Of a DNA stretch of 64,000 nucleotides, positions 1 to 64,000 are shown in pieces. Numbering within the stretch: position 1 is the stretch's first letter; each line of letters begins with the position of its first letter. The stretch is from Butyricicoccus sp. Marseille-Q5471 (GTDB taxonomy: Bacteria; Bacillota; Clostridia; Oscillospirales; Butyricicoccaceae), in contig NZ_CATNVC010000001.1 in NCBI RefSeq assembly GCF_951230135.1, positions 388,746-452,745 of the forward strand. The letters are read 5' to 3'. Made by a program: the position numbers and the translations under genes. The notes below the pieces were generated by a model that searched no databases, was not told the DNA's origin, and saw only the letters and a list, made by a program, of their open reading frames with translations.

Positions 1-1184
1 TACATCAAATAATCCGCTGCATTGTAAGCAGCACCCAGAATACCGCCTGCCGCTGCGCCGCCGGCGATGTCGCCGATATTATAGCAGTCGTGGACGGTAA
101 CACCCTCCTTGACGGGTGCGCTGCTGGAGATAAATGCACCGATATTGCCTGCAATGCCGCCAACCGATCCCGCTTTGGCAGTCACCGAGCCGGTGTTGTA
201 GCAGCGGTCAAAGTTTTCACCGTAACCGAAGCCAACGCCGCCGAACACACCGCCGGTCACCACGCTCGAGCTGCTTGCCGTACTGACTATGGCGCCGGTA
301 TTATAACAGCCGCTGACCAGTGAATCGGCAGATGCCGCCCGTCCTAAATCACCTGCAACACCGCCGACATAGTTTCCGCCGCCTGTCACAGCTCCACTGT
401 TCCAGCAGTCTCGCATCTGAATCACGCCGCTGTCCAACCCGCCAATCACACCGCCGGTATAGTCGCCCGCACCCGTGATAACGCCCGTGTTGGAGCAGCC
501 GCTTACGTCCGCACCTGCATAGGGATTTCCGATCACGCCCGCGGTGTACCGCTTGCCGCCTGTGACCGCGCCGCTGTTCGAGCAGCCCATCACCTTGGTA
601 TTGTCCATGGTCAGTCCGGCAATGCCGCCGACAAAGTCTACCGCTGCCGTGCCCCTAACCGTGCCTTTATTTTTACAGTTTGACAAAACCGAGGCTTCGC
701 CTACGTAACCCGCGATGCCGCCGACGTTACCCGCTGCGGTCACATCGCCCAGATTGACACAGTTAGCCAGCGCCGAGCCGTCGCCCAAATAGCCGACCAG
801 ACCGCCGATATACTGCTTGCTCTGAACGCTTCCGTTCACCTTGAGATTGAAAATTTTAGCAGCGCCGGTATAGCCGAAAAGCCCCTGATACTGTTCCGAA
901 GCGTGAATTTCATAGCCGCTTACCATGTGCTCGCCGCCGCGGAACGTGCCCCGGAACGGGGTATTTTCCGTGCCGATCGGCACCCAGTCACCGCCCTTGA
1001 CGAGGATGTCGGCGGTTAGGCTGATTTTCTTGTTCGTAAAATTGACCGCCGGAATCGGCACTCCCTCTGCGTCTACCGCCGTTCCATTGACCAGAGAGGC
1101 CAGTCCGCACAACTCCATTTCCGTTGAGAGTTCAAAAGTCTCTTTTTCCGAATCCGCAGTATACCAAGCAATGTCACCGACCAT
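1..1184 (-). CDS. GLUG-repeat surface protein, truncated (continues past the left edge)
   Basis: The minus strand is open from an ATG at 1184 to the window edge, giving at least 394 residues. After about 60 residues of the module that usually precedes such repeats (WYTAD, ELCGLASLVNG, KKISLTADI), there are about nine degenerate repeats built on V/AGGIxGxxG followed by a C-x-N-x-G strand, typical of GLUG-type (PF07581) beta-solenoid surface proteins of Clostridia. There is no signal peptide. An in-frame TAA lies only four codons upstream of the ATG, and the protein begins in what is normally an internal module. I infer that the original 5' part, with its secretion signal, has been lost, possibly when the neighbouring phage-like DNA was rearranged. 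AAGGA 8-12 bases upstream could still allow internal initiation. The family call is firm; whether the gene is functional is doubtful. Confidence 0.6.
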   Translation of the reverse strand, partial: MVGDIAWYTADSEKETFELSTEMELCGLASLVNGTAVDAEGVPIPAVNFTNKKISLTADILVKGGDWVPIGTENTPFRGTFRGGEHMVSGYEIHASEQYQGLFGYTGAAKIFNLKVNGSVQSKQYIGGLVGYLGDGSALANCVNLGDVTAAGNVGGIAGYVGEASVLSNCKNKGTVRGTAAVDFVGGIAGLTMDNTKVMGCSNSGAVTGGKRYTAGVIGNPYAGADVSGCSNTGVITGAGDYTGGVIGGLDSGVIQMRDCWNSGAVTGGGNYVGGVAGDLGRAASADSLVSGCYNTGAIVSTASSSSVVTGGVFGGVGFGYGENFDRCYNTGSVTAKAGSVGGIAGNIGAFISSSAPVKEGVTVHDCYNIGDIAGGAAAGGILGAAYNAADYLM

Positions 1185-1293
1185 CTTCGTTCCTTATAAT
1201 CCTATACACAGCCATCGCCCCCTGTATTGTGATACTACGAGTACTTTGGGGATGAAGTGAATCTTACAAATATGTATGCCTAAATAACAACAG

Positions 1294-1315
1294 CCCCCGG
1301 CCAAACGGTCGGGGG
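1294..1315. terminator. GC-rich hairpin between remnants
   Basis: A 9-bp inverted repeat (CCCCCGGCC/GGTCGGGGG) with an AAAC loop. It lies downstream of the Abi-like remnant on the minus strand. The T-runs on both sides are weak, so termination is only plausible. Confidence 0.4.
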
Positions 1316-1381
1316 TATCTTTGCGTCTGGGGTCAGATTTGGACACCAGAGTTAAACGCAACCAGTGGAGTGCACTATATA

Positions 1382-1740
1382 TCATTGGTGTATCATCTGG
1401 TCTTCCAATAATACATCCCAACAATCTGGAAACCCAATCCTAATTCGCTGAACGAATTGGTGTCGATAAAATAAATCTTTCAGTTCTGCTATAAACTGAT
1501 GGCGTTCGCTGTTAGTCGGAAGCAGCTTATAAATAGCGAATACATATGCAAACGCACTTCGATCGTTGACCTTGGATTTTGTCGCCGCATCAAATTTAAC
1601 GGGAAATGGCAAACGTCGATTATAGAATCTTCCGCCGTGTGCGCTTATATTCCGAGCGATTACAGCACATTGCAGCCAGTTTTCGACGTACTTCCTATGT
1701 ACAGAGTAATATGTGTCTGTGTAGCCGTGGCGGGCGGCAT
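1382..1740 (-). pseudogene. Abi_2-family (abortive infection) protein remnant
   Basis: Reading the minus strand from about 1740 to the stop at 1382 gives the C-terminal part of an Abi_2/AbiD-AbiF-like protein. It includes a KYVENWLQ helix, the diagnostic N-I-S-A-H-x-G-R-x-Y-N-R-R motif (family consensus N-x-C-A-H-x-x-R), then a helical tail ending LLEDQMIHQ. No start codon or N-terminal half is present, and a TAG closes the frame at about 1818. The family members are HEPN-like phage-defence proteins of roughly 300 residues, so less than half is left. I see it as a relic beside other broken phage-related genes. A TTG at about 1612 could at best initiate a 76-residue product. Confidence 0.55.
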
Positions 1741-1886
1741 TTGTGGGGCCATTTACGTTATTAGAAAAAACATAGAAGATAGCCGTATGCGCCGGATTAA
1801 TCTTTCGGTTGCAAATCTAGCACACCAACGCGGTATTTCGTTAGGGGAAGCTAGAGCGATTATTGAACACGAAAAAACTAAGGCCG
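1697..1886 (+). other. Possible small membrane-protein fragment followed by a hairpin
   Basis: In the plus frame from the ATG at 1697 there is one hydrophobic segment (VCVAVAGGICGAIYVI) followed by a basic, amphipathic tail (about 45 residues, with RISLGEAR-like turns). This is natural protein composition, but there is no ribosome-binding site and no stop before the hairpin at 1882-1908 (GGCCGTCC/GGGCGGTC then T5). It overlaps the Abi remnant on the other strand, which suggests a recombination junction near 1700-1740. I do not recognise the protein. It is reported only as coding-like sequence. Confidence 0.25.
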
Positions 1887-1907
1887 TCCATTGTATGGGC
1901 GGTCTTT

Positions 1908-2431
1908 TTATGTGTCCGTATCGTTCTTTGCCGGTCGGTGCGCACGAATATAGATTTCAAGCAGATCAAATACCACTCCAACCGGAAGCATCATTGTCTC
2001 TTTTGCTCCCAGCCCATTTACTGCTCCGGGTCTGAGGTAGTGTGCTTTGCTCAGTTTTTCGTTCTTTTTTTGAAGTTCAGCAAGGCCGAGATCGGTTTCA
2101 TCCTCTACAATTTCGCGCTTGTACCCGTTTGTAATGGCGCTGATTACGCCTTGCCGCATGGCAATCACATCGTACGGTGCAGTCTTTACTCGCAGCATCC
2201 CCTCGTCGGGCACTTCGCTTTTATCATGTCCTTCGTAGCGTCTGGAAAGTTCGCCCTGTTCTGCAAGAATGCAAAACACGCGGCACAAATCAACAAATCC
2301 ATCCGCCGTGTTTTCATACACGACATCGCTCGGATTTTTATCACCGAACACCTCCTGCCTGCGAACATCGCATATCCGTTAAATAACAGATGATATTCTT
2401 TGCCACACACTTTAACCCTTACATCATTCAT
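1908..2431 (-). pseudogene. Phage tail assembly chaperone-like gene, frameshifted
   Basis: A GGAGG site at 2437-2441 precedes the ATG at 2431. The first frame reads MNDVRVKVCGKEYHLLFNGYA and then leaves the family pattern. From about 2352 the next frame continues with VFGDKNPSDVVYEN, LCRVFCILAEQGEL and a C-terminal LLEIYIRAH to a stop at 1908. The two halves join into one protein of about 170 residues if one base is restored near 2354-2362 (GCAGGCAGGAGG). Proteins of this layout sit between tail tube and tape-measure genes in Clostridia siphoviruses; that comparison is from memory of the family and the exact function is inference. No other tail genes are present, so this is a stranded, broken phage gene. 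Confidence 0.55.
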
Positions 2432-2510
2432 ATTTTCCTCCAGAAAGCATTACAGCTGAAGAAGCTGACTACGCCATAGCAAACCTTGAATAAGGCTGCG
2501 CGATGACAAA

Positions 2511-2545
2511 AATCCCGCCCCGGCGTAGCAGGCCGAGACGGGATT
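2511..2545 (-). terminator. Intrinsic terminator upstream of the integrase
   Basis: A 14-bp arm pair (AATCCCG.../...CGGGATT, two mismatches) with a 7-base loop. On the minus strand the stem is followed by TTTTTG, so it can stop leftward transcription. A second perfect 9-bp inverted repeat (GGGTACTGA/TCAGTACCC, 2551-2559 and 2574-2582) follows just ahead of the integrase gene and could be a regulatory or protein-binding site. Confidence 0.5.
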
Positions 2546-2625
2546 ACATAGGGTACTGAAAATTGCAACATCCTCAGTACCCCTATTTTACCATACTCAA
2601 TTGTGGAAAGAAAGGGGTTATTTTT

Positions 2626-3858
2626 ATGCCCAGAAAGAAAAACGAAGGGAAAAAGCTACATACCGCAACCTATTGGTTTGAGGGTAAGCGATATTATGTC
2701 AGGTCATCCGTCAGCCAGCGTGATGCAGACAAGAGAGCAGCGAAGGCGCTGCAGGAGCGCGAGGACGGGACTGCCGTCATAAAGGATGATATTAGGGTGA
2801 CGGACTACGCCTTGCAATGGGCGAAGACATATAAATCCACAACCGTGTCCGAAACTGTGTATAAGTCCTATGTTGCAAGAATCAACAACCATATCATTCC
2901 CGCGATTGGTTCATTACGGGTGCGCGATGTTCGCCCTACAAATCTGCAAGACATCATGAACAGTCAAGCCGGAATGTCAAAAACGCATTGCGACAAATTA
3001 ATCGTAACAATCAAATCAATATTTCGGCAAGCTGTAAAAGATAGTATCATTCGCCGCAATCCATCAGAAGACGTTAGCAGTCCAATGGCATCCGATGGAA
3101 CTCATCGCAGCATAACGGACGTAGAACGCACCAGCTTGCTGCGCGTTGCATCATCGCACCGTTTTGGCTTAGCGATAAAAATAATGCTCTACGTTGGTCT
3201 ACGCCCGCAAGAGGCGGTAGCGTTGAAGTGGTCTGACATCGACCGAGTAAACCAACGCGTAATGGTGCGAAAGGCGTTGAAGAAAGACGGGACCATTGGA
3301 GACCCAAAATCCGAATCCGGAAACCGGGATATTCCGATACCACCAGCGCTTTGGGAGTCGCTTCACTTCCCCGATAATCTGGACGAATATATATTGTTAA
3401 ATACGCATGGCACGCGATATGCTCACACAGCAATAAAGCGTGCGTGGGATTCGTTTCGATTTGACATGGATATTGATCTCGGAGCAGAGGTTCAGAAGGA
3501 TGATTTCGGAAATACGGTTTATGCAAAAAGAAAGCCGGTCGTGGTAAAGCATGCTATTACGCAAGACCTTGAGCTTTACTGTCTGCGGCACACGTACTGC
3601 ACCGACCTAGAAGCTGCCGGCGTTCCAATCAATGTAGCGAAGTATTTGATGGGACACTCGTCGATTACCCTGACAGCAAAAATTTATACCCACATGCGGG
3701 AAGATACTCTATCGGATGCCGCCGACAAAATCGCGAAAATAGGTGCAACAGTAGGTGCAACAGTAGGTGCAACAGTAGAAGGTACAAAAGGGGTCAAAAC
3801 AGTACAAAAGTTCGATGAAACCGATTACTCGGAAAATATAAAAATGGCAACTATATAA
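2626..3858 (+). CDS. int: Tyrosine recombinase / phage-type integrase
   Basis: A 410-residue site-specific recombinase that would integrate and excise a mobile element. The N-terminus is an Arm-DNA-binding-like domain (about 1-60, basic, with YWFEGKRYYV). It is followed by the SAM-like core-binding domain (about 65-150) and the catalytic domain, with box I Arg in LYVGLRPQEA, box II LRHTYCTDL and GHSS, and the nucleophile in IYTHM. In box II the usual first His of H-x-x-R is Tyr, as in many Clostridia phage integrases. ATG at 2626 is chosen because AAAGGGG lies 8-9 bases upstream; a TTG at 2563 lacks a site. The C-terminus carries three copies of a 12-base direct repeat (GATV GATV GATV, 3742-3777). 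The gene points at the tRNA-Val 3' end 54 bases downstream, the classic arrangement for tRNA-targeted integration. Confidence 0.93.
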   Translation: MPRKKNEGKKLHTATYWFEGKRYYVRSSVSQRDADKRAAKALQEREDGTAVIKDDIRVTDYALQWAKTYKSTTVSETVYKSYVARINNHIIPAIGSLRVRDVRPTNLQDIMNSQAGMSKTHCDKLIVTIKSIFRQAVKDSIIRRNPSEDVSSPMASDGTHRSITDVERTSLLRVASSHRFGLAIKIMLYVGLRPQEAVALKWSDIDRVNQRVMVRKALKKDGTIGDPKSESGNRDIPIPPALWESLHFPDNLDEYILLNTHGTRYAHTAIKRAWDSFRFDMDIDLGAEVQKDDFGNTVYAKRKPVVVKHAITQDLELYCLRHTYCTDLEAAGVPINVAKYLMGHSSITLTAKIYTHMREDTLSDAADKIAKIGATVGATVGATVEGTKGVKTVQKFDETDYSENIKMATI

Positions 3859-3866
3859 ATAGAAAA

Positions 3867-3903
3867 GTCCCAATAATCAAGCAATTAAGCCGATTATCGG
3901 GAC
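3867..3903. terminator. Bidirectional terminator between integrase and tRNA-Val
   Basis: A 12-bp stem with one mismatch (GTCCC-A-ATAATC / GATTAT-C-GGGAC) flanked by TTCTTTT on the plus side and TTTTCTATTT on the minus side. It can end both the integrase and the tRNA transcripts. Confidence 0.75.
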
Positions 3904-3911
3904 AATTCTTT

Positions 3912-3936
3912 TGGTGGAAGTTAACGGGCTCGAACC
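3912..3936. other. Candidate integration (att) site in the 3' end of tRNA-Val
   Basis: The 3' end of tRNA-Val (GGTTCGAGCC and the acceptor arm through CCA) is the usual crossover target for integrases encoded next to it. The integrase gene ends 54 bases away. The matching copy would lie beyond the left edge, so no duplication can be seen here. Confidence 0.35.
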
Positions 3937-3987
3937 GCTGACCCTCTGCTTGTAAGGCAGATGCTCTCCCAGCTGAGCTAAACTTCC
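3912..3987 (-). tRNA. tRNA-Val (anticodon TAC)
   Basis: The minus strand folds into a full cloverleaf of 76 bases: acceptor GGAAGTT/AACTTCC, discriminator A, and an encoded CCA at 3914-3912. The anticodon loop CTTACAA gives TAC, and the T-loop is GGTTCGAGCC. The 3' half (about 3912-3936) is the likely attachment site of the neighbouring integrase. Confidence 0.97.
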
Positions 3988-3989
3988 AT

Positions 3990-4064
3990 TGGTGACCCGT
4001 GGGGGAATCGAACCCCCGTTACCGCCGTGAAAGGGCGGTGTCTTGACCGCTTGACCAACGGGCC
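3990..4064 (-). tRNA. tRNA-Glu (anticodon TTC)
   Basis: A 75-base cloverleaf with acceptor GGCCCGT/ACGGGTC, anticodon loop CTTTCAC, T-arm GGGGGTTCGATTCCCCC and encoded CCA. Only two bases separate it from tRNA-Val, so the three tRNAs are surely one transcript. Confidence 0.97.
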
Positions 4065-4069
4065 GGAAC

Positions 4070-4146
4070 TGGTAGCGGTAACTGGACTTGAACCAGTGAC
4101 CTTCCGGGTATGAACCGGACGCTCTAGCCAACTAAGCTATACCGCC
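4070..4146 (-). tRNA. tRNA-Met, elongator type (anticodon CAT)
   Basis: A 77-base cloverleaf with acceptor GGCGGTA/TACCGCT (G-T closing pair), anticodon loop TTCATAC and encoded CCA. The first acceptor pair and D-arm match elongator rather than initiator tRNA-Met. An Ile2 (lysidine) identity is less likely but cannot be excluded by eye. Confidence 0.95.
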
Positions 4147-4234
4147 ATTCGTTTCTGGGCGTCGTCCGTTCGCCGGCGACATGTATTATTATACGACAGG
4201 GTTTGCGTAATGTCAAGGAAAATCATTAAAAAAT

Positions 4235-5005
4235 TTAAGAAATTTTATTCAAAACTTTTTCATAGAAATTCTCATCCCAAACATGTGTTTTCCGCAGTTC
4301 TTCGGCACTTTTCATGAAATATTGGTCTTCCACATATTCCCCGCGATCCGGCACCGGGTCGTCGAATGTACAATCAATATAGAAAGTGTGCCCATTCAGC
4401 CGTACGGCATTCCACCCATGATCCATTTTTTCCGAAGCAATATAAACCGCATCCAACCCCGCTGCTTCACACAGCATGACATAGGCACGGCCGTAACCCG
4501 CACAAACCGCTTTATGGTCCAAAAGTGCGCCGTCCGCCGCAAAGGGCGCGGTCGCGCCATCCTGCCGGTCTCCTTCGGCTGTTTGACTGTCGTAAACACA
4601 CAGTCGAATCAGCGCGTCATGCAGCGCACGCAGCTTCTCTACGTCGTCCATACCGCTCCTAATCTGCTCTGCCGCGATCTGCTGTGCATATTCCCATGCC
4701 TGACGCTGCCGCGCCGGACGCGACACCTCCACGCGCAGCTCAGCCGTGCCGTTGGAGCGTGTTGTACTATGTACCGAAAACGCATAGGGATAAATAGACT
4801 CAAGTGCGGAATAGACCTCGTTTAAATCTACGTCCTCGGCGCGGAAGGTCACCGTGTCCTTTCCCTCGCGCACAGCGGCCTCCAGCTGTATCGCAGCGTC
4901 AAACGGGTTTTGCACACGAGAAGCCGACAGGCGCGGATACATCCAATACAACGCGCCGCCGCCCAGAATCGCCAGTATGGCCAACGTCCGCAGTATGCGT
5001 CTCAT
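4235..5005 (-). CDS. Transglutaminase-like membrane-anchored protein
   Basis: A 256-residue protein with one N-terminal membrane segment (about 5-24, AILAILGGGALYW), so an exported domain tethered to the membrane. The C-terminal half has the transglutaminase-like cysteine-protease triad in order: Cys in AVCAGYGRAY (about 167), His in MDHGWNAV (about 195) and Asp in YIDCTFDDP (about 210). The middle region (about 45-110) resembles a small alpha/beta domain preceding the catalytic core. Such proteins in Clostridia are poorly characterised; they may act on surface proteins or peptidoglycan peptides. It is the last gene of the leftward run. No clear terminator follows; only an AT-rich stretch separates it from the tRNAs. 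Confidence 0.8.
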   Translation of the reverse strand: MRRILRTLAILAILGGGALYWMYPRLSASRVQNPFDAAIQLEAAVREGKDTVTFRAEDVDLNEVYSALESIYPYAFSVHSTTRSNGTAELRVEVSRPARQRQAWEYAQQIAAEQIRSGMDDVEKLRALHDALIRLCVYDSQTAEGDRQDGATAPFAADGALLDHKAVCAGYGRAYVMLCEAAGLDAVYIASEKMDHGWNAVRLNGHTFYIDCTFDDPVPDRGEYVEDQYFMKSAEELRKTHVWDENFYEKVLNKIS

Positions 5006-5076
5006 AGGCTCCTCCCTCCCGAAGACAACAAAGCGGACGACCAGTCCGGCGTCCGCTTTTGATTTTCACGATAGAA

Positions 5077-5862
5077 TTACATCAGCTTGACAGTATAGTA
5101 TACCGCCGTGATGAACAAATATGCCGCTGCAGCGCCGACACAGACCAAGTAAGCCGAAGCGCCGCCAAAAGCAGCCGCTGCAACCAGCACAGTCATAACA
5201 ATCGGGGTTGCCGTGAGCATGATATACGCATTCTTGCTCAACTGCAGCTCTGCCTTGCGGCCGAATAGCTCGATTTTACCCTTTTTCGCGCGAATGGCTG
5301 ACACCGCAGCCAGTTCAAGCACCACCATAACCGCCATTACTGCGACCGCCACATAGGCAACTGCACGCATATTCGACGAAATCAGCGCACGATGTACCAC
5401 CCAAGAAAGTGCTGCCGCTGCGCCGCAGTTAATCGAAACCACGAAAAATTCCGGTGCGTAGGAATGATAAATCAGATAATACACCGCCAGTGCCGGCAGG
5501 ATTACGTAAAACGCCTTGATCGGCGCAGTGCCGATAAAATTAATGATCGACAGCATGAGCACCATCACCACGCTGACAATCAGCACATTGCGGCCGCTGA
5601 GCACGCGGTTCTGTGCACTGCGCTTACCGCTGCGCTCCTGCATCATCAGATACAAGCTCCACAGTACGCCGAGCACACCCACTACAATCAGCGCCTTGCA
5701 AACCATCATGCCGACGGCCCAGGTGCTGCCATAGCCAATCAGGCGCTGGAGCACCATCAGCATCAGCACGCCAAGCAGGCAGATGCTGAATACACTGAGC
5801 ACCTTGTTTGTAATATATTCTTCCTGGCTGATCGGCTTGCTCTTGACATTGCTTTTCGCCAA
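5077..5862 (-). CDS. Polytopic membrane protein of unknown function
   Basis: A 261-residue protein starting at TTG (5862), chosen because GGGAGTTGAAGG lies just upstream and no ATG is available. A short basic N-terminus is followed by about seven hydrophobic segments (LSVFSICLLGVLMLMV, MMVCKALIVVGVLGVLW, VLIVSVVMVLMLSIINF, AFYVILPALAVYYLI, and three more towards the C-terminus) with a basic loop (RAKKGKIELFGRKAE) between the last ones. I do not recognise a family. It lies between rsmE and the transglutaminase-like gene in the leftward run. Confidence 0.8.
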   Translation of the reverse strand: MAKSNVKSKPISQEEYITNKVLSVFSICLLGVLMLMVLQRLIGYGSTWAVGMMVCKALIVVGVLGVLWSLYLMMQERSGKRSAQNRVLSGRNVLIVSVVMVLMLSIINFIGTAPIKAFYVILPALAVYYLIYHSYAPEFFVVSINCGAAAALSWVVHRALISSNMRAVAYVAVAVMAVMVVLELAAVSAIRAKKGKIELFGRKAELQLSKNAYIMLTATPIVMTVLVAAAAFGGASAYLVCVGAAAAYLFITAVYYTVKLM

Positions 5863-5885
5863 TTTCCTTCAACTCCCTCTACTCT

Positions 5886-6611
5886 TTACATGTTGCCGCC
5901 GGCATACATCACCGCGGCCAGCGCCGCAATGGGCGCGGTTTCACAGCGCAGGATGCGCGGGCCAAGCGAAACGCTTTTCAGCCCTGCCTGCGCGGCAGCT
6001 TCGGCTTCCCGGGGGTCAAAACCGCCCTCAGGGCCGATCAGCATGGAAACTGTTTGCCCGACGCCGCCCACAAGAGCGTCACGCAGACCGGTCTCCCGCT
6101 CATTTTCGTAAAAGAACAATGCGGTTTCACACTGTGCCGCCTGTTCGATGGCTTCTGCGACCGTTGCCACAGGTGCAACGCGCGGTAATATGCCGCGGCC
6201 GCACTGTTTGGCGGCTTCATCGGCAATCTTCTGCCAACGGACAACCTTTTTTTCCGTTTTATCCGGTCGCGACACGCAGTTTTTGGACAGATAGGGCACG
6301 ATTTCGTGCACGCCCAGTTCGACCGCCTTCTGCACAATCAGTTCCATCTTGTCGCCCTTGGGCAGCGCCATATAAAGCGTCACTCTGGTGTTGGGTTCGG
6401 CCATGCTGCGCATTTGCTCCAGCACACGGCATACAACCTCGCCCTCATCAATGGTCTCAATCACGCAGCTGTAGTCGACGCCCGCCCCATCGCAAAGCGT
6501 GACGCACTCACCCTCGCGCAGCCGCAGCACCCGGCCGGCATGGTGCGCATCCTCCCCGCGCAGGGTCAGCTTTCCATTCTCTGGAACGCCGGTTACAAAA
6601 AATCTAGGCAT
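5886..6611 (-). CDS. rsmE: 16S rRNA (uracil-1498-N3)-methyltransferase
   Basis: A 241-residue SPOUT-class enzyme that methylates U1498 of 16S rRNA using S-adenosylmethionine. The N-terminal PUA-like barrel (about 1-70) includes EDAHHAGRVLR. The C-terminal knot domain has KGDKMELIVQKAVELGV, the cofactor-binding LIGPEGGF and the terminal SLGPRILRCETA. Length is normal for the family. The ATG at 6611 has AAGGAG 7 bases upstream. It directly follows prmA, a pairing very common in Firmicutes. Confidence 0.95.
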   Translation of the reverse strand: MPRFFVTGVPENGKLTLRGEDAHHAGRVLRLREGECVTLCDGAGVDYSCVIETIDEGEVVCRVLEQMRSMAEPNTRVTLYMALPKGDKMELIVQKAVELGVHEIVPYLSKNCVSRPDKTEKKVVRWQKIADEAAKQCGRGILPRVAPVATVAEAIEQAAQCETALFFYENERETGLRDALVGGVGQTVSMLIGPEGGFDPREAEAAAQAGLKSVSLGPRILRCETAPIAALAAVMYAGGNM

Positions 6612-6672
6612 AGCAACTCCTTGATAACCTTTTCTATTCTAGCAAAAAACCACGGCTTTGGCAAGTGTACAT

Positions 6673-7644
6673 TCAGTGGACACACTTTTTCGCGGTAAAA
6701 GCGCTCCAATCGTCACTTTTTTCATATTTCTCAATACCGAACCCATGTTCTTCCAAGCTTGTCCGCACCTCATCCGCACGCTCATTGAGAATTCCCGAGC
6801 AAATCAGCATACCGCCTGCACACAGTTTTTCGGCAAACATCGGCGCCATGCCGATAATCACATCGGCCACAATGTTGGCAACGATGATGTCATATCCCTC
6901 ACCCAGACGGCCTGCAAGCGCAGGTTCGCGCAGCACGTCGCCGCAGAAGCCTTCCCCGATAGAAACCGCGTTCTTTTCCGCATTTTCCTGTGCGGTTTTC
7001 AGGCAGTTTTCGTCAATATCGACGACCGCTTCCACCTTTGCGCCCAGCATTGCGGCCGCGATGGCCAGAATGCCCGAGCCGGTTCCCATATCAAGCAGGC
7101 GGTCGCCCGGCTGCACGTTATCCTCGAGCGCTGCCATGCAAAGCTGCGTCGTGTCATGGCTGCCCGTACCGAAACTCGATGCCGGATCGATTTCCAGAAT
7201 GCGGCGGCCCTGCGCGTCGTCCACCGACTCCCACGAGGGTTTGATGAGAAAGGTCTTGCCAACCGGAAAGGGCTTAAAATACTGTTTCCAGCCCCATTCC
7301 CAATCCTCCTGACGGGTAAGCGCAGTCTCGGTCACCAGACGGCCCCAGGCGCTTTTCTCGTCACGCGCCTTGAGATTTTCGAGTGCCGCGCGCACGTCCG
7401 CAAGCTGCTTTGCGCCCGCAGCATCATCGGACAGGTAAATTTTCAGGCAAGTCTCCTGCGCGCGCTTTTCGCGCACGAGATCCTCATCTACATAGTCCCA
7501 ATAAATCTCGGTGTCCTGCAGAAATTCCTCAAAATCGGCTGCATCCTCGAGCACATAGCCTTCCACACCGTTGTCTTCCAGCAAAGCGGCGACCGGCTCT
7601 ACGCCGGCCGTCGTCGTATAAATCGTGACTTCCTTCCAGTCCAT
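6673..7644 (-). CDS. prmA: Ribosomal protein L11 methyltransferase
   Basis: A 323-residue enzyme that trimethylates ribosomal protein L11. The N-terminal substrate domain (about 1-120, starting MDWKEVTIYTT) is followed by a Rossmann methyltransferase domain with the AdoMet-binding LDMGTGSGILAIAA (about 183), the acidic VDIDENC and the NIVADVI motif. GGGAGG upstream supports the ATG at 7644. prmA-rsmE adjacency reinforces the call. Confidence 0.95.
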   Translation of the reverse strand: MDWKEVTIYTTTAGVEPVAALLEDNGVEGYVLEDAADFEEFLQDTEIYWDYVDEDLVREKRAQETCLKIYLSDDAAGAKQLADVRAALENLKARDEKSAWGRLVTETALTRQEDWEWGWKQYFKPFPVGKTFLIKPSWESVDDAQGRRILEIDPASSFGTGSHDTTQLCMAALEDNVQPGDRLLDMGTGSGILAIAAAMLGAKVEAVVDIDENCLKTAQENAEKNAVSIGEGFCGDVLREPALAGRLGEGYDIIVANIVADVIIGMAPMFAEKLCAGGMLICSGILNERADEVRTSLEEHGFGIEKYEKSDDWSAFTAKKCVH

Positions 7645-7670
7645 ACTGTTCCTCCCCTAATACGCCCGAG

Positions 7671-8699
7671 TTACAGACGAATCAGACCGTATTTTTGTTC
7701 CCAATAATGCAGCATTTCCTCTTCCTGCTCCCACGTGCCGTCATACAGCGCCAATCCCGGGAACACGCGCAGTCCCTGCTCAAGCAGCTCGGGTGACTCC
7801 GCGCACAGGCAGACCGGACGAGAAATCAGATAGCGGCATTCCTCGAGCGCGACCACATCCTCCTCGGTTTCGAGCACAAGCTTGAGTGCACCGGTTTCCT
7901 CCTCCGCATCAAGCAGCGACTCGCCCAGGCGGTGACCGCATTCGATTTCATCCGAAATGTCAACCGTCGGCGCGATGAAGTGCGCGTTGTTGCCGTCGGG
8001 TGCGAGAATGAAATCATCGTGATCCCGCGCTACCGTGCGGCCGCCTCGATGCGCTTTGAGCGCGTCCAGCAGCTGCCGCTCGTCATCATGGTCGACCGGA
8101 AGATACAGCTCGGTATTATATAAGGTAGTATCCGTGCGCAGCCACGCCGAATGAATGGCTACACCGACCGACAAACGCGCATACGGCGCAACACGGTCGA
8201 GTGCCTCGGTCAGCGAGTCGGGATCGGGCGCGGTCAGCACCACGGTCGACACGCCGATGCGCTGCAGCACGCCGACAGCAGCCACCAATTCGGTGCCGTC
8301 CTCCAAGCGTGCCTCATCATCGTGCACGTTCAGTTCGGCAATCACCGTGCGTCCAGACAAATCGCCCAGTGCAAGCACGGCCGCACGCAGCGCGAAAAAG
8401 GTTTCCGCACCGCGCAGATAGTAAAACGCCGCCGCCTCATGCAGTTGCTTGCGAAACGCCTCTTTGCACAGGCTGATGTAGTGCACGGTGCGCGGCCGCT
8501 CACCCTCTTCCGCCACAGGCGGGCAGTCGAGCGCAAGGCCGACCGGCAGCGGATCCAGCTGCTCGACCCACGCGGCGCAGGTCTCACCGTCCGGTGCGAG
8601 TGCGCCGGCAAACCGGCTTTGCTCCTCCCGATAAAGCGGGATTGCATCCTCACTTGTCAGTATGATTTGTTGGGAATGTCGCAAAGGAATATCTTCCAT
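7671..8699 (-). CDS. Hypothetical protein, weakly like a homocysteine-methyltransferase-type barrel
   Basis: A 342-residue cytoplasmic, acidic protein with ATG at 8699 after GGAGGAGAAT. The middle (about 110-180) reads like a degenerate TIM barrel: VIAELNVHDDE, then alternating hydrophobic strands (VLQRIGVSTVVLTA, YARLSVGVAI). It is faintly reminiscent of the homocysteine S-methyltransferase/pterin-binding barrels, but I see no Cys-Cys zinc motif or other catalytic signature. The C-terminus (EEDVVALEECRYLISRPVCL) could be a beta-rich add-on. I do not assign a function. It sits between the S41 protease and prmA. Confidence 0.7.
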   Translation of the reverse strand: MEDIPLRHSQQIILTSEDAIPLYREEQSRFAGALAPDGETCAAWVEQLDPLPVGLALDCPPVAEEGERPRTVHYISLCKEAFRKQLHEAAAFYYLRGAETFFALRAAVLALGDLSGRTVIAELNVHDDEARLEDGTELVAAVGVLQRIGVSTVVLTAPDPDSLTEALDRVAPYARLSVGVAIHSAWLRTDTTLYNTELYLPVDHDDERQLLDALKAHRGGRTVARDHDDFILAPDGNNAHFIAPTVDISDEIECGHRLGESLLDAEEETGALKLVLETEEDVVALEECRYLISRPVCLCAESPELLEQGLRVFPGLALYDGTWEQEEEMLHYWEQKYGLIRL

Positions 8700-8723
8700 A
8701 TTCTCCTCCAGAATAAATGGTGG

Positions 8724-10226
8724 TTACTTGGCTGTCCACGAACCATCCGCCGCCACGGTGTATCGCTGCGGCTTGGCTGCGGCCAGCTTACAAAGCTCAA
8801 TCGCGGTATGCAGCTGATTGTCGACCATATAGGTCTGACCGTCGAGCGTTCGCATCGCGCCATCCAATGCCTGCAGCATTTCAGGCGAGGCATTGAGCGT
8901 CTGCTCCATCTCATAGCTTGCCAAAAAAGCAGAAACGGCATCCAGTGCCGCGCCATCGAATACGCGGCTGGACGTGTCCATCAGGCCGAGCAGCGCAAGG
9001 CGCTCGGTCATCGCGTACACATCGTCCGACGTATCGCCGAAGCGCAGCGTCTTGCTCGTATCCAGCGGGGTGAGAGTCGCGGCATTGACCGAAACCACAC
9101 GGTTGTCCACCATCAGATTGGGTGTAAGTCCGATGCCTTCGTATTTGCCGGTTTTGGGCAGCTCCATTTCAAGAGTCGTAATGACGAGTTTATCGCCGTT
9201 GACCAAATCGATGTGAAACTGTCCCTGCCCCTTTCCATAGGTCGTTTCGCCCAAGAGCGTGGCCGTTCCGGTGTCCTTCAGACTGCCCGCAAGCAGTTCG
9301 GCCGCCGAAGCCGTGCCCTTGTCAACCAGCACGACAATTTTATTGAGCGGCAGGCCGCCGCCCGTTGAAAACGTCTGCTCCAGTCCGCCCATGTCCTCGC
9401 GCCAGCGCACGCCGGCAAGAGAAGTGTCCTTCTTTTCGACCATTTTGTTCGCCATTTTGAGCGCAACATCAATCACACCGCCGCCGTTGCCGCGCAAATC
9501 GAGCACAACCGCCCGTGTGTTCTTGGCAGGCAGTGCATCCCACAGCTGTTCGAACATTTTCCAATCGTTTTCCGAACCCATAGCGCTGACCTTGATATAT
9601 TCTACGCCATCGGCCACGGTTTTACCCGAAACATAGATGTTGTTGACCGTCCGGCGGGTGCAGGTCACATTGATATCACGCCCCTGCCGGCGCACCGTCA
9701 GGGTGATGGACGCGCCCGCTTCTCCGCGCAGCTTGGCTGCGATTTCAGTCGTCGTGAGCGACAGCGCATCCGCACCGTCAACCTTGACGACCAAATCTCC
9801 GACCTTCAGGCCGGCCTCGTCCGCCGCGGAATACGGGATGACCTCGCCGATCAGCACGCCGCTCGCAGTCTGTTCGAGTCCCACGCCGATGCCGACGTAT
9901 CCCTCGAGTGTTGAAAAGCCCTTGGAGTATTCCTCTGCCGACAGATACATCGAGTGTGTATCGAGCGTCGAGAGCAGGTCATTGAGAACATGATACATCT
10001 CCTCGGGATGCTCTTCAAGGTATTTATTGATATAATTTTGCAGTACATAAGGATTATTTTCGGTCTTAAGGCCAAAGGTGTCGATTAACGCCCACACGCC
10101 GTCGAACCAGGTTTCGCTCTCGCCCTGCGCGGTGATTGCACCGGCGGGCGTGAGCAGCAGCGCACCCGACAGAACGGCCGCCACAAATCTCCGAACCCAT
10201 TGATTGCGGGATTTTTTCTTGCGCAT
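8724..10226 (-). CDS. S41 carboxyl-terminal processing peptidase with PDZ and C-terminal binding-like domain
   Basis: A 500-residue exported serine protease. A signal peptide or anchor (about 10-35, FVAAVLSGALLLTPAGA) is followed by a helical region, a PDZ domain (about 95-175, GYVGIGVGLEQ and AGLKVGDLVVKVDG) and the S41 core. The nucleophile is Ser in KGTASAAELLAG and the Lys base is in TTYGKGQGQ. The C-terminal 110 residues contain LRFGDTSDDVYAMTERL, like a peptidoglycan-binding-1 repeat, known in CtpA/CtpB-type proteases. The ATG at 10226 is one base after the argS stop, with GGAG 10 bases upstream; an in-frame codon further upstream lies inside argS and was not used. Likely substrates are envelope proteins; the exact target is unknown. 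Confidence 0.92.
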   Translation of the reverse strand: MRKKKSRNQWVRRFVAAVLSGALLLTPAGAITAQGESETWFDGVWALIDTFGLKTENNPYVLQNYINKYLEEHPEEMYHVLNDLLSTLDTHSMYLSAEEYSKGFSTLEGYVGIGVGLEQTASGVLIGEVIPYSAADEAGLKVGDLVVKVDGADALSLTTTEIAAKLRGEAGASITLTVRRQGRDINVTCTRRTVNNIYVSGKTVADGVEYIKVSAMGSENDWKMFEQLWDALPAKNTRAVVLDLRGNGGGVIDVALKMANKMVEKKDTSLAGVRWREDMGGLEQTFSTGGGLPLNKIVVLVDKGTASAAELLAGSLKDTGTATLLGETTYGKGQGQFHIDLVNGDKLVITTLEMELPKTGKYEGIGLTPNLMVDNRVVSVNAATLTPLDTSKTLRFGDTSDDVYAMTERLALLGLMDTSSRVFDGAALDAVSAFLASYEMEQTLNASPEMLQALDGAMRTLDGQTYMVDNQLHTAIELCKLAAAKPQRYTVAADGSWTAK

Positions 10227-10227
10227 C

Positions 10228-11925
10228 TTACATTTTCTCCGGTGCGTCCACGCCAATGATGGTCAGCACGTTTTGAATCGTCTGCTTAGCGGCCATGCAC
10301 AGCGCCAGACGGGCGTTGCGCACCGGCTCGTCCGCATCCTTGATGCGGCAGGCGTTGTAGAAACGGTGGAACAGCTGCGCGAGCGCCACACCGTACTTGT
10401 TCAGACGCGACGGGTCGCGGGACACGGCTGCCTGCACGATTTCTTCGGGCAGCAGCGCGATGGACTTAATGAGTGCACGCTCATCCGTGCCGCTGAGCAC
10501 CGAAAGATCGGTTTGCGCCGCGTCAGGCAGGGCGAAGCCAGCTTCCTCGATATTACGCAGCACCGAGCAGATACGCGCATGCGCGTACTGAATATAATAG
10601 AGCGGGTTATCCGAATCCTGCTTAATCGCAAGGTCAAGATCGAACTCCATCTGGGTTTCCGCCGCGCGGGAGTTGAAGAAGAAGCGCGCTGCGTCCACCG
10701 GAATTTCGTCGAGCAGATCGGTCAGCGTCAGGCTCTTGCCCGTGCGCTTGGACATACGGACGACTTCGCCGCCCTGCATCATGCGAACGAGCTGCATCAG
10801 CACGACCTCAAGCCGCTCCGAACCGTTTACGCCGATTGCATCGAGTGCCTTCTGCAGGCGGGCGACATGGCCGTGATGATCCGCGCCCCAGATGTTGATT
10901 ACACGGTCAAAGCCGCGGATGCTGAACTTATTGAAATGGTAGGCAATATCCGCCGCAAAGTAGGTGTAAAATCCGTTCGCACGGCGCAGAACATCGTCCT
11001 TGTCGCAGCCGAAGTCGGTCGAGCGCAGCCAGAGCGCGCCGTCCTCGGTTTCATAGGTGGCACCCTTCTCAGTCAGCAGGTTGACGGCCGCCTCGACCGC
11101 GCCCGACTCATGCAGGGTGGATTCCTTGAACCACACATCATATTCGATCTTATAGCGTGCCAAATCGCGCTTCATGCGGGCGATGTTGGTCGGCAGACCG
11201 TAGCCCTCGATGATGGCAAAACGCTCCTCCGGCGTTTTTTCCATCAGACTGTCGCCGTACTGCTCCACCAAATCGTGTGCAAGCACGCGGATGTCGTCAC
11301 CCTGATACCAAGAGGCATCAAATTCGATTGCGTCCTCACCGCGAATTTCCTGGATATAGCGACCCTCAACCGAGTGGGCAAATTTGTCCACCTGATTGCC
11401 CGCGTCGTTGATATAGAACTCACGGGTGACCTCGTTGCCCGACCAGTCGAGCACCTCTGCCAGACAATCGCCCAACACGCCGCCGCGCGCATTGCCCATG
11501 TGCATCGGGCCGGTGGGGTTGGCGGAAACGAACTCTACCATGATTTTTTCCGGGTGCTTCGACGTGGTACGGCCGTAGTTTTTGCCCATTTCAAGCACAT
11601 TTTTCACTGCACCCTCATACCAGCTCTGGTTCAGGGTGAAATTCATAAAGCCGGGGCCTGCAATATCGACCGAAGCAAAGCAGCTGCCGTCCAGCTCGAG
11701 ATTGCTCACAATCGCCTCGGCAATTTTGCGGGGTGCAAGGCGCAGGGGCTTGGCGCACTGCATGGCAAAGGTGCACGCCCAGTCGCCGTTGGTAGCGTCC
11801 TTCGGGGTCTCAACCGCAACGGCGGGAATTTCCCCCTCCGGCAGCTCGCCTGCCGCAACTGCTTTTTTGTATGCCGCTTCTACCACGCGGGTGGCTTCAT
11901 CGCGCGCGAATTCATATGCGTTCAT
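10228..11925 (-). CDS. argS: Arginyl-tRNA synthetase
   Basis: A 565-residue class I synthetase charging tRNA-Arg. The N-terminal additional domain (about 1-110) precedes SANPTGPMHMGN, which holds the HIGH signature as HMGN (about 130). The KMSKS-equivalent is RMSKRTGKS (about 338), and the C-terminal DALR anticodon-binding domain includes the QYAHARICSVLR region. Length is normal. I looked for a T-box leader in the 48-base gap upstream and found none; expression probably comes from the ddl promoter upstream. Confidence 0.97.
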   Translation of the reverse strand: MNAYEFARDEATRVVEAAYKKAVAAGELPEGEIPAVAVETPKDATNGDWACTFAMQCAKPLRLAPRKIAEAIVSNLELDGSCFASVDIAGPGFMNFTLNQSWYEGAVKNVLEMGKNYGRTTSKHPEKIMVEFVSANPTGPMHMGNARGGVLGDCLAEVLDWSGNEVTREFYINDAGNQVDKFAHSVEGRYIQEIRGEDAIEFDASWYQGDDIRVLAHDLVEQYGDSLMEKTPEERFAIIEGYGLPTNIARMKRDLARYKIEYDVWFKESTLHESGAVEAAVNLLTEKGATYETEDGALWLRSTDFGCDKDDVLRRANGFYTYFAADIAYHFNKFSIRGFDRVINIWGADHHGHVARLQKALDAIGVNGSERLEVVLMQLVRMMQGGEVVRMSKRTGKSLTLTDLLDEIPVDAARFFFNSRAAETQMEFDLDLAIKQDSDNPLYYIQYAHARICSVLRNIEEAGFALPDAAQTDLSVLSGTDERALIKSIALLPEEIVQAAVSRDPSRLNKYGVALAQLFHRFYNACRIKDADEPVRNARLALCMAAKQTIQNVLTIIGVDAPEKM

Positions 11926-11973
11926 CAGTTCACTCTCCGTGTTTCTTTTTTATTCCGATTCTATTTGAAATGC

Positions 11974-12405
11974 TTACATAGGTTCGGGTGCTACCACCAT
12001 TTCGAAATGATGTTCTCCCATGACGCAGTTGTCAACCTCTATCGTATAATCGATAATCAGCTCGCCGCCCTCGTCCCCGACCGTGTTGTACACGCGGGAG
12101 GTGTGGGTCGCAATGGTCATCGCAGAGCCGACCGGCGTCTGATACAGGCCGACATGGCGCTCATCCTCGGCAAAAAGCATCTGTGAAGGGTAAGTGCCTG
12201 TGCGAATCAGCGACACACTTTTGCCATCCAGCTTGAGCGTGGTGCGTGTGCCGTCGAGTCCTGTCAGCTCGCTTTCCTCATAGATGATATAATATTTTCC
12301 GCCGCGTTCATACAGCACCGCCGCGGTGACCAAATCAATCTGTTCCTCGTCGCACTCAACAAACTGCTGCGCCGAATTGATCGACAGCCAAACGTCTTTT
12401 TTCAT
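11974..12405 (-). CDS. DUF1934 family beta-barrel protein
   Basis: A 143-residue small protein of the DUF1934 family (calycin-like barrel, YwiB-type). Recognisable elements are the DVWLSINSAQQ start, YYIIYEESELTGLDGTRTTLK, the IRTG-SQMLF strand pair and a C-terminal ELIIDYTIEVD. The ATG at 12405 fits the family's usual MKKDV start and has AAGGAG 12 bases upstream. An alternative ATG at 12429 overlaps the murI stop (TAATG) but has no site. The family is of unknown function and is often near argS and cell-wall genes, as here. Confidence 0.85.
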   Translation of the reverse strand: MKKDVWLSINSAQQFVECDEEQIDLVTAAVLYERGGKYYIIYEESELTGLDGTRTTLKLDGKSVSLIRTGTYPSQMLFAEDERHVGLYQTPVGSAMTIATHTSRVYNTVGDEGGELIIDYTIEVDNCVMGEHHFEMVVAPEPM

Positions 12406-12428
12406 GTATTTTTCGTACTCCTTGGGCA

Positions 12429-13226
12429 TTAATATGCACTGATTTCGACCAGACCCGCCTGATCGGCCACATCTTCCTGTAAAAACAGGCTGGCAAGCTG
12501 CGCAAAGCTCGTCGGGTCGTCGGACACGAAATACCGTGTGCCGCCCGGTCCCTCCGCGGGATTGACCGCTGTTTTGAGCGTCTCCGCCGCAATCGCGCCC
12601 GAGTCGATCAACGTCACGCCATCGCCCATAAAATCACCGATGACCTCGCGCAGCAGCGGATAATGCGTGCAGCCGAGAATCAGGGTGTCCACGCCCTTGT
12701 CGCGCAGTGGCGTCAGATACTCGCGTACCACGGTCTCAATGACCACATCGCCGCGCTTGACCCGTCCGTTTTCGACCAGCGGCACAAACAGCGGGCAAAC
12801 CTGCGCTGACACTTCGAATGCCGGGTCTGCCTTATGCAGACGGCGTTCGTACACGCCCGAACGTATGGTAGCCGCCGTGCCGATAACGCCGATTTTGCCG
12901 TTTTTTGTCGTCCGCACGGCGCGTTCGGCCGCGGGTTCGACCACGCCGAACATCGGCACAGGCACTTCCGCGTTCACCAAATCGAGCGCCACAGCGGAAA
13001 CCGTGTTGCAGGCGACCAAAATCGCTTTTAAATCGTGTCCAAGCAGAAATTTCACGTCCTGCCGGGTATACTTAATGATGGTATCCCGCCCGCGCGTACC
13101 GTAGGGCACGCGGCCGGTGTCGCCAAAGTAAATGATGGTTTCATTCGGCATGATCTCATGCATACGACGCACGGCGGTCAGCCCGCCGAGGCCGGAATCG
13201 AACACGCCGATTGCGCGGTTATCCAT
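12429..13226 (-). CDS. murI: Glutamate racemase
   Basis: A 265-residue enzyme making D-glutamate for peptidoglycan stem peptides. It carries the two catalytic cysteines in ACNTVSA (about 74) and LGCTHYPLL (about 185), and the N-terminal substrate motif FDSGLGGLTA. Length is typical. Its ATG overlaps the end of ddl by 8 bases, so translation is coupled with D-Ala-D-Ala ligase, an obvious cell-wall unit. Confidence 0.97.
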   Translation of the reverse strand: MDNRAIGVFDSGLGGLTAVRRMHEIMPNETIIYFGDTGRVPYGTRGRDTIIKYTRQDVKFLLGHDLKAILVACNTVSAVALDLVNAEVPVPMFGVVEPAAERAVRTTKNGKIGVIGTAATIRSGVYERRLHKADPAFEVSAQVCPLFVPLVENGRVKRGDVVIETVVREYLTPLRDKGVDTLILGCTHYPLLREVIGDFMGDGVTLIDSGAIAAETLKTAVNPAEGPGGTRYFVSDDPTSFAQLASLFLQEDVADQAGLVEISAY

Positions 13227-14289
13227 TATGCTCCTCCAGACCGAGGGAAATCAGGCGGTCGAGCAGCGCGGTGTAGCCAATGCCTTCATAATCAAAGAGC
13301 TTGGGATACATGCTGATCGAGGTGAAGCCCGGAATAGCGTTGAGCTCGTTGAATACGATTTCACCGTCCTGATAGGTACAGAAGAAGTCAACACGGCTCA
13401 GTCCGCGGCAGCCGAGCGCCGCATAGACACGCAGCGCATTTCGCCGCACGGTCTCAATCTGCTCTTCCGTGATGTGCGCCGGGATGTACAGTTTGGAGCT
13501 TTCGTCGTTATACTTGGCGTCAAAGGTGTAAAAATCCTGCGTCGGCGCGATTTCACCGACGGTGGATGCGATCGCGTCACTGTTGCCGAGTACCGCGCAT
13601 TCGACTTCGTGTCCGTCAATGAACTCCTCGACGAGCACCTTTGCGTCATATTGAAATGCCTCTCGCAGGCCGGCGACCAATTCGGTCATATCGCACGCCT
13701 TGGCCACGCCGACCGACGAGCCGGACGAGCAGGGCTTAACGAACACCGGAAACGCACCGATTTGATCGGCTGCCGCCTGCGCGATGGCTTCGGCGTTCTT
13801 TTCAAAGTCGGGGCGCAGCGCGAGATAATACCGCGCCTGCCGCACACCGGCTTCATCGACCAAAACCTTGGCAATGGATTTATCCATTGTGTTGGCGCTC
13901 GCCGCTACGCCGCAGCCGACGTACGGGATACCGGCCAGCTCGAGCAGACCCTGCACCGTGCCGTCCTCTCCGCCGACGCCGTGCAGCACGGGGAACACGC
14001 AGTCAAGCCGAACGTTTTCCACCGCGTTGTCCCGCAAGAGGAGCAGGCCGTGCGTGCCGCGGTCGGGCGACAGCACAGCGGGCACGAGCGTCTGCTCATT
14101 TACCCACGCGCCGGATTCAATACGCGCCGCGTCATAATTGGGATAATAGAACCAGCGGCCGTCCTCAGTAATGCCAACCGCCAGAATATCATACTTTTCT
14201 TTATCGAGATTTCGCAAAACGGAGGCCGCCGAAAGCTGCGAGATTGTATGCTCGCTCGACACACCGCCGAATAAAACCGCCAATTTCAT
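13219..14289 (-). CDS. ddl: D-alanine--D-alanine ligase
   Basis: A 356-residue ATP-grasp enzyme joining two D-alanines for the peptidoglycan precursor. It shows LFGGVSSEHTIS (about 5-16), the GEDGTVQGLLE and VGCGVAASA substrate region, the ATP-binding KPCSSGSSVGV, and the C-terminal FNELNAIPGF metal-binding motif. The ATG at 14289 follows GGGAGAAC; upstream in-frame codons are disregarded. It is the first gene of a ten-gene leftward run and has its own good promoter at 14343-14371. Confidence 0.96.
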   Translation of the reverse strand: MKLAVLFGGVSSEHTISQLSAASVLRNLDKEKYDILAVGITEDGRWFYYPNYDAARIESGAWVNEQTLVPAVLSPDRGTHGLLLLRDNAVENVRLDCVFPVLHGVGGEDGTVQGLLELAGIPYVGCGVAASANTMDKSIAKVLVDEAGVRQARYYLALRPDFEKNAEAIAQAAADQIGAFPVFVKPCSSGSSVGVAKACDMTELVAGLREAFQYDAKVLVEEFIDGHEVECAVLGNSDAIASTVGEIAPTQDFYTFDAKYNDESSKLYIPAHITEEQIETVRRNALRVYAALGCRGLSRVDFFCTYQDGEIVFNELNAIPGFTSISMYPKLFDYEGIGYTALLDRLISLGLEEHNG

Positions 14290-14342
14290 GAGTTCTCCCT
14301 TCCCACAAAGCAACTGCATTTGCGCATTGCTATACGCATAAC

Positions 14343-14371
14343 ATTATACGCCTTTTCCCTTTTAAATACAA
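14343..14371 (-). promoter_or_regulatory. Promoter of the ddl-murI-argS run
   Basis: On the minus strand TTGTAT (14371-14366) and TATAAT (14348-14343) are separated by exactly 17 bases. The start of transcription would fall about 45-50 bases before the ddl ATG. Confidence 0.75.
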
Positions 14372-14445
14372 TGCGTTCCGGTGCTTTTACGCGCATCGTT
14401 TTCACTAAATTTACAATTCGTCTCCGCCTTTTTTTGCAATACCTG

Positions 14446-14476
14446 TTGACAGGCTATATTATACCGCATATAATAT
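14446..14476 (+). promoter_or_regulatory. Consensus promoter overlapped by a palindromic operator (PadR operon)
   Basis: TTGACA (14446-14451), 17-base spacer and TATAAT (14469-14474) form a perfect vegetative promoter. A perfect inverted repeat ATATTATA-CCGCA-TATAATAT (14456-14476) covers the spacer and the -10 box. This fits negative autoregulation by the PadR protein encoded 30 bases downstream; the binding itself is inference. Confidence 0.8.
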
Positions 14477-14505
14477 TGTCAGAAACAAAGAAAGAGGTGG
14501 CAGCA

Positions 14506-14823
14506 ATGTCTTATCCCATCGCCTCCTCCCTGCTCGACGGCATCGTGCTCGCCGTCGTCGAACGGGAAAGCACTTACGGCTACCGCATCACACAGGATGT
14601 ACAGCAGGTGATTGAAATTTCCGAATCCACCCTGTACCCCGTCCTGCGGCGGCTGCTCAAGGAAGGGTATTTAACAACCTATGACGAGGCTTTCGCCGGG
14701 CGCAACCGGCGTTACTACCGCATCACAGAGCACGGCCGCACGCGACTGCTTCAGCATCGGACTGACTGGCAGGCCTACCGCGACGGCATCGACAAGATTT
14801 TTTTCGGAGGGCAAGTATCATGA
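14506..14823 (+). CDS. PadR-family transcriptional regulator
   Basis: A 105-residue winged-helix protein of the short PadR type. It contains LLDGIVLAVVERESTYGYRI, the recognition region SESTLYPVLRRLLKEGYL and the wing RRYYRITEHGRTRL. AAAGAGGTGG precedes the ATG. The TGA overlaps the next gene's ATG (ATGA), so it is translationally coupled to the DUF1700 gene. Regulators of this kind control adjacent DUF1700/DUF4097 envelope genes in Firmicutes. Confidence 0.94.
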   Translation: MSYPIASSLLDGIVLAVVERESTYGYRITQDVQQVIEISESTLYPVLRRLLKEGYLTTYDEAFAGRNRRYYRITEHGRTRLLQHRTDWQAYRDGIDKIFFGGQVS

Positions 14824-15485
14824 ACAGAAACGAATATCTTGCGGCGCTGTGGGGGGCGCTGTCCGGTCTGCCGGACGAGGAGCGCGCGAGCGCCCTGCGC
14901 TATTACGAGGAGTACCTCGACGATGCCGGTCCGGAAAACGAGGCGCGCGCCATCGAAGAACTCGGCTCTCCTCAACGCGTTGCCGCGCAGATTCTGGCGG
15001 ATTATCGTGAACTGACCACAGTGCCCGGCGCGAAAAACGCATCACAGGGCGAAAACGGCAGCGCCTCTTCGGGTCAAACCACACCCAAACGCGGTTGGCG
15101 CGGCATCAATCCGTGGCTGCTGCTCGTGTTGGTGCTGCTCGCCATTCCGATCGGCGTCCCGCTCGCCGCAGGTGTGGCCGGCGTGATTGTCTCGCTGCTT
15201 GCAGCGGCGGTCTGCATCGTGCTCGGCGTGGTGGTGGTCGCGGTTGCCTTGCCGCTGTGTCTGCTGCTGGGCGGCGGTGCACTGATTGTATTTTCCTTTT
15301 TCGTCTGGTGGAATCCGCCCTCGGCAGTTGTCACGCTTGGCTGCGGCCTTGCCTGCCTTGCGCTCGGCGTGCTTTCCGCCCTGCTGATGTTCAAGCTGTG
15401 CACCCTGTTTATCCCCCCTATTTTCCGCGGCTTTGTCGCCATCCTGCGCTGGCCGTTTGATCGGATTCGAGGTGTAAAACGATGA
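14820..15485 (+). CDS. DUF1700 family membrane protein
   Basis: A 221-residue protein. The N-terminal helical DUF1700 domain (about 1-65) contains MNRNEYLAALWGALSGL, YYEEYLDDAGPE and EELGSPQRVAAQI. A basic, Ser-rich linker (about 66-95) follows, then about four strongly hydrophobic segments. It is coupled by overlap to padR upstream and to the DUF4097 gene downstream (ATGA at 15482). The family is HAAS-like, proposed to sense envelope state; its function here is unknown. Confidence 0.9.
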   Translation: MNRNEYLAALWGALSGLPDEERASALRYYEEYLDDAGPENEARAIEELGSPQRVAAQILADYRELTTVPGAKNASQGENGSASSGQTTPKRGWRGINPWLLLVLVLLAIPIGVPLAAGVAGVIVSLLAAAVCIVLGVVVVAVALPLCLLLGGGALIVFSFFVWWNPPSAVVTLGCGLACLALGVLSALLMFKLCTLFIPPIFRGFVAILRWPFDRIRGVKR

Positions 15486-16294
15486 AAAAACTTGTTATTT
15501 TCTGTCTGATTGTACTTGCGCTCGGCGGCGGCCTTTGTTTTGGCGGCATTATCGCAGGCGGTGAACTGTACGGGTCATACTATAACGGCTCGCTGCATTC
15601 CGTACGCGAATCGGTTGACGATGCGGGTAAATTCATCCGTGACAACCTGCACTACCGCGAATGGACGGACGCAGACGGCAGCTATCACGCCGGTTGGTAC
15701 GAGGATGACTTCGGCGCAGATGCCGTCACCTCTTCCACCCCGATTACCGGCTCGCTTGACGACAAAACCCGCAAATTGGAATTTAATCTGAGCGCCGGCA
15801 GCTTTCGCATCGCGCAGTCAGACGATTTCGGCGTAGCATCCGGCCGCGTCACCACCAACGTGATGGACGGCGACACCTGGGAGCTGAGCATCCGCGGCAA
15901 CGGCCAGGGGGATGAAGTGCTCATCACGCTGCCGACCGAAGCCTTCGAGGAGATCGAAATTAATCTCGGCGGCGGCGCACTCGAAATCGACACCGCGCTT
16001 TCGGCAGAATCCATTGAACTGACCGCCGGCGCCGGCAAAATCAGCGCAAACGAAACACTTGATGCACGCGACCTCGACCTGACCGCGGGCGCAGGTACCA
16101 TCAGCGCCTCACTGGCCGGTACCGCGGCAGATTACTCGCTCAGCGCCAAGGCTTCTATGGGCGGCGTGACCCTCAACGGCACCGAAATCACCGGCGGCAT
16201 GTTTGGCACGCACCGCACCGAGCAAAACGGCGGCCTGCGCGAACTCGACCTCTCCGTCGGCGCGGGACAGATTGCATTGTTTACCGAAGAATAA
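15482..16294 (+). CDS. DUF4097 family beta-strand repeat protein
   Basis: A 270-residue protein with an N-terminal hydrophobic segment (about 4-28, FCLIVLALGGGLCFGGIIAGG) and an extracytoplasmic domain. The C-terminal half (about 95-270) is a right-handed beta-solenoid of short repeats such as EEIEINLGGGALEID, ESIELTAGAGKIS and RDLDLTAGAGTIS, typical of DUF4097/YvlB-like proteins. The fixed neighbourhood of PadR, DUF1700, DUF4097 and PspC argues for an envelope-stress module resembling the LiaFSR/PspC-type responses. That role is inferred. Confidence 0.88.
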   Translation: MKKLVIFCLIVLALGGGLCFGGIIAGGELYGSYYNGSLHSVRESVDDAGKFIRDNLHYREWTDADGSYHAGWYEDDFGADAVTSSTPITGSLDDKTRKLEFNLSAGSFRIAQSDDFGVASGRVTTNVMDGDTWELSIRGNGQGDEVLITLPTEAFEEIEINLGGGALEIDTALSAESIELTAGAGKISANETLDARDLDLTAGAGTISASLAGTAADYSLSAKASMGGVTLNGTEITGGMFGTHRTEQNGGLRELDLSVGAGQIALFTEE

Positions 16295-16295
16295 C

Positions 16296-16324
16296 TTGAC
16301 TGTACACCACAAAACCCGTATGAT
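16296..16324 (+). promoter_or_regulatory. Promoter of the PspC gene
   Basis: TTGACT (16296-16301), 17 bases, TATGAT (16319-16324). The -35 overlaps the end of the DUF4097 gene, so the two downstream genes can be transcribed apart from the PadR operon. Confidence 0.65.
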
Positions 16325-16344
16325 AAGAAAGAGGAGTCTTTATT

Positions 16345-16539
16345 ATGAATGACAAGAAACTTTACCGCAGTGAAACCAACCGTATGCTTTGCGGCGTATG
16401 CGGCGGCGTCGGTGAGTATTTCAGCATTGATCCAACCCTTGTCCGCTTGGCGTGGGTGCTGCTGTGCTTCCTCGGCTCGGCCGGTCTTTGGGTCTATATC
16501 ATCGCTGCGATTATCATTCCGACGCAGAGCGCGGTTTAA
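16345..16539 (+). CDS. PspC-domain membrane protein
   Basis: A 64-residue protein consisting of a single PspC domain: a YRSETNRMLCGVCGGVGEYF start, then DPTLVRLAWVL and one hydrophobic stretch ending IIAAIIIPTQS. Single-domain PspC proteins of 60-70 residues are typical of Firmicutes envelope-stress loci. GAGGAG lies upstream. Confidence 0.92.
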   Translation: MNDKKLYRSETNRMLCGVCGGVGEYFSIDPTLVRLAWVLLCFLGSAGLWVYIIAAIIIPTQSAV

Positions 16540-16566
16540 TCACGAAAACGAGAGGATGTATCCCCT

Positions 16567-16950
16567 ATGAGCGAACAAAAGCAGCCGTTGAACGAAGAAA
16601 TCGAAGAATTGGACGCAGTGCCGGAAGAGGAAACCGCCGTGGCGCTCTCCGAAACCGACATGACAACCGATTCTGACGAAGAAACCGAAACCGCCGAGGA
16701 AGAGCCCGAACCCGAACCGCTCTTTACCAACAAAATTTTTGGTCTTCCCCGCATGTGCTTCCACGGTCTTGCATTCGGTGTCGCGGGCGGCTATATCCTG
16801 TCCGGCATTATCGGCCTGATTTTCGGAAAAACCCCCAGTGCGACGACGATGGCAATCATCTGCGCGGCCGTGGGTTATTTCATCGCAAACCGCTCTTTCA
16901 AAAAAAAGAAAGCGGCGCTCGAGCAGGAACAAGCCGAGCAACAAAAATAA
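16567..16950 (+). CDS. Acidic-tailed small membrane protein, unknown
   Basis: A 127-residue protein. The first 55 residues are extremely acidic (many Glu, few basic residues) and probably disordered. Two hydrophobic segments follow (AFGVAGGYILSGIIGLIFG and TMAIICAAVGYFIA) around a KTPSATT turn, then a Lys- and Glu-rich coiled tail. I recognise no family. The position after PspC and before a terminator suggests it belongs to the same envelope unit. Confidence 0.75.
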   Translation: MSEQKQPLNEEIEELDAVPEEETAVALSETDMTTDSDEETETAEEEPEPEPLFTNKIFGLPRMCFHGLAFGVAGGYILSGIIGLIFGKTPSATTMAIICAAVGYFIANRSFKKKKAALEQEQAEQQK

Positions 16951-16961
16951 AGATAAAAACG

Positions 16962-16989
16962 GGGGACGGCTTTGCGCCGTCCCTCTTTG
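16962..16989 (+). terminator. Terminator of the PspC unit
   Basis: Hairpin GGGGACGGC-TTTGC-GCCGTCCCTC followed by TTTGTTT. It partly overlaps the -35 region of the next promoter. Confidence 0.8.
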
Positions 16990-17015
16990 TTTCGCGTGGT
17001 ATGTTGTGCTATAAT
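16987..17015 (+). promoter_or_regulatory. Promoter of the flavodoxin-like gene
   Basis: TTGTTT (16987-16992), 17 bases, TATAAT (17010-17015). The -35 box lies in the T-tract of the preceding terminator. Confidence 0.6.
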
Positions 17016-17041
17016 GAACGTATACAAGGAGGGTTTTGCCG

Positions 17042-17464
17042 ATGAAAACCGCTGTTGTTTATTTTTCGCTCGGCGGCTCGACGCGCTCGTACGCCCGCGC
17101 CGAGGCTGACGCCCGACAGGCTGCACTGTTCGAGGTTCGTCCCGCTCAGAAATACAATCCCATTACCGCATTTGTCCGCGGCTGTCCCGCCGCGCGGGCG
17201 CAGAAAAGCGTGCCGCTGATCGGACCGCTGCCCAATCTGTCTGAATATGACCGCGTTGTGCTGATGGCGCCGGTCTGGGCGGGCTTCCCCGCGCCGCCGT
17301 TCAACAGCATGGTCGAGCTGCTGCCGCGCGGGACGACGGTCGAAATTTTGTTGGTCTCATCGAGCGGCGACTCTTCCGCCTGTGCGGACAAGGTGCGTGA
17401 GCAGATTCAAAACGCAGGCTGCACGCTGGCAGCTCAGCGCGACATACGGGTCATGCGCCGATGA
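17042..17464 (+). CDS. Flavodoxin-like protein
   Basis: A 140-residue protein with the flavodoxin fold pattern. A first strand (TAVVYFSLGGSTRSYA) resembles the FMN-phosphate loop, followed by EYDRVVLMAPVWAGFPAPPF (the second FMN-contacting loop region) and a final VEILLVSSSGDS strand. The phosphate loop is shortened relative to true flavodoxins, so FMN binding is probable but not certain. GGAGGG precedes ATG 17042. The TGA overlaps the next ATG (ATGA at 17461). Confidence 0.8.
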   Translation: MKTAVVYFSLGGSTRSYARAEADARQAALFEVRPAQKYNPITAFVRGCPAARAQKSVPLIGPLPNLSEYDRVVLMAPVWAGFPAPPFNSMVELLPRGTTVEILLVSSSGDSSACADKVREQIQNAGCTLAAQRDIRVMRR

Positions 17465-18303
17465 ATTACGCTTACATGCTTCGTTGTGCCGACGACACCT
17501 TTTACTGCGGCTGGACCAACGATTTGACCGCCAGACTCGCCGCGCACAATAGCGGGCGGGGCGCCAAATACACGCGCGGACGCGGTCCGGTCGTGCTGGC
17601 GCACAGCGAGGTGTTCGACACGCAAAGCGAGGCCATGCAGCGCGAAGCCGCCCTCAAAAAGCTGCCGCGTCCCGCCAAGCAGGCCCTTGCCGACGGCGGA
17701 CGGGACGGTGAACTGCTGACCGTTTACGATGCGGACGGCCGCCCCTGCGGCGACTGCCCGCGCACCACGGTGCACGCCCAAGGCCTGCGGCATCACGTTT
17801 GCCACCTGTGGGTCTGCGGCACTTGGAACGGGCAGCGCGGTCTCTGGCTGCAGCAACGGCAGCATGACCGTCCGCTTTACCCCGGCTGGTATGATTTGAC
17901 CTCGACCGGGCACATCGACCCGGGAGAAACGCCCGAGGCAGGCGTGCTGCGCGAAGCGCGTGAGGAGATCGGCCTTACTCTTGCGCCCGCTGATTTGATT
18001 GCCGCCGGTGCGCACGTGCAACAGTATGACCGCGGCGAAGCACAGGGCTTTGACGATGAGCTGGCCTTCGCCTTTGTCTGCCGCAGGGACGGCGCGCCGC
18101 CCTTTGCCCCCGGCTCCGAAGTCGCAGGGATGGCCTTTGTCACGCTTGCGGACTTTGCACGCGCGCATGAAGAAGTGTTCGATTTGCCGGCCCGCCTGCC
18201 GGACGGCACGCCGCTTATCGTTCCGCACGATCATCTATGCTGCCTGCACCAAAGCGAATGGGAGGCTGTACAGGCTCTTTTGTGCGAAACATTTCCGGAA
18301 TAA
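17461..18303 (+). CDS. Fusion protein: GIY-YIG nuclease domain plus Nudix hydrolase
   Basis: A 280-residue two-domain protein. Residues 1-80 are a UvrC/YhbQ-like GIY-YIG domain (YAYMLRCADDTFYCGWT, then LAAHNSGRGAKYTRGRGP and EAALKKL). Residues about 85-270 are an IPP-isomerase-like Nudix hydrolase with an intact Nudix box (GHIDPGETPE-x5-REAREEIGL) and preceding DLTSTGH. No frameshift or internal start with a ribosome-binding site separates the domains, so the fusion is real in this sequence. The GIY motif is Y-A-Y...Y-C-G rather than G-I-Y...Y-I-G, as in the small YhbQ group. Substrates are unknown; a nucleic-acid-damage or nucleotide clean-up role is speculation. Confidence 0.9.
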   Translation: MNYAYMLRCADDTFYCGWTNDLTARLAAHNSGRGAKYTRGRGPVVLAHSEVFDTQSEAMQREAALKKLPRPAKQALADGGRDGELLTVYDADGRPCGDCPRTTVHAQGLRHHVCHLWVCGTWNGQRGLWLQQRQHDRPLYPGWYDLTSTGHIDPGETPEAGVLREAREEIGLTLAPADLIAAGAHVQQYDRGEAQGFDDELAFAFVCRRDGAPPFAPGSEVAGMAFVTLADFARAHEEVFDLPARLPDGTPLIVPHDHLCCLHQSEWEAVQALLCETFPE

Positions 18304-18307
18304 ACAA

Positions 18308-18342
18308 AAAACAAGCTGTTGCATTGCAACAGCTTGTTTTTT
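18308..18342. terminator. Bidirectional terminator
   Basis: A near-perfect hairpin AACAAGCTGTTGC/GCAACAGCTTGTT flanked by A-rich and T7 tracts. It serves the Nudix fusion gene from the left and the secG unit from the right. Confidence 0.9.
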
Positions 18343-18344
18343 TG

Positions 18345-18566
18345 TTACCGATTCATAGCCCCGACCGCGATACATGCGGCAAGACTGACGGCGGCGGCGA
18401 CCGCACAAAACGCCGAGCGTTTGCGGCACGCCTTTGCCTTGGGATCATCCTGCGGGTCTCCGGACTCGCTGCGGCCCGCGATCATGCCATACTGCACCTG
18501 CTGCAGCGCGGTCAGCGCGGCGAACAGGACAAACGCGGCAAGCAGTGCCAATTGCAGGAGTTTCAT
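18345..18566 (-). CDS. Small two-helix membrane protein after secG
   Basis: A 73-residue protein with an N-terminal hydrophobic helix (LALLAAFVLFAALTAL), a polar basic loop (DPKAKACRKRSA) and a second helix (AVAAAVSLAACIAVGA). It starts at the ATG that overlaps the secG stop (TGATG), so it is translationally coupled. No family recognised. Confidence 0.7.
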   Translation of the reverse strand: MKLLQLALLAAFVLFAALTALQQVQYGMIAGRSESGDPQDDPKAKACRKRSAFCAVAAAVSLAACIAVGAMNR

Positions 18567-18802
18567 CAGTGAATCAAGTTCAGTACCAGAGCCGCGATGA
18601 CGAAGATCACGCCGACAACCGAGGTCAGACGGGCGAAGACCTTATCAGCCGCGGTGGCCTTGCCTGCGCCGAAGAAGGTTTCAGCACCGCCGGAAACTGC
18701 ACCCAGACCCTGCTGTGCGCCGCTCTGCAGCAGCACCACTACGATCAGGAACAAGCTCGCGACGATCATTACGACGGACAGTGCGATTTGTGCGGTAGTC
18801 AT
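18566..18802 (-). CDS. secG: Preprotein translocase subunit SecG
   Basis: A 78-residue component of the SecYEG channel. Two membrane helices flank the conserved loop (LLQSGAQQGLGAVSGG then AETFFGAGKATAAD), and RLTSVVGVIFVIAALVL follows. Length and layout are standard. It is the first gene behind the promoter at 18862-18890. Confidence 0.95.
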   Translation of the reverse strand: MTTAQIALSVVMIVASLFLIVVVLLQSGAQQGLGAVSGGAETFFGAGKATAADKVFARLTSVVGVIFVIAALVLNLIH

Positions 18803-18861
18803 TTGACAATTCCTCCAATGGTTTCTATCCGCGTCATGCGCGGTTTATAAGCGTATAAAGT

Positions 18862-18890
18862 ATGATATCATAGTCGTTCTGTGATTTCAA
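18862..18890 (-). promoter_or_regulatory. Promoter of secG
   Basis: On the minus strand TTGAAA (18890-18885), 17 bases, TATCAT (18867-18862), about 55 bases ahead of the secG ATG. Confidence 0.65.
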
Positions 18891-18907
18891 GTGTTTTCGA
18901 GCATATT

Positions 18908-19417
18908 TTACAGCCATTCCGCAAGCAGATCCTTGAGCGGCCCGCCCATTCTGTTGGTATAAACCTTGCGTGCATTCAAGTCAACGACCGCCAGCCGCAC
19001 CGATGACCAACCATGCGCAGGTGCGCGATAGCTGCACTCCGATGTAAGCTTTTTGATTTTTTTCTGTACCGATTTATCCGGGTCGGCACACGCCAGTATC
19101 ATCGAAATAATGGAGAATTCATGCGCCGCATCAGGCGTTACCAGCTCGCTTTGCAGCGTTTTCACGTAATCCCACCATTGCTCGAGCTGCGCCTCATTCA
19201 ATTCCGGCTCGGCGAACAAAACGCGGTATTCATGCGCATGGGTGGACGAACCGGTTCCCATGATGCCGAGCAGCTTGCGCTCCTCATCAATCCCAAACGT
19301 ACCGTAAAGTGCTGCCATACGCCCTTTAACATCCACATTCTGCGACAGAACGAAGCCTTTCTGCATACTTTGCGCCATTCGATCGCGCAGGCCGATGAAT
19401 TCGGTCGAGAAATCCAT
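18908..19417 (-). CDS. Hypothetical cytoplasmic protein
   Basis: A 169-residue soluble protein with GGGGGG upstream of ATG 19417. It has mixed alpha/beta composition with no signal or membrane segment. The middle reads EYRVLFAEPELNEAQLEQWWDYVKTL and the end VRLAVVDLNARKVYTNRMGGPLKDLL. I recognise no family. It follows the nucleotidyltransferase gene by 11 bases and is probably co-transcribed with it. Confidence 0.7.
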   Translation of the reverse strand: MDFSTEFIGLRDRMAQSMQKGFVLSQNVDVKGRMAALYGTFGIDEERKLLGIMGTGSSTHAHEYRVLFAEPELNEAQLEQWWDYVKTLQSELVTPDAAHEFSIISMILACADPDKSVQKKIKKLTSECSYRAPAHGWSSVRLAVVDLNARKVYTNRMGGPLKDLLAEWL

Positions 19418-19428
19418 ATGTACCCCCC

Positions 19429-20349
19429 TTACAGGTCGCGCGGGTAGTCGCCCGCGTCCGTCATCGCTGCGACAGCCGCCATAACGACCGGCTTGTCCTC
19501 CCGATAGGTCACGCCGAACCAGCGCGCATCGGTGGTCAGCACCTTAGCCGAGGCGCGTCCCGCTTCAATCAGCTCATCGACCGCAAACGGCAGATAATAT
19601 TCACCCTTCATCGGGTTTTGCGGCAGCTTTGCGGCAAAAAAGCGTCGTAGCCCCTCATCAAGCAGCGGCAGGAAGGAGGGCGTAAAGCCCCATAGATTCA
19701 TCGAAACCGGCGTGCCCTCGGCAATCTCCCCCGCCGGCGCGTCGCCGTCCGCGGCGTACACAATTCGGCCGTCCGCCGCACGCGAAATGGCGGTGCGCTC
19801 GACAATGCTGGTCAAAAATCCGTTTTCATCGGCCGTACACACGCCGCGCGACACCGTGCCGTTTTCGGTCAGCGTGTTTTCCACGCGGTAACCGACCATG
19901 CAGTAGCGGTACTTTTCATCATCTGCCGCGTTCAGCAGATATTCATACATTTTGCGGAAGGCGTCCGCTCCGTAGAAATCATCCGCATTGATGACCGCAA
20001 CCGGACATCCCGCCGCCAGTTCCTTGGCACACCAGACCGCGTGCGCCGTGCCGAGCGGCTTTTCCCGTCCGGCCGGGGCGGTCAAGCCCTCGGGCAGACT
20101 GTCCAGCGTCTGGTAAGCGTAATCGACCTGCATGAAGCGGCGCGCCTTCGCACCGATTGCCTGCTCAAACGCGTCCCGCAGCTCAGGTCGAATGATAAAA
20201 ATCACACGCTCAAAGCCCGCGCGGTGCGCATCAAATATCGAATAATCCAGGATAATCTGGCCGCCCGGGCCGATGGGATCAATCTGTTTGAGGCCGCCGT
20301 AGCGCGAGCCCATTCCCGCCGCCATGATGACCAAAACCGGTTTCTGCAT
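19429..20349 (-). CDS. Sugar-phosphate nucleotidyltransferase family protein
   Basis: A 306-residue GT-A fold protein of the NTP_transferase family. The N-terminal nucleotide-binding signature is VIMAAGMGSRYGGLKQ (about 6-21), followed by LGTAHAVWCAKE and the metal-binding VINADDFYGADAF (about 118). The later segment VSMNLWGFTPSFLPLL is characteristic of a Clostridia subgroup related to GalU/RfbA-type enzymes. It probably makes an NDP-sugar or transfers to a related phosphosugar; the substrate cannot be read from sequence. Confidence 0.85.
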   Translation of the reverse strand: MQKPVLVIMAAGMGSRYGGLKQIDPIGPGGQIILDYSIFDAHRAGFERVIFIIRPELRDAFEQAIGAKARRFMQVDYAYQTLDSLPEGLTAPAGREKPLGTAHAVWCAKELAAGCPVAVINADDFYGADAFRKMYEYLLNAADDEKYRYCMVGYRVENTLTENGTVSRGVCTADENGFLTSIVERTAISRAADGRIVYAADGDAPAGEIAEGTPVSMNLWGFTPSFLPLLDEGLRRFFAAKLPQNPMKGEYYLPFAVDELIEAGRASAKVLTTDARWFGVTYREDKPVVMAAVAAMTDAGDYPRDL

Positions 20350-20513
20350 AAAAAATTCCTCTTTTTCTGGAAATATGTGTACAAATTATGTCAATGAGTT
20401 ACACAAGATATACTTTATTATACTAGGGCGTATCAGAAAACACAAGATGTTTCACATACGCCACTTGTTTTTTGTAGGAAAACATGAAAATATCGGGGGC
20501 GTCCGTGCAAAGA

Positions 20514-20542
20514 TTGCAAAGAGTCGGGAAAACTGATAAAAT
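20514..20542 (+). promoter_or_regulatory. Promoter of pyk
   Basis: TTGCAA (20514-20519), 17 bases, TAAAAT (20537-20542), about 65 bases ahead of the pyk ATG. Apart from this, the 263-base gap from 20350 to 20612 shows only AT-rich DNA. Confidence 0.6.
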
Positions 20543-20612
20543 AGATGCGTTAAAAAAATGTCATAATAATCAAATAAACCGCAGGAAAAATTAAAGTGAG
20601 GTATACGATTCG

Positions 20613-22076
20613 ATGCGTAAAACGAAAATTATCTGCACACTTGGTCCCGCGACCGAAGGACCCGTTCTTGCTGAGCTGATGAAGGCCGGCATGAACGTAG
20701 CCCGCCTGAATTTCAGCCATGGCTCGCATGAGGAGCACAAGTCGCGCATGGACGCGGTCAAGGCCACCCGCAAGGAGCTCGGCCTGCCGATCGGCATCAT
20801 GCTGGACACCAAGGGCCCCGAAATCCGCATCAAGACTTTCAAGGAAGGCCGCATCGCCGTTGAGGAAGGCCAGTCCTTCATTCTGACTACCCGCGACGTT
20901 GAGGGTGACTCCTCCATCGTTTCCATCACCTACGAAGGCCTGCCGTCTGACGTATCCGCCGGCACCCGCCTGCTGATCGACGACGGTCTGGTCGCGTTCG
21001 ACGTGGTTGAGATCAAGGACGGCACCGACATTGTCTGCCGCGCGCTCAACAACGGCCCTCTTTCCAACCGCAAGTCGGTCAACGTACCCGGCATCAAGCT
21101 GAACATGCCCTTCGTTTCCGAAAAGGATCGTTCTGACATCGAGTTCGGCCTGACGCAGGACATCGATTTTATCGCCGCTTCCTTCACCCGCACCGCGCAG
21201 GATATCCGCGACATCAAGGCTATCCTCAAGGCACACGGCAAGGAAGACGTCGAAATCATCGCCAAGATTGAGAACATGGAAGGCGTTAACAACGTGCAGG
21301 AGATTCTGGACGAAGCCAACGGCGTCATGGTTGCCCGCGGCGATCTGGGCGTTGAAGTTCCGTTTGAGGAGCTGCCGGAAATCCAGAAGAGCCTCATCAA
21401 GACCTGCATTTCGCGCGGCAAGCGCGTTGTTACCGCGACCCAGATGCTCGAATCGATGGCACACAACCCGCGTCCGACCCGCGCTGAGGTTTCCGACGTA
21501 GCAAACGCTGTTTATGACGGCACCTCCGCTATCATGCTGTCCGGCGAAACCTCGGTCGGCAAGTATCCGGTCGAAACCGTGCGCACGATGAGCATGATCG
21601 CTGAGAACGCAGAGCGCACCATTCACTACGATCGCCGCCGCACCACCCGTCTGGAGTTCCAGAACATGGACGTCATCGGCGACAATAAGACCAACGCAAT
21701 TGCGCATGCAACCTGCACCACCACCCATGATTTGGGCGCGAAGTGCATCGTTGCCTTCACCGAGTCGGGCTCGACTGCCCGCGCGGTATCCTCCTTCCGC
21801 CCCGGCGCACCCGTCATCGGTGCAACGCCGTGCGACAAGACCTTTAACCGCCTGACCATGTCTTGGGGCGTTACCCCGGCGCTGGTTGGCCGTCCGACCT
21901 CGGGCACTGAGCTGTTTGAGCAGTCGGTTCGCGCAGCTGTCAACACCGTCGGCGCTGCCGCGGGCGACATCATCACCGTTACCGCCGGCATGCCGGTCGG
22001 TCAGGTGAACTACACCAACACCCTTCGTGTTCTTGAACTGACACAGCAGATTCTGGAGCACGGCTTCCGCGACTGA
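20613..22076 (+). CDS. pyk: Pyruvate kinase
   Basis: A 487-residue glycolytic enzyme converting phosphoenolpyruvate and ADP to pyruvate and ATP. It shows KIICTLGPA at the N-terminus, LNFSHGSHEEH, MLDTKGPEIR (about 63-72), KIENMEGV with the catalytic Lys (about 220), MVARGDLGVEV (about 238) and TQMLESM. The C-terminal allosteric domain is present, but the extra PEP-utiliser swivelling domain of Bacillus pyruvate kinases is absent. Codon use is markedly more biased than in neighbours, consistent with high expression. Confidence 0.98.
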   Translation: MRKTKIICTLGPATEGPVLAELMKAGMNVARLNFSHGSHEEHKSRMDAVKATRKELGLPIGIMLDTKGPEIRIKTFKEGRIAVEEGQSFILTTRDVEGDSSIVSITYEGLPSDVSAGTRLLIDDGLVAFDVVEIKDGTDIVCRALNNGPLSNRKSVNVPGIKLNMPFVSEKDRSDIEFGLTQDIDFIAASFTRTAQDIRDIKAILKAHGKEDVEIIAKIENMEGVNNVQEILDEANGVMVARGDLGVEVPFEELPEIQKSLIKTCISRGKRVVTATQMLESMAHNPRPTRAEVSDVANAVYDGTSAIMLSGETSVGKYPVETVRTMSMIAENAERTIHYDRRRTTRLEFQNMDVIGDNKTNAIAHATCTTTHDLGAKCIVAFTESGSTARAVSSFRPGAPVIGATPCDKTFNRLTMSWGVTPALVGRPTSGTELFEQSVRAAVNTVGAAAGDIITVTAGMPVGQVNYTNTLRVLELTQQILEHGFRD

Positions 22077-22077
22077 T

Positions 22078-23307
22078 ATGTCGTTTAAACGCATGCAGCG
22101 AATGCTGGTGCGCCTGCTGTCGGTGCTGGTACTCGTAGCGATCTTGTTTTGTCTCGGTCTCTATGCGTACCGCACCTTCTTCGGCTATAATTATGACAAC
22201 ACGCTGTCGGGCAAGGATCTGGCTGCGGGCGTCAAAGCCGATGAGGGCATCACCAACATCGCATTGTTCGGCCTTGATACGCGCGAAGGTGACACGAGCA
22301 GCCACTCTGACTGCATGATGATTGTCTCCGTAGACAATACGCGGGGTAAAATCAAGCTGATTTCGCTGATGCGGGACAGCCTTGTAAGCATTGACGGCTA
22401 CGGTGAAGCCAAGCTCAACGCCGCCTACTTCAACGGCGGCCCCGAGCTTGCCATCAAGACCATCAATCAGACCTTTGACACCGACATCACCGAGTACGTT
22501 ACGGTCGATTTCGAACAGCTGGTCGATATCATCAATCAGCTTGGCGGTATCGAGATTGACGTGCAAACCGCTGAGGTTGCCGAGCTCAACCGTGTCATCC
22601 GTGACTACGGCATCGAACAGAACAAGACCTTCGCCAGTGTTGAAGGCGCAGGCAAGCAAAAGCTTGACGGCGTGCAGGCGCTGTGCTACGGCCGCATCCG
22701 TAAGGGCGGCACGGGAGACGACTGGAGCCGCGTGGAGCGGCAGGGCATCGTGATAAGCGCGCTGTTCTCCAGCGTGCAGAATCGCTCGGCTGCCGAGCTG
22801 CTCGGCCTGATGCAGACGCTGCTGCCTTATGTGACGACCTCGCTCTCGCCGACCGAGCTTGCGCCGCTTGTAGTTGGTGCGCTCAAAAACGGCGTACCCA
22901 CACTTGAGCATACCCGTGTTCCGCTGGACGGTCAGTGGAATTACTATGGGTCTTCGAGCGAATACATTCTTTATGATACCGACGCTGCCGCGGAAACCAT
23001 TCACGCCTATGTGTATGACGACGTGTTCCCCGGTGCTTCCAAGCCGTCTGCCACCTCAGAGGGGACGGATGGCGCATCCGAACCGCTCGGCGGCGTTGAC
23101 TTTACCGAGGAGCCGACTGACGGCCCACCGTCCTCCACGTCGCAGGAGCAGACCGCCGACCCCGCGTCACTCGCGGAATCAGGCGGCAGCTATGATCCCG
23201 CAACCGGCGACTACCAAGATTCAGACGGAGATTATTACCGTCTGGACGGCAGCGGCAACAAGGTGTACTACGATCAGGACGCCTATCGCGCAAAACTGAA
23301 TCAGTAA
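22078..23307 (+). CDS. LytR-CpsA-Psr (LCP) family cell-wall polymer transferase
   Basis: A 409-residue type II membrane protein. One membrane helix (about 8-30, LSVLVLVAILFCLGLYAY) precedes an LCP domain (about 55-300) with FGLDTREGDTSSHSDCMMIV, LMRDSLVSIDG, LNAAYFNGG and the later YGRIRKGGTGDDWSRVERQ holding the substrate-binding Arg residues. These enzymes attach teichoic-acid-like or capsule polymers to peptidoglycan. The last 100 residues are low-complexity Ser/Thr/Asp-rich with a YDPATGDYQDSDGDYY-type tail. The ATG is one base after the pyk stop without a clear ribosome-binding site, so translation is probably coupled. Confidence 0.93.
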   Translation: MSFKRMQRMLVRLLSVLVLVAILFCLGLYAYRTFFGYNYDNTLSGKDLAAGVKADEGITNIALFGLDTREGDTSSHSDCMMIVSVDNTRGKIKLISLMRDSLVSIDGYGEAKLNAAYFNGGPELAIKTINQTFDTDITEYVTVDFEQLVDIINQLGGIEIDVQTAEVAELNRVIRDYGIEQNKTFASVEGAGKQKLDGVQALCYGRIRKGGTGDDWSRVERQGIVISALFSSVQNRSAAELLGLMQTLLPYVTTSLSPTELAPLVVGALKNGVPTLEHTRVPLDGQWNYYGSSSEYILYDTDAAAETIHAYVYDDVFPGASKPSATSEGTDGASEPLGGVDFTEEPTDGPPSSTSQEQTADPASLAESGGSYDPATGDYQDSDGDYYRLDGSGNKVYYDQDAYRAKLNQ

Positions 23308-23312
23308 TTTGG

Positions 23313-23340
23313 AAAGGCTGGACATGCGTCCGGCCTTTTC
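23313..23340 (+). terminator. Terminator after the LCP gene
   Basis: Hairpin AAGGCTGGAC-ATGC-GTCCGGCCTT followed by TTTC, between the LCP and M16 genes. It may reduce read-through. Confidence 0.7.
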
Positions 23341-23361
23341 TCCCAAAGGAGGAGCAGTAAT

Positions 23362-24609
23362 ATGTATGAAAAGCGCGTCCTGCCAAACGGCGTACGCCTG
23401 ATTTCCGAACGGATCGGTCAAGTGCGCACCGCCTCAATCGGTATTTGGATTGGCAACGGCAGCCGCTATGAGCCTGCCGCCCTCGGCGGAATTTCGCACT
23501 TTATCGAGCACATGATTTTCAAGGGAACGGAAAAACGCTCCGCCCGCCACCTCGCCATTGCGATGGATGCGCTTGGCGGTCAGTTCAACGCCTTTACCGA
23601 CAAGGAATGCACCTGCTATTATATGAAGCTGCTCGATACCCGGATTAAGACCGGCGTTTCAATTCTTGCGGATATGTTCATGAACTCCCGCTTCGCGCAG
23701 GAGGACATCGAGCTTGAGCGCGGCGTCGTGCTTGAGGAAATCGACATGTATGAGGACACGCCCGACGATGTGGCGATTGAAAAGCTGTTTGAGCGCTGCT
23801 ACGCAGGTTCTGCACTGGGCCGCCCGATTCTCGGCACGCCCGAAACGCTGCAGACCATCAACTCGGAAGCAATGCATGCCTATGTCAGTGAGTTTTACCG
23901 CCCCCATGACACGGTCGTGGCGATTTCGGGCAGCTTTACCGAGGACGATCTGGATTATATTGCAGATTTGTTCTCCGCCATGACGGGTGAGGGACACAAC
24001 GCGCCGACCCTCGCGCGCTACACGCCGAGCCTTGTGCTGCGTGAAAAGGAGATTGAACAGAATCACCTCTGTCTCTCCTTTCCCGGCGTACCGCTGCTGA
24101 GTGAACAACGCTTTCAAATGAATCTGCTTGGCTCGATTTTAGGCGGCGGCATGTCGTCCCGCTTGTTCCAGACCGTGCGCGAGCAGAACGGTCTGTGCTA
24201 CTCGATTTATTCGTTCGGCACCTCTCATCTGGACACCGGCCTGCTGTCCGTGTACGCAGGCGTCGGGCCGGACTCCGAGCGCCGTGCGCTCGAGCTCATC
24301 ATCCGCGTGCTGCGCGACTTCTGCGAAAACGGCCCTGATGCGGACGAGCTTGCACGCTGCCGTGAGCAGGTCAAGACCACCCTGCTGATGGGGCTGGAAA
24401 GCACCGGTACGCGCATGATGTCCATCGGTAAGAGCGAGCTGATGCGCGGCACGGTCGATCCGATCGAAACCGTGCTTGCCCACTACGATGCGGTCACGGC
24501 GGCGGATATTCTGGCGCTTGCCCGGCAGACGTTCGACTTTACCAAGGCTTCGCTCTCGGTCGTCGGTCAACCCGACACGGCGGACAGCTACAAAACGCTT
24601 CTTCTTTAA
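23362..24609 (+). CDS. M16 family zinc metallopeptidase
   Basis: A 415-residue pitrilysin-type peptidase of the YmxG/PqqL-like single-chain class. The inverted zinc motif HFIEH is at about 46-50 (ISHFIEHMIFKG), and the third ligand Glu lies in ELERGVVLEEI (about 122). The C-terminal M16 domain includes the substrate-binding arginine-tyrosine region (LCYSIYSF). Homologues in Firmicutes process small peptides; the target is unknown here. AAGGAGGAG precedes ATG 23362. Confidence 0.95.
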   Translation: MYEKRVLPNGVRLISERIGQVRTASIGIWIGNGSRYEPAALGGISHFIEHMIFKGTEKRSARHLAIAMDALGGQFNAFTDKECTCYYMKLLDTRIKTGVSILADMFMNSRFAQEDIELERGVVLEEIDMYEDTPDDVAIEKLFERCYAGSALGRPILGTPETLQTINSEAMHAYVSEFYRPHDTVVAISGSFTEDDLDYIADLFSAMTGEGHNAPTLARYTPSLVLREKEIEQNHLCLSFPGVPLLSEQRFQMNLLGSILGGGMSSRLFQTVREQNGLCYSIYSFGTSHLDTGLLSVYAGVGPDSERRALELIIRVLRDFCENGPDADELARCREQVKTTLLMGLESTGTRMMSIGKSELMRGTVDPIETVLAHYDAVTAADILALARQTFDFTKASLSVVGQPDTADSYKTLLL

Positions 24610-24628
24610 TATGTTTGCCTTTGTGCAG

Positions 24629-25330
24629 TTAAAAAGACCGTGGAACAGATTCCACGGTCTTTTTCGATACAGTTTGGGTGACAATCGGCGCTGCGTCCGA
24701 CTGTTCCTCCGGCTTGTCCTGCGGTGTACGCCCATCCTCGAGCATTTTGCGGTGTTCCTCGCGGCTGACACGCACAATTTCGGTCGGCGGCGCTTTATGT
24801 TCACCGTCCCGCGCTTCGCCGACACGCGTGCCGAGGTGCTCCTTGAGCCCGTTTGCCTTGTTGTCCCGCTTGGCGGAAACTGCAATGACCATCCGGTCGC
24901 CGTCCGCACCGGTCAGATAACCGTCCTCATAAAAGCGGCCGATGGTGCGGTCAAGTGCCTCATCAATATGGGTGAAGGGCGGCAGTTCCTCATCAAGCTC
25001 CGCCGCAAGCGCCTCGGACTGATCGTCCGCCGAGCGCACCTCAATCACCTGATCGAAGCGGTTGAGCGTGTACTCCACCGAGGTCTCCGTATCGACGCTG
25101 ACATAGGAATAGGGATCGTAGACCGCGTAAACGCTGACCGTCGCCATCGAGCACAGCACGGCCACGCAGGCCGCCCATGCGACCGTGCGCCGCAGACGCT
25201 TGGGGCGGTGCAGATTGAGATCAACCTGCTGACCGAGCACGTATTTCCGGTTGGCCACACGGTAAACCGTGCCGTCCTGTGCCAGCACGGCGGCTTTGGC
25301 ACCGCGCAGCTCAACGATCACAGCTCGCAT
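24629..25330 (-). CDS. rsgI: Anti-sigma factor RsgI-like protein
   Basis: A 233-residue single-pass membrane protein. The cytoplasmic RsgI N-terminal domain (about 1-52) contains AVIVELRGAKAAVLAQDGTV and VLGQQVDL. It is followed by a membrane helix (about 57-78, VAWAACVAVLCSMATVSVYAVY), the conserved juxtamembrane DPYSYVSVDTETSVEYTLNRFD, and a charged extracellular tail (about 110-233). It lacks the large carbohydrate-binding C-terminal modules seen in cellulolytic clostridia. It overlaps sigI by 13 bases and surely forms a sigma/anti-sigma pair. Confidence 0.9.
   Translation of the reverse strand: MRAVIVELRGAKAAVLAQDGTVYRVANRKYVLGQQVDLNLHRPKRLRRTVAWAACVAVLCSMATVSVYAVYDPYSYVSVDTETSVEYTLNRFDQVIEVRSADDQSEALAAELDEELPPFTHIDEALDRTIGRFYEDGYLTGADGDRMVIAVSAKRDNKANGLKEHLGTRVGEARDGEHKAPPTEIVRVSREEHRKMLEDGRTPQDKPEEQSDAAPIVTQTVSKKTVESVPRSF
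24631..24665. terminator. Bidirectional terminator
   Basis: AAAAAGACCGTGGAA/TTCCACGGTCTTTTT hairpin between the convergent M16 and rsgI genes. It sits over the last codons of rsgI. Confidence 0.9.
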
Positions 25331-26046
25331 CGCTCCAACTCCTTTCTGATTCCCTGTAAATACTCCGACAGCATTGGATAATCGCCCGACAGCAGCAGTG
25401 CTGCCGCAATCAGATAACGTCGGTGCCGCTCAATTACCTTTTTCGGCACACCGCTGCTTTTGACCAGCTGCCCGATCGGCAGCTGTTTGGTTTTCTTCAT
25501 TTCATCGAGCAGCCCCGGCGTGCGGAGCAGCACGGCCGCCGCCTTGGCGCAGGCCGTGCGGGTTTTGTCCGCACGCGGCGAGCAGTCAGCAAGATCGTAA
25601 AAGGTGAAGCCGTAGTCTGCAAAGAGGGCGTTTGCCGCCTCGATTTCACCCGCGGCGCTCAGCGCCTGCGGCTGCGCCGCCTGTTCGGCAACGGCAAGCT
25701 GCAGGGACGTATCGCCCTCGTCCGGGTCGATTGTTCCGTCAAACGCCTGCGGCGCAAGCTGTATCTCACAGGAAAACCGACGCTGCCCGCGATGATAATC
25801 GGTCAGTCGGCGGCTGATGACGGTCGCAGCAAAGGGCAGAAAGCCGCCGTTCGCCGGATTGTAGGCCTGCACCGCCTCGTAAAATGCCATCAGTGCGATG
25901 GAAAACTCATCGTCGCTCCGGTCGACGAATCGGCCGCAGTTTTTGCCTGCGCATCGCAGAATGAACTGCTGCTGCGCGGTGATAAACCGCTCCAGATATG
26001 CATTGTCGTCCGCCGCACGCACGGCCTGCTGATTGACAAGCACCAC
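25318..26046 (-). CDS. sigI: RNA polymerase sigma factor SigI
   Basis: A 242-residue sigma-70-type factor of the SigI group. It has the N-terminal sigma-2-like region (YLERFITAQQQFILRCAGK, RSDDEFSIALMAFYEAVQAYNP, FLPFAATVISRRLTDYHR) and the SigI-specific C-terminal domain (QLVKSSGVPKKVIERHRRYLIAAALLLSGDY). The start is GTG at 26046 behind GGGAGGTGAA. The family responds to heat or polysaccharide signals through RsgI. Confidence 0.93.
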   Translation of the reverse strand: MVLVNQQAVRAADDNAYLERFITAQQQFILRCAGKNCGRFVDRSDDEFSIALMAFYEAVQAYNPANGGFLPFAATVISRRLTDYHRGQRRFSCEIQLAPQAFDGTIDPDEGDTSLQLAVAEQAAQPQALSAAGEIEAANALFADYGFTFYDLADCSPRADKTRTACAKAAAVLLRTPGLLDEMKKTKQLPIGQLVKSSGVPKKVIERHRRYLIAAALLLSGDYPMLSEYLQGIRKELERCEL

Positions 26047-26136
26047 GCCGATTCACCTCCCCATTCCTTGTTGGGTTTATTTTATCGGCGCAGTGTGTTT
26101 AGTTTGTGTAAAGTACGTTTTGGTTGCGTGACCGCT

Positions 26137-28473
26137 TTATTGTGTTTTTGTGACGTTCTGGAAGCGCGTCAGCATGGTCGCGACCTCGGCGCGGGTGGCT
26201 GTGCCGCCGGGATTCAGCGTGGTCGCGCTGCTGCCTGTCAAAATGCCCTTGGAAACGCACCATGAGACCGCATCCGCCGCGTAGGACGAAATCTGTCCCG
26301 CGTCGGTATAGGTGGACAGGTCGGCGCTCTCCGCATCCGCACCTGCATAGCGGTACAGCATGGCGGCAAGCTGCTCCCGCGTGACGCTCTGGTCGGGCGA
26401 GAATACCCCGCTCGACGTGCCGCTGATGACACCCTTATCATTCGCCCACTGGACGGCCTGCGCGTAGTAGGCGGTGGACTCCACATCGCCAAAGGCTGAG
26501 CCGGCCTGCGCAGTCTCGCCGCTCATACGATACAGTACGGTTGCAAGCATGCCGCGCGTCATCGCGCCGTTAGGGGCAAAGGTGGTTGTGTCCGTGCCGT
26601 TCATCAGTCCGCTGCGGGTGACCTGCTCCACCGCCTGATAGTACCAGTCGGTGGGTTTTACATCCTGAAAGCCGCTCTGCGCACCGGTTTGCTGATTGCC
26701 GCCCGTGCCAAGCGCCGCCTCAGCTGTACCGACCGACTCGCCGTCCACCAGCACGGTGTAGGTCTCGCCCTCGGTGAGCGCATCAGAGGAGTAGATGACA
26801 TTCGCCATCGGGCCGAGCGCGGTCGCGGTGTAAAGCGTTTTGCCGCTGCTGTTCTGCACGGTAATCACGCTGCCCGCGGTGATACCGAGTGCGCTCGTCT
26901 GGCTCATGCCGCCACCTGCGCCGTCCGGTTTTGTGCCCGTCGCACCGTCGGGGCGCTCTCCCTTATTGGGGCGGGTGAACGTGCCGTCTGTGTTCTCGGG
27001 CGGGGTCATCTGCTGTCCGTCCATGCCGGTCGGTGCGGTGGGCTGTTCACCGGTTGTGCCGGTCGGACGTGTACCGCCGCCGCCCATCATTGCGGCTGTG
27101 CCGACCATCACATAAGGCTGGCTGCCGCCGGTCGGTGTCATGCCTGCGCCGAAGAGCGTGCCACCGTCAAGCGTAAAGGACCCGTCATAATCAATTGCAA
27201 TGTCGCCGCCGTTATTTGCGCCATACACCTCAACCGTGCCGCCGTACATATTGATATCATGGTTGGAATCGAGCGCGTCCGCGCCCGCGTCCACATAAAG
27301 GTTGCCGCCGTAAAGGTTGATTTCATACAGGTCGGAGCGCTCGCCGATATCGCTGTTGGCCGCATTCAGGCCGTCGTCGGACGCGACTACGTCAAGATCG
27401 CCGCCGTATACGGTGACCGTAGTGCCCTCCAGACCCTCATAGCTTGCGGTGATCTGAATGCGCGGGGTCGTGGTCGAGGATACGCCCTGCTGGCCGACCG
27501 TCAGCGCATCGTCGGCATGCAGCGCGTCGTCTCCGGTTGCGATGGTAAACTCGCCGCCTGTCACAGCCAGCGTGTTCGCGTGCAGCGCGTCATCCGCCGT
27601 GTCGAGGTCGAAGCTGCCGCCCGATACAGCCAGCGTGCCGCCCGCCTTCAGACCCTTGCACGACTCTGCTTCTTCGGCAAGCGTGGTCTTGTGACCGCTG
27701 TTGGTCGTCACGTCAAACGTGCCACCCGTGACCGTCAGGTCACCGTCGGCCTGCACGCCGTCGCAGGCAGCGGTCAGCGCGAGCGTGCCGCCCGAAATGG
27801 TGACGTTGCCCGCCGACACTGTGTCCGTTTCGTCCGGTGACGCCTTGACCGCGTCTCCCTGTGCGTTAACAGTCAGCTTGCCGCCTGCGATTTTTAAATC
27901 GTTGTCGCAGGACAGGCCGTCGTCCGCAGCGTCAATGTTCAGCGTCAGCTCATCGACCGTGATGCTCGATTCTGCCGCGCCCTTGATGCCGTTTTTGAAG
28001 TTGCCGTCGACCGTCAGCGCGCCTGCGCCACTGAGCGACAGACTGCCGCCGGTTTTGACCTTGATGGCCGCATTTTCGTCATTCGCCGCAGCCGAGTCGG
28101 CGACTGTGTTCTTCGTGCCGGATGCCGCTACCAGATTGGCCTCCGCGCCCTTGTTGACCGTAATCGCCGAGGTGGCGGTCGAGGTCAGCGTCAGGCCGCT
28201 GAGCACCAGCGTCACGTCCTCCACGTCCTTTTTGACGGTGATTGTGCCATCACTGCACGAGCCGGAAAAGACATAGGTGCCAGCGGCGGTGATTGCGACG
28301 GCTGTTCCGTCGATTTCAAAGCCGTTATACTTGCCCGAGCCGCTTGCCGCGCTCGAGGTAAAGGAAATCATGGTTGCGTTGTCGGTCGTGTAGCTGGTCG
28401 CCGCGCAGGCGACGGTCGGCAGCAGGCCTGCCGCAACCGCAGCGACCAACAGACCGGATAATACTCGTTTCAT
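26137..28473 (-). CDS. Carbohydrate-binding (Cthe_2159/DUF4353-like) surface protein with three SLH domains
   Basis: A 778-residue secreted protein. A signal peptide (about 1-25, LLVAAVAAGLLPTVACA) is followed by a long parallel beta-helix (about 30-470) of repeats with acidic DDGL, DDAL and GDAV turns. These acidic turns are the calcium- and polysaccharide-binding pattern of the Cthe_2159-type cellulose/pectin-binding fold. A Gly/Pro/Thr-rich linker (about 475-560) and a small beta domain precede three S-layer homology repeats at the C-terminus (WYYQAVEQV, YYAQAVQWAND, YAADAVSWCV), which anchor it to secondary wall polymer. It is followed upstream by DUF4956 and VTC genes, a recurring trio. 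Confidence 0.9.
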   Translation of the reverse strand: MKRVLSGLLVAAVAAGLLPTVACAATSYTTDNATMISFTSSAASGSGKYNGFEIDGTAVAITAAGTYVFSGSCSDGTITVKKDVEDVTLVLSGLTLTSTATSAITVNKGAEANLVAASGTKNTVADSAAANDENAAIKVKTGGSLSLSGAGALTVDGNFKNGIKGAAESSITVDELTLNIDAADDGLSCDNDLKIAGGKLTVNAQGDAVKASPDETDTVSAGNVTISGGTLALTAACDGVQADGDLTVTGGTFDVTTNSGHKTTLAEEAESCKGLKAGGTLAVSGGSFDLDTADDALHANTLAVTGGEFTIATGDDALHADDALTVGQQGVSSTTTPRIQITASYEGLEGTTVTVYGGDLDVVASDDGLNAANSDIGERSDLYEINLYGGNLYVDAGADALDSNHDINMYGGTVEVYGANNGGDIAIDYDGSFTLDGGTLFGAGMTPTGGSQPYVMVGTAAMMGGGGTRPTGTTGEQPTAPTGMDGQQMTPPENTDGTFTRPNKGERPDGATGTKPDGAGGGMSQTSALGITAGSVITVQNSSGKTLYTATALGPMANVIYSSDALTEGETYTVLVDGESVGTAEAALGTGGNQQTGAQSGFQDVKPTDWYYQAVEQVTRSGLMNGTDTTTFAPNGAMTRGMLATVLYRMSGETAQAGSAFGDVESTAYYAQAVQWANDKGVISGTSSGVFSPDQSVTREQLAAMLYRYAGADAESADLSTYTDAGQISSYAADAVSWCVSKGILTGSSATTLNPGGTATRAEVATMLTRFQNVTKTQ

Positions 28474-28484
28474 GTTGCTCCTCC

Positions 28485-29162
28485 TTATAATGTTTCGCGC
28501 AGCGTCGGCACCTTGCCGCAGACAATGTCCAGATTGCCGTTGCGGCAGCGAACCGCGTCCAGCAGCTCCTTCTCAATCTCCGACGATTTGAGCGTGATGT
28601 GATAATGCAGATTGTACAGGCTGCCCATATTGGTCGTGCGCACCGAAATCAGCTCGGCATGGCGGGTGTACTGCTCAAACAAATCGTCGAACAGGCCGGT
28701 ATAATCAAGGTTTTCGGGGATGGTGATTTTCAGTTCCTTTTCCTCGCAGGGCTTGACGCCGAAGGACAGCAGGCTGTACAGCAGCAGCAGCGCGCACACG
28801 GCCACGCCTACAATGACAGCCACGCCCACATATCCCATACCGGTCGCAAGGCCGAGGGTCATGGTCAGGAAAATGCAGGTGATGTCCCGCGCCGTGCCTG
28901 CCGCCGAGCGGAAGCGCACCAGACTGAACGCACCCGCGACCGCAACGCCCGCGCCGAGGTTTCCGTTGACTAACAGAATAATCGACTGCACCAGAATGGG
29001 CAGCAGCGCTAGTGTAATCGCCATGGACTGGGTGGAATGGTTTTTGAACATGTAAACCGCCGCGACCAATGCGCCGAGGGCGAGTGAGACGACGGTGCAG
29101 ATGAGAAATCCTTGCGCGGTCAGTCCCGCGGACAGGATAGAGCCAAATAAAATGTCAGGCAC
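28485..29162 (-). CDS. DUF4956 family membrane protein
   Basis: A 225-residue protein. GTG at 29162 is chosen because GGAGGAAA lies 7-11 bases upstream; it overlaps the end of the VTC gene by 8 bases. About four membrane helices occupy residues 10-140, including the conserved GAFSLVRFRSAAGTARDI loop. A cytoplasmic ferredoxin-like domain follows (about 150-225, ELKITIPENLDYTGLFDDL). The family is nearly always found next to VTC polyphosphate polymerase genes, so it probably assists polyphosphate synthesis or transfer; the mechanism is unknown. Confidence 0.9.
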   Translation of the reverse strand: MPDILFGSILSAGLTAQGFLICTVVSLALGALVAAVYMFKNHSTQSMAITLALLPILVQSIILLVNGNLGAGVAVAGAFSLVRFRSAAGTARDITCIFLTMTLGLATGMGYVGVAVIVGVAVCALLLLYSLLSFGVKPCEEKELKITIPENLDYTGLFDDLFEQYTRHAELISVRTTNMGSLYNLHYHITLKSSEIEKELLDAVRCRNGNLDIVCGKVPTLRETL

Positions 29163-29877
29163 AGGTGATTTCCTCCTTTTGTTTCTGCGCCAGCGAACGC
29201 TGGTACGCAAGGCCGTATTTCGAAAAGCTGACGGGAAAAATCCGAAGCTCCGACAGCGCGCGGGCAAGCCACAGCGGGGTGGTGCCGGGGATTTTAATCT
29301 CCATCAGGCAGGTGCCGGGTTCGAGCAGCTGCTCCCCCCATGCGCCCGCCTTCAGGTCAAGCCGATCCTGCCGCCAGCGGATGTTCGCATCAAAAGTGAC
29401 GCGCAGATCGGGCTGATACTGGTCAAACAGCGCAAGCCTGTCATAAAAGATACACATTGCGGGCTGCAGTTCGCCATAAAACTGCTTGATCCAGTCAATC
29501 TCGCGGATAATCTGGCTGTCCGTGGGCGGCAGCTCGCTTCCGCAAAGATAGCCGACCGCCTCGTCATAGGCCATGGCCGCGCGGCGCTTGTAAACCACGC
29601 CCGCGAATTTCTTTTTGATTTCGGCAAAGGCTTCGGTATCCTCTCCCGGCGTTTTGTAGCAGCGCAGCCGCAGCTTCTCCTTATATGCCGGTTTGTCCAG
29701 TGACCGACGCACCAGCTTAAAGTCCGGCGTATCAAAATAAATGTTGCCGATGGTCGATTCCGCGAAACGGTCGCGCACCATGCGGTCCGCCAACACCTCG
29801 CCGAGCGCATCATACTGCGCCTGCGTCAAGAGATATTTCTTTTCGTATCGCCTGAATACGTCCTGATATGTACTCAT
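29155..29877 (-). CDS. VTC-domain polyphosphate polymerase
   Basis: A 240-residue protein made almost solely of the VTC catalytic tunnel domain: RRYEKKYLLTQAQYDAL, IYFDTPDF, the basic strand YKEKLRLRCY, EIKKKFAGVVYKRR, and the closing LMEIKIPG and FSKYGLAYQ. The alternating Lys/Arg and Glu residues match the nucleotide- and metal-binding tunnel of yeast Vtc4. In bacteria these stand-alone proteins accompany DUF4956 and a surface carbohydrate-binding or CotH protein, as here. Confidence 0.93.
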   Translation of the reverse strand: MSTYQDVFRRYEKKYLLTQAQYDALGEVLADRMVRDRFAESTIGNIYFDTPDFKLVRRSLDKPAYKEKLRLRCYKTPGEDTEAFAEIKKKFAGVVYKRRAAMAYDEAVGYLCGSELPPTDSQIIREIDWIKQFYGELQPAMCIFYDRLALFDQYQPDLRVTFDANIRWRQDRLDLKAGAWGEQLLEPGTCLMEIKIPGTTPLWLARALSELRIFPVSFSKYGLAYQRSLAQKQKEEITCA

Positions 29878-29981
29878 GGGGGTTCGCCTCCTGTTTGTTT
29901 TGCTCTTTGCTATATCATTCGGCGCGCCGCTTCGAAATTTTGGGGTGCTGCTGAAAATTTCTGAAATTATTTTTTTGCAAA

Positions 29982-30011
29982 CAAAAAAAGAGCCGCCCTT
30001 TTGGGCAGCTC
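29982..30011 (-). terminator. Terminator of the AGCS symporter gene
   Basis: On the minus strand GAGCTGCCC-AAAA-GGGCGGCTC followed by T7, 13 bases after the AGCS stop. Confidence 0.9.
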
Positions 30012-30023
30012 TTCGCTGTTTGT

Positions 30024-31412
30024 TTATTTGTCCACGACCGGAATCGGCGTTTCGTCTTTTTCATCGAGATGCGCTAAGTAATGCTTAGTCTCCTTCGCAA
30101 TCACACCGGACAGCAGCAGCACCGCGACCAGGTTCGGAATCGCCATCAACGCGTTGAGGATGTCGGCAATTGTCCAAACAAGGTCAAGCGCCAGCACCGG
30201 ACCGACAACCACGATTGCAATGAAGATAACCTTATACGGCAGGATTGCCTTCTTGCCGAACAGATACTCTGCGCAGCGCTCGCCGTAGTACGACCAGCCG
30301 AGGATGGTGGAATACGCAAAGGTAATGATACCGATGACCAGAATCAGCGGTCCGAACACCGGAATCTGCGAGAACGCCGCCGTCGTCATCTGGCCGCCGT
30401 TTTGAATCATATCCATATTGATGTCCGGGTTTTTCATAATGGTCGTAACAAGCACCAGACCGGTCATCAGGCACACGACAACCGTATCCCAGAACGTGCC
30501 GGTTGCGGAGACGAGCGCCTGCCGAACGGGATTGCGGGTTTGCGCGGCGCTTGCGACCAGCGGCGCCGAGCCCATGCCGGATTCATTGGAAAACAGGCCG
30601 CGTGCCACGCCGTACTGCATAGCCATCATGATGCCGCGGCCGACCAGACCGCCTGCGACCGAGCCGGGCGTGAACGCCAGCGTCAGAATCGCCTTGACGG
30701 CGGGCAGGATAAAGTCCCAGTTAAGGCATAGGATAATGACACAGCCCAGCACATAGAACACCGCCATAAAGGGCACCAGCTTTTCGCAGACGGTTGCAAT
30801 GGACTTGATGCCGCCGATAATGACAACCGCTGTGATGAGGCCGAACACAATGCCGATAGCGATAGACGGAATGGTGAAATTCGGCGTATTGCTCTGAATC
30901 ACCTCAGCGATCGCGTTGATTTGCGTGCCGCAGCCGATGCCAAACGAGGCCAGCACGGCGAACAGCGCAAAAATCACACCAAGCCATTTCATATTCAGGC
31001 CGCGCTCCAGCGCGTACATCGCGCCGCCCTGCATGCGGCCGTCCTTCGTCTGCACGCGGTACTTGACCGCAATCAGGCTTTCCGCGTACTTGGTGGCAAT
31101 GCCGAATACGCCCGTCAGCCAACACCAGAGCACCGCGCCCGGACCGCCGATGAACACAGCCGTGCCCACGCCGATGATATTGCCCGTACCGATGGTCGAC
31201 GCCAGCGCGGTGGTCAATGCCTGAAACTGGCTGACATCGCCCGGCGAATCCGGATCCTTCGTGACCGATAGTTTGATGCCAGTCAATGTTTTGCGCTGAA
31301 TGAAGCCGGTGCGGAATGTCATGAACAAGTGAGTGCCCAGAAGCAGCACAATCATCGGCAGCCCCCAGATCCAGGTGTCGATTCGACCCATCAGCTCAGA
31401 AAATGCTTCCAT
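30024..31412 (-). CDS. AGCS family sodium:alanine/glycine symporter
   Basis: A 462-residue transporter with about 10-11 membrane helices. It carries the family signatures GTGNIIGVGTAVFIGGPGAV (about 78-97) and the loop ATKYAESLIAVKYR. Substrates in the family are alanine and glycine, sometimes glutamine, with sodium. A 165-base leader with a terminator-like hairpin precedes it, suggesting regulated expression. Confidence 0.94.
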   Translation of the reverse strand: MEAFSELMGRIDTWIWGLPMIVLLLGTHLFMTFRTGFIQRKTLTGIKLSVTKDPDSPGDVSQFQALTTALASTIGTGNIIGVGTAVFIGGPGAVLWCWLTGVFGIATKYAESLIAVKYRVQTKDGRMQGGAMYALERGLNMKWLGVIFALFAVLASFGIGCGTQINAIAEVIQSNTPNFTIPSIAIGIVFGLITAVVIIGGIKSIATVCEKLVPFMAVFYVLGCVIILCLNWDFILPAVKAILTLAFTPGSVAGGLVGRGIMMAMQYGVARGLFSNESGMGSAPLVASAAQTRNPVRQALVSATGTFWDTVVVCLMTGLVLVTTIMKNPDINMDMIQNGGQMTTAAFSQIPVFGPLILVIGIITFAYSTILGWSYYGERCAEYLFGKKAILPYKVIFIAIVVVGPVLALDLVWTIADILNALMAIPNLVAVLLLSGVIAKETKHYLAHLDEKDETPIPVVDK

Positions 31413-31577
31413 TTACGTCTCCCCTTTTTGTTTGTGAAATATTAAAAGGGAGTGAAGCCACGGCTTCCCTCCCTAAAAAACAACACAAATATGCGCGTGC
31501 CGCAACGCCGCGCCGGTCTCTCGTGTTATGAGAGTCTGCGTGTTTCGTGCGCCCCATTGCACCCGAACCGCAATTTT
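31413..31577 (-). promoter_or_regulatory. Structured 5' leader of the AGCS gene with terminator-like hairpin
   Basis: The predicted transcript starts near 31577. It contains paired segments around ACTCTC/GAGAG (about 31512-31531) and a GC-rich stem (GCGCGGCG.../GCACGCGC), then a hairpin GGGAGGGAAGCC/GGCTTCACTCCC (31473-31448) followed by TTTT, 32 bases before the AUG. This layout suggests attenuation or a riboswitch. The glycine-riboswitch core was not found, so the ligand is open. This leader plus the promoters on either side account for the 324-base gap 31413-31736. Confidence 0.45.
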
Positions 31578-31582
31578 AGATT

Positions 31583-31611
31583 ATTATACCGTATCACCCA
31601 ATTAAATGCAA
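31583..31611 (-). promoter_or_regulatory. Promoter of the AGCS gene
   Basis: Minus strand TTGCAT (31611-31606), 17 bases, TATAAT (31588-31583). Confidence 0.75.
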
Positions 31612-31678
31612 GAACTTCTTTGTCTCCCTGCATTTTCTTTTCTCCGAAAAAACTTTGAAAGAAAATTATAAATAGTTG

Positions 31679-31707
31679 TTGACAACACTGTCGAACCGTG
31701 GTATTCT
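31679..31707 (+). promoter_or_regulatory. Promoter of tRNA-Arg
   Basis: TTGACA (31679-31684), 17 bases, TATTCT (31702-31707), 29 bases ahead of the mature tRNA 5' end. Confidence 0.85.
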
Positions 31708-31736
31708 AATTAGGCAGTCAACTGAGACCGCAAAAC

Positions 31737-31813
31737 GCGCCAGTAGCTCAGCTGGATAGAGTGTTTGGCTACGAACCAAAAGGTCGGGGGTTCGAATCCC
31801 TTCTGGCGTACCA
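31737..31813 (+). tRNA. tRNA-Arg (anticodon ACG)
   Basis: A 77-base cloverleaf: acceptor GCGCCAG/CTGGCGT (G-T first pair), anticodon loop CTACGAA giving ACG (read as inosine-CG), T-arm GGGGGTTCGAATCCC and encoded CCA. Confidence 0.97.
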
Positions 31814-31817
31814 AATT

Positions 31818-31851
31818 AAACCGTTGTTTCATCCGAAATGACGGTTTTTTT
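31818..31851 (+). terminator. Terminator of tRNA-Arg
   Basis: AAACCGT...ACGGTTT hairpin with an inner TTTCAT/AAATGA pairing, followed by T7. Confidence 0.75.
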
Positions 31852-31962
31852 GTATTTATTTTGAGTTTCACTTTGATCCAGTCTCCAATTTTATGACCAT
31901 TCCGCGGCTGCCGCAATGTGCTCATGTTAATCAGCAACGTGCTCTTGGCACGTAAAAGAAAA

Positions 31963-31999
31963 GGGCAGGTGCTTTTCCCATGAAAGCGCCTGTCTTTTT
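31963..31999. terminator. Bidirectional terminator
   Basis: A 12-bp stem GGCAGGTGCTTT/AAAGCGCCTGTC with T-rich tracts on both sides. It ends the leftward polyol dehydrogenase transcript, whose stop codon is at 32047. Confidence 0.8.
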
Positions 32000-32046
32000 C
32001 TTTTGGATTTCTCCGCACTATAATATGCATCCTGATGTATGAGCTA

Positions 32047-33192
32047 TCAATCCTCGCCGACATTTACCCAGATGTTTCCATTGGCATTTGATTTCAGGCA
32101 CGCATCCACAAATTCGATGCCGCGCACCCCATCCTCCACCGTCGGATAGCGCAAAGTGCCTGCATCGCCGCCTGACTTTTTCGCAATCAGATTCGCACAA
32201 TAGCCGTGATAGATGTTTCCAAACGCCTCATAGAAACCTTCAATATGCCCCGACGGCAGGCGGCAGAGCTCCTTCGCGGAGGGATAGAGGTAGTCGCGGT
32301 TGTTGGTGTAAATCTGCGGCGGCTGATTGATGCGCGTGACGCGCAGCTCCCATGGCTTCAGGTGCGTCCACTCAATCGATCCTTTTTCGCCGAAAACCCG
32401 GACGGTCAGCTCGGTTTCGTGCCCCATCGCTACCTGCGAGGTCCAAATGAGGCCCGGCACGCCGCCGTCGAACTCAACGAGCATCTGCGCGTTCGTTTCC
32501 AGCGGCACATCTGCGGGAATGCGGTCAAACCGCGCGATAACGCGCTTTGGGTGCATGCCGGTCATCTTGGAAATCAGACATTCCACATGCGTGCCAATGT
32601 CCGCACAGCAACCGGATTCGCCCGACCTCTTGGGATCATGCCGCCATGTTGCCTGCTCCGAATGTTCGGAAATCAGCGAAACCGCCAGCCATTCTTGCGG
32701 GTATTCGCCTTGAATTGTGGTGATTTTCCCAATTTCGCCCGCATCAATCATCTCGCGCGCCTGTCGAATCATTGCATAACCGGTATAGGTGTAGGTCACG
32801 CCGAATTGCAGATCTTTTTCCTTCGCAAGCGCAGCCAGCTCGCGTCCCTGCGCTGCATTCAGTGCAAGCGGCTTGTCACAAACGACGTGGATTCCCTTTT
32901 CAAGGAAGTATTTTGCAATGGGGTAATGGGTGTCGTTGGGCGTGACGATTGTCACAAAATCAATGCCGTCCTCGCGTGCGGATTCCGCATCCGCCATTTC
33001 GGTATAGCTGTGATATACCCGCGACAGGTCTGCCACGTTCCATTTCTCCGCGCACGACAGGTTTTGCTCGCTCTTGCGCGTAAAGCACCCTGCCACGAGC
33101 ACCGCCAAATCGTCCATGAGCGCACCGTGCCGGTGCACATCACCAATGAATGCACCGTTACCGCCGCCCACCATGCCAAATTTCAATTTCAT
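32047..33192 (-). CDS. Gfo/Idh/MocA family oxidoreductase
   Basis: A 381-residue NAD(P)-dependent dehydrogenase. The Rossmann start is KFGMVGGGNGAFIGDVHR (about 3-20), and the EKP-type motif is present as VVCDKPLALN (about 95). A C-terminal alpha/beta substrate domain has GSIEWTHLKPWEL, and the segment GESGCCADIGTHVECL contains the catalytic-type Asp and His. The longer loop and the motif ADIGTHVE match a subgroup acting on myo- or scyllo-inositol and related cyclic polyols. A terminator lies between it and the preceding dehydrogenase, so its level may be lower. Confidence 0.9.
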   Translation of the reverse strand: MKLKFGMVGGGNGAFIGDVHRHGALMDDLAVLVAGCFTRKSEQNLSCAEKWNVADLSRVYHSYTEMADAESAREDGIDFVTIVTPNDTHYPIAKYFLEKGIHVVCDKPLALNAAQGRELAALAKEKDLQFGVTYTYTGYAMIRQAREMIDAGEIGKITTIQGEYPQEWLAVSLISEHSEQATWRHDPKRSGESGCCADIGTHVECLISKMTGMHPKRVIARFDRIPADVPLETNAQMLVEFDGGVPGLIWTSQVAMGHETELTVRVFGEKGSIEWTHLKPWELRVTRINQPPQIYTNNRDYLYPSAKELCRLPSGHIEGFYEAFGNIYHGYCANLIAKKSGGDAGTLRYPTVEDGVRGIEFVDACLKSNANGNIWVNVGED

Positions 33193-33237
33193 CGTCTTTT
33201 CCTCCTGCCGAAATTCTCAGATCCAATTCTTTATATC

Positions 33238-33272
33238 AATAAGAGACTCGACAAAATGCCGAGTCTCTTATT
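33238..33272 (-). terminator. Hairpin between the two dehydrogenase genes
   Basis: A perfect 13-bp stem AATAAGAGACTCG/CGAGTCTCTTATT with a 9-base loop. It probably acts as a partial terminator or mRNA stabiliser within the operon. Confidence 0.75.
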
Positions 33273-33310
33273 TAATATAAGCCGTCAATGCATAATTGTC
33301 ACGATCAAAT

Positions 33311-34333
33311 TTATGCGAGGATTTCGGAAAGCTTGACCGAACGCCCTTCCTGATAGGACTTGGCCGCTGCCATGGCGATTGCAACCGGCATCAGGCCGTC
33401 CTTGCTGCCAACCGGAACCGCCGTATCATGCAGGATGGCGTCGCAGAAATCCTTCGCCTCCTGAATAAACGCATTATTGTAACGCTCAAGGAAGAACCAG
33501 GTCGGCTTTGCAACTTCCACTCCCTCATTCGTAGAAATCATCGCGGTATCATCCAAATCGTTAGCAACCTGTACGCAACCCTTGTCGCAATGTACTTCCG
33601 TGCGCTGGTCATAACCATAGTGCGAGGCACGGCTGTTGTCGATAACGCCAATTGCGCCATTCTCAAATTTGAGCATGATAATTGCGGTATCCACATCGTT
33701 GTACTTGTCATATCCCTGACCCGACAGCGCTGCGCCGTATGCGCACACCTCCGTTACCTCGGAGCATGACAGGTATCTGACCATGTCAAAATCATGAATG
33801 GTCATATCCATAAAGATCCCGCCGGAGGTTGCAATATACTCCATCGGCTGATGATCGGGGTCACGAGAACACACCTTGATGATGTGGGGCTGTCCCAGCT
33901 TGCCGGAAGCGACAACGTCATGCACCTTCTTATGATTATGGTCAAAGCGGCGAACAAAACCGACCTGCAGCTTTACGCCGGCATCCTCAACTGCCCGAAT
34001 CGCCTTGCGAATCTCATTTAAATCGGTGTGAACCGGCTTTTCGCAGAAAACATGCTTGCCCGCTGCTGCCGCGCGCTGAATCATTTCCGCGTGTGCATCA
34101 GTAGAGGTGCAGACGAACACCGCCTCAATCTCCGGATTTTCGAAAATATCCTGCGGGTCTTTCGAGTATTTGGTAATGCCCAGGCCTTGGGCAAATGCAA
34201 CTGCATCCTCATTCAGAAACGGATCCGCAATTGCCACCACTTCTGCTTCCGGCACGGACTGCACCAGATTGGTGATATGCAGGCGGCCGATGCGGCCCGC
34301 ACCCAAAACACCGATTTTCACTTTCTTTGCCAT
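33311..34333 (-). CDS. iolG: Inositol 2-dehydrogenase-like Gfo/Idh/MocA oxidoreductase
   Basis: A 340-residue NAD-dependent dehydrogenase. It shows KIGVLGAGRIGRLHITNL (Rossmann, about 5-22), CEKPVHTD with the catalytic Lys (about 95), and the C-terminal GGIFMDMTIHDFDMVRYL with the Asp and His of the inositol dehydrogenase active site. The overall layout is close to IolG. GAGGAGG sits 9 bases before the ATG at 34333. The neighbouring isomerase and sodium symporter support inositol catabolism, but the rest of the iol pathway (iolBCDE) is not in this window. Confidence 0.88.
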   Translation of the reverse strand: MAKKVKIGVLGAGRIGRLHITNLVQSVPEAEVVAIADPFLNEDAVAFAQGLGITKYSKDPQDIFENPEIEAVFVCTSTDAHAEMIQRAAAAGKHVFCEKPVHTDLNEIRKAIRAVEDAGVKLQVGFVRRFDHNHKKVHDVVASGKLGQPHIIKVCSRDPDHQPMEYIATSGGIFMDMTIHDFDMVRYLSCSEVTEVCAYGAALSGQGYDKYNDVDTAIIMLKFENGAIGVIDNSRASHYGYDQRTEVHCDKGCVQVANDLDDTAMISTNEGVEVAKPTWFFLERYNNAFIQEAKDFCDAILHDTAVPVGSKDGLMPVAIAMAAAKSYQEGRSVKLSEILA

Positions 34334-34357
34334 GATAAGTATCCTCCTCAATAATCG

Positions 34358-35194
34358 TTAATGATGTAAAAATGCCGCGCACTTCTTTGCGCCCATGCAG
34401 ATAACGTCCTCCGCGTCCATCTCCCAGTATGCCGGGCGGAACAGCTCAAGGCAGGCCGGACCGTGATAGCCGACCTCCATGACCTTTTTTGAAATTGCAG
34501 CAACCGGAATGCAGCCTTCCCCCGGCATGATGCGGTGACAGTGATCCAATACGCGCAGCGGAAGGTCTTCGCAGTCATTGATGTGATAAACGAACAGCTT
34601 ATCCTGCGGAATCTGCGCAATATACTCCAAATCCGCGCACTTATCGTGCATATAGAAGTTGATGCAGTCCACCGTCAGTCCGACGCTCGCGCGGTCAACC
34701 GCCTGTACAATCTCAAGTGCCTGCCGAATGGAGTTGCAGCACCAACGGCGGTCGCCAATCGGCTCAAACGCGCAGCGCACACCGTACGGCTCTGCGATGT
34801 CCGCCAGTCGGTTGAGCACCTTGACCGAGTCCTCAAACACTTCCTGCTCGGTTTTGCGATCCATGTCCGGCCCCATGGTCGGAACAACAATCATGTACGG
34901 ATTGCCGATTGCCTGCGCAACCTCGCACCCGAAGGTAAAGAGCTCCACCAATTCGTTCCACTGCTCGGGCGTGTTGAAATTAATGTTCTCGATTGAGTTA
35001 AACGCAAATGGTTTCAGATGGCTTTTGTCGAAAAAGGCCTTTAAATCATCAATTGTGTGCGTCTTAAAATACTCCTGAAGCATGTCCAGCCGCAGTTCAA
35101 TGAAATCGTAGCCATACTTTTCGCACAGAATTAAGTCTCGCTCCACGCTGGAGTTTTCCTTGCAGGTAGCTTCGTTAAATCCTAACTTTAACAT
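34358..35194 (-). CDS. Sugar phosphate isomerase/epimerase family protein (xylose-isomerase-like TIM barrel)
   Basis: A 278-residue TIM-barrel protein of the AP-endonuclease-2 superfamily, like IolE/IolH/IolI. It shows GYDFIELRLDML, the metal-binding VRCAFEPIGDRRW (Glu), LTVDCINFYMH (Asp-His), VYHINDCED (His) and CLELFRPAYW. The ATG at 35194 has AAGGAG 9 bases upstream. A role as inosose dehydratase or isomerase in a cyclic-polyol route is inferred from neighbours. Confidence 0.85.
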   Translation of the reverse strand: MLKLGFNEATCKENSSVERDLILCEKYGYDFIELRLDMLQEYFKTHTIDDLKAFFDKSHLKPFAFNSIENINFNTPEQWNELVELFTFGCEVAQAIGNPYMIVVPTMGPDMDRKTEQEVFEDSVKVLNRLADIAEPYGVRCAFEPIGDRRWCCNSIRQALEIVQAVDRASVGLTVDCINFYMHDKCADLEYIAQIPQDKLFVYHINDCEDLPLRVLDHCHRIMPGEGCIPVAAISKKVMEVGYHGPACLELFRPAYWEMDAEDVICMGAKKCAAFLHH

Positions 35195-35267
35195 ATGTAG
35201 CAACTCCTTTTTACCGCTTGCGGTACACCCTTTTTACAAGTGAATACCGCATTGCTTTTTGAAACAA

Positions 35268-35301
35268 GCGCAGCCGCGGCCGAATTTCGGTCGCGGTGCG
35301 C
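35268..35301. terminator. Near-palindromic GC-rich hairpin between transporter and isomerase genes
   Basis: A 34-base near-perfect palindrome (GCGCAGCCGCGGCCGAA / TTTCGGTCGCGGTGCGC) in the 142-base gap. The minus strand continues with TTGTTTC, so it could be a weak terminator or an mRNA-stabilising stem that sets the transporter:enzyme ratio. Confidence 0.5.
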
Positions 35302-35336
35302 CATCGGTACTATGTAAAACGTCCCGTCCGGCGTGG

Positions 35337-36935
35337 TTATGCTCCAAAGACGAGTGGAGAGAAGAGTGCATACAATCCAATGATTAAAACTACCACAAGA
35401 ACGGATGCAAACTTTGCGTATTTCCACGGAGTCATATCAACCTCCGGGTGGTAGTGCGACTCAACCACAGGGGACGGAGCAACCTTTGCGGATACGTACA
35501 TGATAATCATATCCACCACAAAGCAGAAGAAGAGCACATACAGGGAGTGAAGCGGTGCCGGCGTCAAGGTGTTCAGCCCGATTGCATACAGAACAAAGTG
35601 CGCGACCAGCATGGTCCAGCAGCCCTTTGAAGGCACGCGCATCTTCGTAACGCCATAAATCGCCATGACGAACAGCGGTGTCAGGATATATCCCATGGAC
35701 TCGTTGAGGAACGCCTGAATGCCCTGTCCAAAGAACATAATAAACGGCGAGATGACGATTGCGATGATTGCAACGATTGTACCGAACGTCTTTGATGCCT
35801 TTACAACCGTCTCGTCGTCCGCCTCAGGCTTTGCCCAGGTGTAGATATCCATTGCGAAAATCGTGGAAGCGGAGTTCAGCACCGAGTTAAAGGACGACAA
35901 AATCGCACCGAACATCACCGCAGCAAAGAATCCCAGAATCGGTTTCGGGATAACCGTCAGCAGCAGCTGCGGATACGCCAAGTCCTGTGTGCCCAGTGTA
36001 TTGCCAAACACCAGAAATGCAATGATGCCCGGAACGACCGTGAAAATTGGGGTGAAGCATTTGAGCACCGCAGTCCACAGAGTGCCCTTCTGCGCTTCCG
36101 CCATGTTCTTTGCGCCAAAGGCTCTCTGAATAATGGATTGGTTGGTCGCCCAATACTGGGTGTCGTTAATAATCAGTCCGGTAAAAATCATCGGCCACGG
36201 AATCCACGGCGCCTGTGCATCAATCGGAGCAATCGCATTTAATTTTTCAGAAGCATGGAAGAAAATATTGATTCCTTCAAAGAAGCTGCCATTTCCCAGA
36301 TAGGCAAAGGACAGCAGCGGAGCCAGCAGGCCGCAGCCAAGCATCAAGCCGACGCCGTTGATGGTATCCGAAACTGCTACTGCACGCAGACCGCCGAAAA
36401 TCGCGTAAATCGAGCCGACAATACCAATCGCAACGCAGCAAATCGCCACCGCTGCAAATCTGGAAATGCCGAACATCGTTGAAATGCCAAACAGCTGCTC
36501 CAGAACGACCGAGCCCGCGTACAGGACCAGCGGGAGCATGGCCACAACATAGTAAACCATAAAACCGACTGCCGCCAAGTGCTTAACCGACTTGCCGAAC
36601 CGCATGCCCATAAACTGCGGAATGGTTGTAATGCCGTTCCCCATAAAGTGAGGCAGAAAGACCAGTGCAAACAGAACAAGTGCAAAGCCCGCGATCAGCT
36701 CCCAGCCGAAAACGCCAATCGTCGCCGTATAGCTCTGACCATTCTGCCCGACCAACTGTTCCGCCGAAATGTTGGTCATCAGCAGTGAACCGCAAATCAC
36801 AATGCCGGGCAGCCCTCTGCCGGCCAGAAAGTAGCCTTCCTTTGTTGTCGTGTCTTCCCCTTTTGTTTTCACATAAGAAATCAGCGCTACCAAAGCGGTA
36901 AACGCCACAAATGTGATCAACATGAATGTGTTCAT
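35337..36935 (-). CDS. Sodium/solute symporter (SSS family), probable polyol or sugar transporter
   Basis: A 532-residue transporter with about 14 membrane helices. It shows EGYFLAGRGLPG (about 28), NISAEQLVGQNGQSY (the substrate/sodium site of the SGLT group), GGLRAVAVSDTINGVGL (the SSS signature) and SSFNSVLNSASTIFAMDIY. The ATG at 36935 has AAAGGAG 8 bases upstream. First gene of the leftward polyol operon, so inositol or a related sugar is the likely cargo. Confidence 0.92.
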   Translation of the reverse strand: MNTFMLITFVAFTALVALISYVKTKGEDTTTKEGYFLAGRGLPGIVICGSLLMTNISAEQLVGQNGQSYTATIGVFGWELIAGFALVLFALVFLPHFMGNGITTIPQFMGMRFGKSVKHLAAVGFMVYYVVAMLPLVLYAGSVVLEQLFGISTMFGISRFAAVAICCVAIGIVGSIYAIFGGLRAVAVSDTINGVGLMLGCGLLAPLLSFAYLGNGSFFEGINIFFHASEKLNAIAPIDAQAPWIPWPMIFTGLIINDTQYWATNQSIIQRAFGAKNMAEAQKGTLWTAVLKCFTPIFTVVPGIIAFLVFGNTLGTQDLAYPQLLLTVIPKPILGFFAAVMFGAILSSFNSVLNSASTIFAMDIYTWAKPEADDETVVKASKTFGTIVAIIAIVISPFIMFFGQGIQAFLNESMGYILTPLFVMAIYGVTKMRVPSKGCWTMLVAHFVLYAIGLNTLTPAPLHSLYVLFFCFVVDMIIMYVSAKVAPSPVVESHYHPEVDMTPWKYAKFASVLVVVLIIGLYALFSPLVFGA

Positions 36936-37062
36936 TGACTTCTCCTTTACCCTTTTGAACTTTTTTCTCTTTGTAATATCAAGTATAATGAGAGCCAACG
37001 GACAACGAAATTGTATATTTTTTTCAAAACCTTGTCTTTTTTTCGTTTTTTGGGACGGCATC

Positions 37063-37111
37063 AAAAAAACACACAGCTCCGGCAGCATGTCTGCTGTCAG
37101 AGCTGTGTGTT
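37063..37111 (-). terminator. Terminator of the sensor-regulator operon
   Basis: A long stem AACACACAGCTC/GAGCTGTGTGTT with an inner GACAGCA/TGCTGCC pairing, followed on the minus strand by T7. It lies just after the response-regulator stop at 37126. Confidence 0.9.
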
Positions 37112-37125
37112 CTTAAAAGGAGAAT

Positions 37126-38652
37126 CTACTTGCTTTTTCGATATTCTATCGGTCCTACTCCAAGGTTTTTCTTGAAAACGCGGCAAAAATAAGGATAGTC
37201 GGAAAATCCGGCATCCTCGGAAATCTGCTTACTTGTCTGCGCCGTGGCGCGAAGCCGGGCACAGACCCGTTCCAGACGGAGCGATAGCAGATACGCCGAA
37301 AAACCGATTCCCATTTCCTGCTTAAATACGGTACTAAAGTATGCAGGCGACAGACCTGCCTGTTCTGCCGCGTCATTTAATCCAATCGGCTCGTAAAAAT
37401 GCTGCTGCAGGTATTTTACCGCCATGCACATCTGTGCGCTGAGATGCGCCGGAATCTCTCGCACGGGATTGGCGCTCCAATGCGTAATATACTCCTCTGC
37501 GCAGCCCAAATAATCCGAAAACTGCTTCATTTGGCTGTACTGGTTTTCCGTTCGGTGCATTTCGGCGATATGATCGCACTGTCTCAGCCACGAAAGCACT
37601 TCGCCGGCACAGACACGGTTTGCTTTCATCGCCTCCAGTGTTTTGGCGTACAGCTCCCTAAGCTGCTCGTCCTGCCTGTTTTCTTTCAGTCTGGGCAATT
37701 CTTTGATGAATAATCGGGCTTCTTCCGGCAAAACCGATGATAGTTTTTCCTCCTGCCCATAGCGCCAGCATCCGCTCCCGTAAAAACTATGCTGCAACGT
37801 TTCATTGGCCTGCCGCAGCGCCTGTGCAATGGCTTCATTCCCTTCGCATACGGCACTTGCTGCGATTGCGAGCTCCAAATTAAGATATTGTTTGGCAATG
37901 CGGTCTATCATCAGCTCCATTCGGTTCACCTTATCAATGCTTTGCGCCATGGATGCAACATCACCCAAATCAACGAGCAGCGCCATTGTGTTTTCGCGCA
38001 GCAGCAAAACATCCGCCGCTTCGTTCTCCAACCGTTGCTCACACAGCAGCAGCAGCTCATGCATTTGCTCCCGATCCGCTCCAGACGGCTGCAGCAGTAC
38101 CGCGGTCAGCCTGTGGTACGTTCCGTGCAGCTTTGCCTGTGCCATATACTGTTCGCACGCGGCAGGCGCCATATCGCCGCTCAGGATTCGTTCGAGCAGC
38201 TCACGCCGTATGACATCAATGCCGCTGCGCGCCAGCGTATTGATATTATGGCGCTGATCGGCTTCCCGATGGCGTGCCTGTATTTGCTCGGCCAGTTTTT
38301 TGAGCCGATCTTCCATTGTGGTGTCATTTAAGTAGTTTTTCAGAAGATAGTCGTCCGCGCCCTCCTGCAATGCACTTTTTACAAATTCAAAATCGTCGTG
38401 GCAGCTGAGCACGTTGATTACGCCGTCATATTGATCCCGGCGTAGCCGCTGAATCAATTGGATGCCGTTCATCCGCGGCATGCTGATATCCGTGAGAATC
38501 AGGTCAGGGTCTGTCTCCTTTACAATTTCGAGCGCTTCTTCGCCATCTCTCGCAATTCCAACAATCGTAAACCCATGGTCTTCCCAATGTATCACATCTT
38601 TCAGATACATTCGGACAATCATATCGTCATCAACGATTAGCGTCCGGTACAT
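37126..38652 (-). CDS. AraC-type response regulator (YesN-like)
   Basis: A 508-residue protein. The receiver domain (about 1-120) has IVDDDMIVRMYL, the phospho-acceptor Asp in DPDLILTDISMPRMNG (about 55) and the Lys in YLLKNYL. A long helical linker (about 130-400) follows, and the C-terminal AraC pair of helix-turn-helices contains AAEQAGLSPAYFSTVFKQEMG and DAGFSDYPYFCRVFKKN. It is one base downstream of the binding-protein gene. It probably activates a sugar-uptake gene set, perhaps the adjacent polyol operon. Confidence 0.94.
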   Translation of the reverse strand: MYRTLIVDDDMIVRMYLKDVIHWEDHGFTIVGIARDGEEALEIVKETDPDLILTDISMPRMNGIQLIQRLRRDQYDGVINVLSCHDDFEFVKSALQEGADDYLLKNYLNDTTMEDRLKKLAEQIQARHREADQRHNINTLARSGIDVIRRELLERILSGDMAPAACEQYMAQAKLHGTYHRLTAVLLQPSGADREQMHELLLLCEQRLENEAADVLLLRENTMALLVDLGDVASMAQSIDKVNRMELMIDRIAKQYLNLELAIAASAVCEGNEAIAQALRQANETLQHSFYGSGCWRYGQEEKLSSVLPEEARLFIKELPRLKENRQDEQLRELYAKTLEAMKANRVCAGEVLSWLRQCDHIAEMHRTENQYSQMKQFSDYLGCAEEYITHWSANPVREIPAHLSAQMCMAVKYLQQHFYEPIGLNDAAEQAGLSPAYFSTVFKQEMGIGFSAYLLSLRLERVCARLRATAQTSKQISEDAGFSDYPYFCRVFKKNLGVGPIEYRKSK

Positions 38653-38653
38653 A

Positions 38654-39556
38654 TCAGTCCCCTCCTACATCCTGCGCCGTCAGCAATTCTCCTCCAAACA
38701 GCACGTCCTCCATGGTTTGTCCGCTCTTCATGGACTCTATTGCAAGTTTAATGGCCTGATACCCGATTTCGTAGCCATCCTGTGCCACCATCGCATCCAT
38801 GGTACCGTTTTGGAGTATCTCAATCGCATCGGCTCTGGTGTCCACCGCAACTACCTTGGCAGTCCACCCCTTTTCCGTCAATGCCTCCACCGCGCCGCAC
38901 CCAATCACAACATTCTGACAAAAAATCGCATCCACCGGTTCTGTCAGTTTCTGCACGGCTTGGTATCCGTTCTCTTCGCTCAGTTCATAATACTGCACAT
39001 CACGAATCCGAATCCCATCCTTGAGCTCATCCCGCATTGCCTGATACCGCTCAATGATGCTGGATTGGTTTTCCGGACCAAACAACATAAATAGCGAAGC
39101 ATCCTCCCCCAGCTGCTCATTTAAATACTGCGCCACCATTTTGCCAAAGAGGTAATTATCCGACCCGATATAGGGCAAATCGGTATCCATCGCCCGGGTA
39201 TCCACTGTCAGAAGCTGAATATCCCGTTCCTCCGCTTGCTGCACAAACCAGTTTGTATTATAGGAATTACAGGGTGCTACCATTAATAAATCGATGTCAC
39301 TGTTCAGCATATCCGAAATTAGATTTTGCTGCTCCTCTGCTTCCTGCTCCCCCTTGGGATACAGCAGTATCAAATCCACACCATAATCCGCTGCCGCCTG
39401 TTCCATGCCGGACTTCATATCCAACCAATACGGACTGTTCAGCGCCTTCAGAACGACGCCGACCGAATATTCGGGTTGTTCTCTGTGCATTTCAATGCTG
39501 CTGCAGCCGCATAAAAGCAGCAGCAGCGGGATGCATAGTCTCCTTGCCCAGTTCAT
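38654..39556 (-). CDS. Sugar-binding lipoprotein of the periplasmic binding protein I family
   Basis: A 300-residue lipoprotein. The signal peptide ends with LLCGC (lipobox, Cys about 17). It is followed by two Rossmann-like lobes: VGVVLKALNSPYWLDMKSGM, DLLMVAPCNSYNTN, YIGSDNYLFGKMVAQYL, DAIFCQNVVIGCGAVEAL and VVAVDTRADAIEILQ. This is the RbsB/LacI-effector fold (Peripla_BP_4). No ABC permease or ATPase genes are near; the gene is locked between sensor kinase and regulator, so it probably works as the ligand-binding part of the sensor. Confidence 0.9.
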   Translation of the reverse strand: MNWARRLCIPLLLLLCGCSSIEMHREQPEYSVGVVLKALNSPYWLDMKSGMEQAAADYGVDLILLYPKGEQEAEEQQNLISDMLNSDIDLLMVAPCNSYNTNWFVQQAEERDIQLLTVDTRAMDTDLPYIGSDNYLFGKMVAQYLNEQLGEDASLFMLFGPENQSSIIERYQAMRDELKDGIRIRDVQYYELSEENGYQAVQKLTEPVDAIFCQNVVIGCGAVEALTEKGWTAKVVAVDTRADAIEILQNGTMDAMVAQDGYEIGYQAIKLAIESMKSGQTMEDVLFGGELLTAQDVGGD

Positions 39557-41307
39557 TCCGCGTCATCCCCCTTCTTGGTGCTGTACTCCTGCTCATTTCG
39601 GCTGATGGGCAAATAGAATTCCACGGTCGTGCTAACTTTCAGCTCACTGTGAATGGCAAAACCCGCGGCATCCCCATAGTAAAGTCTGAGCCTTTGCTCC
39701 ACATTTTTCAGACCGATTCCGGTAAACCGATGCTTATCTTCTTCCCCATGAGACGGCTCGTCCGGTTCTGCCAAATAGCCTTGGCCATTATCCTGTATGG
39801 AAATATGCAGTTTCTCCTGTTCCAACCAGGACCTCACTTTGATTTGGTTATCATTTCGCTTGGGATCTATTCCGTGGAACACCGCATTCTCTACCATCGG
39901 CTGCAATAGCAGGCACGGCACATAGCAATCTTCTGTTTCAGGCGCAATGGAAAACTGCGTTTCAAAGCAGTCAAAATAGCGGAAAGCCTGCAGCGACAGA
40001 TAATTCTGCACCAGCTGCACCTCTTCCTTCAGCGGAATAAACGCGCCCTTTCTCTGCGCGCTTGCTTCGAGCAGTGCAATAAAATCACCCAAAAGCGCGG
40101 CGAGCTTATCGTTTTTTTGAAGCGTTGCCGCAAAGCGAATGGAATTGAGCGTATTGTACATAAAATGCGGGCGAATTTGATATTGCAGCGCGTTGATTTC
40201 CGCCTCTCTTTTTTGTGTGCGTTCTGTTACCACCTGCTCCATCATTTCATCCATGCGGGAAACCATCTCGTTAAAATGCGCCCGCATCACGCCGAATTCA
40301 TCCACAGATCGTTCCTCAACCCGTGCTGTAAAATCTCCTCCGCCCACATGATCGATTGCGTCGGTCAGCTCTTTGATTGGGCGATACAGCCTTTGCACCA
40401 AGATTGCCGCGGTAAAAATGAGCCCCATCAAGACCAACAGCGCAATCAGCACTAAGTAAATCAACTTTTCTCGAACAGCAGTCGTCAGGCCCTTCAAATC
40501 GCTCTGGCACAGAATGCGGTAACCGGAAAACGGCGCTTCTACGCTTGTATACAAAAGCCCGTCCGTCCCGGTCTTTGCGTTCATACGATCCTGCTGCTGT
40601 GTGCCTAGCTCCCGAACCGTGTGACCAATCCGATTGAGATCGGCCGCGGAGCAAATGGTTCCGTCCGGTTCCAGGAGCAAATACTCTTCGCCCGCTGTAT
40701 TATTCAGATAATCAAGCAGAGAATAATAAATCTGCCGCTCTTCTACCGTCAAGCACACAACGCCCAGTTGTTCTCCCGCCTCATTTTTGACCGGTTGCGT
40801 GTATGCAAATACCCGCCCGGGGGACGTGCCCATGCGACTGATACGGCAGAGCGGCGTGAAGGGATTACGCACTTCCTCCCCGAAAAAGGAGATGCTTTCA
40901 TCCTCTGCGTCCCGAACCGCATAATAGTCCCGAGAACTGAAAATCTTGCCGGATTCCGGCAAATATAAGTAAAATGTGCTTCCAAAACGATAAAAAGACA
41001 GGATATCCGAAAGCTTTTGCGCCACTTCCGTGCCTTCCGCATAGGAGCGATTTCCATTCATATAACGCCCGATACAGCTGATTAATTCCTCCTCACTCCC
41101 GGCGTGCTGCACCTGCTGATACATTTCCTGCATCACATCATCAAAGTTCCTGATTTGTAGCGTCATCTTTTCGTCCAGTGACTTGACGTAATTCTGTTCA
41201 ATGCTTGACTTGGAAGTGGAATAGCTCTCTAACGCGAACACAAACATGCCAACAACCGCAACAATTAATATTGCAGTCATCATCCGAAACCGGAATCCAC
41301 GCCTCAT
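39553..41307 (-). CDS. YesM-type sensor histidine kinase
   Basis: A 584-residue membrane kinase. A first helix (about 8-28, MMTAILIVAVVGMFVFAL) precedes a dCache-like extracellular domain (about 30-275), then a second helix (LIYLVLIALLVLMGLIFTAAIL) and a HAMP domain (RPIKELTDAIDHVGGGDF). The His_kinase domain contains LQYQIRPHFMYNTLNSIRF (acceptor His) and an HATPase with QPMVENAVFHGID and DNGQGY, typical of the LytS/YesM class. ATG 41307 has AAAGGGG upstream. It overlaps the binding-protein gene by 4 bases. Confidence 0.94.
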   Translation of the reverse strand: MRRGFRFRMMTAILIVAVVGMFVFALESYSTSKSSIEQNYVKSLDEKMTLQIRNFDDVMQEMYQQVQHAGSEEELISCIGRYMNGNRSYAEGTEVAQKLSDILSFYRFGSTFYLYLPESGKIFSSRDYYAVRDAEDESISFFGEEVRNPFTPLCRISRMGTSPGRVFAYTQPVKNEAGEQLGVVCLTVEERQIYYSLLDYLNNTAGEEYLLLEPDGTICSAADLNRIGHTVRELGTQQQDRMNAKTGTDGLLYTSVEAPFSGYRILCQSDLKGLTTAVREKLIYLVLIALLVLMGLIFTAAILVQRLYRPIKELTDAIDHVGGGDFTARVEERSVDEFGVMRAHFNEMVSRMDEMMEQVVTERTQKREAEINALQYQIRPHFMYNTLNSIRFAATLQKNDKLAALLGDFIALLEASAQRKGAFIPLKEEVQLVQNYLSLQAFRYFDCFETQFSIAPETEDCYVPCLLLQPMVENAVFHGIDPKRNDNQIKVRSWLEQEKLHISIQDNGQGYLAEPDEPSHGEEDKHRFTGIGLKNVEQRLRLYYGDAAGFAIHSELKVSTTVEFYLPISRNEQEYSTKKGDDAE

Positions 41308-41477
41308 AATCCATTCCCCTTTCAATGTCATTCTATGTAATAATTTTATCTGGTTTTTATTTTTTGTCCATAAGAATGTTGCTTTTTTTCGTTTTTGCAA
41401 GCTGTAAAATAAAATGCTATGCAAAGCCGGGGAACAGCGCATTTACGATGTGCAGGGGGAAACTTTATATATTTCAC

Positions 41478-41507
41478 TTGCTGAAAAGGGTAATCCCGTG
41501 ATATACT
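41478..41507 (+). promoter_or_regulatory. Promoter of the DUF1576 gene
   Basis: TTGCTG (41478-41483), 18 bases, TATACT (41502-41507), about 37 bases ahead of the ATG. Confidence 0.5.
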
Positions 41508-41543
41508 GTCGAAAAAACAGCCGTTTCCGACCGAGAGGTATCC

Positions 41544-42833
41544 ATGGTTCAAAAAGCTAATCCAACGCCGCGTCCTCGCTCTCCTTACGCGCGATTTTAT
41601 CCGGAATATCGTTTTTTTGCCATACTGCTTGCACTGATTGTCGCCTATGCCTTTGTTCTGGATTCCCCGGCCGCCATCGGTCAAGGGCTGCTGCGCATCC
41701 TTACCTCCCGCAGCTTGCTCATTACCGACTATATGCTGGTCGGCGGTGCCGGTGCGATGCTGGTCAATGGCGCTTTGGTCGGCGCCGCCGCCCTGTGTTT
41801 GGTTTTTTTCATCGGCGTTAAGCCCAACGGCGCAACGATTATGGCGCTGTGGATGAGTGTGGGGTTTGGCTTCTTTGGCAAAAACCTATTGAATATGCTG
41901 CCGCTGACCGCCGGCGTATGGCTTTACGCCAAGGTGCAGAAAGCACCCTTCATCAATTACTCGCTCGCAGCGCTGCTCGTTGCCACGCTCAGTCCGGTCG
42001 TTTCCGAGCTGGCTTTCGGGTTCGACCCGCTGCATCCGTACATCGGCATTGCCTTTGGCATGATACTCGGCGTGTTTGCGGGTTTTATCTTCCCGATGCT
42101 GTCCGCCTTTACCGTTCGCGTGCACGATGGCTACAACCTGTACAACATGGGGTTTGCGGGCGGATTATTGGCTATGTTTCTGGTCGCGGGACTGCAGGCA
42201 TTCGATATTACGATCGAAACGTCCAACCTGTGGGGCGAGGGTCATAATTTTGAAATGGCGGCCCTGCTCTATGCTCTGTGTGCCGCTTTGATTGCCGGTG
42301 GATTCGTTCTCGGACGCGGCAAAAACCATGCGGACAACTTTAAGCGGATTATTCGTTCTTCGGGACGATTGGTGTCCGACTATTATACGCTTTATGGCGA
42401 AACCAGTTATATTAACATGGGCATTCTGGGTATCTTTGCTACCACGATGGCCTTGCTGCTCGGATTCAGCATCAACGGGCCTACCATGGGCGGCATTCTG
42501 ACCATCGTGGCCTTCGGCTGTTTCGGCAACCACCTCCGCAACGTGCTGCCCATCATGGCAGGCGCAATTCTGGCGGCGTGTGTCAATGTTTCCGACCCCA
42601 CCGCGCCGGGCAATGCACTGGCCGTGCTGTTCTCCGCCGGGCTTGCGCCGATTTCCGGTCAATTCGGTGTTGTTTGGGGCATCATAGCAGGATTTGTTCA
42701 TGTAGGACTGGTTCTGCACACCGGATACATGAGCAATGGCCTGAATCTATACAACAACGGCTTTGCCGCGGGATTTGTTGCCCTGATTCTGGTTCCGATT
42801 ATCACATCGCTGAAGAAAATTCCCAATGAGTAA
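41544..42833 (+). CDS. DUF1576 family polytopic membrane protein
   Basis: A 429-residue protein with about 11-12 membrane helices. The two halves are clearly related. First-half elements are GFFGKNLLNMLPLTAGV and HDGYNLYNMGFAGGL; second-half elements are GCFGNHLRNVLPIMAGA and SNGLNLYNNGFAAGF. Such an inverted or parallel duplication is common among secondary transporters and channels. The family is uncharacterised. AGAGGT lies upstream of ATG 41544; a promoter at 41478-41507 serves it. Confidence 0.9.
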   Translation: MVQKANPTPRPRSPYARFYPEYRFFAILLALIVAYAFVLDSPAAIGQGLLRILTSRSLLITDYMLVGGAGAMLVNGALVGAAALCLVFFIGVKPNGATIMALWMSVGFGFFGKNLLNMLPLTAGVWLYAKVQKAPFINYSLAALLVATLSPVVSELAFGFDPLHPYIGIAFGMILGVFAGFIFPMLSAFTVRVHDGYNLYNMGFAGGLLAMFLVAGLQAFDITIETSNLWGEGHNFEMAALLYALCAALIAGGFVLGRGKNHADNFKRIIRSSGRLVSDYYTLYGETSYINMGILGIFATTMALLLGFSINGPTMGGILTIVAFGCFGNHLRNVLPIMAGAILAACVNVSDPTAPGNALAVLFSAGLAPISGQFGVVWGIIAGFVHVGLVLHTGYMSNGLNLYNNGFAAGFVALILVPIITSLKKIPNE

Positions 42834-42886
42834 ACCGGCGGCAGACAAGCCGTCACCCCCATTTATCGCAAAAGGAAGAAAGCAAG

Positions 42887-43234
42887 ATGAAGCACGAATT
42901 TGAGAAAAACATGCGCATTATGACCGATTTGTTGATTTATTGTCACGAGTTGGGCGCTGCCGATTATCACATTGATATGGGACGGGAGAGCGACGGCTAT
43001 CACTGCTGCATTGCCTGCAGGCTGGCCGGTATCCCCGACAAGGTACTTTCCGAACTGGAGCGGGCGCTGAATATCCCCCGTCAAAAAGAAATTGAGCAGA
43101 ATTTCTGGGGACTTTCCGGCGAAGTCGCAACCGATACTGAGCTGACCTTGGTCGGGATGATGATTGACGAGGCCACAGTGACGTACGAAAACGATTCTTT
43201 GGTGATACGGTGCATGCGATCGGTCGGCGGATAA
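42887..43234 (+). CDS. Small hypothetical protein downstream of DUF1576
   Basis: A 115-residue soluble protein (AAGGAAG before the ATG). The N-terminus is helical (FEKNMRIMTDLLIYCHELGA). A beta/alpha section ADYHIDMGRESDGYHCCIACRLAGIPDKVLSELERAL and the acidic ending with YENDSLVIRCMR follow. It faintly resembles a minimal ATPase-like or regulatory fold, but no nucleotide motif is visible. It is 53 bases after the DUF1576 gene and before a strong terminator, so it is co-transcribed and likely linked in function. Confidence 0.75.
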   Translation: MKHEFEKNMRIMTDLLIYCHELGAADYHIDMGRESDGYHCCIACRLAGIPDKVLSELERALNIPRQKEIEQNFWGLSGEVATDTELTLVGMMIDEATVTYENDSLVIRCMRSVGG

Positions 43235-43238
43235 AACA

Positions 43239-43277
43239 ACAGGGAGGGGTGATGATTTCGCCCCTCCCTGTTTCTAT
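43239..43277 (+). terminator. Terminator of the DUF1576 unit
   Basis: An 11-bp perfect stem ACAGGGAGGGG/CCCCTCCCTGT followed by TTCTATTT. Confidence 0.9.
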
Positions 43278-43300
43278 TTGATCTCCCGCAAACGACCGTG

Positions 43301-45874
43301 TTACCGCTTGCTCAGCGCACGGATAACCTCATCCAGATGCTGATTGGTTTGGTCGACCTCCCAACGCAGGTCGCCGGCCGACAGGCGCTCTGCGCCGTGA
43401 CCGAGAATGATCATCTGCTCCAACGCGTCCGAGGTCGCCACCCGTACGCGGTGTGTGCGAGACAAATCATAGGATGTCTGCTCAATATACATATCTGCGG
43501 TTTCCGCTTCCTTGGTGTACACCACATCCAAATTGAATTGTTTTTCCACCGAGCCCGTGCCGCCCTTTACCTTATAAGCATCAAACACCACAATGACGCG
43601 GCATTTCCGCACGCTCTGAAAATTGCTCATCAGGTTGAGAAGCGCGGCGCGGGCGGCATTCAAATCGGTCGCTGCAATGGTTTTCAGCTCATCCCATGCA
43701 AAAATGATGTTGTAGCCGTCAACAAGCAGATAATCGTCCCGCCGGATACGTGTCAGCGGAAGCGGATCGGCCTCCACAAGCGGCTTCCTGCTTTGCTGAA
43801 AGGCCTCCAAACCGCGGTTTTTGACCGGGCCATAGGTGCGCTCGAATAGCGCCTGCAGCTCCTGCTCCGCTTCGCGCCCCATGGCAGGCGCGGCGGATGT
43901 CCGCACCGGGGCGGGCACGTCCTGCTCCGGCTCACGCTCCAAACGCAGACCCGCGTCGACATGGGCGTGCGCCTTCACCTCGTCCCACTTGACCGTGTAA
44001 CCCGCGCCATGCGAACAGAACACCGAATCCGGCGGGTTTTCCGTGTCGCGTGCGGCATCATATCCGCACGCTGCAATCACTTCGTCCGCATTATGGCAGG
44101 GCTGATAACCGCCCAATGTGCAGGACAGCCTGCCCAATCCCTTGGTGTAGGCCGCCACCTCCGTCCAATAGTTGCGCATCGCCGAAACCGGCGCAAAGCC
44201 GGTTAGCACGGTGAGGTCACTTGCGGGTTGGGGGGTATCAAATGTGCCGTTCATGCGCTGAATATCGGTCATTGCGCGGCCGACTGCGTCGGCAGGCAGC
44301 TCGAGTCGGAAGGCGTAGTACGGTTCCAGCAGCATACTTTCGGCCTGCATCAGTCCCTGCCGCACGGCGCGGTAGGTCGCCTGACGGAAATCGCCGCCCT
44401 CGGTGTGCTTGACATGCGCCCGTCCGGCGAGCAGCGTGAGTTTCACATCGGTAATCGGCGCGCCAATCAGCACACCGGGATGCTCCCGCTCCTCCAAATG
44501 GGTCAGCACAAGCCGCTGCCAGTTGAGGTCGAGATTGTCCACACTGCACGCGCTGTCAAGGCACAGACCGCTGCCGCGCTCACCCGGCTCGAGCAGCAAA
44601 TGCACCTCGGCATAGTGACGCAGCGGCTCAAAATGGCCAATACCGATGACCGTATTTGCAATGGTTTCCTTATAAACGATGTTGCCCTCGTCGAATGACA
44701 CGGCAATGCCGAACCGCTCCGCAATCAAGCGCGTGAGGATTTCAAGCTGCACCTCGCCCATCAATTGCAGGTGGATTTCACCCAGCGCCTCGTTCCAGAC
44801 GATGTGCAGCTGGGGGTCTTCCTCCTCCAGCTGACGCAGATTTTGCAGCATGACATGTGCGTCGCATCCTTCGGGCAGCCGCATGCGGTAGGTCAGCACA
44901 GGCGTGAGCACGGGCGGCAGCGACGCCGATTCCGCTCCCAATCCTACACCGGGCACGGTGTGCGTCAGTCCGGTCACCGCGCAGACCGTTCCGGCCTCTG
45001 CCCTCTCGACGGTCCGGAACTTCGCACCCGAATAAATACGAATTTGGTTGACCTTTTCCTGCCAGCCGCCGTCCGCTTCACCGGACAGCTGATCCTTGAC
45101 CGAAAGCGTCCCGCCCGTCACCTTGAGATAGGTCAGGCGGTTGCCCTGCGGGTCACGGGCGATTTTAAAGACCCGCGCCGCAAACGCTGCGCCGTACGAG
45201 GGCGAGCGCGCATAGCGGGACAGGCCCTCCAAGAACTCGTCCACACCCGAAAGCCCCAGCGCCGATCCGAAAAAGCACGGGAACACTCGCCGTTCAGCAA
45301 CGAGTGCGGCGATATCCGACGCTTCAATCGTTCCGCCTTCTAAATGCCGTTCAAGCAGCGCCTCGTCGCACAGGGCAAGGCTCTCCTGCAGCGTGTCGAC
45401 GTCGACGCCAAAATCGATGCAGCCGTCTCCCAGACGTGCCCGCAGTTCTCCGAGTAGCGCGGCACGGTCGGCGCCCGCCAAATCCATTTTATTGATAAAG
45501 ACAAAGGTCGGAATGCCATGCTGTGCAAGCAGCCGCCACAGCGTCTGCGTATGTCCCTGCACGCCGTCCGTACCGCTGACCACTAAAACCGCGCAGTCGA
45601 GCACCTGCAGGGTGCGCTCCATCTCGGCTGAGAAATCCACGTGGCCGGGCGTGTCGAGCAGCGTCACCGTGGTGTCCTGCAGCTGAAACACCGCCTGCTT
45701 GGAGAAAATCGTAATGCCGCGCTCCCGCTCCAAATCACCGGTATCCAGAAACGCGTCCCGATGGTCGACGCGGCCGAGCTTTTTCAGTGCACCCGCGCGG
45801 TACAGCATCGCTTCCGACAGCGTGGTCTTGCCCGCGTCCACATGGGCCAATATTCCGATTGCAAGTCTTTTCAT
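43301..45874 (-). CDS. TetM-like ribosomal-protection GTPase fused to a YacP/Rae1-type NYN endoribonuclease domain
   Basis: An 857-residue protein. Residues about 1-640 are a translational GTPase of the ribosomal-protection (TetM/TetO) branch. The P-loop is LAHVDAGKTTL, the G2/G3 region holds ERERGITI and DTPGHVDF, and G4 is NKMDL. EF-G-like domains II-V follow (GIGHFEP..., GAPITDVKLTL). Residues about 720-857 are an NYN/YacP nuclease: LLVDGYNIIFAWDEL, VIVVFDAYKVKGG, TKEAETADMYIE and VATSDALEQ carry the four acidic catalytic residues, and the order matches Bacillus Rae1. A linker rich in Glu/Pro joins them. ATG 45874 matches the usual family start; an ATG at 45916 is an alternative, and neither has a strong ribosome-binding site. 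It may act at the ribosomal A site; true tetracycline resistance is uncertain. Confidence 0.92.
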   Translation of the reverse strand: MKRLAIGILAHVDAGKTTLSEAMLYRAGALKKLGRVDHRDAFLDTGDLERERGITIFSKQAVFQLQDTTVTLLDTPGHVDFSAEMERTLQVLDCAVLVVSGTDGVQGHTQTLWRLLAQHGIPTFVFINKMDLAGADRAALLGELRARLGDGCIDFGVDVDTLQESLALCDEALLERHLEGGTIEASDIAALVAERRVFPCFFGSALGLSGVDEFLEGLSRYARSPSYGAAFAARVFKIARDPQGNRLTYLKVTGGTLSVKDQLSGEADGGWQEKVNQIRIYSGAKFRTVERAEAGTVCAVTGLTHTVPGVGLGAESASLPPVLTPVLTYRMRLPEGCDAHVMLQNLRQLEEEDPQLHIVWNEALGEIHLQLMGEVQLEILTRLIAERFGIAVSFDEGNIVYKETIANTVIGIGHFEPLRHYAEVHLLLEPGERGSGLCLDSACSVDNLDLNWQRLVLTHLEEREHPGVLIGAPITDVKLTLLAGRAHVKHTEGGDFRQATYRAVRQGLMQAESMLLEPYYAFRLELPADAVGRAMTDIQRMNGTFDTPQPASDLTVLTGFAPVSAMRNYWTEVAAYTKGLGRLSCTLGGYQPCHNADEVIAACGYDAARDTENPPDSVFCSHGAGYTVKWDEVKAHAHVDAGLRLEREPEQDVPAPVRTSAAPAMGREAEQELQALFERTYGPVKNRGLEAFQQSRKPLVEADPLPLTRIRRDDYLLVDGYNIIFAWDELKTIAATDLNAARAALLNLMSNFQSVRKCRVIVVFDAYKVKGGTGSVEKQFNLDVVYTKEAETADMYIEQTSYDLSRTHRVRVATSDALEQMIILGHGAERLSAGDLRWEVDQTNQHLDEVIRALSKR

Positions 45875-45998
45875 GATCGTATTCCATGCCGTTCTCAGTT
45901 TATTCAGTGCTTTCATTCTACCACAGTCCGCATGAAAATACCAGAAATCCGCACCGCCGCCCGCTGCGCAGCATAAGATAGAAACGAGGTGGTAACTC

Positions 45999-46571
45999 TT
46001 GGGTATCCGAATTTTTATCGATCAGGGGCACAACCCGAGCGGTCCGAACACCGGTGCGGAAGGCAACGGTCTGCGCGAGCAGGATATAACCTACATTGTC
46101 GGCGTTTATCTGGCCGACATGCTGCGTGCCGACCCGCGTTTTGATGTGCGGCTCAGCCGCAACTCCCCCACCGAGATTCTCGGCACGAGCAACACGACCA
46201 GCCTTGCCGCCCGCGTCAATGCAGCCAACAGCTGGCCCGCCGATTATTTTATCAGCATTCACTGTAACGCCAACACCAATCCAGCGATTAACGGAACCGA
46301 AGTATACGTCTACCGTGAAAATACGCAATCCTACTGGCTGGCACAGCATGTGCTGCGCGGCGTGGTCGAGCGCGTGGGCACGCGAGATAACGGTGTACGG
46401 CTCAATCCAGGTCTGTACGTGCTGCGAAAAACAAATATGCCATCCATCTTAGTGGAACTGGCCTATCTGACCAACACGTCTGACGCGGAAAAGCTGCGCG
46501 ATGATCCCTACGGCTTTGCACAAGGCATTTATAACGGACTGCTCAGTTATTTTGGCTTCATGCCCCTCTAA
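45999..46571 (+). CDS. N-acetylmuramoyl-L-alanine amidase (Amidase_3), cytoplasmic-form
   Basis: A 190-residue zinc amidase domain: IFIDQGHNPSGPN (zinc His), a Glu in the NGLREQ stretch, DYFISIHCNANTNP (second His) and the catalytic ILVELAYLTN. It starts at TTG 45999, preceded by GAGGTGG 6 bases upstream. There is no signal peptide, which is unusual for a peptidoglycan hydrolase; the same bare form occurs in clostridial spore or prophage genes. It may be released by another route or act in the mother cell. Confidence 0.88.
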   Translation: MGIRIFIDQGHNPSGPNTGAEGNGLREQDITYIVGVYLADMLRADPRFDVRLSRNSPTEILGTSNTTSLAARVNAANSWPADYFISIHCNANTNPAINGTEVYVYRENTQSYWLAQHVLRGVVERVGTRDNGVRLNPGLYVLRKTNMPSILVELAYLTNTSDAEKLRDDPYGFAQGIYNGLLSYFGFMPL

Positions 46572-46574
46572 TAG

Positions 46575-46606
46575 ACAAAACCCCTCCATTTGGAGGGGTT
46601 TTGTTT
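46575..46606. terminator. Bidirectional terminator
   Basis: ACAAAACCCCTCC-ATTT-GGAGGGGTTTTGT between the convergent amidase and uxuB genes. Confidence 0.92.
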
Positions 46607-46614
46607 GCTTGGTT

Positions 46615-47469
46615 TTATACGCCCGAATAGGCCGAGAATCCGCCGTCAATCGGAATGCATACGCCGGTAATGAAGCTCGCCGCTCGGTTGTTGAGCAGGA
46701 AAAGCACCGCACCCACCAGTTCCTCCAACTCGCCGAAGCGACCCATCGGCGTACCGTTTAGAATTTTCTTGGTACGCGGGGTAGGCGTGCCGTCCTCGTT
46801 AAAGAGCAGCCCGCGGTTCTGGTTGCCGACGAAGAAGCCGGGCGCAATCGCGTTGACGCGGATGCCGCTGCCCGCAAAGTAGGTCGCAAGCCACTCGGTG
46901 AAGTTTACAACTGCCGCCTTCGCGCCCGAATAAGCCGGAATCTTGGTCAGCGGCGTGTAGGCGTTCATCGATGCGATATTGAGGATGTTGCCGCCCTCGC
47001 GCTCGAGCATATCGGCCGCAAATACCTGCGTCGGCAACAGCGTGCCGAGGAAGTTGAGCGCGAAGACGAATTCAACACCCGCCTTATCCAGATCGAAAAA
47101 GGTCTTGCAGTTTTCAATCTCTTTGACCTCATGGTGAAATTCGTTGTCGGTTGTTGCGCGCGGATTATTGCCGCCCGCACCATTGATCAGCACATCGCAC
47201 AGGCCGAGATCAGCCTTGACCCGCTCGTGCACGTTTTCCAAATCGGCACGCTCGAGGACATTTGCCTTGTAGGCCCGCGCCGTGCCGCCTGCCGCGTTAA
47301 TTTTGTCGGCAACGGCCTGCGCCGCCGCATCGTTCAGGTCGAGCAGGGCAATTTTTCCGCCTGCCGCGGCCAGCTTTTCGGCAAACATGCCGCAAATTGC
47401 GCCGCCCGCGCCTGTGATGACGCAGACCTTACCGGTCAAATCGGTATTCAGAACGTTGTTTTCCATCAT
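46615..47469 (-). CDS. uxuB: SDR-family D-mannonate oxidoreductase (fructuronate reductase)
   Basis: A 284-residue NAD(P)-dependent short-chain dehydrogenase: TGAGGAICGMFAEKL (cofactor loop), NGAGGNNPRAT, and the catalytic IASMNAYTPLTKIPAYSGAKA (Ser...Tyr-x-x-x-Lys). The long inserted segment with ENCKTFFDLDKAG and the terminal PIDGGFSAYSGV match the Bacillus YjmF/UxuB type, which interconverts D-fructuronate and D-mannonate. AAAGGGG precedes the ATG at 47469. It sits 22 bases after uxuA in the same direction. Confidence 0.92.
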   Translation of the reverse strand: MMENNVLNTDLTGKVCVITGAGGAICGMFAEKLAAAGGKIALLDLNDAAAQAVADKINAAGGTARAYKANVLERADLENVHERVKADLGLCDVLINGAGGNNPRATTDNEFHHEVKEIENCKTFFDLDKAGVEFVFALNFLGTLLPTQVFAADMLEREGGNILNIASMNAYTPLTKIPAYSGAKAAVVNFTEWLATYFAGSGIRVNAIAPGFFVGNQNRGLLFNEDGTPTPRTKKILNGTPMGRFGELEELVGAVLFLLNNRAASFITGVCIPIDGGFSAYSGV

Positions 47470-47490
47470 GATAGTATCCCCTTTCATCAT

Positions 47491-48537
47491 TCAGCGTGCG
47501 TTTTTTTCACAGGCCTCGAACAGCCCGTTGAGATAAGTAGCGCCCAGTGCGCGGTCGTACAAGCCGTAGCCGGGTTTGCCTGTCTCGCCCCAAATCATGC
47601 GGCCGTGGTCGGGACGGACATAGCCGTCAAATCCGGTTTCGACCAGTGCGCGAACAATCTCATACATATCGAGGCTGCCGCAGCACGACAGATGCGCGCG
47701 CTCCTCAAAGGAATCGTCCTCCATGATTTTGACATTGCGCATGTGCATAAACCCAATGCGGTTCATGGCCGAATACTTGCGCGTCAGCTTGACGACATCG
47801 TTAAACTTGGCACAGCCAAGCGAGCCGGTGCACAGGCACAGCGCGTTGGCCGGTGAATCATAGAGCGCAAGCATACGGTCAAGGTTTGGCTCGCAGGTGA
47901 TGATGCGCGGCAGGCCAAAAATCGGATACGGGGGATCATCGGGGTGGATTGCCATGACCACGCCGCACTCCTCAGCAACCGGAATGACCTTGTTGAGGAA
48001 CGTTTCGAGATTTTTCCACAGCCCTTCCTCACCCAGCTCACCGTAAGCGCGAATCAGCTCGCGCACCTCGTCCTTCGAGTAGCTCGAATCCCAGCCGGGC
48101 AGGTTGATGTCGTCGGTCAGCGGGTCAAGACCGCGCATCTGCTCCCAGTACATGACAAGGCTGGTCGAGCCGTCCGCTGCCTTTTTGTCAAGCTGGGTGC
48201 GCGTCCAGTCGAACACGGGCATGAAATTGTAGGTGACACACTTAATGCCGTATTTGGCGCAGCGGCGAATGTTCTCACAGTACACATCGAGCAGCCGGTC
48301 ACAGTCGCCGCGGCCGAGCTTGATGTCCTCATGCACTGGAATGGATTCGACTACGTCGAAAATTAAACCGTGCGCGTCACAGTCGGCCTTCATTTTTGCA
48401 AGGCTCTCCTCGGGCCAGACCTCGCCCGGCTTGACATCATAAACGGCGGAAACAATCGAGCGCATGCCCGGGATTTGGCTGATGTACTCCAGCGAAACCG
48501 GATCGGATTCGCCGTACCAACGGAAGGATAATTTCAT
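47491..48537 (-). CDS. uxuA: Mannonate dehydratase
   Basis: A 348-residue TIM-barrel enzyme converting D-mannonate to 2-keto-3-deoxygluconate. It shows KLSFRWYGESDPVSLEYISQ, IKLGRGDCDRLLD, MAIHPDDPPYPIFGLPRI (metal and substrate residues), LCTGSLG, FMHMRNVK and GYVRPDHGRMIWGE. Length is typical. AGGAGG lies upstream of ATG 48537. The gene pair uxuA-uxuB with the divergent kdgA-kdgK completes a hexuronate route. Confidence 0.97.
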   Translation of the reverse strand: MKLSFRWYGESDPVSLEYISQIPGMRSIVSAVYDVKPGEVWPEESLAKMKADCDAHGLIFDVVESIPVHEDIKLGRGDCDRLLDVYCENIRRCAKYGIKCVTYNFMPVFDWTRTQLDKKAADGSTSLVMYWEQMRGLDPLTDDINLPGWDSSYSKDEVRELIRAYGELGEEGLWKNLETFLNKVIPVAEECGVVMAIHPDDPPYPIFGLPRIITCEPNLDRMLALYDSPANALCLCTGSLGCAKFNDVVKLTRKYSAMNRIGFMHMRNVKIMEDDSFEERAHLSCCGSLDMYEIVRALVETGFDGYVRPDHGRMIWGETGKPGYGLYDRALGATYLNGLFEACEKNAR

Positions 48538-48594
48538 AAAATGCCTCCTATTTTTTGATTAGCTTGACGGATGACGGCGGTACGTTCTCATTTG

Positions 48595-48650
48595 TCAGCG
48601 GGTTCTCTTAACTTGCCTTAAGTATAGCAGTCCATCCCGTTCATTCTCTC
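48595..48650 (-). promoter_or_regulatory. Possible extended -10 promoter of uxuAB
   Basis: On the minus strand TGCTATACT (about 48632-48624) is a good extended -10 without a matching -35 box. I see no KdgR-like motif in this gap (48538-48751), only AT-rich DNA. Confidence 0.35.
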
Positions 48651-48751
48651 GGTGTATCCTGCTTCAAACCTAGTGAAAATTGCGATTAAATTTTAAAGTG
48701 CACAAGTCCCAAGCGCCCGCATTATTGATGTTGCACAAGGTTTTACCGCAT

Positions 48752-48796
48752 AAAAAAAGAGACGCTGCCCACAGCAAGGGGCAGCGTCTCTTTTTT
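48752..48796. terminator. Bidirectional terminator after the IclR-type gene
   Basis: A 13-bp stem AGAGACGCTGCCC/GGGCAGCGTCTCT flanked by A7 and T6. Confidence 0.92.
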
Positions 48797-48809
48797 ATCC
48801 TTCAACCGG

Positions 48810-49574
48810 TCATGCGCCAAGTACGGCGGCAATCTCATCGCGCGCGGTCAGCAGCATTGCACTGAGCTCGCGCACGCGTTCATTTGACATACGCGACAGC
48901 GGCGCCGAAATCGACAGCGCATAAGCCGCACGTCCCGAATAGTCCGGGATAGCAGCTGCAACACAGCGCACGCCCAGTTCATTTTCCTCATTATCCATCG
49001 AAACGCCCTCACGCCGAATCGCCGCGATTTCCCGCAGAAACGCCTGCTCGCTCACGATTGTGTGCTCGGTATAGGCATGCACATCGCTCGCCTGCCAGAC
49101 CGCGCGCACCTCCTCATCCGACAGGGTGGCCAGGATCGCCTTGCCTACGCCGGTGCAGTACAGCGGCCGGCGCATGCCGATGCGAGAAAACATGCGAATC
49201 GCGCTATGCACGCTGTCCACCTTATGCACGTAGACAATTTCGTTCTGCTCACGCATGACGAGATGGACGGTCTCACCCGTCTCGCGGCTCAGCCGCTCCA
49301 TCGGCACACGGGCACGCTCGACAACGTCAAGGTTGTCTACAATATATCCCGACAGCTCGCACAGCCGCATCCCCGGATAGTACACACTGGTCACGCTGTC
49401 GTGCTGTACATAGCCGCGCGACGCCATCGCACCCAGCAGCCGGTGCACCGTTGACTTATGCAAACCGGTTTGGACGCACAGCGCGGCAATCGTCATGCCA
49501 CCGCGGCTGCGGCACAGTAGTTCAAGCAAATCAAACGCCCGATCGAGCGACTGCACAGAGGAATTTTCCGCCAT
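48810..49574 (-). CDS. IclR-family transcriptional regulator, KdgR-like
   Basis: A 254-residue regulator. The winged helix (about 5-70) contains LDRAFDLLELLCRSRGGMTIAALC and KSTVHRLLGAMASRGYV. The effector domain (about 80-250) includes RPLYCTGVGKAILA, VRCVAAAIPDYSGRAAYALSISAPLSRM. It is divergent from kdgA and lies between uxuA and kdgA, so a 2-keto-3-deoxygluconate-responsive repressor is the natural call. Operator-like sites are described at 49599-49612 and 49724-49737. Confidence 0.92.
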   Translation of the reverse strand: MAENSSVQSLDRAFDLLELLCRSRGGMTIAALCVQTGLHKSTVHRLLGAMASRGYVQHDSVTSVYYPGMRLCELSGYIVDNLDVVERARVPMERLSRETGETVHLVMREQNEIVYVHKVDSVHSAIRMFSRIGMRRPLYCTGVGKAILATLSDEEVRAVWQASDVHAYTEHTIVSEQAFLREIAAIRREGVSMDNEENELGVRCVAAAIPDYSGRAAYALSISAPLSRMSNERVRELSAMLLTARDEIAAVLGA

Positions 49575-49598
49575 TTTCCCGCACCTCGTTTTGTATTA

Positions 49599-49612
49599 TG
49601 AAACTTTGTTCC
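49599..49612. promoter_or_regulatory. Operator-like site 1 (IclR/KdgR-type)
   Basis: TGAAACTTTGTTCC, an imperfect palindrome (ATGAAAC-TTT-GTTCCAT over 49598-49614), placed directly downstream of the -10 of the regulator's own promoter. Confidence 0.65.
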
Positions 49613-49641
49613 ATTTTAATTCATTTTACCCAAATTTGCAA
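49613..49641 (-). promoter_or_regulatory. Promoter of the IclR-type regulator
   Basis: Minus strand TTGCAA (49641-49636), 17 bases, TAAAAT (49618-49613). Confidence 0.65.
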
Positions 49642-49675
49642 GCGCAACTTTGCACAGTTTCTTTTTTAATTCCTC

Positions 49676-49703
49676 TTGCTTTTTATATGCATCTCGATAT
49701 AAT
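49676..49703 (+). promoter_or_regulatory. Promoter of kdgA-VOC-kdgK
   Basis: TTGCTT (49676-49681), 16 bases, TATAAT (49698-49703). Operator-like site 2 begins 20 bases downstream. Confidence 0.65.
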
Positions 49704-49723
49704 GAAAGCATAAATCAGTTTTG

Positions 49724-49737
49724 TGAAACATTGTTCC
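49724..49737. promoter_or_regulatory. Operator-like site 2 (IclR/KdgR-type)
   Basis: TGAAACATTGTTCC, differing from site 1 at one base. A half site TGAAACAT follows at 49744-49751. Both are placed for repression of initiation of the kdgA operon. Confidence 0.65.
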
Positions 49738-49767
49738 GTAATATGAAACATGAAAAGGAGTGCCCTG

Positions 49768-50412
49768 ATGAACGAGATTGAAAAGCGCGTACAACAGATT
49801 GGCGTAGTGCCGGTCATTAAGCTCACCCACCCGGAGAGAGACGCGGCTCCGCTGGCAAAGGCGCTGACCGAGGGCGGCGTACCGGTTGCAGAGGTCACCT
49901 TCCGTGCGGCAGGCGCAGCCATCGCCATCAAGGCGATGTGCGAGACCTGTCCCGATATGCTGGTCGGCGCGGGCACTGTACTGACGACCGCGCAGGTCGA
50001 CGAAGCGATTTCCGCCGGTTCACAGTTCATCGTCACCCCCGGCATGGACGCCGACCTGGTGCGCTACTGCCAGCAGAAGCAGATCGCCATCTTCCCCGGC
50101 TGCACCACACCGACCGACTACCACACCGCCTACAAGCTCGGTCTTGAGGTGCTCAAGTTCTTCCCTGCCGAGCAGTCGGGCGGACTTGCCAAGATCAAGG
50201 CCATGAGTGCGCCGTTTCCGATGTTCAAGGTCATGCCGACCGGCGGCATCAGCCTGAAAAACCTCGGCGAATACGCCAAGAACTCTGTCATTGCGGCGTG
50301 CGGCGGCTCGTACATGGTTACTGCCGAACTGATTGAGGGTCAGCAGTGGGACGAAATCACCGCACTCTGCCGGCAGTCGGTTGCAATCGTCAAGGAGGCG
50401 CGCAATGGCTGA
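49768..50412 (+). CDS. kdgA: KDPG / KDGal-P aldolase
   Basis: A 214-residue class I aldolase that splits 2-keto-3-deoxy-6-phosphogluconate into pyruvate and glyceraldehyde-3-phosphate. It carries the Glu in VAEVTFRAAG (about 44) and the Schiff-base Lys in VLKFFPAEQ (about 132), plus GAGTVLTTAQ and PTGGIS for phosphate binding. AAGGAG precedes ATG 49768. It overlaps the VOC gene by 8 bases. Confidence 0.97.
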   Translation: MNEIEKRVQQIGVVPVIKLTHPERDAAPLAKALTEGGVPVAEVTFRAAGAAIAIKAMCETCPDMLVGAGTVLTTAQVDEAISAGSQFIVTPGMDADLVRYCQQKQIAIFPGCTTPTDYHTAYKLGLEVLKFFPAEQSGGLAKIKAMSAPFPMFKVMPTGGISLKNLGEYAKNSVIAACGGSYMVTAELIEGQQWDEITALCRQSVAIVKEARNG

Positions 50413-50755
50413 GTTTGCGCTCGCACATATCGGCATCAATGCGGAAAACGAAGCGGAAGCACGCAAAGCGGCTGAGCTGTTCGGCACACTGTTCGGCTTT
50501 CCTGTCAAGGATGGAAACAGCTCCTTGTTCGCGGGTTCCGGCATTGAGGTTATGAAGACGCCTTACCTCGGCAAAAACGGACACATTGCCATCGGCACGC
50601 CCGATGTCGCGGCTGCACAGGCGGAGCTCGAGGCACGCGGCTTTTCGTTCCGCGCCGACTCTGCGAAATTCCTGCCCGACGGTACGCTCAACGCAATTTA
50701 TTTGGAACAGGAAATCTGTGGCTTTGCCGTCCATCTGGTCGGCCGAAAAGCCTGA
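50405..50755 (+). CDS. VOC-family protein in the KDG operon
   Basis: A 116-residue glyoxalase/bleomycin-resistance fold protein: AEFALAHIGINAENEAEA, LFGTLFGFPV, a central GHIAIGTPDV and a C-terminal ICGFAVHLVGRK. Only a partial metal-ligand set is visible. It starts at ATG 50405 (AAGGAGG upstream) inside kdgA's 3' end. Homologues sit between KDPG aldolase and KDG kinase in other Clostridia; the function is unknown, possibly an epimerase or isomerase for a pathway intermediate. Confidence 0.85.
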   Translation: MAEFALAHIGINAENEAEARKAAELFGTLFGFPVKDGNSSLFAGSGIEVMKTPYLGKNGHIAIGTPDVAAAQAELEARGFSFRADSAKFLPDGTLNAIYLEQEICGFAVHLVGRKA

Positions 50756-50773
50756 TTACAGGAGGATATAATT

Positions 50774-51793
50774 ATGAAAGTTGTCACCTTCGGAGAACTG
50801 ATGCTTCGGCTCGCTCCCAACGGCTATTACCGCTTTTTCCAGGACGACCAGCTGCAGGCCACCTTTGGCGGCGGCGAGGCAAACGTTGCCGTTTCGCTCG
50901 CAAATTACGGGATGGACGCTTCCTTTGTCACCAAACTTCCTGCGCACGCCATCGGACAGGCGGCGGTCAACTCGCTGCGCAAGTACGGCGTTGACACCTC
51001 CGATATTGTCCGCGGCGGCGACCGCGTCGGCATCTACTTCCTGGAAAAGGGCGCTTCGCAGCGCGGCTCGGTCTGCATCTATGACCGTGCGCACTCGGCC
51101 ATTCAGGAGGCGCAGCCCTCTGATTTTGACTGGGATGCGATTTTCGACGGCGCAGACTGGTTCCATTTCACCGGCATCACGCCGGCACTCGGTGAAAACA
51201 TGGTGGAAACCTGCAAGCAGGCCTGCATCGCGGCGAAAAAGCACGGTGTGAAAATCTCCTGCGACCTCAATTACCGCGGTAAGCTCTGGACCCGCGAGCA
51301 GGCTCGTGCCGCAATGACCGAGCTGTGCCAGTATGTTGACGTTTGCATTTCCAATGAAGAGGACGCCAAGGATGTGTTCGGCATTGAAGCGGAAAACACC
51401 GACATTTACGGCGGCAAGCTTGACCACAACGCTTACAAATCCGTTGCAAAGCAGCTGTCAGAGCAGTTTGGCTTTGAAAAAGTCGCCATTACCCTGCGCA
51501 CCTCGCTCTCAGCCACTGACAACGACTGGGCAGCTATGCTGTACGACGGCGAAAACTACTGTTTCTCCAAGGAATATCATCTGCACATCGTCGACCGCGT
51601 CGGCGGCGGCGATTCCTTCGGCGGCGGCCTGATTTACGCGCTGCTGTCCGGCAAGGACACACAGTCCGCTGTGGAGTTTGCTGTTGCAGCCTCCGCGCTC
51701 AAGCACTCGATTGAGGGTGACTATAACCTCGTTTCCGTATCCGAGGTGGAAAAACTCGCCGGCGGCGACGGCTCGGGCCGTGTGCAGCGCTAA
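50774..51793 (+). CDS. kdgK: 2-keto-3-deoxygluconate kinase
   Basis: A 339-residue PfkB-family kinase phosphorylating KDG to KDPG. It has VVTFGELMLRLAPNGYYRF, GGGEANVAVSLANYGM (PfkB signature 1) and the C-terminal VDRVGGGDSFGGGLIYAL with the catalytic Asp (about 282). Length agrees with the KdgK group. AGGAGG lies upstream. Third gene of the kdgA operon. Confidence 0.95.
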   Translation: MKVVTFGELMLRLAPNGYYRFFQDDQLQATFGGGEANVAVSLANYGMDASFVTKLPAHAIGQAAVNSLRKYGVDTSDIVRGGDRVGIYFLEKGASQRGSVCIYDRAHSAIQEAQPSDFDWDAIFDGADWFHFTGITPALGENMVETCKQACIAAKKHGVKISCDLNYRGKLWTREQARAAMTELCQYVDVCISNEEDAKDVFGIEAENTDIYGGKLDHNAYKSVAKQLSEQFGFEKVAITLRTSLSATDNDWAAMLYDGENYCFSKEYHLHIVDRVGGGDSFGGGLIYALLSGKDTQSAVEFAVAASALKHSIEGDYNLVSVSEVEKLAGGDGSGRVQR

Positions 51794-51876
51794 TTTCCCT
51801 TTTTACACGCCATGCTTAACGGTTCGCCTAAGCCGTTGTGTATGAATAGAATACCTTCCTTTTTCTCTCAAAAAGA

Positions 51877-51903
51877 AACGCCTGCGAAAGCAGGCGTTTT
51901 TTT
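51877..51903 (+). terminator. Terminator of the kdg operon
   Basis: AAACGCCTGC-GAAA-GCAGGCGTTT followed by T6, 84 bases after kdgK. Confidence 0.92.
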
Positions 51904-52078
51904 GTTTTCTGAGCAAAATCGACACATTTTTCCCTTGCGTGTCAATGCAAAACCCGATATAATAATACATATCCTACTAAGTTCCAAGGATTATGCACCT
52001 TTTTTGTACAATAACCAAAACTACTCTTTAATAGGAGCGAACAGCACATGCTCAACGGCAGTGCACGGTTTTCTGCCA

Positions 52079-52279
52079 CTATGCTTTGCGAAAATCATCT
52101 ACCGCCTCATAGAAATGAATGGGCGATAACTGAAATCGATTGAACTCCTCCACCAGCATACTAATTTCCCGGAAATCGCTTGACAACCGGTGCACGACAT
52201 TGCCATCAGAGGATTCAATGCCGTACAGGCTCGGAAGCTCACCCTCGTCACATATGATATGATACGATTTTTGTGTCAT
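52079..52279 (-). CDS. DUF6514 family small protein
   Basis: A 66-residue soluble protein, ATG 52279 with AGGGAG upstream. The pattern YHIICDEGELPSLYGIES, ISMLVEEFNRFQLSPIHFYEAVDDF matches the small DUF6514 family of Clostridia, of unknown function. It is divergent from the XRE-S24 regulator gene, with a palindrome in between. Confidence 0.8.
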   Translation of the reverse strand: MTQKSYHIICDEGELPSLYGIESSDGNVVHRLSSDFREISMLVEEFNRFQLSPIHFYEAVDDFRKA

Positions 52280-52334
52280 TTACTTATCTCCCTTATCGTT
52301 TTTTCCCTTTACAATGCTTATTTTTGTGATAAAA

Positions 52335-52344
52335 GTGACGTCAC
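52335..52344. promoter_or_regulatory. Perfect palindrome GTGACGTCAC
   Basis: A 10-base perfect palindrome in the 166-base intergenic region between the DUF6514 gene and the XRE-S24 gene. It is a candidate operator for the latter. Confidence 0.35.
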
Positions 52345-52445
52345 CGGGTATTTCTTATTTTAGTTTTTTGTTACTGTATTGTCAATGTGCTTATGGGTTT
52401 TTCAATGTATTTTAAAGTAAGTTTTCCATTTATGGAAAGGATGGG

Positions 52446-53216
52446 ATGAAAATATCAATTGCAGACAAGCTGTCCTATCTTCGGCAGCGCGATCACCTCA
52501 CCGCAGAACAGATTGCAAACCGCGCTAAAGTTCCGCTCAGCACCTTGAACAAGCTGCTGACAGGTGTGACCAAAAACCCCTCGGTTTATACCATGGCGCA
52601 GCTTGCCAAACTGTTTGATGTACCGATTCTGTATTTTTTGGAAGAGGATACACCGGTTGATTGCGATATTAGGCTATACTCTGCCAGCAAAGCCATATGC
52701 TGTGCAAGCGAATGCGAGTTTCAAATGATCCAGCGGTTTCGTGCACTTCCGCCCAATGAGCAGAACACAATTGTCGCAATTCTGAACGAATTGTACTCAA
52801 AACTGCCCTATCATCCGTCAAAGGGCAATGAGCGGCTGCTGCTCTGCTACTCGGCAGCCGTCGCCGGGCAGTACGGCAGGGATGCTGATGAAATTGACTA
52901 TTTTCATATCCGCGCCACGCTTCCGCCCAGTTTAATAAAAGCCGATTACGCAGTGAAAGTGCTCGGCCGTTCACTTGAGCCGATTTATCCGCCCGGCACG
53001 CTGCTTGCCGTCTGCAAGCAGACAGCCAAGCATGATCAGCTTGGCATTTTTGTTTATAACAACGAGGGCATTGTCAGCCGCTATTATCAAAAAGGTGATC
53101 TCACGAAGTTGATCGCTCCCTCGCGTGATATTCCGAGCATTATTGTGGGTGAAAATGACTCGCTGCGCTGTGTCGGCACAGTGCTTGGTGCAATTCGCTC
53201 ATACCATCGTCTGTAA
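52446..53216 (+). CDS. XRE-S24-type transcriptional regulator
   Basis: A 256-residue repressor-like protein. The N-terminal Xre helix-turn-helix (about 5-65) contains LSYLRQRDHLTAEQIANRAKVPLSTLNKLL. The C-terminal S24/LexA-like domain (about 150-256) has a Ser in VLGRSLEPIYPPG. At the usual place of the catalytic Lys, GIVSRYYQKG has Ser, so self-cleavage is unlikely. Chromosomal regulators of this build are common in Clostridia and are not necessarily phage repressors. GGAAAGG precedes ATG 52446. Confidence 0.88.
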   Translation: MKISIADKLSYLRQRDHLTAEQIANRAKVPLSTLNKLLTGVTKNPSVYTMAQLAKLFDVPILYFLEEDTPVDCDIRLYSASKAICCASECEFQMIQRFRALPPNEQNTIVAILNELYSKLPYHPSKGNERLLLCYSAAVAGQYGRDADEIDYFHIRATLPPSLIKADYAVKVLGRSLEPIYPPGTLLAVCKQTAKHDQLGIFVYNNEGIVSRYYQKGDLTKLIAPSRDIPSIIVGENDSLRCVGTVLGAIRSYHRL

Positions 53217-53273
53217 AATGTATGCTGCCTTCTTTTGCTGCGCATGCTAAGCGCATCAATGGAGGTGTTTTTT

Positions 53274-53471
53274 ATGAGCAATCAAAACAGCGGTGATATC
53301 CCGCTCGGACTGGGCATGGCGCTTGCGCAGAATCAGGATGCCATGACGCATTTCGCCAGTCTGTCCGCTATGCAGCGGCAGGCAATCATCGAGGCTGCGC
53401 ATCACATTTCATCCAAGCAGCAGATGCAGTCTCTTGTCAGCGAGCTCGCCGCAGGCAGCACCATCGGTTGA
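53274..53471 (+). CDS. Small hypothetical protein (65 residues)
   Basis: GGAGGTG lies 7 bases before ATG 53274. The product is soluble and helical, with GLGMALAQNQDAMTHFASLS, QRQAIIEAAHHISSKQQMQ and VSELAAG. Short proteins of this pattern are frequent in Clostridia, usually without a name. A strong terminator follows at once. Confidence 0.75.
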   Translation: MSNQNSGDIPLGLGMALAQNQDAMTHFASLSAMQRQAIIEAAHHISSKQQMQSLVSELAAGSTIG

Positions 53472-53476
53472 CCGCA

Positions 53477-53513
53477 AAAGGGAGACACACCGCTCGGTGT
53501 GCCTCCCTTTTTT
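53477..53513 (+). terminator. Terminator of the small-protein gene
   Basis: AAGGGAG-A-CACACCG / CGGTGTG-C-CTCCCTT hairpin followed by T6. Confidence 0.9.
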
Positions 53514-53521
53514 ATCGCTTA

Positions 53522-54187
53522 TTATAGATGAAACCGCCGTACAAACTCCTGTTTGAAGGTCTGCCAATGAAATAGCAGCATCGCTGCAAGCAGCGCAACG
53601 GACAAACCGGCGCAAATTAACGAAGGCAGCACAACGCGCACCTTGTCAAATCCGACCAATACCGCGGGCACAATGCCCAGCACACCGACCAGTCCGAACT
53701 GCCCCGCATAGGCATGCACCGGCAGTTTCAGCGCAACCGCCAGCACGAGCATGCACAGCAGTGCCACAAGGCACACGCACGGCAGTACAAAATCAATCGA
53801 CCAACCGCGCCAGACCGTCCATTTGTCCCATATAATAGAAAGAATCGGGATGAGTACCGCCTGCCACGCGATGTTTTGCATAATATCTCGGCGGTTGACC
53901 ACGCCAACCACGGCGGCAAGCCAAACGCAGGCACAGCCGACCACGACAAACGCCGACCACCAGATACGTGTCGATACCGCCATGTTCACCAGAATGCTGA
54001 TCGCGCTGACGATGATTGCAATGAGGGCAATCAGGCGCAGCACAAAGCCGCCGCTGAAGCGCGGATGCTCAAGCGCGGGAAAGAGTTCGGTTTCCGGGGC
54101 GGGCTCGCCGGTCAGCTCTCCGCCGCACAGCGGGCACTGTGACTTATTTCCTGCAACCCTTACGTTGCAATAGGGGCATCGCTGCAT
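53522..54187 (-). CDS. Zinc-ribbon membrane protein (DUF6320-like)
   Basis: A 221-residue protein. The N-terminal zinc ribbon is CPYCNVRV...CPLCGG (Cys at about 4, 7, 18, 21), followed by about six membrane helices from residue 48. It begins inside the preceding acyltransferase gene (28-base overlap) with AAGGAGG before the ATG. It matches the DUF6320 layout of a zinc-ribbon plus helices. It works with the next two genes in a conserved three-gene set; its function is unknown. Confidence 0.85.
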   Translation of the reverse strand: MQRCPYCNVRVAGNKSQCPLCGGELTGEPAPETELFPALEHPRFSGGFVLRLIALIAIIVSAISILVNMAVSTRIWWSAFVVVGCACVWLAAVVGVVNRRDIMQNIAWQAVLIPILSIIWDKWTVWRGWSIDFVLPCVCLVALLCMLVLAVALKLPVHAYAGQFGLVGVLGIVPAVLVGFDKVRVVLPSLICAGLSVALLAAMLLFHWQTFKQEFVRRFHL

Positions 54188-55467
54188 GGCGCATCCTCCT
54201 TGTGGAATTCATTGCTTCGGATTTCAAGGTCAACGCCGGCGGCAGACAGGCGCGTGAAGAAATTGCGTTGGATATCAGGCGACTCAAACACCGAGGTAAA
54301 GCCGAAATGCAGGCTGCTGCCGAAGGTGCAGGTGCATAGCTGCGTTGCGCCGGTTGACATGAACACGCCAAAGCCGCGCACGAACGGGTGCAGCTTTTCC
54401 GGCAAGCGAAACTTGCCAACGTTGGACAGCGCCACTGTCTCGCCCAAATCGGACAGACTGCCGGAGATGCGCAGTACTAAATTTTTCAGTGCCAGCGGGA
54501 TGGGACGCAGCAGCGGATGGTGCTCAAGCGACGCCATTTTATTCATGCGTGCGGCCAATCGCTCGGGCGTCAGCTCACGCTTAAACGCGGCGGCCGTCTG
54601 CTCAATGATATCCTCCAGCGCACCGCTGCGCTGTCTGAAATCGTAAGACACGCGAATGGTGCTGAAAAAGTTGCGCGCCGAATCCGACGGAAAGAATCCG
54701 CGCAAATCCACCGGCACGGTCAGCACCACCAGACGTTTTTCATCCCGCACATACATTTCGTCATGAATCGCCAGAAACATGAGCGCCGCCATGTACACCG
54801 TCAGGGTTGTGTTGTACTGATGCGCAAGGTCGAGCAGCTGCCGCACATCCGCTACACCCTCCAGGATGGTCAGACCTCCATCCGGCCGCTTGGCGCCGCG
54901 CAGACGGTGTGCCCGACGTACGCCCCCCGCCTTGCCCTTGGAGTGTGCCTGATAGTATTTCTGGAAGCTGTCCTCCCGCTTGTGGGAAAGCGGCGGCTGC
55001 GGAGCGGCAATCGGCCCCGCTTCCGGATGCAGCAGCGTTAAATACGCGGCCATCAGCGCCGTAAAGAACGCAATTGCACCCGCACCGTCAGCCAGTACGT
55101 GAAACACATCAATATTGACCTTGCTCCGCCAGTAGGTAACCTCGAACAAAAGCGATTTGCTGCCGAAATACAGCGGCGTGCAGGGCGGCTGATGCTCGGG
55201 CGCGACGCGCGGGGACAGCGTGGTCTGCTCCAGATAGTACCAAAAGATACCACGGCGCATGACCATGCACATGTGAGGATAATATCGCAGCGTCTCGTCG
55301 AGCGCACGCTGCAGCAGGTCGGGTTCGACCGACTCCGTCAGCTCGCAGGACAGGCGAAACACACCGGAATCCGCACCATGTGAAGTCGGCGGAAAGATTT
55401 TTGCGGCATTGTCGAGCCGAGACCAGCTTAGGGTTCGCTTATTTCTTTCTCGTTTGTTTTTTTGCAT
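54160..55467 (-). CDS. Condensation-domain acyltransferase-like protein
   Basis: A 435-residue protein of the condensation/alcohol acetyltransferase superfamily. The active-site H-x-x-x-D is at FHVLADGAGA (His about 120). The downstream VPVDLRGFFPSDSARNFFS is the second conserved block of wax-synthase and AATase-like enzymes. No adenylation or carrier domain is present, so it is not an NRPS module. It lies between an esterase and a zinc-ribbon membrane protein, with overlaps on both sides. An acyl-transfer role on a lipid or alcohol is plausible but unproven. Confidence 0.85.
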   Translation of the reverse strand: MQKNKRERNKRTLSWSRLDNAAKIFPPTSHGADSGVFRLSCELTESVEPDLLQRALDETLRYYPHMCMVMRRGIFWYYLEQTTLSPRVAPEHQPPCTPLYFGSKSLLFEVTYWRSKVNIDVFHVLADGAGAIAFFTALMAAYLTLLHPEAGPIAAPQPPLSHKREDSFQKYYQAHSKGKAGGVRRAHRLRGAKRPDGGLTILEGVADVRQLLDLAHQYNTTLTVYMAALMFLAIHDEMYVRDEKRLVVLTVPVDLRGFFPSDSARNFFSTIRVSYDFRQRSGALEDIIEQTAAAFKRELTPERLAARMNKMASLEHHPLLRPIPLALKNLVLRISGSLSDLGETVALSNVGKFRLPEKLHPFVRGFGVFMSTGATQLCTCTFGSSLHFGFTSVFESPDIQRNFFTRLSAAGVDLEIRSNEFHKEDAPCSDAPIAT

Positions 55468-56399
55468 GTGGCAGCTTCTCCATTCAGGAAATGGTCTATC
55501 ATATCAAAGGTGTGCCGCACCAGCTTGAAGCGGGGCGACAACGAAAAATATCCGTGCAGCGCGTCCGGCATACGGAACAGCATAACTTCATTGCCCGCGT
55601 CCCGCAGGGCATAGGCATAGGCCTCGCCCTCGTCCCGCAGGGGATCGAATTCGGCGGTAATCACCAGCGTGCGCGGCTGGCACGTCAAATCATCCGCCAG
55701 CAGCGGCGCAAAATAGGGACTCTGCATGTTCTGCGGGTCGCCGCCCGCGTACAGCTCCATATAGTCGCGTACACGCTTGGAGGTCAGCAGATAATTATTC
55801 CCGTTTTCCCGCACCGACGCAAAGGGCGACGTATCCGAATGGTCATTATAGGTTGCAGGATAAATCAGAATCTGCTGCGCAATCTCAAATTCGCCCCGTT
55901 CACGCGCCATCAGTGACACTGCGGCCGAAAGGTTGCCGCCAGCCGAATCGCCAATCAGCGTAATCTGGTTTGACTGCACGCCGAACAGCTCCGGATGCTG
56001 ATAGACTGCGCGCGCAGCGGCATAGCAGTCCTCCACCCCGACCGGGAACACATACTCCGGCGCAAGAGCATATTCGACCGAAGCGACACGGCAGCCGGTT
56101 CGCCGCGCAAGCGTGCGGCACACACTGTCATAGGTGTCCACGCTTTCGAGCACCCATCCGCCGCCGTGGAAAAACAGCAGCAGACGATCGTCCGCCTGCT
56201 CCTTGGGACTGTAAATGCGCACGCGAATCTCATGACCATCGCGTTCGATTTTCTGATCCCACAGCTGATAAAGCGGCGAAAGCGGGGTCGTCAATCCGCT
56301 GAGCGCACGCTGTGCGCGATAGGTTTTCCCCACCTCCAGCGCATTTGCCGGATAGGACAGCGCACGCAGGGCGATACGCATCGCCGTGTTAATCGCCAT
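55428..56399 (-). CDS. Alpha/beta hydrolase, esterase (HSL-like)
   Basis: A 323-residue hydrolase of the hormone-sensitive-lipase group: HGGGWVLES (oxyanion hole, about 82), GDSAGGNLSAA with the nucleophile Ser (about 158), the acid in EFDPLRDEG (about 253) and His in ALHGYF (about 284). ATG 56399 is chosen because GGAGG lies 8 bases upstream. It overlaps the acyltransferase gene by 40 bases, so the three leftward genes form one translationally coupled unit. Confidence 0.92.
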   Translation of the reverse strand: MAINTAMRIALRALSYPANALEVGKTYRAQRALSGLTTPLSPLYQLWDQKIERDGHEIRVRIYSPKEQADDRLLLFFHGGGWVLESVDTYDSVCRTLARRTGCRVASVEYALAPEYVFPVGVEDCYAAARAVYQHPELFGVQSNQITLIGDSAGGNLSAAVSLMARERGEFEIAQQILIYPATYNDHSDTSPFASVRENGNNYLLTSKRVRDYMELYAGGDPQNMQSPYFAPLLADDLTCQPRTLVITAEFDPLRDEGEAYAYALRDAGNEVMLFRMPDALHGYFSLSPRFKLVRHTFDMIDHFLNGEAATCKKTNEKEISEP

Positions 56400-56588
56400 C
56401 GGCAAATCCTCCGTTTCTATCGGGATGTTTGTGATAGTATGCCACGAGGGCGGACACCATACAATGCATGACCGCTAGCGACATCTTCCGTACCCCATTT
56501 TCTTTTTCTTATTATAGCACGGCTTTGGCTTCTGCGCAAAACACTGGCGCATTTTACATAAATTTAAACTTTTCTTTCTGCCCCCCTC

Positions 56589-56617
56589 TTGACGGCGGAC
56601 ATATTTTTTCCCATAAT
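56589..56617 (+). promoter_or_regulatory. Promoter of the HAD phosphatase gene
   Basis: TTGACG (56589-56594), 17 bases, CATAAT (56612-56617); a second -10-like TATAAT is at 56635-56640. Confidence 0.55.
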
Positions 56618-56667
56618 GGTTACATGGAATCGTTTATAATATAAATAGTATGAGGAGATTTATCAAT

Positions 56668-57450
56668 ATGGTCAACCTGGAAGAATTAAGAGCCAAAAAA
56701 GGCTTTATCTGCGATATGGACGGTGTCATCTATCACGGCAACCGTCTGCTCCCGGGCGTAAAGGAATTTGTCGAGTGGCTGCAGAGCGAGGGCAAAAGTT
56801 TTCTATTTTTGACCAACTCGTCCGAGCGCTCGCCGCTTGAGCTGCAGCAGAAGCTTGCACGCATGGGACTTGAGGTCGGTGAAGAGCATTTCTATACCTC
56901 CGCACTGGCAACGGCAAAGTTTGTCGCAAACCAGCAGCCCGGCTGCTCGGCTTATGTCATCGGCGCACCCGGTTTGGTCGGCGCGCTGTATGAGGCAGGC
57001 GTTGTCATGAATGACGTCGACCCCGACTACGTCATCTGCGGCGAAACCTCCAACTACAACTATCAGACCATCCTCAAGGCGGTCAGCCTCGTGCAAAAGG
57101 GCGCACGCCTGATTGCGACCAACTCCGACCTGACCGGCCCTGCTGAGGACGGTATCATTCCAGCCTGCCGTGCGCTTGTCGCGCCGATTGAACTGGCGAC
57201 GGGTAAGACCGCTTACTATGTCGGCAAGCCGAACCCGCTGATGATGCGCACCGGCCTGCGCATGCTCGGCGTGCATTCGCACGAAGCCGTCATGGTCGGT
57301 GACCGCATGGATACCGACATCGTCGCGGGCATGGAGACCGGTCTGGACACCGTGCTCGTCTTGTCCGGCTGCACAACTCCGGCGGATATCGAAAACTACG
57401 CTTACCGTCCGCGTTACGTGCTCAACGGCGTCGGTGACATTCAGGGCTAA
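56668..57450 (+). CDS. HAD-IIA family sugar-phosphate phosphatase (NagD-like)
   Basis: A 260-residue phosphatase. The DxD motif is FICDMDGVIYHGN (about 13-25), motif II is FLTNSSERS, the Lys is in YVGKPNPLMM, and the metal-binding MVGDRMDTDIVAG is near 208. It has the large C2 cap typical of NagD/AraL. The ATG at 56668 follows GAGGAG; an ATG at 56650 is itself part of that site. The substrate is probably a sugar or glycolytic phosphate ester (house-cleaning). Confidence 0.93.
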   Translation: MVNLEELRAKKGFICDMDGVIYHGNRLLPGVKEFVEWLQSEGKSFLFLTNSSERSPLELQQKLARMGLEVGEEHFYTSALATAKFVANQQPGCSAYVIGAPGLVGALYEAGVVMNDVDPDYVICGETSNYNYQTILKAVSLVQKGARLIATNSDLTGPAEDGIIPACRALVAPIELATGKTAYYVGKPNPLMMRTGLRMLGVHSHEAVMVGDRMDTDIVAGMETGLDTVLVLSGCTTPADIENYAYRPRYVLNGVGDIQG

Positions 57451-57462
57451 AACCGAAAACGC

Positions 57463-57498
57463 AAAAATCTGCCGCACGATTGTGCGGCAGATTTTTTA
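57463..57498. terminator. Bidirectional terminator
   Basis: A 14-bp perfect stem AAAATCTGCCGCAC/GTGCGGCAGATTTT with T-runs on either side. Confidence 0.92.
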
Positions 57499-57514
57499 TT
57501 GGTTTATGTGACTT

Positions 57515-57958
57515 TCACCCCACGTCCTGACCGAGCACCTCGGCGCGCAGCGCCTCTGCGACCTCCCGTTTGCTGGGTTTACGTCGGTCAATTTGTGAAA
57601 TATACAGATACTTCCGAATGACAAACAGCAGGCCGACCGCCATCACCGCAATCAGATTTTCAAGCGGCGCGGTATGCTCCACAATCATCTGTCGCGCCAC
57701 TGCCAGCAGCATCACGTCGACCACGGAGTCAATCGTGTAGCTGGTAATCATCTTAATCAGCTCGATGCCGATGATAATTAAGCAGGCATCGCTGAGCCGT
57801 ACCTGCAGGTAATCGGGCGCATCAAAGAGCAGCTTAAAGTCGGTGTTCAGCAGCATGCCGACACCTGCAATGAGGCAGGCAAACAGGATGATAATTCCGA
57901 GTCCGATTTCGATTGCCGTTGCGGCACTGGATATTTTGTCGCGCAATACTGAATTCAT
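57515..57958 (-). CDS. PsiE-like small membrane protein
   Basis: A 147-residue protein with about four membrane helices (IEIGLGIIILFACLIAGVGM, ACLIIIGIELIKMITSY, VDVMLLAVARQMIVE, LIAVMAVGLLFVIRKYLYI), a pattern matching the phosphate-starvation-inducible PsiE family. The last 20 residues are cytoplasmic and charged. AAGGAG precedes ATG 57958. The PsiE function is not known; phosphate regulation is not shown here. Confidence 0.8.
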   Translation of the reverse strand: MNSVLRDKISSAATAIEIGLGIIILFACLIAGVGMLLNTDFKLLFDAPDYLQVRLSDACLIIIGIELIKMITSYTIDSVVDVMLLAVARQMIVEHTAPLENLIAVMAVGLLFVIRKYLYISQIDRRKPSKREVAEALRAEVLGQDVG

Positions 57959-58069
57959 TGGGCTCTCCTTTTCCTTTATCCCCTCAAACGCAAATCGCCC
58001 GCAGTCTGTCATCAGCTGCGGGCGATTCGAATGCGGGGAGAAAATGATGCGTTTTGTGTCAATCAGGAA

Positions 58070-59422
58070 TCAGCCGATGCCGCCGAACACGATACCGCAG
58101 ATGAATACGACCATCGTCAGAATACAGAAGCCGTATTTATAAAGCGGATAGTACCATCCGCCGATACGGTTTTTCCGTCCCATCGAGACCGCATCCTCAA
58201 CCGCCTTCTTGCCCCAGACCCATGCGAACATGATGCCGGCAAGACCTGCGCCGAGCGGGCAGATGTAAATCGAAACGAAGTCCATCCAGCCGGACACGAT
58301 GCCTTGGATGCAGAGCGCAACCACAACACCGATAATACCGATGATAGCAACCGCCTTGGCACGGCTGAAGTGCAGATTATCCTGCAATGTCGCAATAGGT
58401 GCTTCAAACAGGTTGACAAGCGAAGTCAGGCCCGCGAACAGAACCGCAACGAAGAACACGATCATAACAACATAGCCGCCGGGCATTGCTGCAAACAGGT
58501 TGGGCAGATAGATGAACATCAGGCCGGGGCCGCCGTCGAACGTCGTCGCGCCCGATGCCGCCATCGCCGGAACGATGGTAAGCGCCGCCAAAAAGGCCGC
58601 CAAGGTGTCAAACAAGGCAACCTTCCATGCCGAACTGACGATATCCTCGTTATCCGGCAGGTAAGAGCCGTAAATGACCGTGCCGTTGCCCGCAAGCGAC
58701 AGCGAGAAGAACGACTGTCCCAGCGCGTAGACCCACATCATGGGGTCCTTAAGCACCTTGGGGTCGATGGTGAACATGTACTTATAGCCTTCCGAAGCGC
58801 CCGGCTGCATGGCAACGTAGACCGCAAGACCGAGGAACAGCAGGAAGAACAGCGGGATCATAATCTTGTTGGCTTTTTCAATGCCGCCCGCAACGCCCAT
58901 CACCATGATGGCGAAGCAGACAATCAGCGCAATAATCAGCCACAGGTTGTTGCCAAAGGATGATGCCGTCGACTCAAACGCCGCAGCATAACCGGAGATG
59001 TCAGTCACATCCGTGCCGTGTGCAAAGGCAGAGCCGGTGAATGCGCCAAACACATACTTGAAAATCCAGCCGACGACAACCGAGTAGCCGATTGCAAGCA
59101 TCAGCGCGCCCACCATCGGGATACCGCCGATGATTGCACCGATTTTGCTCTTACCGCGTGAGCCGGCAGCCTTTTCAAACGCACCGATTGGGCCGCTGCG
59201 CGCGGCACGACCGAAGCTCATTTCACCAATGACGCCGGAGAAGCCGATTAGAATATCAAAAATCAGATATGCAACCAGAAACGCGCCGCCATACTTGGCC
59301 ACGCGGCTTGGGAATAGCCAGATATTTCCCATGCCGACCGCCGAGCCGATACAGGCGAGAATAAACCCCCATTTGGATTTCCAAGAATCGCGTTCTACGG
59401 TTGCTTCCTTAGAATTCGTCAT
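58070..59422 (-). CDS. NSS-family sodium-dependent amino acid transporter
   Basis: A 450-residue neurotransmitter:sodium symporter homologue with about 11-12 helices. Helix 1 has the unwound substrate/sodium site ACIGSAVGMGNIWLFPSRVAK split at GMGN, followed by GGAFLVAYLI. AAAAGGGG precedes ATG 59422. It directly follows tryptophanase, so tryptophan is the likely cargo, like TnaT of Symbiobacterium; this is inference from context and family. Confidence 0.9.
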   Translation of the reverse strand: MTNSKEATVERDSWKSKWGFILACIGSAVGMGNIWLFPSRVAKYGGAFLVAYLIFDILIGFSGVIGEMSFGRAARSGPIGAFEKAAGSRGKSKIGAIIGGIPMVGALMLAIGYSVVVGWIFKYVFGAFTGSAFAHGTDVTDISGYAAAFESTASSFGNNLWLIIALIVCFAIMVMGVAGGIEKANKIMIPLFFLLFLGLAVYVAMQPGASEGYKYMFTIDPKVLKDPMMWVYALGQSFFSLSLAGNGTVIYGSYLPDNEDIVSSAWKVALFDTLAAFLAALTIVPAMAASGATTFDGGPGLMFIYLPNLFAAMPGGYVVMIVFFVAVLFAGLTSLVNLFEAPIATLQDNLHFSRAKAVAIIGIIGVVVALCIQGIVSGWMDFVSIYICPLGAGLAGIMFAWVWGKKAVEDAVSMGRKNRIGGWYYPLYKYGFCILTMVVFICGIVFGGIG

Positions 59423-59453
59423 AATTACACCCCTTTTATCTCTTATCTGCCTT

Positions 59454-59498
59454 GAAAAAGAAGTGCCCGCGGAACTTTTCACTTTTCCGCGGGCACTT
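59454..59498 (-). terminator. Terminator of the tryptophanase gene
   Basis: Minus strand AAGTGCCCGCGGAA/TTCCGCGGGCACTT hairpin followed by CTTTTTC, between tnaA and the transporter gene. It likely limits read-through and is placed for attenuation. Confidence 0.85.
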
Positions 59499-59565
59499 GT
59501 CTTACCTATCTTTCCTGCGCTCTTTCTACGCGGCGCGGGTTACGCAAGATTGTCTTTCTCTGCAC

Positions 59566-61209
59566 TTAGTCCTGATTCGGGTACGGCTCAAGGAAGGCAT
59601 GGAAGTGACGCATCGGCAGGTTGTGACCCCAAGTGATGCGAATGTTGGGGATGTTCTCACGATCCTCGTACAGCGCCTTAACAGCGGCGATGACGTAATC
59701 CAGATGCTCCCGGCTCAGCTGGCTGCGGTTGATTGCGAAACGAACCACGTTTGCCACCTCAGCCTGCTGCTCAGGGGTCTTCAGGTCATACTCCATCGAG
59801 TAGTCGCCCAACTCGGAGGTGCGGATGCCGTAACGGCGAATCAGCTCAATGCTGAAGCCTTGACCCGCGAACTTCTCATGACCGCGCTTGCCGTCAAAGA
59901 ATTCATCCATGTTGATGTAAACCGCATGGCCGCCTGCCGGAAGCACAACGCCCTTAACGCCGGCGTTATAGAAGCCTTCCGCCAAATAATCGCACTGCTT
60001 CACGCGCTCGTCGAGGTAGTTGAAGTTGCAGCTCTCATACATGCCGCAAGCCAGTGCCATGATGTCACGGCCGGACATGCCGCCGTAGGAATCGTTGCCG
60101 TAGCAGGAAATCTGCTTGACCTTGAGCAGCACGCCAACGTCGGTCTTGATGCTGCCGTCCTCATTAAAGTCGGAGAACTTCTTCCAGAACAGGCCCTTGT
60201 CGCGGAATGCGAGCATGCCGCCCATGTTGGAGTGACCGTCCTTCTTTGCGGACATGGTGAAGCCGTCGCAGTAGGAGAACATCTCGGTTGCGATTTCGCT
60301 GATGTCCTTATCGGCATAGCCTTCTTCATTGGTCTTGATGTAGTAAGCGTTTTCCGCCCAGCGAGCGGTATCAAGAATGTACGGAATATCGTACTTATGT
60401 GCAATTTCACTGGTCGCGCGCAGGTTTGCCATCGAAACGGCCTGGCCGCAGACCGGGTTGTTCGTAATGCAGGTGAAAATCAGCGGGATATTCTCCGGGC
60501 CGACCGCGTCAATCAGCTGCTGCAGCTTCTCAAGGTCCATGTTGCCCTTGAAGGGATTGACCGCATACTTGCCGCCTTCCGGTACTTCATAAAGCAGCTT
60601 CTTATTATAAAGGTTACGCGGAACCGAACCCATCTGCTTGATGTTGCCCTCGGTGGTGTCGAAATGGCCGTTAGACGGGATGGTAAACACCTTGCCGGGG
60701 TGACGGGTTGCCAGAATCTTCTTGACAATCTCCATCAGTACGGACTCTGCCGCACGGCCCTGCTGGATAATAAAGGTGTTCGGGCGCTCCATCTGCGCCG
60801 CGCCGCCGTTAAACAGACCGCCTTCGTATTCGCAAAGGTAGAGCTCATCCATCATCTTGTCGATATCGGTGCAGTCGGTGCGAACCAGATCGATCGACTT
60901 TTTCCAGTTTTTCTGTGCGCCGCGCTCAAAGATATCGCGGAATGTATCAAGCAGCACGTAATAACCGGTATTGCGGCCGTAGGCTTCGTCACCCAGGAAC
61001 ATTGCCGACCACTGACGATCCGTCATCGCGGTCGTACCGGAGTCAGACAGCATATCCACGGTCAGCATGCCGGCCGGGAATGCGAATTCGTTGTAATGGG
61101 TGGCCTTCAGCGCGCGCTCACGCTGCTCGAGCGTAACGTTCGGCACGTTCTTGACAACATAAGAAAAATGGCGCGGTGCGGGAACGTTCAGCGGGTACTT
61201 TTCAGACAT
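59566..61209 (-). CDS. tnaA: Tryptophanase family PLP lyase
   Basis: A 547-residue enzyme of the beta-eliminating lyase family (tryptophanase/tyrosine phenol-lyase), longer than the about 470 residues of E. coli TnaA. The PLP Lys is in TMSAKKDGHSNMGG (about 300), the Asp in YDIPYILDTARWAENAYY and the substrate region in TNNPVCGQAVSMAN. Near the C-terminus NLPMRHFHAFLE aligns with the LRHFTA of tryptophanase (catalytic-site His) where tyrosine phenol-lyase has LRFFTA, so tryptophanase is favoured. Expected products are indole, pyruvate and ammonia. Confidence 0.88.
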   Translation of the reverse strand: MSEKYPLNVPAPRHFSYVVKNVPNVTLEQRERALKATHYNEFAFPAGMLTVDMLSDSGTTAMTDRQWSAMFLGDEAYGRNTGYYVLLDTFRDIFERGAQKNWKKSIDLVRTDCTDIDKMMDELYLCEYEGGLFNGGAAQMERPNTFIIQQGRAAESVLMEIVKKILATRHPGKVFTIPSNGHFDTTEGNIKQMGSVPRNLYNKKLLYEVPEGGKYAVNPFKGNMDLEKLQQLIDAVGPENIPLIFTCITNNPVCGQAVSMANLRATSEIAHKYDIPYILDTARWAENAYYIKTNEEGYADKDISEIATEMFSYCDGFTMSAKKDGHSNMGGMLAFRDKGLFWKKFSDFNEDGSIKTDVGVLLKVKQISCYGNDSYGGMSGRDIMALACGMYESCNFNYLDERVKQCDYLAEGFYNAGVKGVVLPAGGHAVYINMDEFFDGKRGHEKFAGQGFSIELIRRYGIRTSELGDYSMEYDLKTPEQQAEVANVVRFAINRSQLSREHLDYVIAAVKALYEDRENIPNIRITWGHNLPMRHFHAFLEPYPNQD

Positions 61210-61348
61210 AATAATTTACCTCCATTATGTGGCTTGAAAGCCTTCTCTTTTTGGAGGTACCCCGGTCATCACAGCCGATTTCCCAATTTCGGCTGCAACT
61301 AGCGGACAGCACCTTGTGATGGATTTGCTCTTGCTGCGCGGAAGTGTT

Positions 61349-61726
61349 TTACTTCTGCGCAATGACCTCGATCTCGACCAGCGCATCCTTGGGCAGGCGC
61401 GCGACCTCGACCGCCGAACGAGCCGGATAGCTGCCTTCTCCAAAGAAGGTTGCGTACACCTCGTTCATTGCTGCGAAATTGTTCATATCGCTTAGAAAGA
61501 CTGTGGTTTTGACGATGCGGTCCATGCCCACACCAGCCTCGGCCAAAATCGCCTTGACATTGCTCAGCGACTGCTCGGTCTGCGCTGCAATCCCCTCCGG
61601 GAATGTACCGGTTGCGGGATTGATCGGCAGCTGACCCGAGGTAAATACCAGTCCGTCTGCGGCAACTGCCTGCGCATACGGCCCAATCGCCGCCGGGGCG
61701 AGATCCGTGCTGATGATTTGTTTCAT
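61349..61726 (-). CDS. RidA family enamine/imine deaminase
   Basis: A 125-residue YjgF/RidA protein. The signature is complete: PAAIGPYAQAV, SGQLPINPATG, the imine-stabilising Arg in YPARSAVEVARLPKDALVEIEVIA, and Glu near the end. Starting with MKQIIST at 61726, AGGAGGAGG lies upstream. It precedes tnaA, whose 2-aminoacrylate intermediate is the classic RidA substrate, so functional coupling is clear. Confidence 0.95.
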   Translation of the reverse strand: MKQIISTDLAPAAIGPYAQAVAADGLVFTSGQLPINPATGTFPEGIAAQTEQSLSNVKAILAEAGVGMDRIVKTTVFLSDMNNFAAMNEVYATFFGEGSYPARSAVEVARLPKDALVEIEVIAQK

Positions 61727-61910
61727 CCTGTCCTCCTCCTTTTCTCTGTGAGATAAATTTATCACCATTAAAAACTTCTGTCAAGGGTAATTTGTGCATT
61801 TTGTGCAAATGCTGTGTTTTGTTTTCTGCTTTTATGTATTATATCTATGTCATCCGCCATTTTGAACGATAATACTTTATTTTAATTGTAATAATTTATT
61901 CTTATCTTTT

Positions 61911-61940
61911 TTGACAAAAGGATAGTAAATACGGTATACT
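61911..61940 (+). promoter_or_regulatory. Promoter of the YheO-type regulator with inverted repeat
   Basis: TTGACA (61911-61916), 18 bases, TATACT (61935-61940). ATAGTA (61923-61928) and TACTAT (61937-61942) form an inverted repeat in the same region and could be an operator. Confidence 0.6.
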
Positions 61941-62005
61941 ATTTATATAGTAAAACCATCTGCCAAATGACCATTTACTGTGCTAATAAAGACGAGGTGA
62001 GTGCA

Positions 62006-62701
62006 TTGACCAATCCACTGTTGTCCCACTATATTAAACTGACCGAGTTCCTCGGCCACGCACTCGGCCCCGATTACGAGGTCGCGCTGCACGATTTGAC
62101 CGATAAAAACCGCTCAATTATTGCGATTGCCAACAGTCATGTCAGCGGCCGTCAGGTTGGCGCACCGCTGACCAACGTCGCCCTCAAAATTCTGATGGAC
62201 AAAAGCTATGAAGAGTCCGACTACCGCCTGCACTACCGCGGCGTATCGGCCGAGGGCAAAACTTTGCGCTCTTCCACGCTGTTCATTAAACACGGCGGCC
62301 AGTTAATCGGTATGCTGTGCATCAACTTTGATGACAGCCGCTATCAGGCGGTCGGCGAGGAGATTCTGCGCCTGTGCCACCCTGACAGCTTTGTGGAGAC
62401 CAATTTCCAGCTGATTGACGATCAAGTGCGTGAAACCCCGCCCACGCTCTCCCCTGCTGAAAGCTTTCATAACTCCATCGACGCGGTCGCGAGCGACGCA
62501 GTCAACCGTGCGCTGTCCATTCTCGGCGTAACAGCCGACCGACTCACGCCGGAGGAGCGCGTGCAGATTATCGAGCAGCTCGAAGCGGGCGGTATCTTTC
62601 TGCTCAAGGGCGCTGTTAAGGACGTGGCCGATGCGCTGCAATGCTCGCAAGCAAGCGTTTACCGCTATTTATCCCAGGTTAAAAAAGACGAACAAGGCTG
62701 A
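62006..62701 (+). CDS. YheO-PAS/DauR-type transcriptional regulator
   Basis: A 231-residue regulator. The YheO-like PAS domain (about 1-110) contains YIKLTEFLGHALGPDYEVALHDLTDKNRSIIAIAN and the GAPLTNVALKI loop. The C-terminal DauR-type helix-turn-helix contains EERVQIIEQLEAGGIFLLKGAVKDVADAL and SVYRYLS. TTG at 62006 is chosen because GAGGTGA lies 6 bases before it and family proteins begin near TNPLL; an ATG at 61967 has no ribosome-binding site. It is divergent from ridA-tnaA, so it likely controls tryptophan breakdown. Confidence 0.9.
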   Translation: MTNPLLSHYIKLTEFLGHALGPDYEVALHDLTDKNRSIIAIANSHVSGRQVGAPLTNVALKILMDKSYEESDYRLHYRGVSAEGKTLRSSTLFIKHGGQLIGMLCINFDDSRYQAVGEEILRLCHPDSFVETNFQLIDDQVRETPPTLSPAESFHNSIDAVASDAVNRALSILGVTADRLTPEERVQIIEQLEAGGIFLLKGAVKDVADALQCSQASVYRYLSQVKKDEQG

Positions 62702-62787
62702 CCCTCAGCCCACACCTATGAAAAGGAACGCTCCGCGTTCCTTTTCTATCTGTAATACGCGCAATATGCGCAGGAGGTTTATTTTAC

Positions 62788-63564
62788 ATGCTGATTCCGC
62801 TTACCGTATCCGAAATTCCCGCCTTTACCGCCGCTTGCGCGCATGAACGTGTGTTTGGCTCCAAAGCGCTGACCGCGCTGCGCGCCTATGGACTGGGCGA
62901 CCCGCGCGCGAAATTCTACTTATGCCGCAAGGGAAATGAGACCGCAGCCGCCCTGTATCTGGAGAATGGGGTACTCGTCATCTCGTCCGACGATCGTGCG
63001 GAGCCCGCCCCCATCGCCGAACTGGTGAAAAACGAGGGCGTGCGTGAGGTGGACACTAACTGGGCGCAGTGTCAGGCGCTGCAAAACCTGCTCGGCGGCA
63101 CGACGGAAAGCTCGTATTATATGGTATACCGCGGCCCGCAGATTACAGACGATTTTCCCACTGTCGAGCCGGGCGAGCTGCGTGAGGTGTTTTCCGTGTT
63201 GCAGCAGAGCCACGACTATTACCGCACGCATCTGGAGTTTGAGCACTGGTCGACCGATCTGGGGCAGCGGGTGAACAAGGGACTGGCAGAACTGTATCAG
63301 CTGCGGTGCGACGGTCAGGTCGTTGCCACGGGCTGCATCACCTCAGAGGACGACACGTGCGGCGTTCTTGGCGCGGTAGCCGTCCTCCCCGCATACCGCA
63401 GACGGGGACTCGGCACCGAAATGAGCCGTTTTCTCGTGCGGCGCATCATGGAAAAGGGCAAAACGCCCCGTCTGATCTCAGGATACGATGAAGTGGCCGA
63501 ACTATACCGCCGCATCGGTTTTGCGCCGTGCGGACGGTGGGGGGAGCTCTATCTTACTCTCTAA
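62788..63564 (+). CDS. GNAT N-acetyltransferase
   Basis: A 258-residue protein. The first half (about 1-115) is a degenerate alpha/beta domain. The second half is the acetyl-CoA-binding GNAT fold with GVLGAVAVLPAYRRRGLGTEMS (motif A, R-R-G-L-G-T) and LISGYDEVAELYRRIGFAP (motif B). AGGAGG precedes ATG 62788. The substrate is unknown. Confidence 0.88.
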   Translation: MLIPLTVSEIPAFTAACAHERVFGSKALTALRAYGLGDPRAKFYLCRKGNETAAALYLENGVLVISSDDRAEPAPIAELVKNEGVREVDTNWAQCQALQNLLGGTTESSYYMVYRGPQITDDFPTVEPGELREVFSVLQQSHDYYRTHLEFEHWSTDLGQRVNKGLAELYQLRCDGQVVATGCITSEDDTCGVLGAVAVLPAYRRRGLGTEMSRFLVRRIMEKGKTPRLISGYDEVAELYRRIGFAPCGRWGELYLTL

Positions 63565-63623
63565 GGAGGATGCTGCCCCTCCACCTCAATTTACATAAAT
63601 AGTATCAAAAGGAGAATAGGGCT

Positions 63624-64000
63624 ATGCGCTATATAGATTTGAGAAGCGATACCGTCACGCAGCCGACGCAGGCGATGCGCGACGCGATGTATCACGCGGT
63701 CGTGGGCGACGACGTGTTTGACGATGACCCCACCGTGCGCGAACTGGAGGTGTTTGCCGCCAAGCTGTTCGGCAAGGAGGACGCGCTGTTCGTCACCTCG
63801 GGCACGCAAGGCAACGCCTGCGCGGTCATGGCGTGGACAAGGCGCGGCGAATGCATCGTGATTGACCCCCATTCCCACATTGCCGACCACGAGGCCGGTT
63901 CCTATGCACAGCTTGCGGGGGTTTCGCTGCGTTTTCCCCAGAGTGAAAACGGCGTGATGAACCCGGAATCGGTGTGCGCCTGCATTACCGATGACGCAGA
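63624..64000 (+). CDS. ltaE: Low-specificity L-threonine aldolase, partial (cut by window end)
   Basis: The visible 125 residues show the N-terminus of the beta-eliminating lyase/threonine aldolase family: YIDLRSDTVTQPTQAMRDAM, VGDDVFDDDPTVRELE, LFVTSGTQGNACAVMAW and DPHSHIADHEAG. These match LtaE, a PLP enzyme splitting L-threonine to glycine and acetaldehyde. AAAGGAG precedes ATG 63624. The PLP lysine lies beyond the edge. Confidence 0.92.
   Translation, partial: MRYIDLRSDTVTQPTQAMRDAMYHAVVGDDVFDDDPTVRELEVFAAKLFGKEDALFVTSGTQGNACAVMAWTRRGECIVIDPHSHIADHEAGSYAQLAGVSLRFPQSENGVMNPESVCACITDDA

Follow-up and report, generated by a model that had tools for sequence, protein, structure and literature searches.

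The locus described here is probably an envelope polyphosphate module, consisting of a polymerase, a membrane partner and a surface protein, under the control of the sigma factor SigI. It lies in a 64,000-nucleotide stretch of DNA (the window, whose numbering is used throughout). On the minus strand, a VTC gene is followed by a DUF4956 gene that overlaps it by 8 bp (GTGCCTGA, 29162-29155) and, after an 11-bp gap that holds GGAGGAG, by a gene for a predicted wall-anchored, carbohydrate-binding Cthe_2159 beta-helix protein with three SLH repeats. The source is a gut bacterium with a genome of 2.94 Mb. The features of the locus are as follows.

29987..30014, minus strand: left border of the unit, where the symporter gene upstream has its terminator (fold -21.7 kcal/mol, z -4.9)
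29916..29945, minus strand: candidate SigI-type promoter, CCCCAAAA-N16-CGAATG or, with the preceding A, ACCCC...CGAA (Bacillales consensus match, exact spacing)
29155..29877, minus strand: predicted VTC-domain polyphosphate polymerase, 240 aa (PF09359, 125.6 bits against a cut-off of 23, E 2.9e-36)
28485..29162, minus strand: DUF4956 membrane protein, GTG start (PF16316, E 1.2e-16)
26137..28473, minus strand: secreted beta-helix protein of Cthe_2159 type, C-terminus with three SLH repeats (PF14262, 241.8 bits against a cut-off of 25.8, E 1e-71; PF00395, three matches)
26094..26112, minus strand: repeat box before sigI, TTTACACAAACTAAACACA (TACAC-N7-ACAC)
25318..26046, minus strand: SigI-like sigma factor (PF04542, sigma-70 region 2, no region 4 match)
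24629..25330, minus strand: RsgI-like anti-sigma factor (RsgI_M, PF23750, 50.7 bits against a cut-off of 25.3)
24631..24664, minus strand: terminator-like hairpin ending in U5 that overlaps the rsgI stop, right border (-22 kcal/mol, z -7.1)

A first-pass annotation had described the first three genes as one transcribed unit, and their positions, strand and overlap were all confirmed. With the overlap, the 11-nt gap and no terminator found inside the vtc-DUF4956-beta-helix stretch, a single transcript is the natural reading of the sequence. The extent of the unit had to be revised, since co-directional sigI-like and rsgI-like genes (26046-24629), absent from that annotation, follow behind the beta-helix gene. 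The symporter terminator ends at 29987 and, therefore, the unit begins in the 29986-29878 gap. The hairpin at the right border was not among the calls of the terminator scan, probably because its T run pairs. The layout suggests a single operon, vtc-duf4956-slh-sigI-rsgI, between two terminators and with a SigI-type promoter in front.

The predicted polymerase, its membrane partner and the surface protein

The VTC protein appears to be an enzyme with the fold and active-site pattern of Vtc4, and it would produce polyphosphate. Its profile matched yeast Vtc4 (E 4.9e-19), and the best Foldseek match of its model (pLDDT 92.3) was the polyphosphate polymerase of Vtc4 (3g3r, E 2.1e-13). Vtc3 and Vtc2 ranked behind Vtc4 among the VTC matches, as did adenylate cyclase-like and tripolyphosphate-binding TTM folds in the structure search. 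Across 30 VTC sequences, R10, E12, K14, K68, R70, R72, E86, K88 and K97 were invariant, as were R147, R159, E193, K195 and K220. Basic and acidic residues of the Vtc4 tunnel type align in the protein, most of them invariant in these sequences, and we take the aligned residues to be those of the tunnel. Pfam matched no SPX domain in the VTC protein. The idea that VTC is the only polyphosphate enzyme was ruled out, as the organism's own genome has PPK1, which is also found in 49 of the 72 genomes searched of its GTDB family; therefore, VTC is not required for bulk polyphosphate.

The DUF4956 protein is predicted to be a remote relative of MgtC, a claim confined to remote homology and a similar way of working. 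Comparison of DUF4956 with MgtC by hhalign, run with controls, gave 95.8% (E 6.7e-9, 209 columns). The model of the protein (pLDDT 84.6) has five TM helices and a ferredoxin-like/ACT-like domain, and this C-terminal domain resembles ACT folds (2lqj, Z 8.7; 7qa5, Z 8.4), with many other ferredoxin-like matches at higher Z. Pfam reported DUF4956 alone in the window protein and no MgtC match, and a different protein, judged DUF4956-like by eye, matched Pfam MgtC at E 1.1e-4, below the cut-off. The structure matches included no solved relative of the membrane core; the VIA matches and the Foldseek matches shown concern folds of the C-terminal domain.

The association of VTC with DUF4956 greatly exceeds what chance would give. 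Of 196 Clostridia-class genomes, 101 carried VTC genes: 98 held both VTC and DUF4956, 3 held VTC only, none held DUF4956 only and 95 held neither. These DUF4956 counts are of matches over the cut-off, leaving out four sub-cut-off matches, and 118 of the 120 genes so counted lay within 3 kb of VTC. DUF4956 was the next gene on the same strand in 123 of 132 VTC loci. Alongside VTC in this set were a Cthe_2159 gene in 74 loci, a CotH gene in 23 and neither in 35, several of the latter at contig ends. The set counts the window twice (window, L067), and L086-L088 repeat L048, L046 and L037. The Cthe_2159 share is inflated because L086-L165 (80 kept out of 528 confirmed candidates) were picked by similarity to Cthe-type VTCs.

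The first-pass annotation would have been abandoned had its genes shown no co-occurrence elsewhere, an outcome clearly contradicted by the pair's presence in 98 of the 196 genomes and by the 123 adjoining DUF4956 genes. Of the recurring three-part association that it proposed, VTC-DUF4956 with a surface partner is indeed widespread, but the SLH protein was ruled out as the recurring partner: of 62 partner proteins, 4 carry SLH repeats, and all 4 belong to the SigI-linked clade. The partner at L049, which has gene order A (see below), had no SLH match. The partner that does recur is of Cthe_2159 type, in most cases a lipoprotein, or else CotH.

SigI, RsgI and the candidate promoter in front of the operon

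The sigma factor gave E-values of 1.3e-53 with the NCBIfam SigI models and 7.6e-46 with TIGR02895, at scores below the curated cut-offs (182 against 260 and 156.6 against 185 bits). It is homologous to SigI but under every curated NCBIfam cut-off and, therefore, is called SigI-like. It has the hallmarks of SigI: region 2 without region 4, rsgI as the next gene and a SigI-type promoter. The N-terminal domain of the RsgI-like protein (PF12791) scored 17.6 bits against a cut-off of 25, at the right place in the protein. The window RsgI has no sensor module and no Asn-Pro; DTETSVEY stands there, and NP is retained in the order-B RsgIs. In RsgI proteins, Asn-Pro in the periplasmic domain is the cleavage site.

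The organism's own genome has one SigI match. Among the 72 family genomes searched, SigI lay within 4 kb of VTC in 8 of the 11 SigI-positive ones. A SigI gene 10-13 kb from VTC, as in G078, G146 and G261, was not taken as linkage. G036 is also uncounted and looks like order B broken by a contig end in rsgI repeats (L190, L081). Linkage within 4 kb was also seen in two genomes of the class sample, G248 and G265. The SigI gene of G044 is unlinked to VTC, and G152 has sigI-rsgI-lipoprotein followed by cotH, with no VTC. In G226, sigI-rsgI is 7 kb away from a vtc-duf4956-cotH-TCS operon and convergent with it. The family linkage shows two gene orders, A and B, from two SigI clades that are separate in the SigI tree (each 100/100).

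The Bacillales SigI consensus, as given in PMC4711584, is ACCCCC--AA 15(N) CGAA. The promoter pattern had a single match in the organism's own genome, before VTC. The first strict scans of the family loci returned the own genome only, plus one unrelated match in L064. With up to 2 mismatches in CCCCAAAA, the pattern was found in 5/5 sigI-linked order-A VTC upstreams and 0/119 others (chance rate about 0.005 per 160 nt), the refined pattern having been set after viewing these five upstreams, which are not independent because they are related by descent within one family. In order B, [AG]CCCC...CGTA, 28-29 nt long, was present before sigI in 6/6. The alternative sigma factor SigI, encoded directly behind the VTC operon, seems to activate it. 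The neighbourhood had been called mechanistically unexplained, which holds for its chemistry; the promoter evidence now offers a regulatory explanation to test.

Direct repeats of 11 bp, typical of OmpR-type regulators, were present in 91 of 124 VTC upstreams; shuffled sequences gave 23.1 +/- 4.6, and among control genes 163 of 595 had such repeats. The window VTC upstream holds TTTCAGAAATTTTCAG, which scores 6.2 and misses the 6-of-7 repeat rule; the formal rule holds upstream of VTC in 2/5 sigI-linked loci. Before sigI, TACAC-N7-ACAC was seen by eye in 5/5 order-A loci, with the window copy failing the formal rule, and a formal repeat stood at the expected place in 2/5. Tentatively, this box could be a response-regulator site. 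TTHACA (19 exact), TTHAG (41) and WalR-type sites (11) were enriched over shuffles in the 124 upstreams. Control by PhoP under Pi starvation was rejected: TTHACA-N5-TTHACA occurred 7 times in the own genome and 3 times in a reversed control, and no phosphate-uptake genes were seen near these sites when the ORFs were read by eye.

Proposed mechanism and competing explanations

We propose that RsgI keeps SigI at the membrane until an envelope or surface signal frees it. SigI would then transcribe vtc-duf4956-slh, and read-through into sigI-rsgI would reinforce its own synthesis (positive feedback). Basal input may come from a second promoter, located before sigI together with the regulator repeat box. 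VTC would produce polyphosphate from ATP at the inner membrane face, where DUF4956 would anchor it and, by analogy, probably help to move or gate the chain. The beta-helix protein would work outside the cell, perhaps acting on an anionic polymer loaded with Ca2+. In relatives, the vtc promoter would usually answer directly to a two-component regulator of the OmpR type, and the partner would be a lipoprotein or CotH; in the window clade, SigI would have been inserted and the partner would have become SLH-anchored. An extended version, reached by analogy, is possible but on the doubtful side: VTC-DUF4956 could be a bacterial polyphosphate synthase-translocase in which the MgtC-like protein takes the place of the Vtc1-type channel and carries polyphosphate through the cytoplasmic membrane to the surface of the cell, for use there by Cthe_2159 or CotH proteins, with SigI/RsgI and two-component systems tuning surface polyphosphate in an envelope stress response.

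The top fold and profile matches to the Vtc4 polyphosphate polymerase (E 2.1e-13 and 4.9e-19), together with the alignment of the tunnel residues, most invariant in 30 sequences, make it rather unlikely that VTC is a TTM tunnel enzyme acting on another triphosphate, or phosphorylating or charging a surface polymer or protein, with CotH or Cthe_2159 as the downstream partner. That explanation gains from the adenylate cyclase-like and tripolyphosphate-binding proteins among TTM folds, from the PPK1 already in the genome and from the frequent partner CotH, a protein kinase according to PMC7112168. Another possible explanation is that SigI/RsgI is a mere neighbour serving other genes, while a housekeeping promoter or a two-component system drives the VTC operon. 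In its favour, order A is represented by a few related loci, its SigI clade differs from that of order B, not all SigIs are linked (G044) and repeat boxes remain before VTC in 2/5 sigI-linked loci. However, the genome's sole SigI and sole promoter match are both at the VTC locus, SigI-type promoters are clade-specific in orders A and B, and a sigma-70 promoter scan of 24300-31600 listed no site on the minus strand, and we regard this explanation as unlikely.

It is quite unlikely that the module is mainly a biofilm-polysaccharide accessory, with VTC/DUF4956 and the surface protein assisting in the synthesis or retention of an exopolysaccharide such as Pel. Genes for CotH, a poly-phosphate polymerase, DUF4956 and DUF4832 do adjoin pelDEADAFG in streptococci and clostridia (PMC7112168), and a GT2 and HEAT-protein cluster lies behind CotH in L036, L045 and L052. 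The window operon, however, has no pel-type or GT2/HEAT genes beside it, and the GT2 cluster is present in only a few of the family loci examined. If the preferred reading of a sigma-I-controlled polyphosphate module is true, polyphosphate would join sugar sensing and wall homeostasis among the processes under SigI/RsgI. The strict MgtC-like pairing and a named regulator and promoter open an unexplained neighbourhood to direct experiments, and the locus makes it possible to test whether polyphosphate is connected with stress at the cell surface or with the sensing of sugars.

Comparison with known systems

Published lists already include clusters of VTC, DUF4956 and CotH genes, one of them together with genes for a sigma and an anti-sigma factor. 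The SigI link, the MgtC relationship and the regulatory switch were not found in the literature searched, nor was a publication naming both the VTC domain and DUF4956, or sigI, rsgI and polyphosphate together; subscription journals were thinly covered in both searches. The accessory genes of Gram-positive pel loci, cotH-polymerase-DUF4956(-DUF4832), share the VTC-DUF4956 pair and a surface partner with the window but differ in the CotH partner and the adjacent pelDEADAFG, and the sections seen of PMC7112168 contain no SigI, SLH or promoter analysis. NELoc-2 of Clostridium perfringens combines polyphosphate polymerase domain proteins, CotH, a HEAT protein, a glycosyltransferase and sigma and anti-sigma genes in one locus; in the accessible portion of PMC11677781 it is an annotation list, in which sigma type and regulation are not analysed.

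In the eukaryotic VTC complex (Vtc4/Vtc3/Vtc1), too, a polymerase domain of Vtc4 type has a membrane partner, and the complex couples polyphosphate synthesis with translocation (PMC9911596). In contrast, the window VTC has no SPX by Pfam, and its membrane partner is DUF4956 rather than the Vtc1 type. MgtC/SapB resembles DUF4956 in the membrane core, the ACT-like C-terminal domain and a full-length profile match, but belongs to a different Pfam family with different conserved motifs, and DUF4956 is a near-obligate VTC partner. The beta-helix domain is shared with Cthe_2159 of C. thermocellum (4peu/4phb, E 7.8e-17), from which the window protein differs in its SLH fusion and its place in a VTC operon.

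The sigI-rsgI pair with a SigI-type promoter is common to the window, B. subtilis and C. thermocellum. The window RsgI, with neither a sugar-binding module nor Asn-Pro, resembles RsgI8 of C. thermocellum, in which a self-cleavage motif and a distinct carbohydrate-binding domain are both missing (PMC12203970). In B. subtilis, sigI has a dual input, being acted on by both WalR and SigI (PMC7478892), and the window sigI may have one too, through the proposed second promoter and repeat box. Unlike the systems of these two species, the SigI/RsgI of the window would have a polyphosphate/surface operon as its target.

The gene unit in the window

ORF and domain searches confirmed, on the minus strand, the three genes of the first-pass annotation, VTC, DUF4956 and a beta-helix gene with SLH repeats (slh), and sigI-like and rsgI-like genes on the same strand extend the unit beyond them.

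Genes of the unit (domain search; domain/family search for the SigI-like gene)
29877-29155, minus strand, VTC
29162-28485, minus strand, DUF4956 membrane protein
28473-26137, minus strand, Cthe_2159 beta-helix protein with three SLH repeats
26046-25318, minus strand, SigI-like gene
25330-24629, minus strand, RsgI-like gene

VTC and DUF4956 overlap in GTGCCTGA, 11 nt containing GGAGGAG separate DUF4956 from slh, and the rsgI-like gene overlaps the SigI-like gene by 13 nt. The terminator hairpin 5' of VTC is that of the upstream symporter gene, and a second lies at the end of rsgI. No terminator was seen in a minus-strand scan of the slh-sigI spacer, which folds weakly (z -1.7). We infer that the unit is co-transcribed. 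The closest named relatives of this VTC are from Butyricicoccus faecihominis (70% identity) and Agathobaculum (66%). Nearby, an ORF (31710-32063, minus strand, ending ...QKGFEPPTFWFVAKHSIQLSYWRV) overlaps tRNA-Arg (31737-31813, plus strand) and is probably not a real gene.

Vtc4 was the best solved relative of the VTC profile and likewise the best match of the predicted model, and the Vtc4 tunnel residues are conserved in VTC sequences. VTC would produce polyphosphate (polyP). The genome also encodes PPK1, which argues for a special role of VTC. AlphaFold2 modelled DUF4956 (pLDDT 84.6) with five helices of transmembrane length and, at the C-terminus, a domain of ferredoxin-like fold. Profile comparison with the relatives' MgtC gave 95.8% (E 6.7e-9, 209 columns), while 20 of 21 other multi-pass membrane clusters used as a control gave 1% or less and one gave 44.9%. 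The C-terminal domain matches those of MgtC (Z 8.7 and 8.4), but this match alone is weak, since several ferredoxin-like folds, ribosomal S6 among them, outscore it. The VTC-DUF4956 pairing is near absolute: 118/120 DUF4956 genes lie within 3 kb of VTC, and DUF4956 is nearby at 118/127 VTC places; of the nine exceptions, several are fragments. DUF4956 may serve to move polyP.

SigI linkage and a SigI-type promoter pattern

ACCCCAAAATTTCGAAGCGGCGCGCCGAATGAT lies between the symporter terminator and the VTC start. The CGAA upstream of VTC has exactly the spacing expected from the Bacillales SigI consensus, ACCCCC--AA 15(N) CGAA (PMC4711584), and C. thermocellum SigI promoters are described as an A-tract plus CGAA (PMC6056542). 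Both CCCCAAAA-N15/16-CG[A/C]ATG and a shorter form match the 2.94-Mb genome once, at this site. With up to two mismatches in CCCCAAAA, a form chosen after reading the five upstreams that it matches, the pattern was found in 5/5 sigI-linked loci of order A (vtc-duf4956-cthe2159-sigI-rsgI) versus 0/119 others (124 unique VTC upstreams; background about 0.005 per 160 nt, all loci). In order B (sigI-rsgI-lipoprotein-vtc-duf4956-cotH), the sigI upstreams carry their own conserved [AG]CCCC...CGTA site (6/6). SigI is a likely regulator of the window VTC unit.

The GTDB family to which the window belongs was sampled with 72 genomes: 47 had VTC and 11 a SigI match, which lay within 4 kb of VTC in eight (six order A, two order B). 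SigI is unlinked to VTC in G044, its locus stops at a contig break in G036, and the match in G063 is weak and partial (E 1.1e-7). Two G036 contigs (L081, L190) break near the same Asp-rich repeats, one within rsgI and one before vtc, and are probably a single split order-B locus. In a class sample of 196 genomes, the SigI matches listed included 93 strong ones (E below 1e-30) in 57 genomes. Three of these lie within 5 kb of VTC (the window's own genome, and G248 and G265, both order B), so SigI-VTC linkage is not a feature of the class as a whole but of certain lineages within this order. In a tree of 35 SigI sequences, orders A and B form separate clades (each 100/100) and the unlinked G044 SigI adjoins order A, which favours, but does not prove, two recruitments of SigI to VTC loci. 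Other arrangements were seen: sigI-rsgI-lipoprotein-cotH without VTC or DUF4956 (L188, 8290-12868), both sited elsewhere in that genome (G152), and sigI-rsgI convergent to a vtc-duf4956-cotH-two-component operon (L186, 5739-13877) in G226, which has many SigIs.

The order-A RsgIs read (196-237 aa) showed no sensor module and no Asn-Pro, reading DTETSVEY (window), DTNSSVEY (L055), DADSSIEY (L049) or VGGTDSVEY (L046) instead; at L037, also order A, RsgI was not identified. C. thermocellum RsgI8 is described as similarly without the self-cleavage motif (PMC12203970). NP is kept in 6/6 order-B RsgIs read, several of which have Asp-rich TDYG repeats in common with the next lipoprotein. The gene for this RsgI_M/PepSY lipoprotein has rsgI on one side and vtc (or cotH) on the other; at L072 (10296-11495, minus strand), L184, L185 and L188 it carries Asp-rich tandem TDYGPNNDGVTDYND repeats, shared with some order-B rsgI genes, which possibly bind cations.

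Surface partner and upstream repeats

The first-pass observation of VTC, DUF4956 and an SLH protein side by side is confirmed, although the unit is longer, and its reading as a recurring association is supported in part: it held for the VTC-DUF4956 pair but not for SLH, since Cthe_2159 is in 62/62 partner proteins and SLH in 4/62. All four SLH partners fall within the sigI-linked clade, whose fifth (L049) gave no SLH match. Most non-order-A partners have an LxGC-type lipobox, and 5/5 order-A signals end in ACAA or ACAD without LxGC, although the lipobox rule is crude, flagging order-A partners regardless and missing many evident lipoproteins. The partner's anchor and the locus regulator have shifted jointly in this clade.

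Upstream of VTC, 7-mers are repeated at 11 bp in 91/124 unique loci versus 23.1 +/- 4.6 shuffled (z 14.8; runner-up of 26 lags, 4.6) and 163/595 other genes of the same loci (Fisher 2e-21). The motif, TTHA[G/C]-N6-TTHA[G/C], is the type of site bound by OmpR-family regulators. Where a two-component system adjoins the locus, 50/56 have the repeats, against 39/64 where none does (4 of 124 unclassed); of the sigI-linked loci, 2/5 have them. By eye, TACAC-N7-ACAC precedes sigI in 5/5 order-A loci. A regulator acting directly on vtc in other loci might act through sigI in order A. In B. subtilis, WalR sites precede sigI, which has SigmaA and SigI promoters (PMC7478892), so a two-input sigI is already known. 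TTHACA-N5-TTHACA boxes before amidase-like and FtsE-like genes (named by eye; L238, L239) are suggestive of a wall regulator in the window's own genome.

Relation to known clusters

A literature search of limited coverage found neither a SigI-VTC link nor a DUF4956-MgtC relation. The cluster type itself is known: cotH-poly-phosphate polymerase-DUF4956 adjoin pel genes (PMC7112168), and C. perfringens NELoc-2 is listed with polyphosphate polymerase, CotH and sigma and anti-sigma factors (PMC11677781). At L036, L045, L052 and L059, VTC lies beside GT2 glycosyltransferase, HEAT-repeat-like and large secreted protein genes (named by eye), sets that resemble the NELoc-2 list. To this known type, our analysis adds a specific, putative SigI regulatory link open to direct test.
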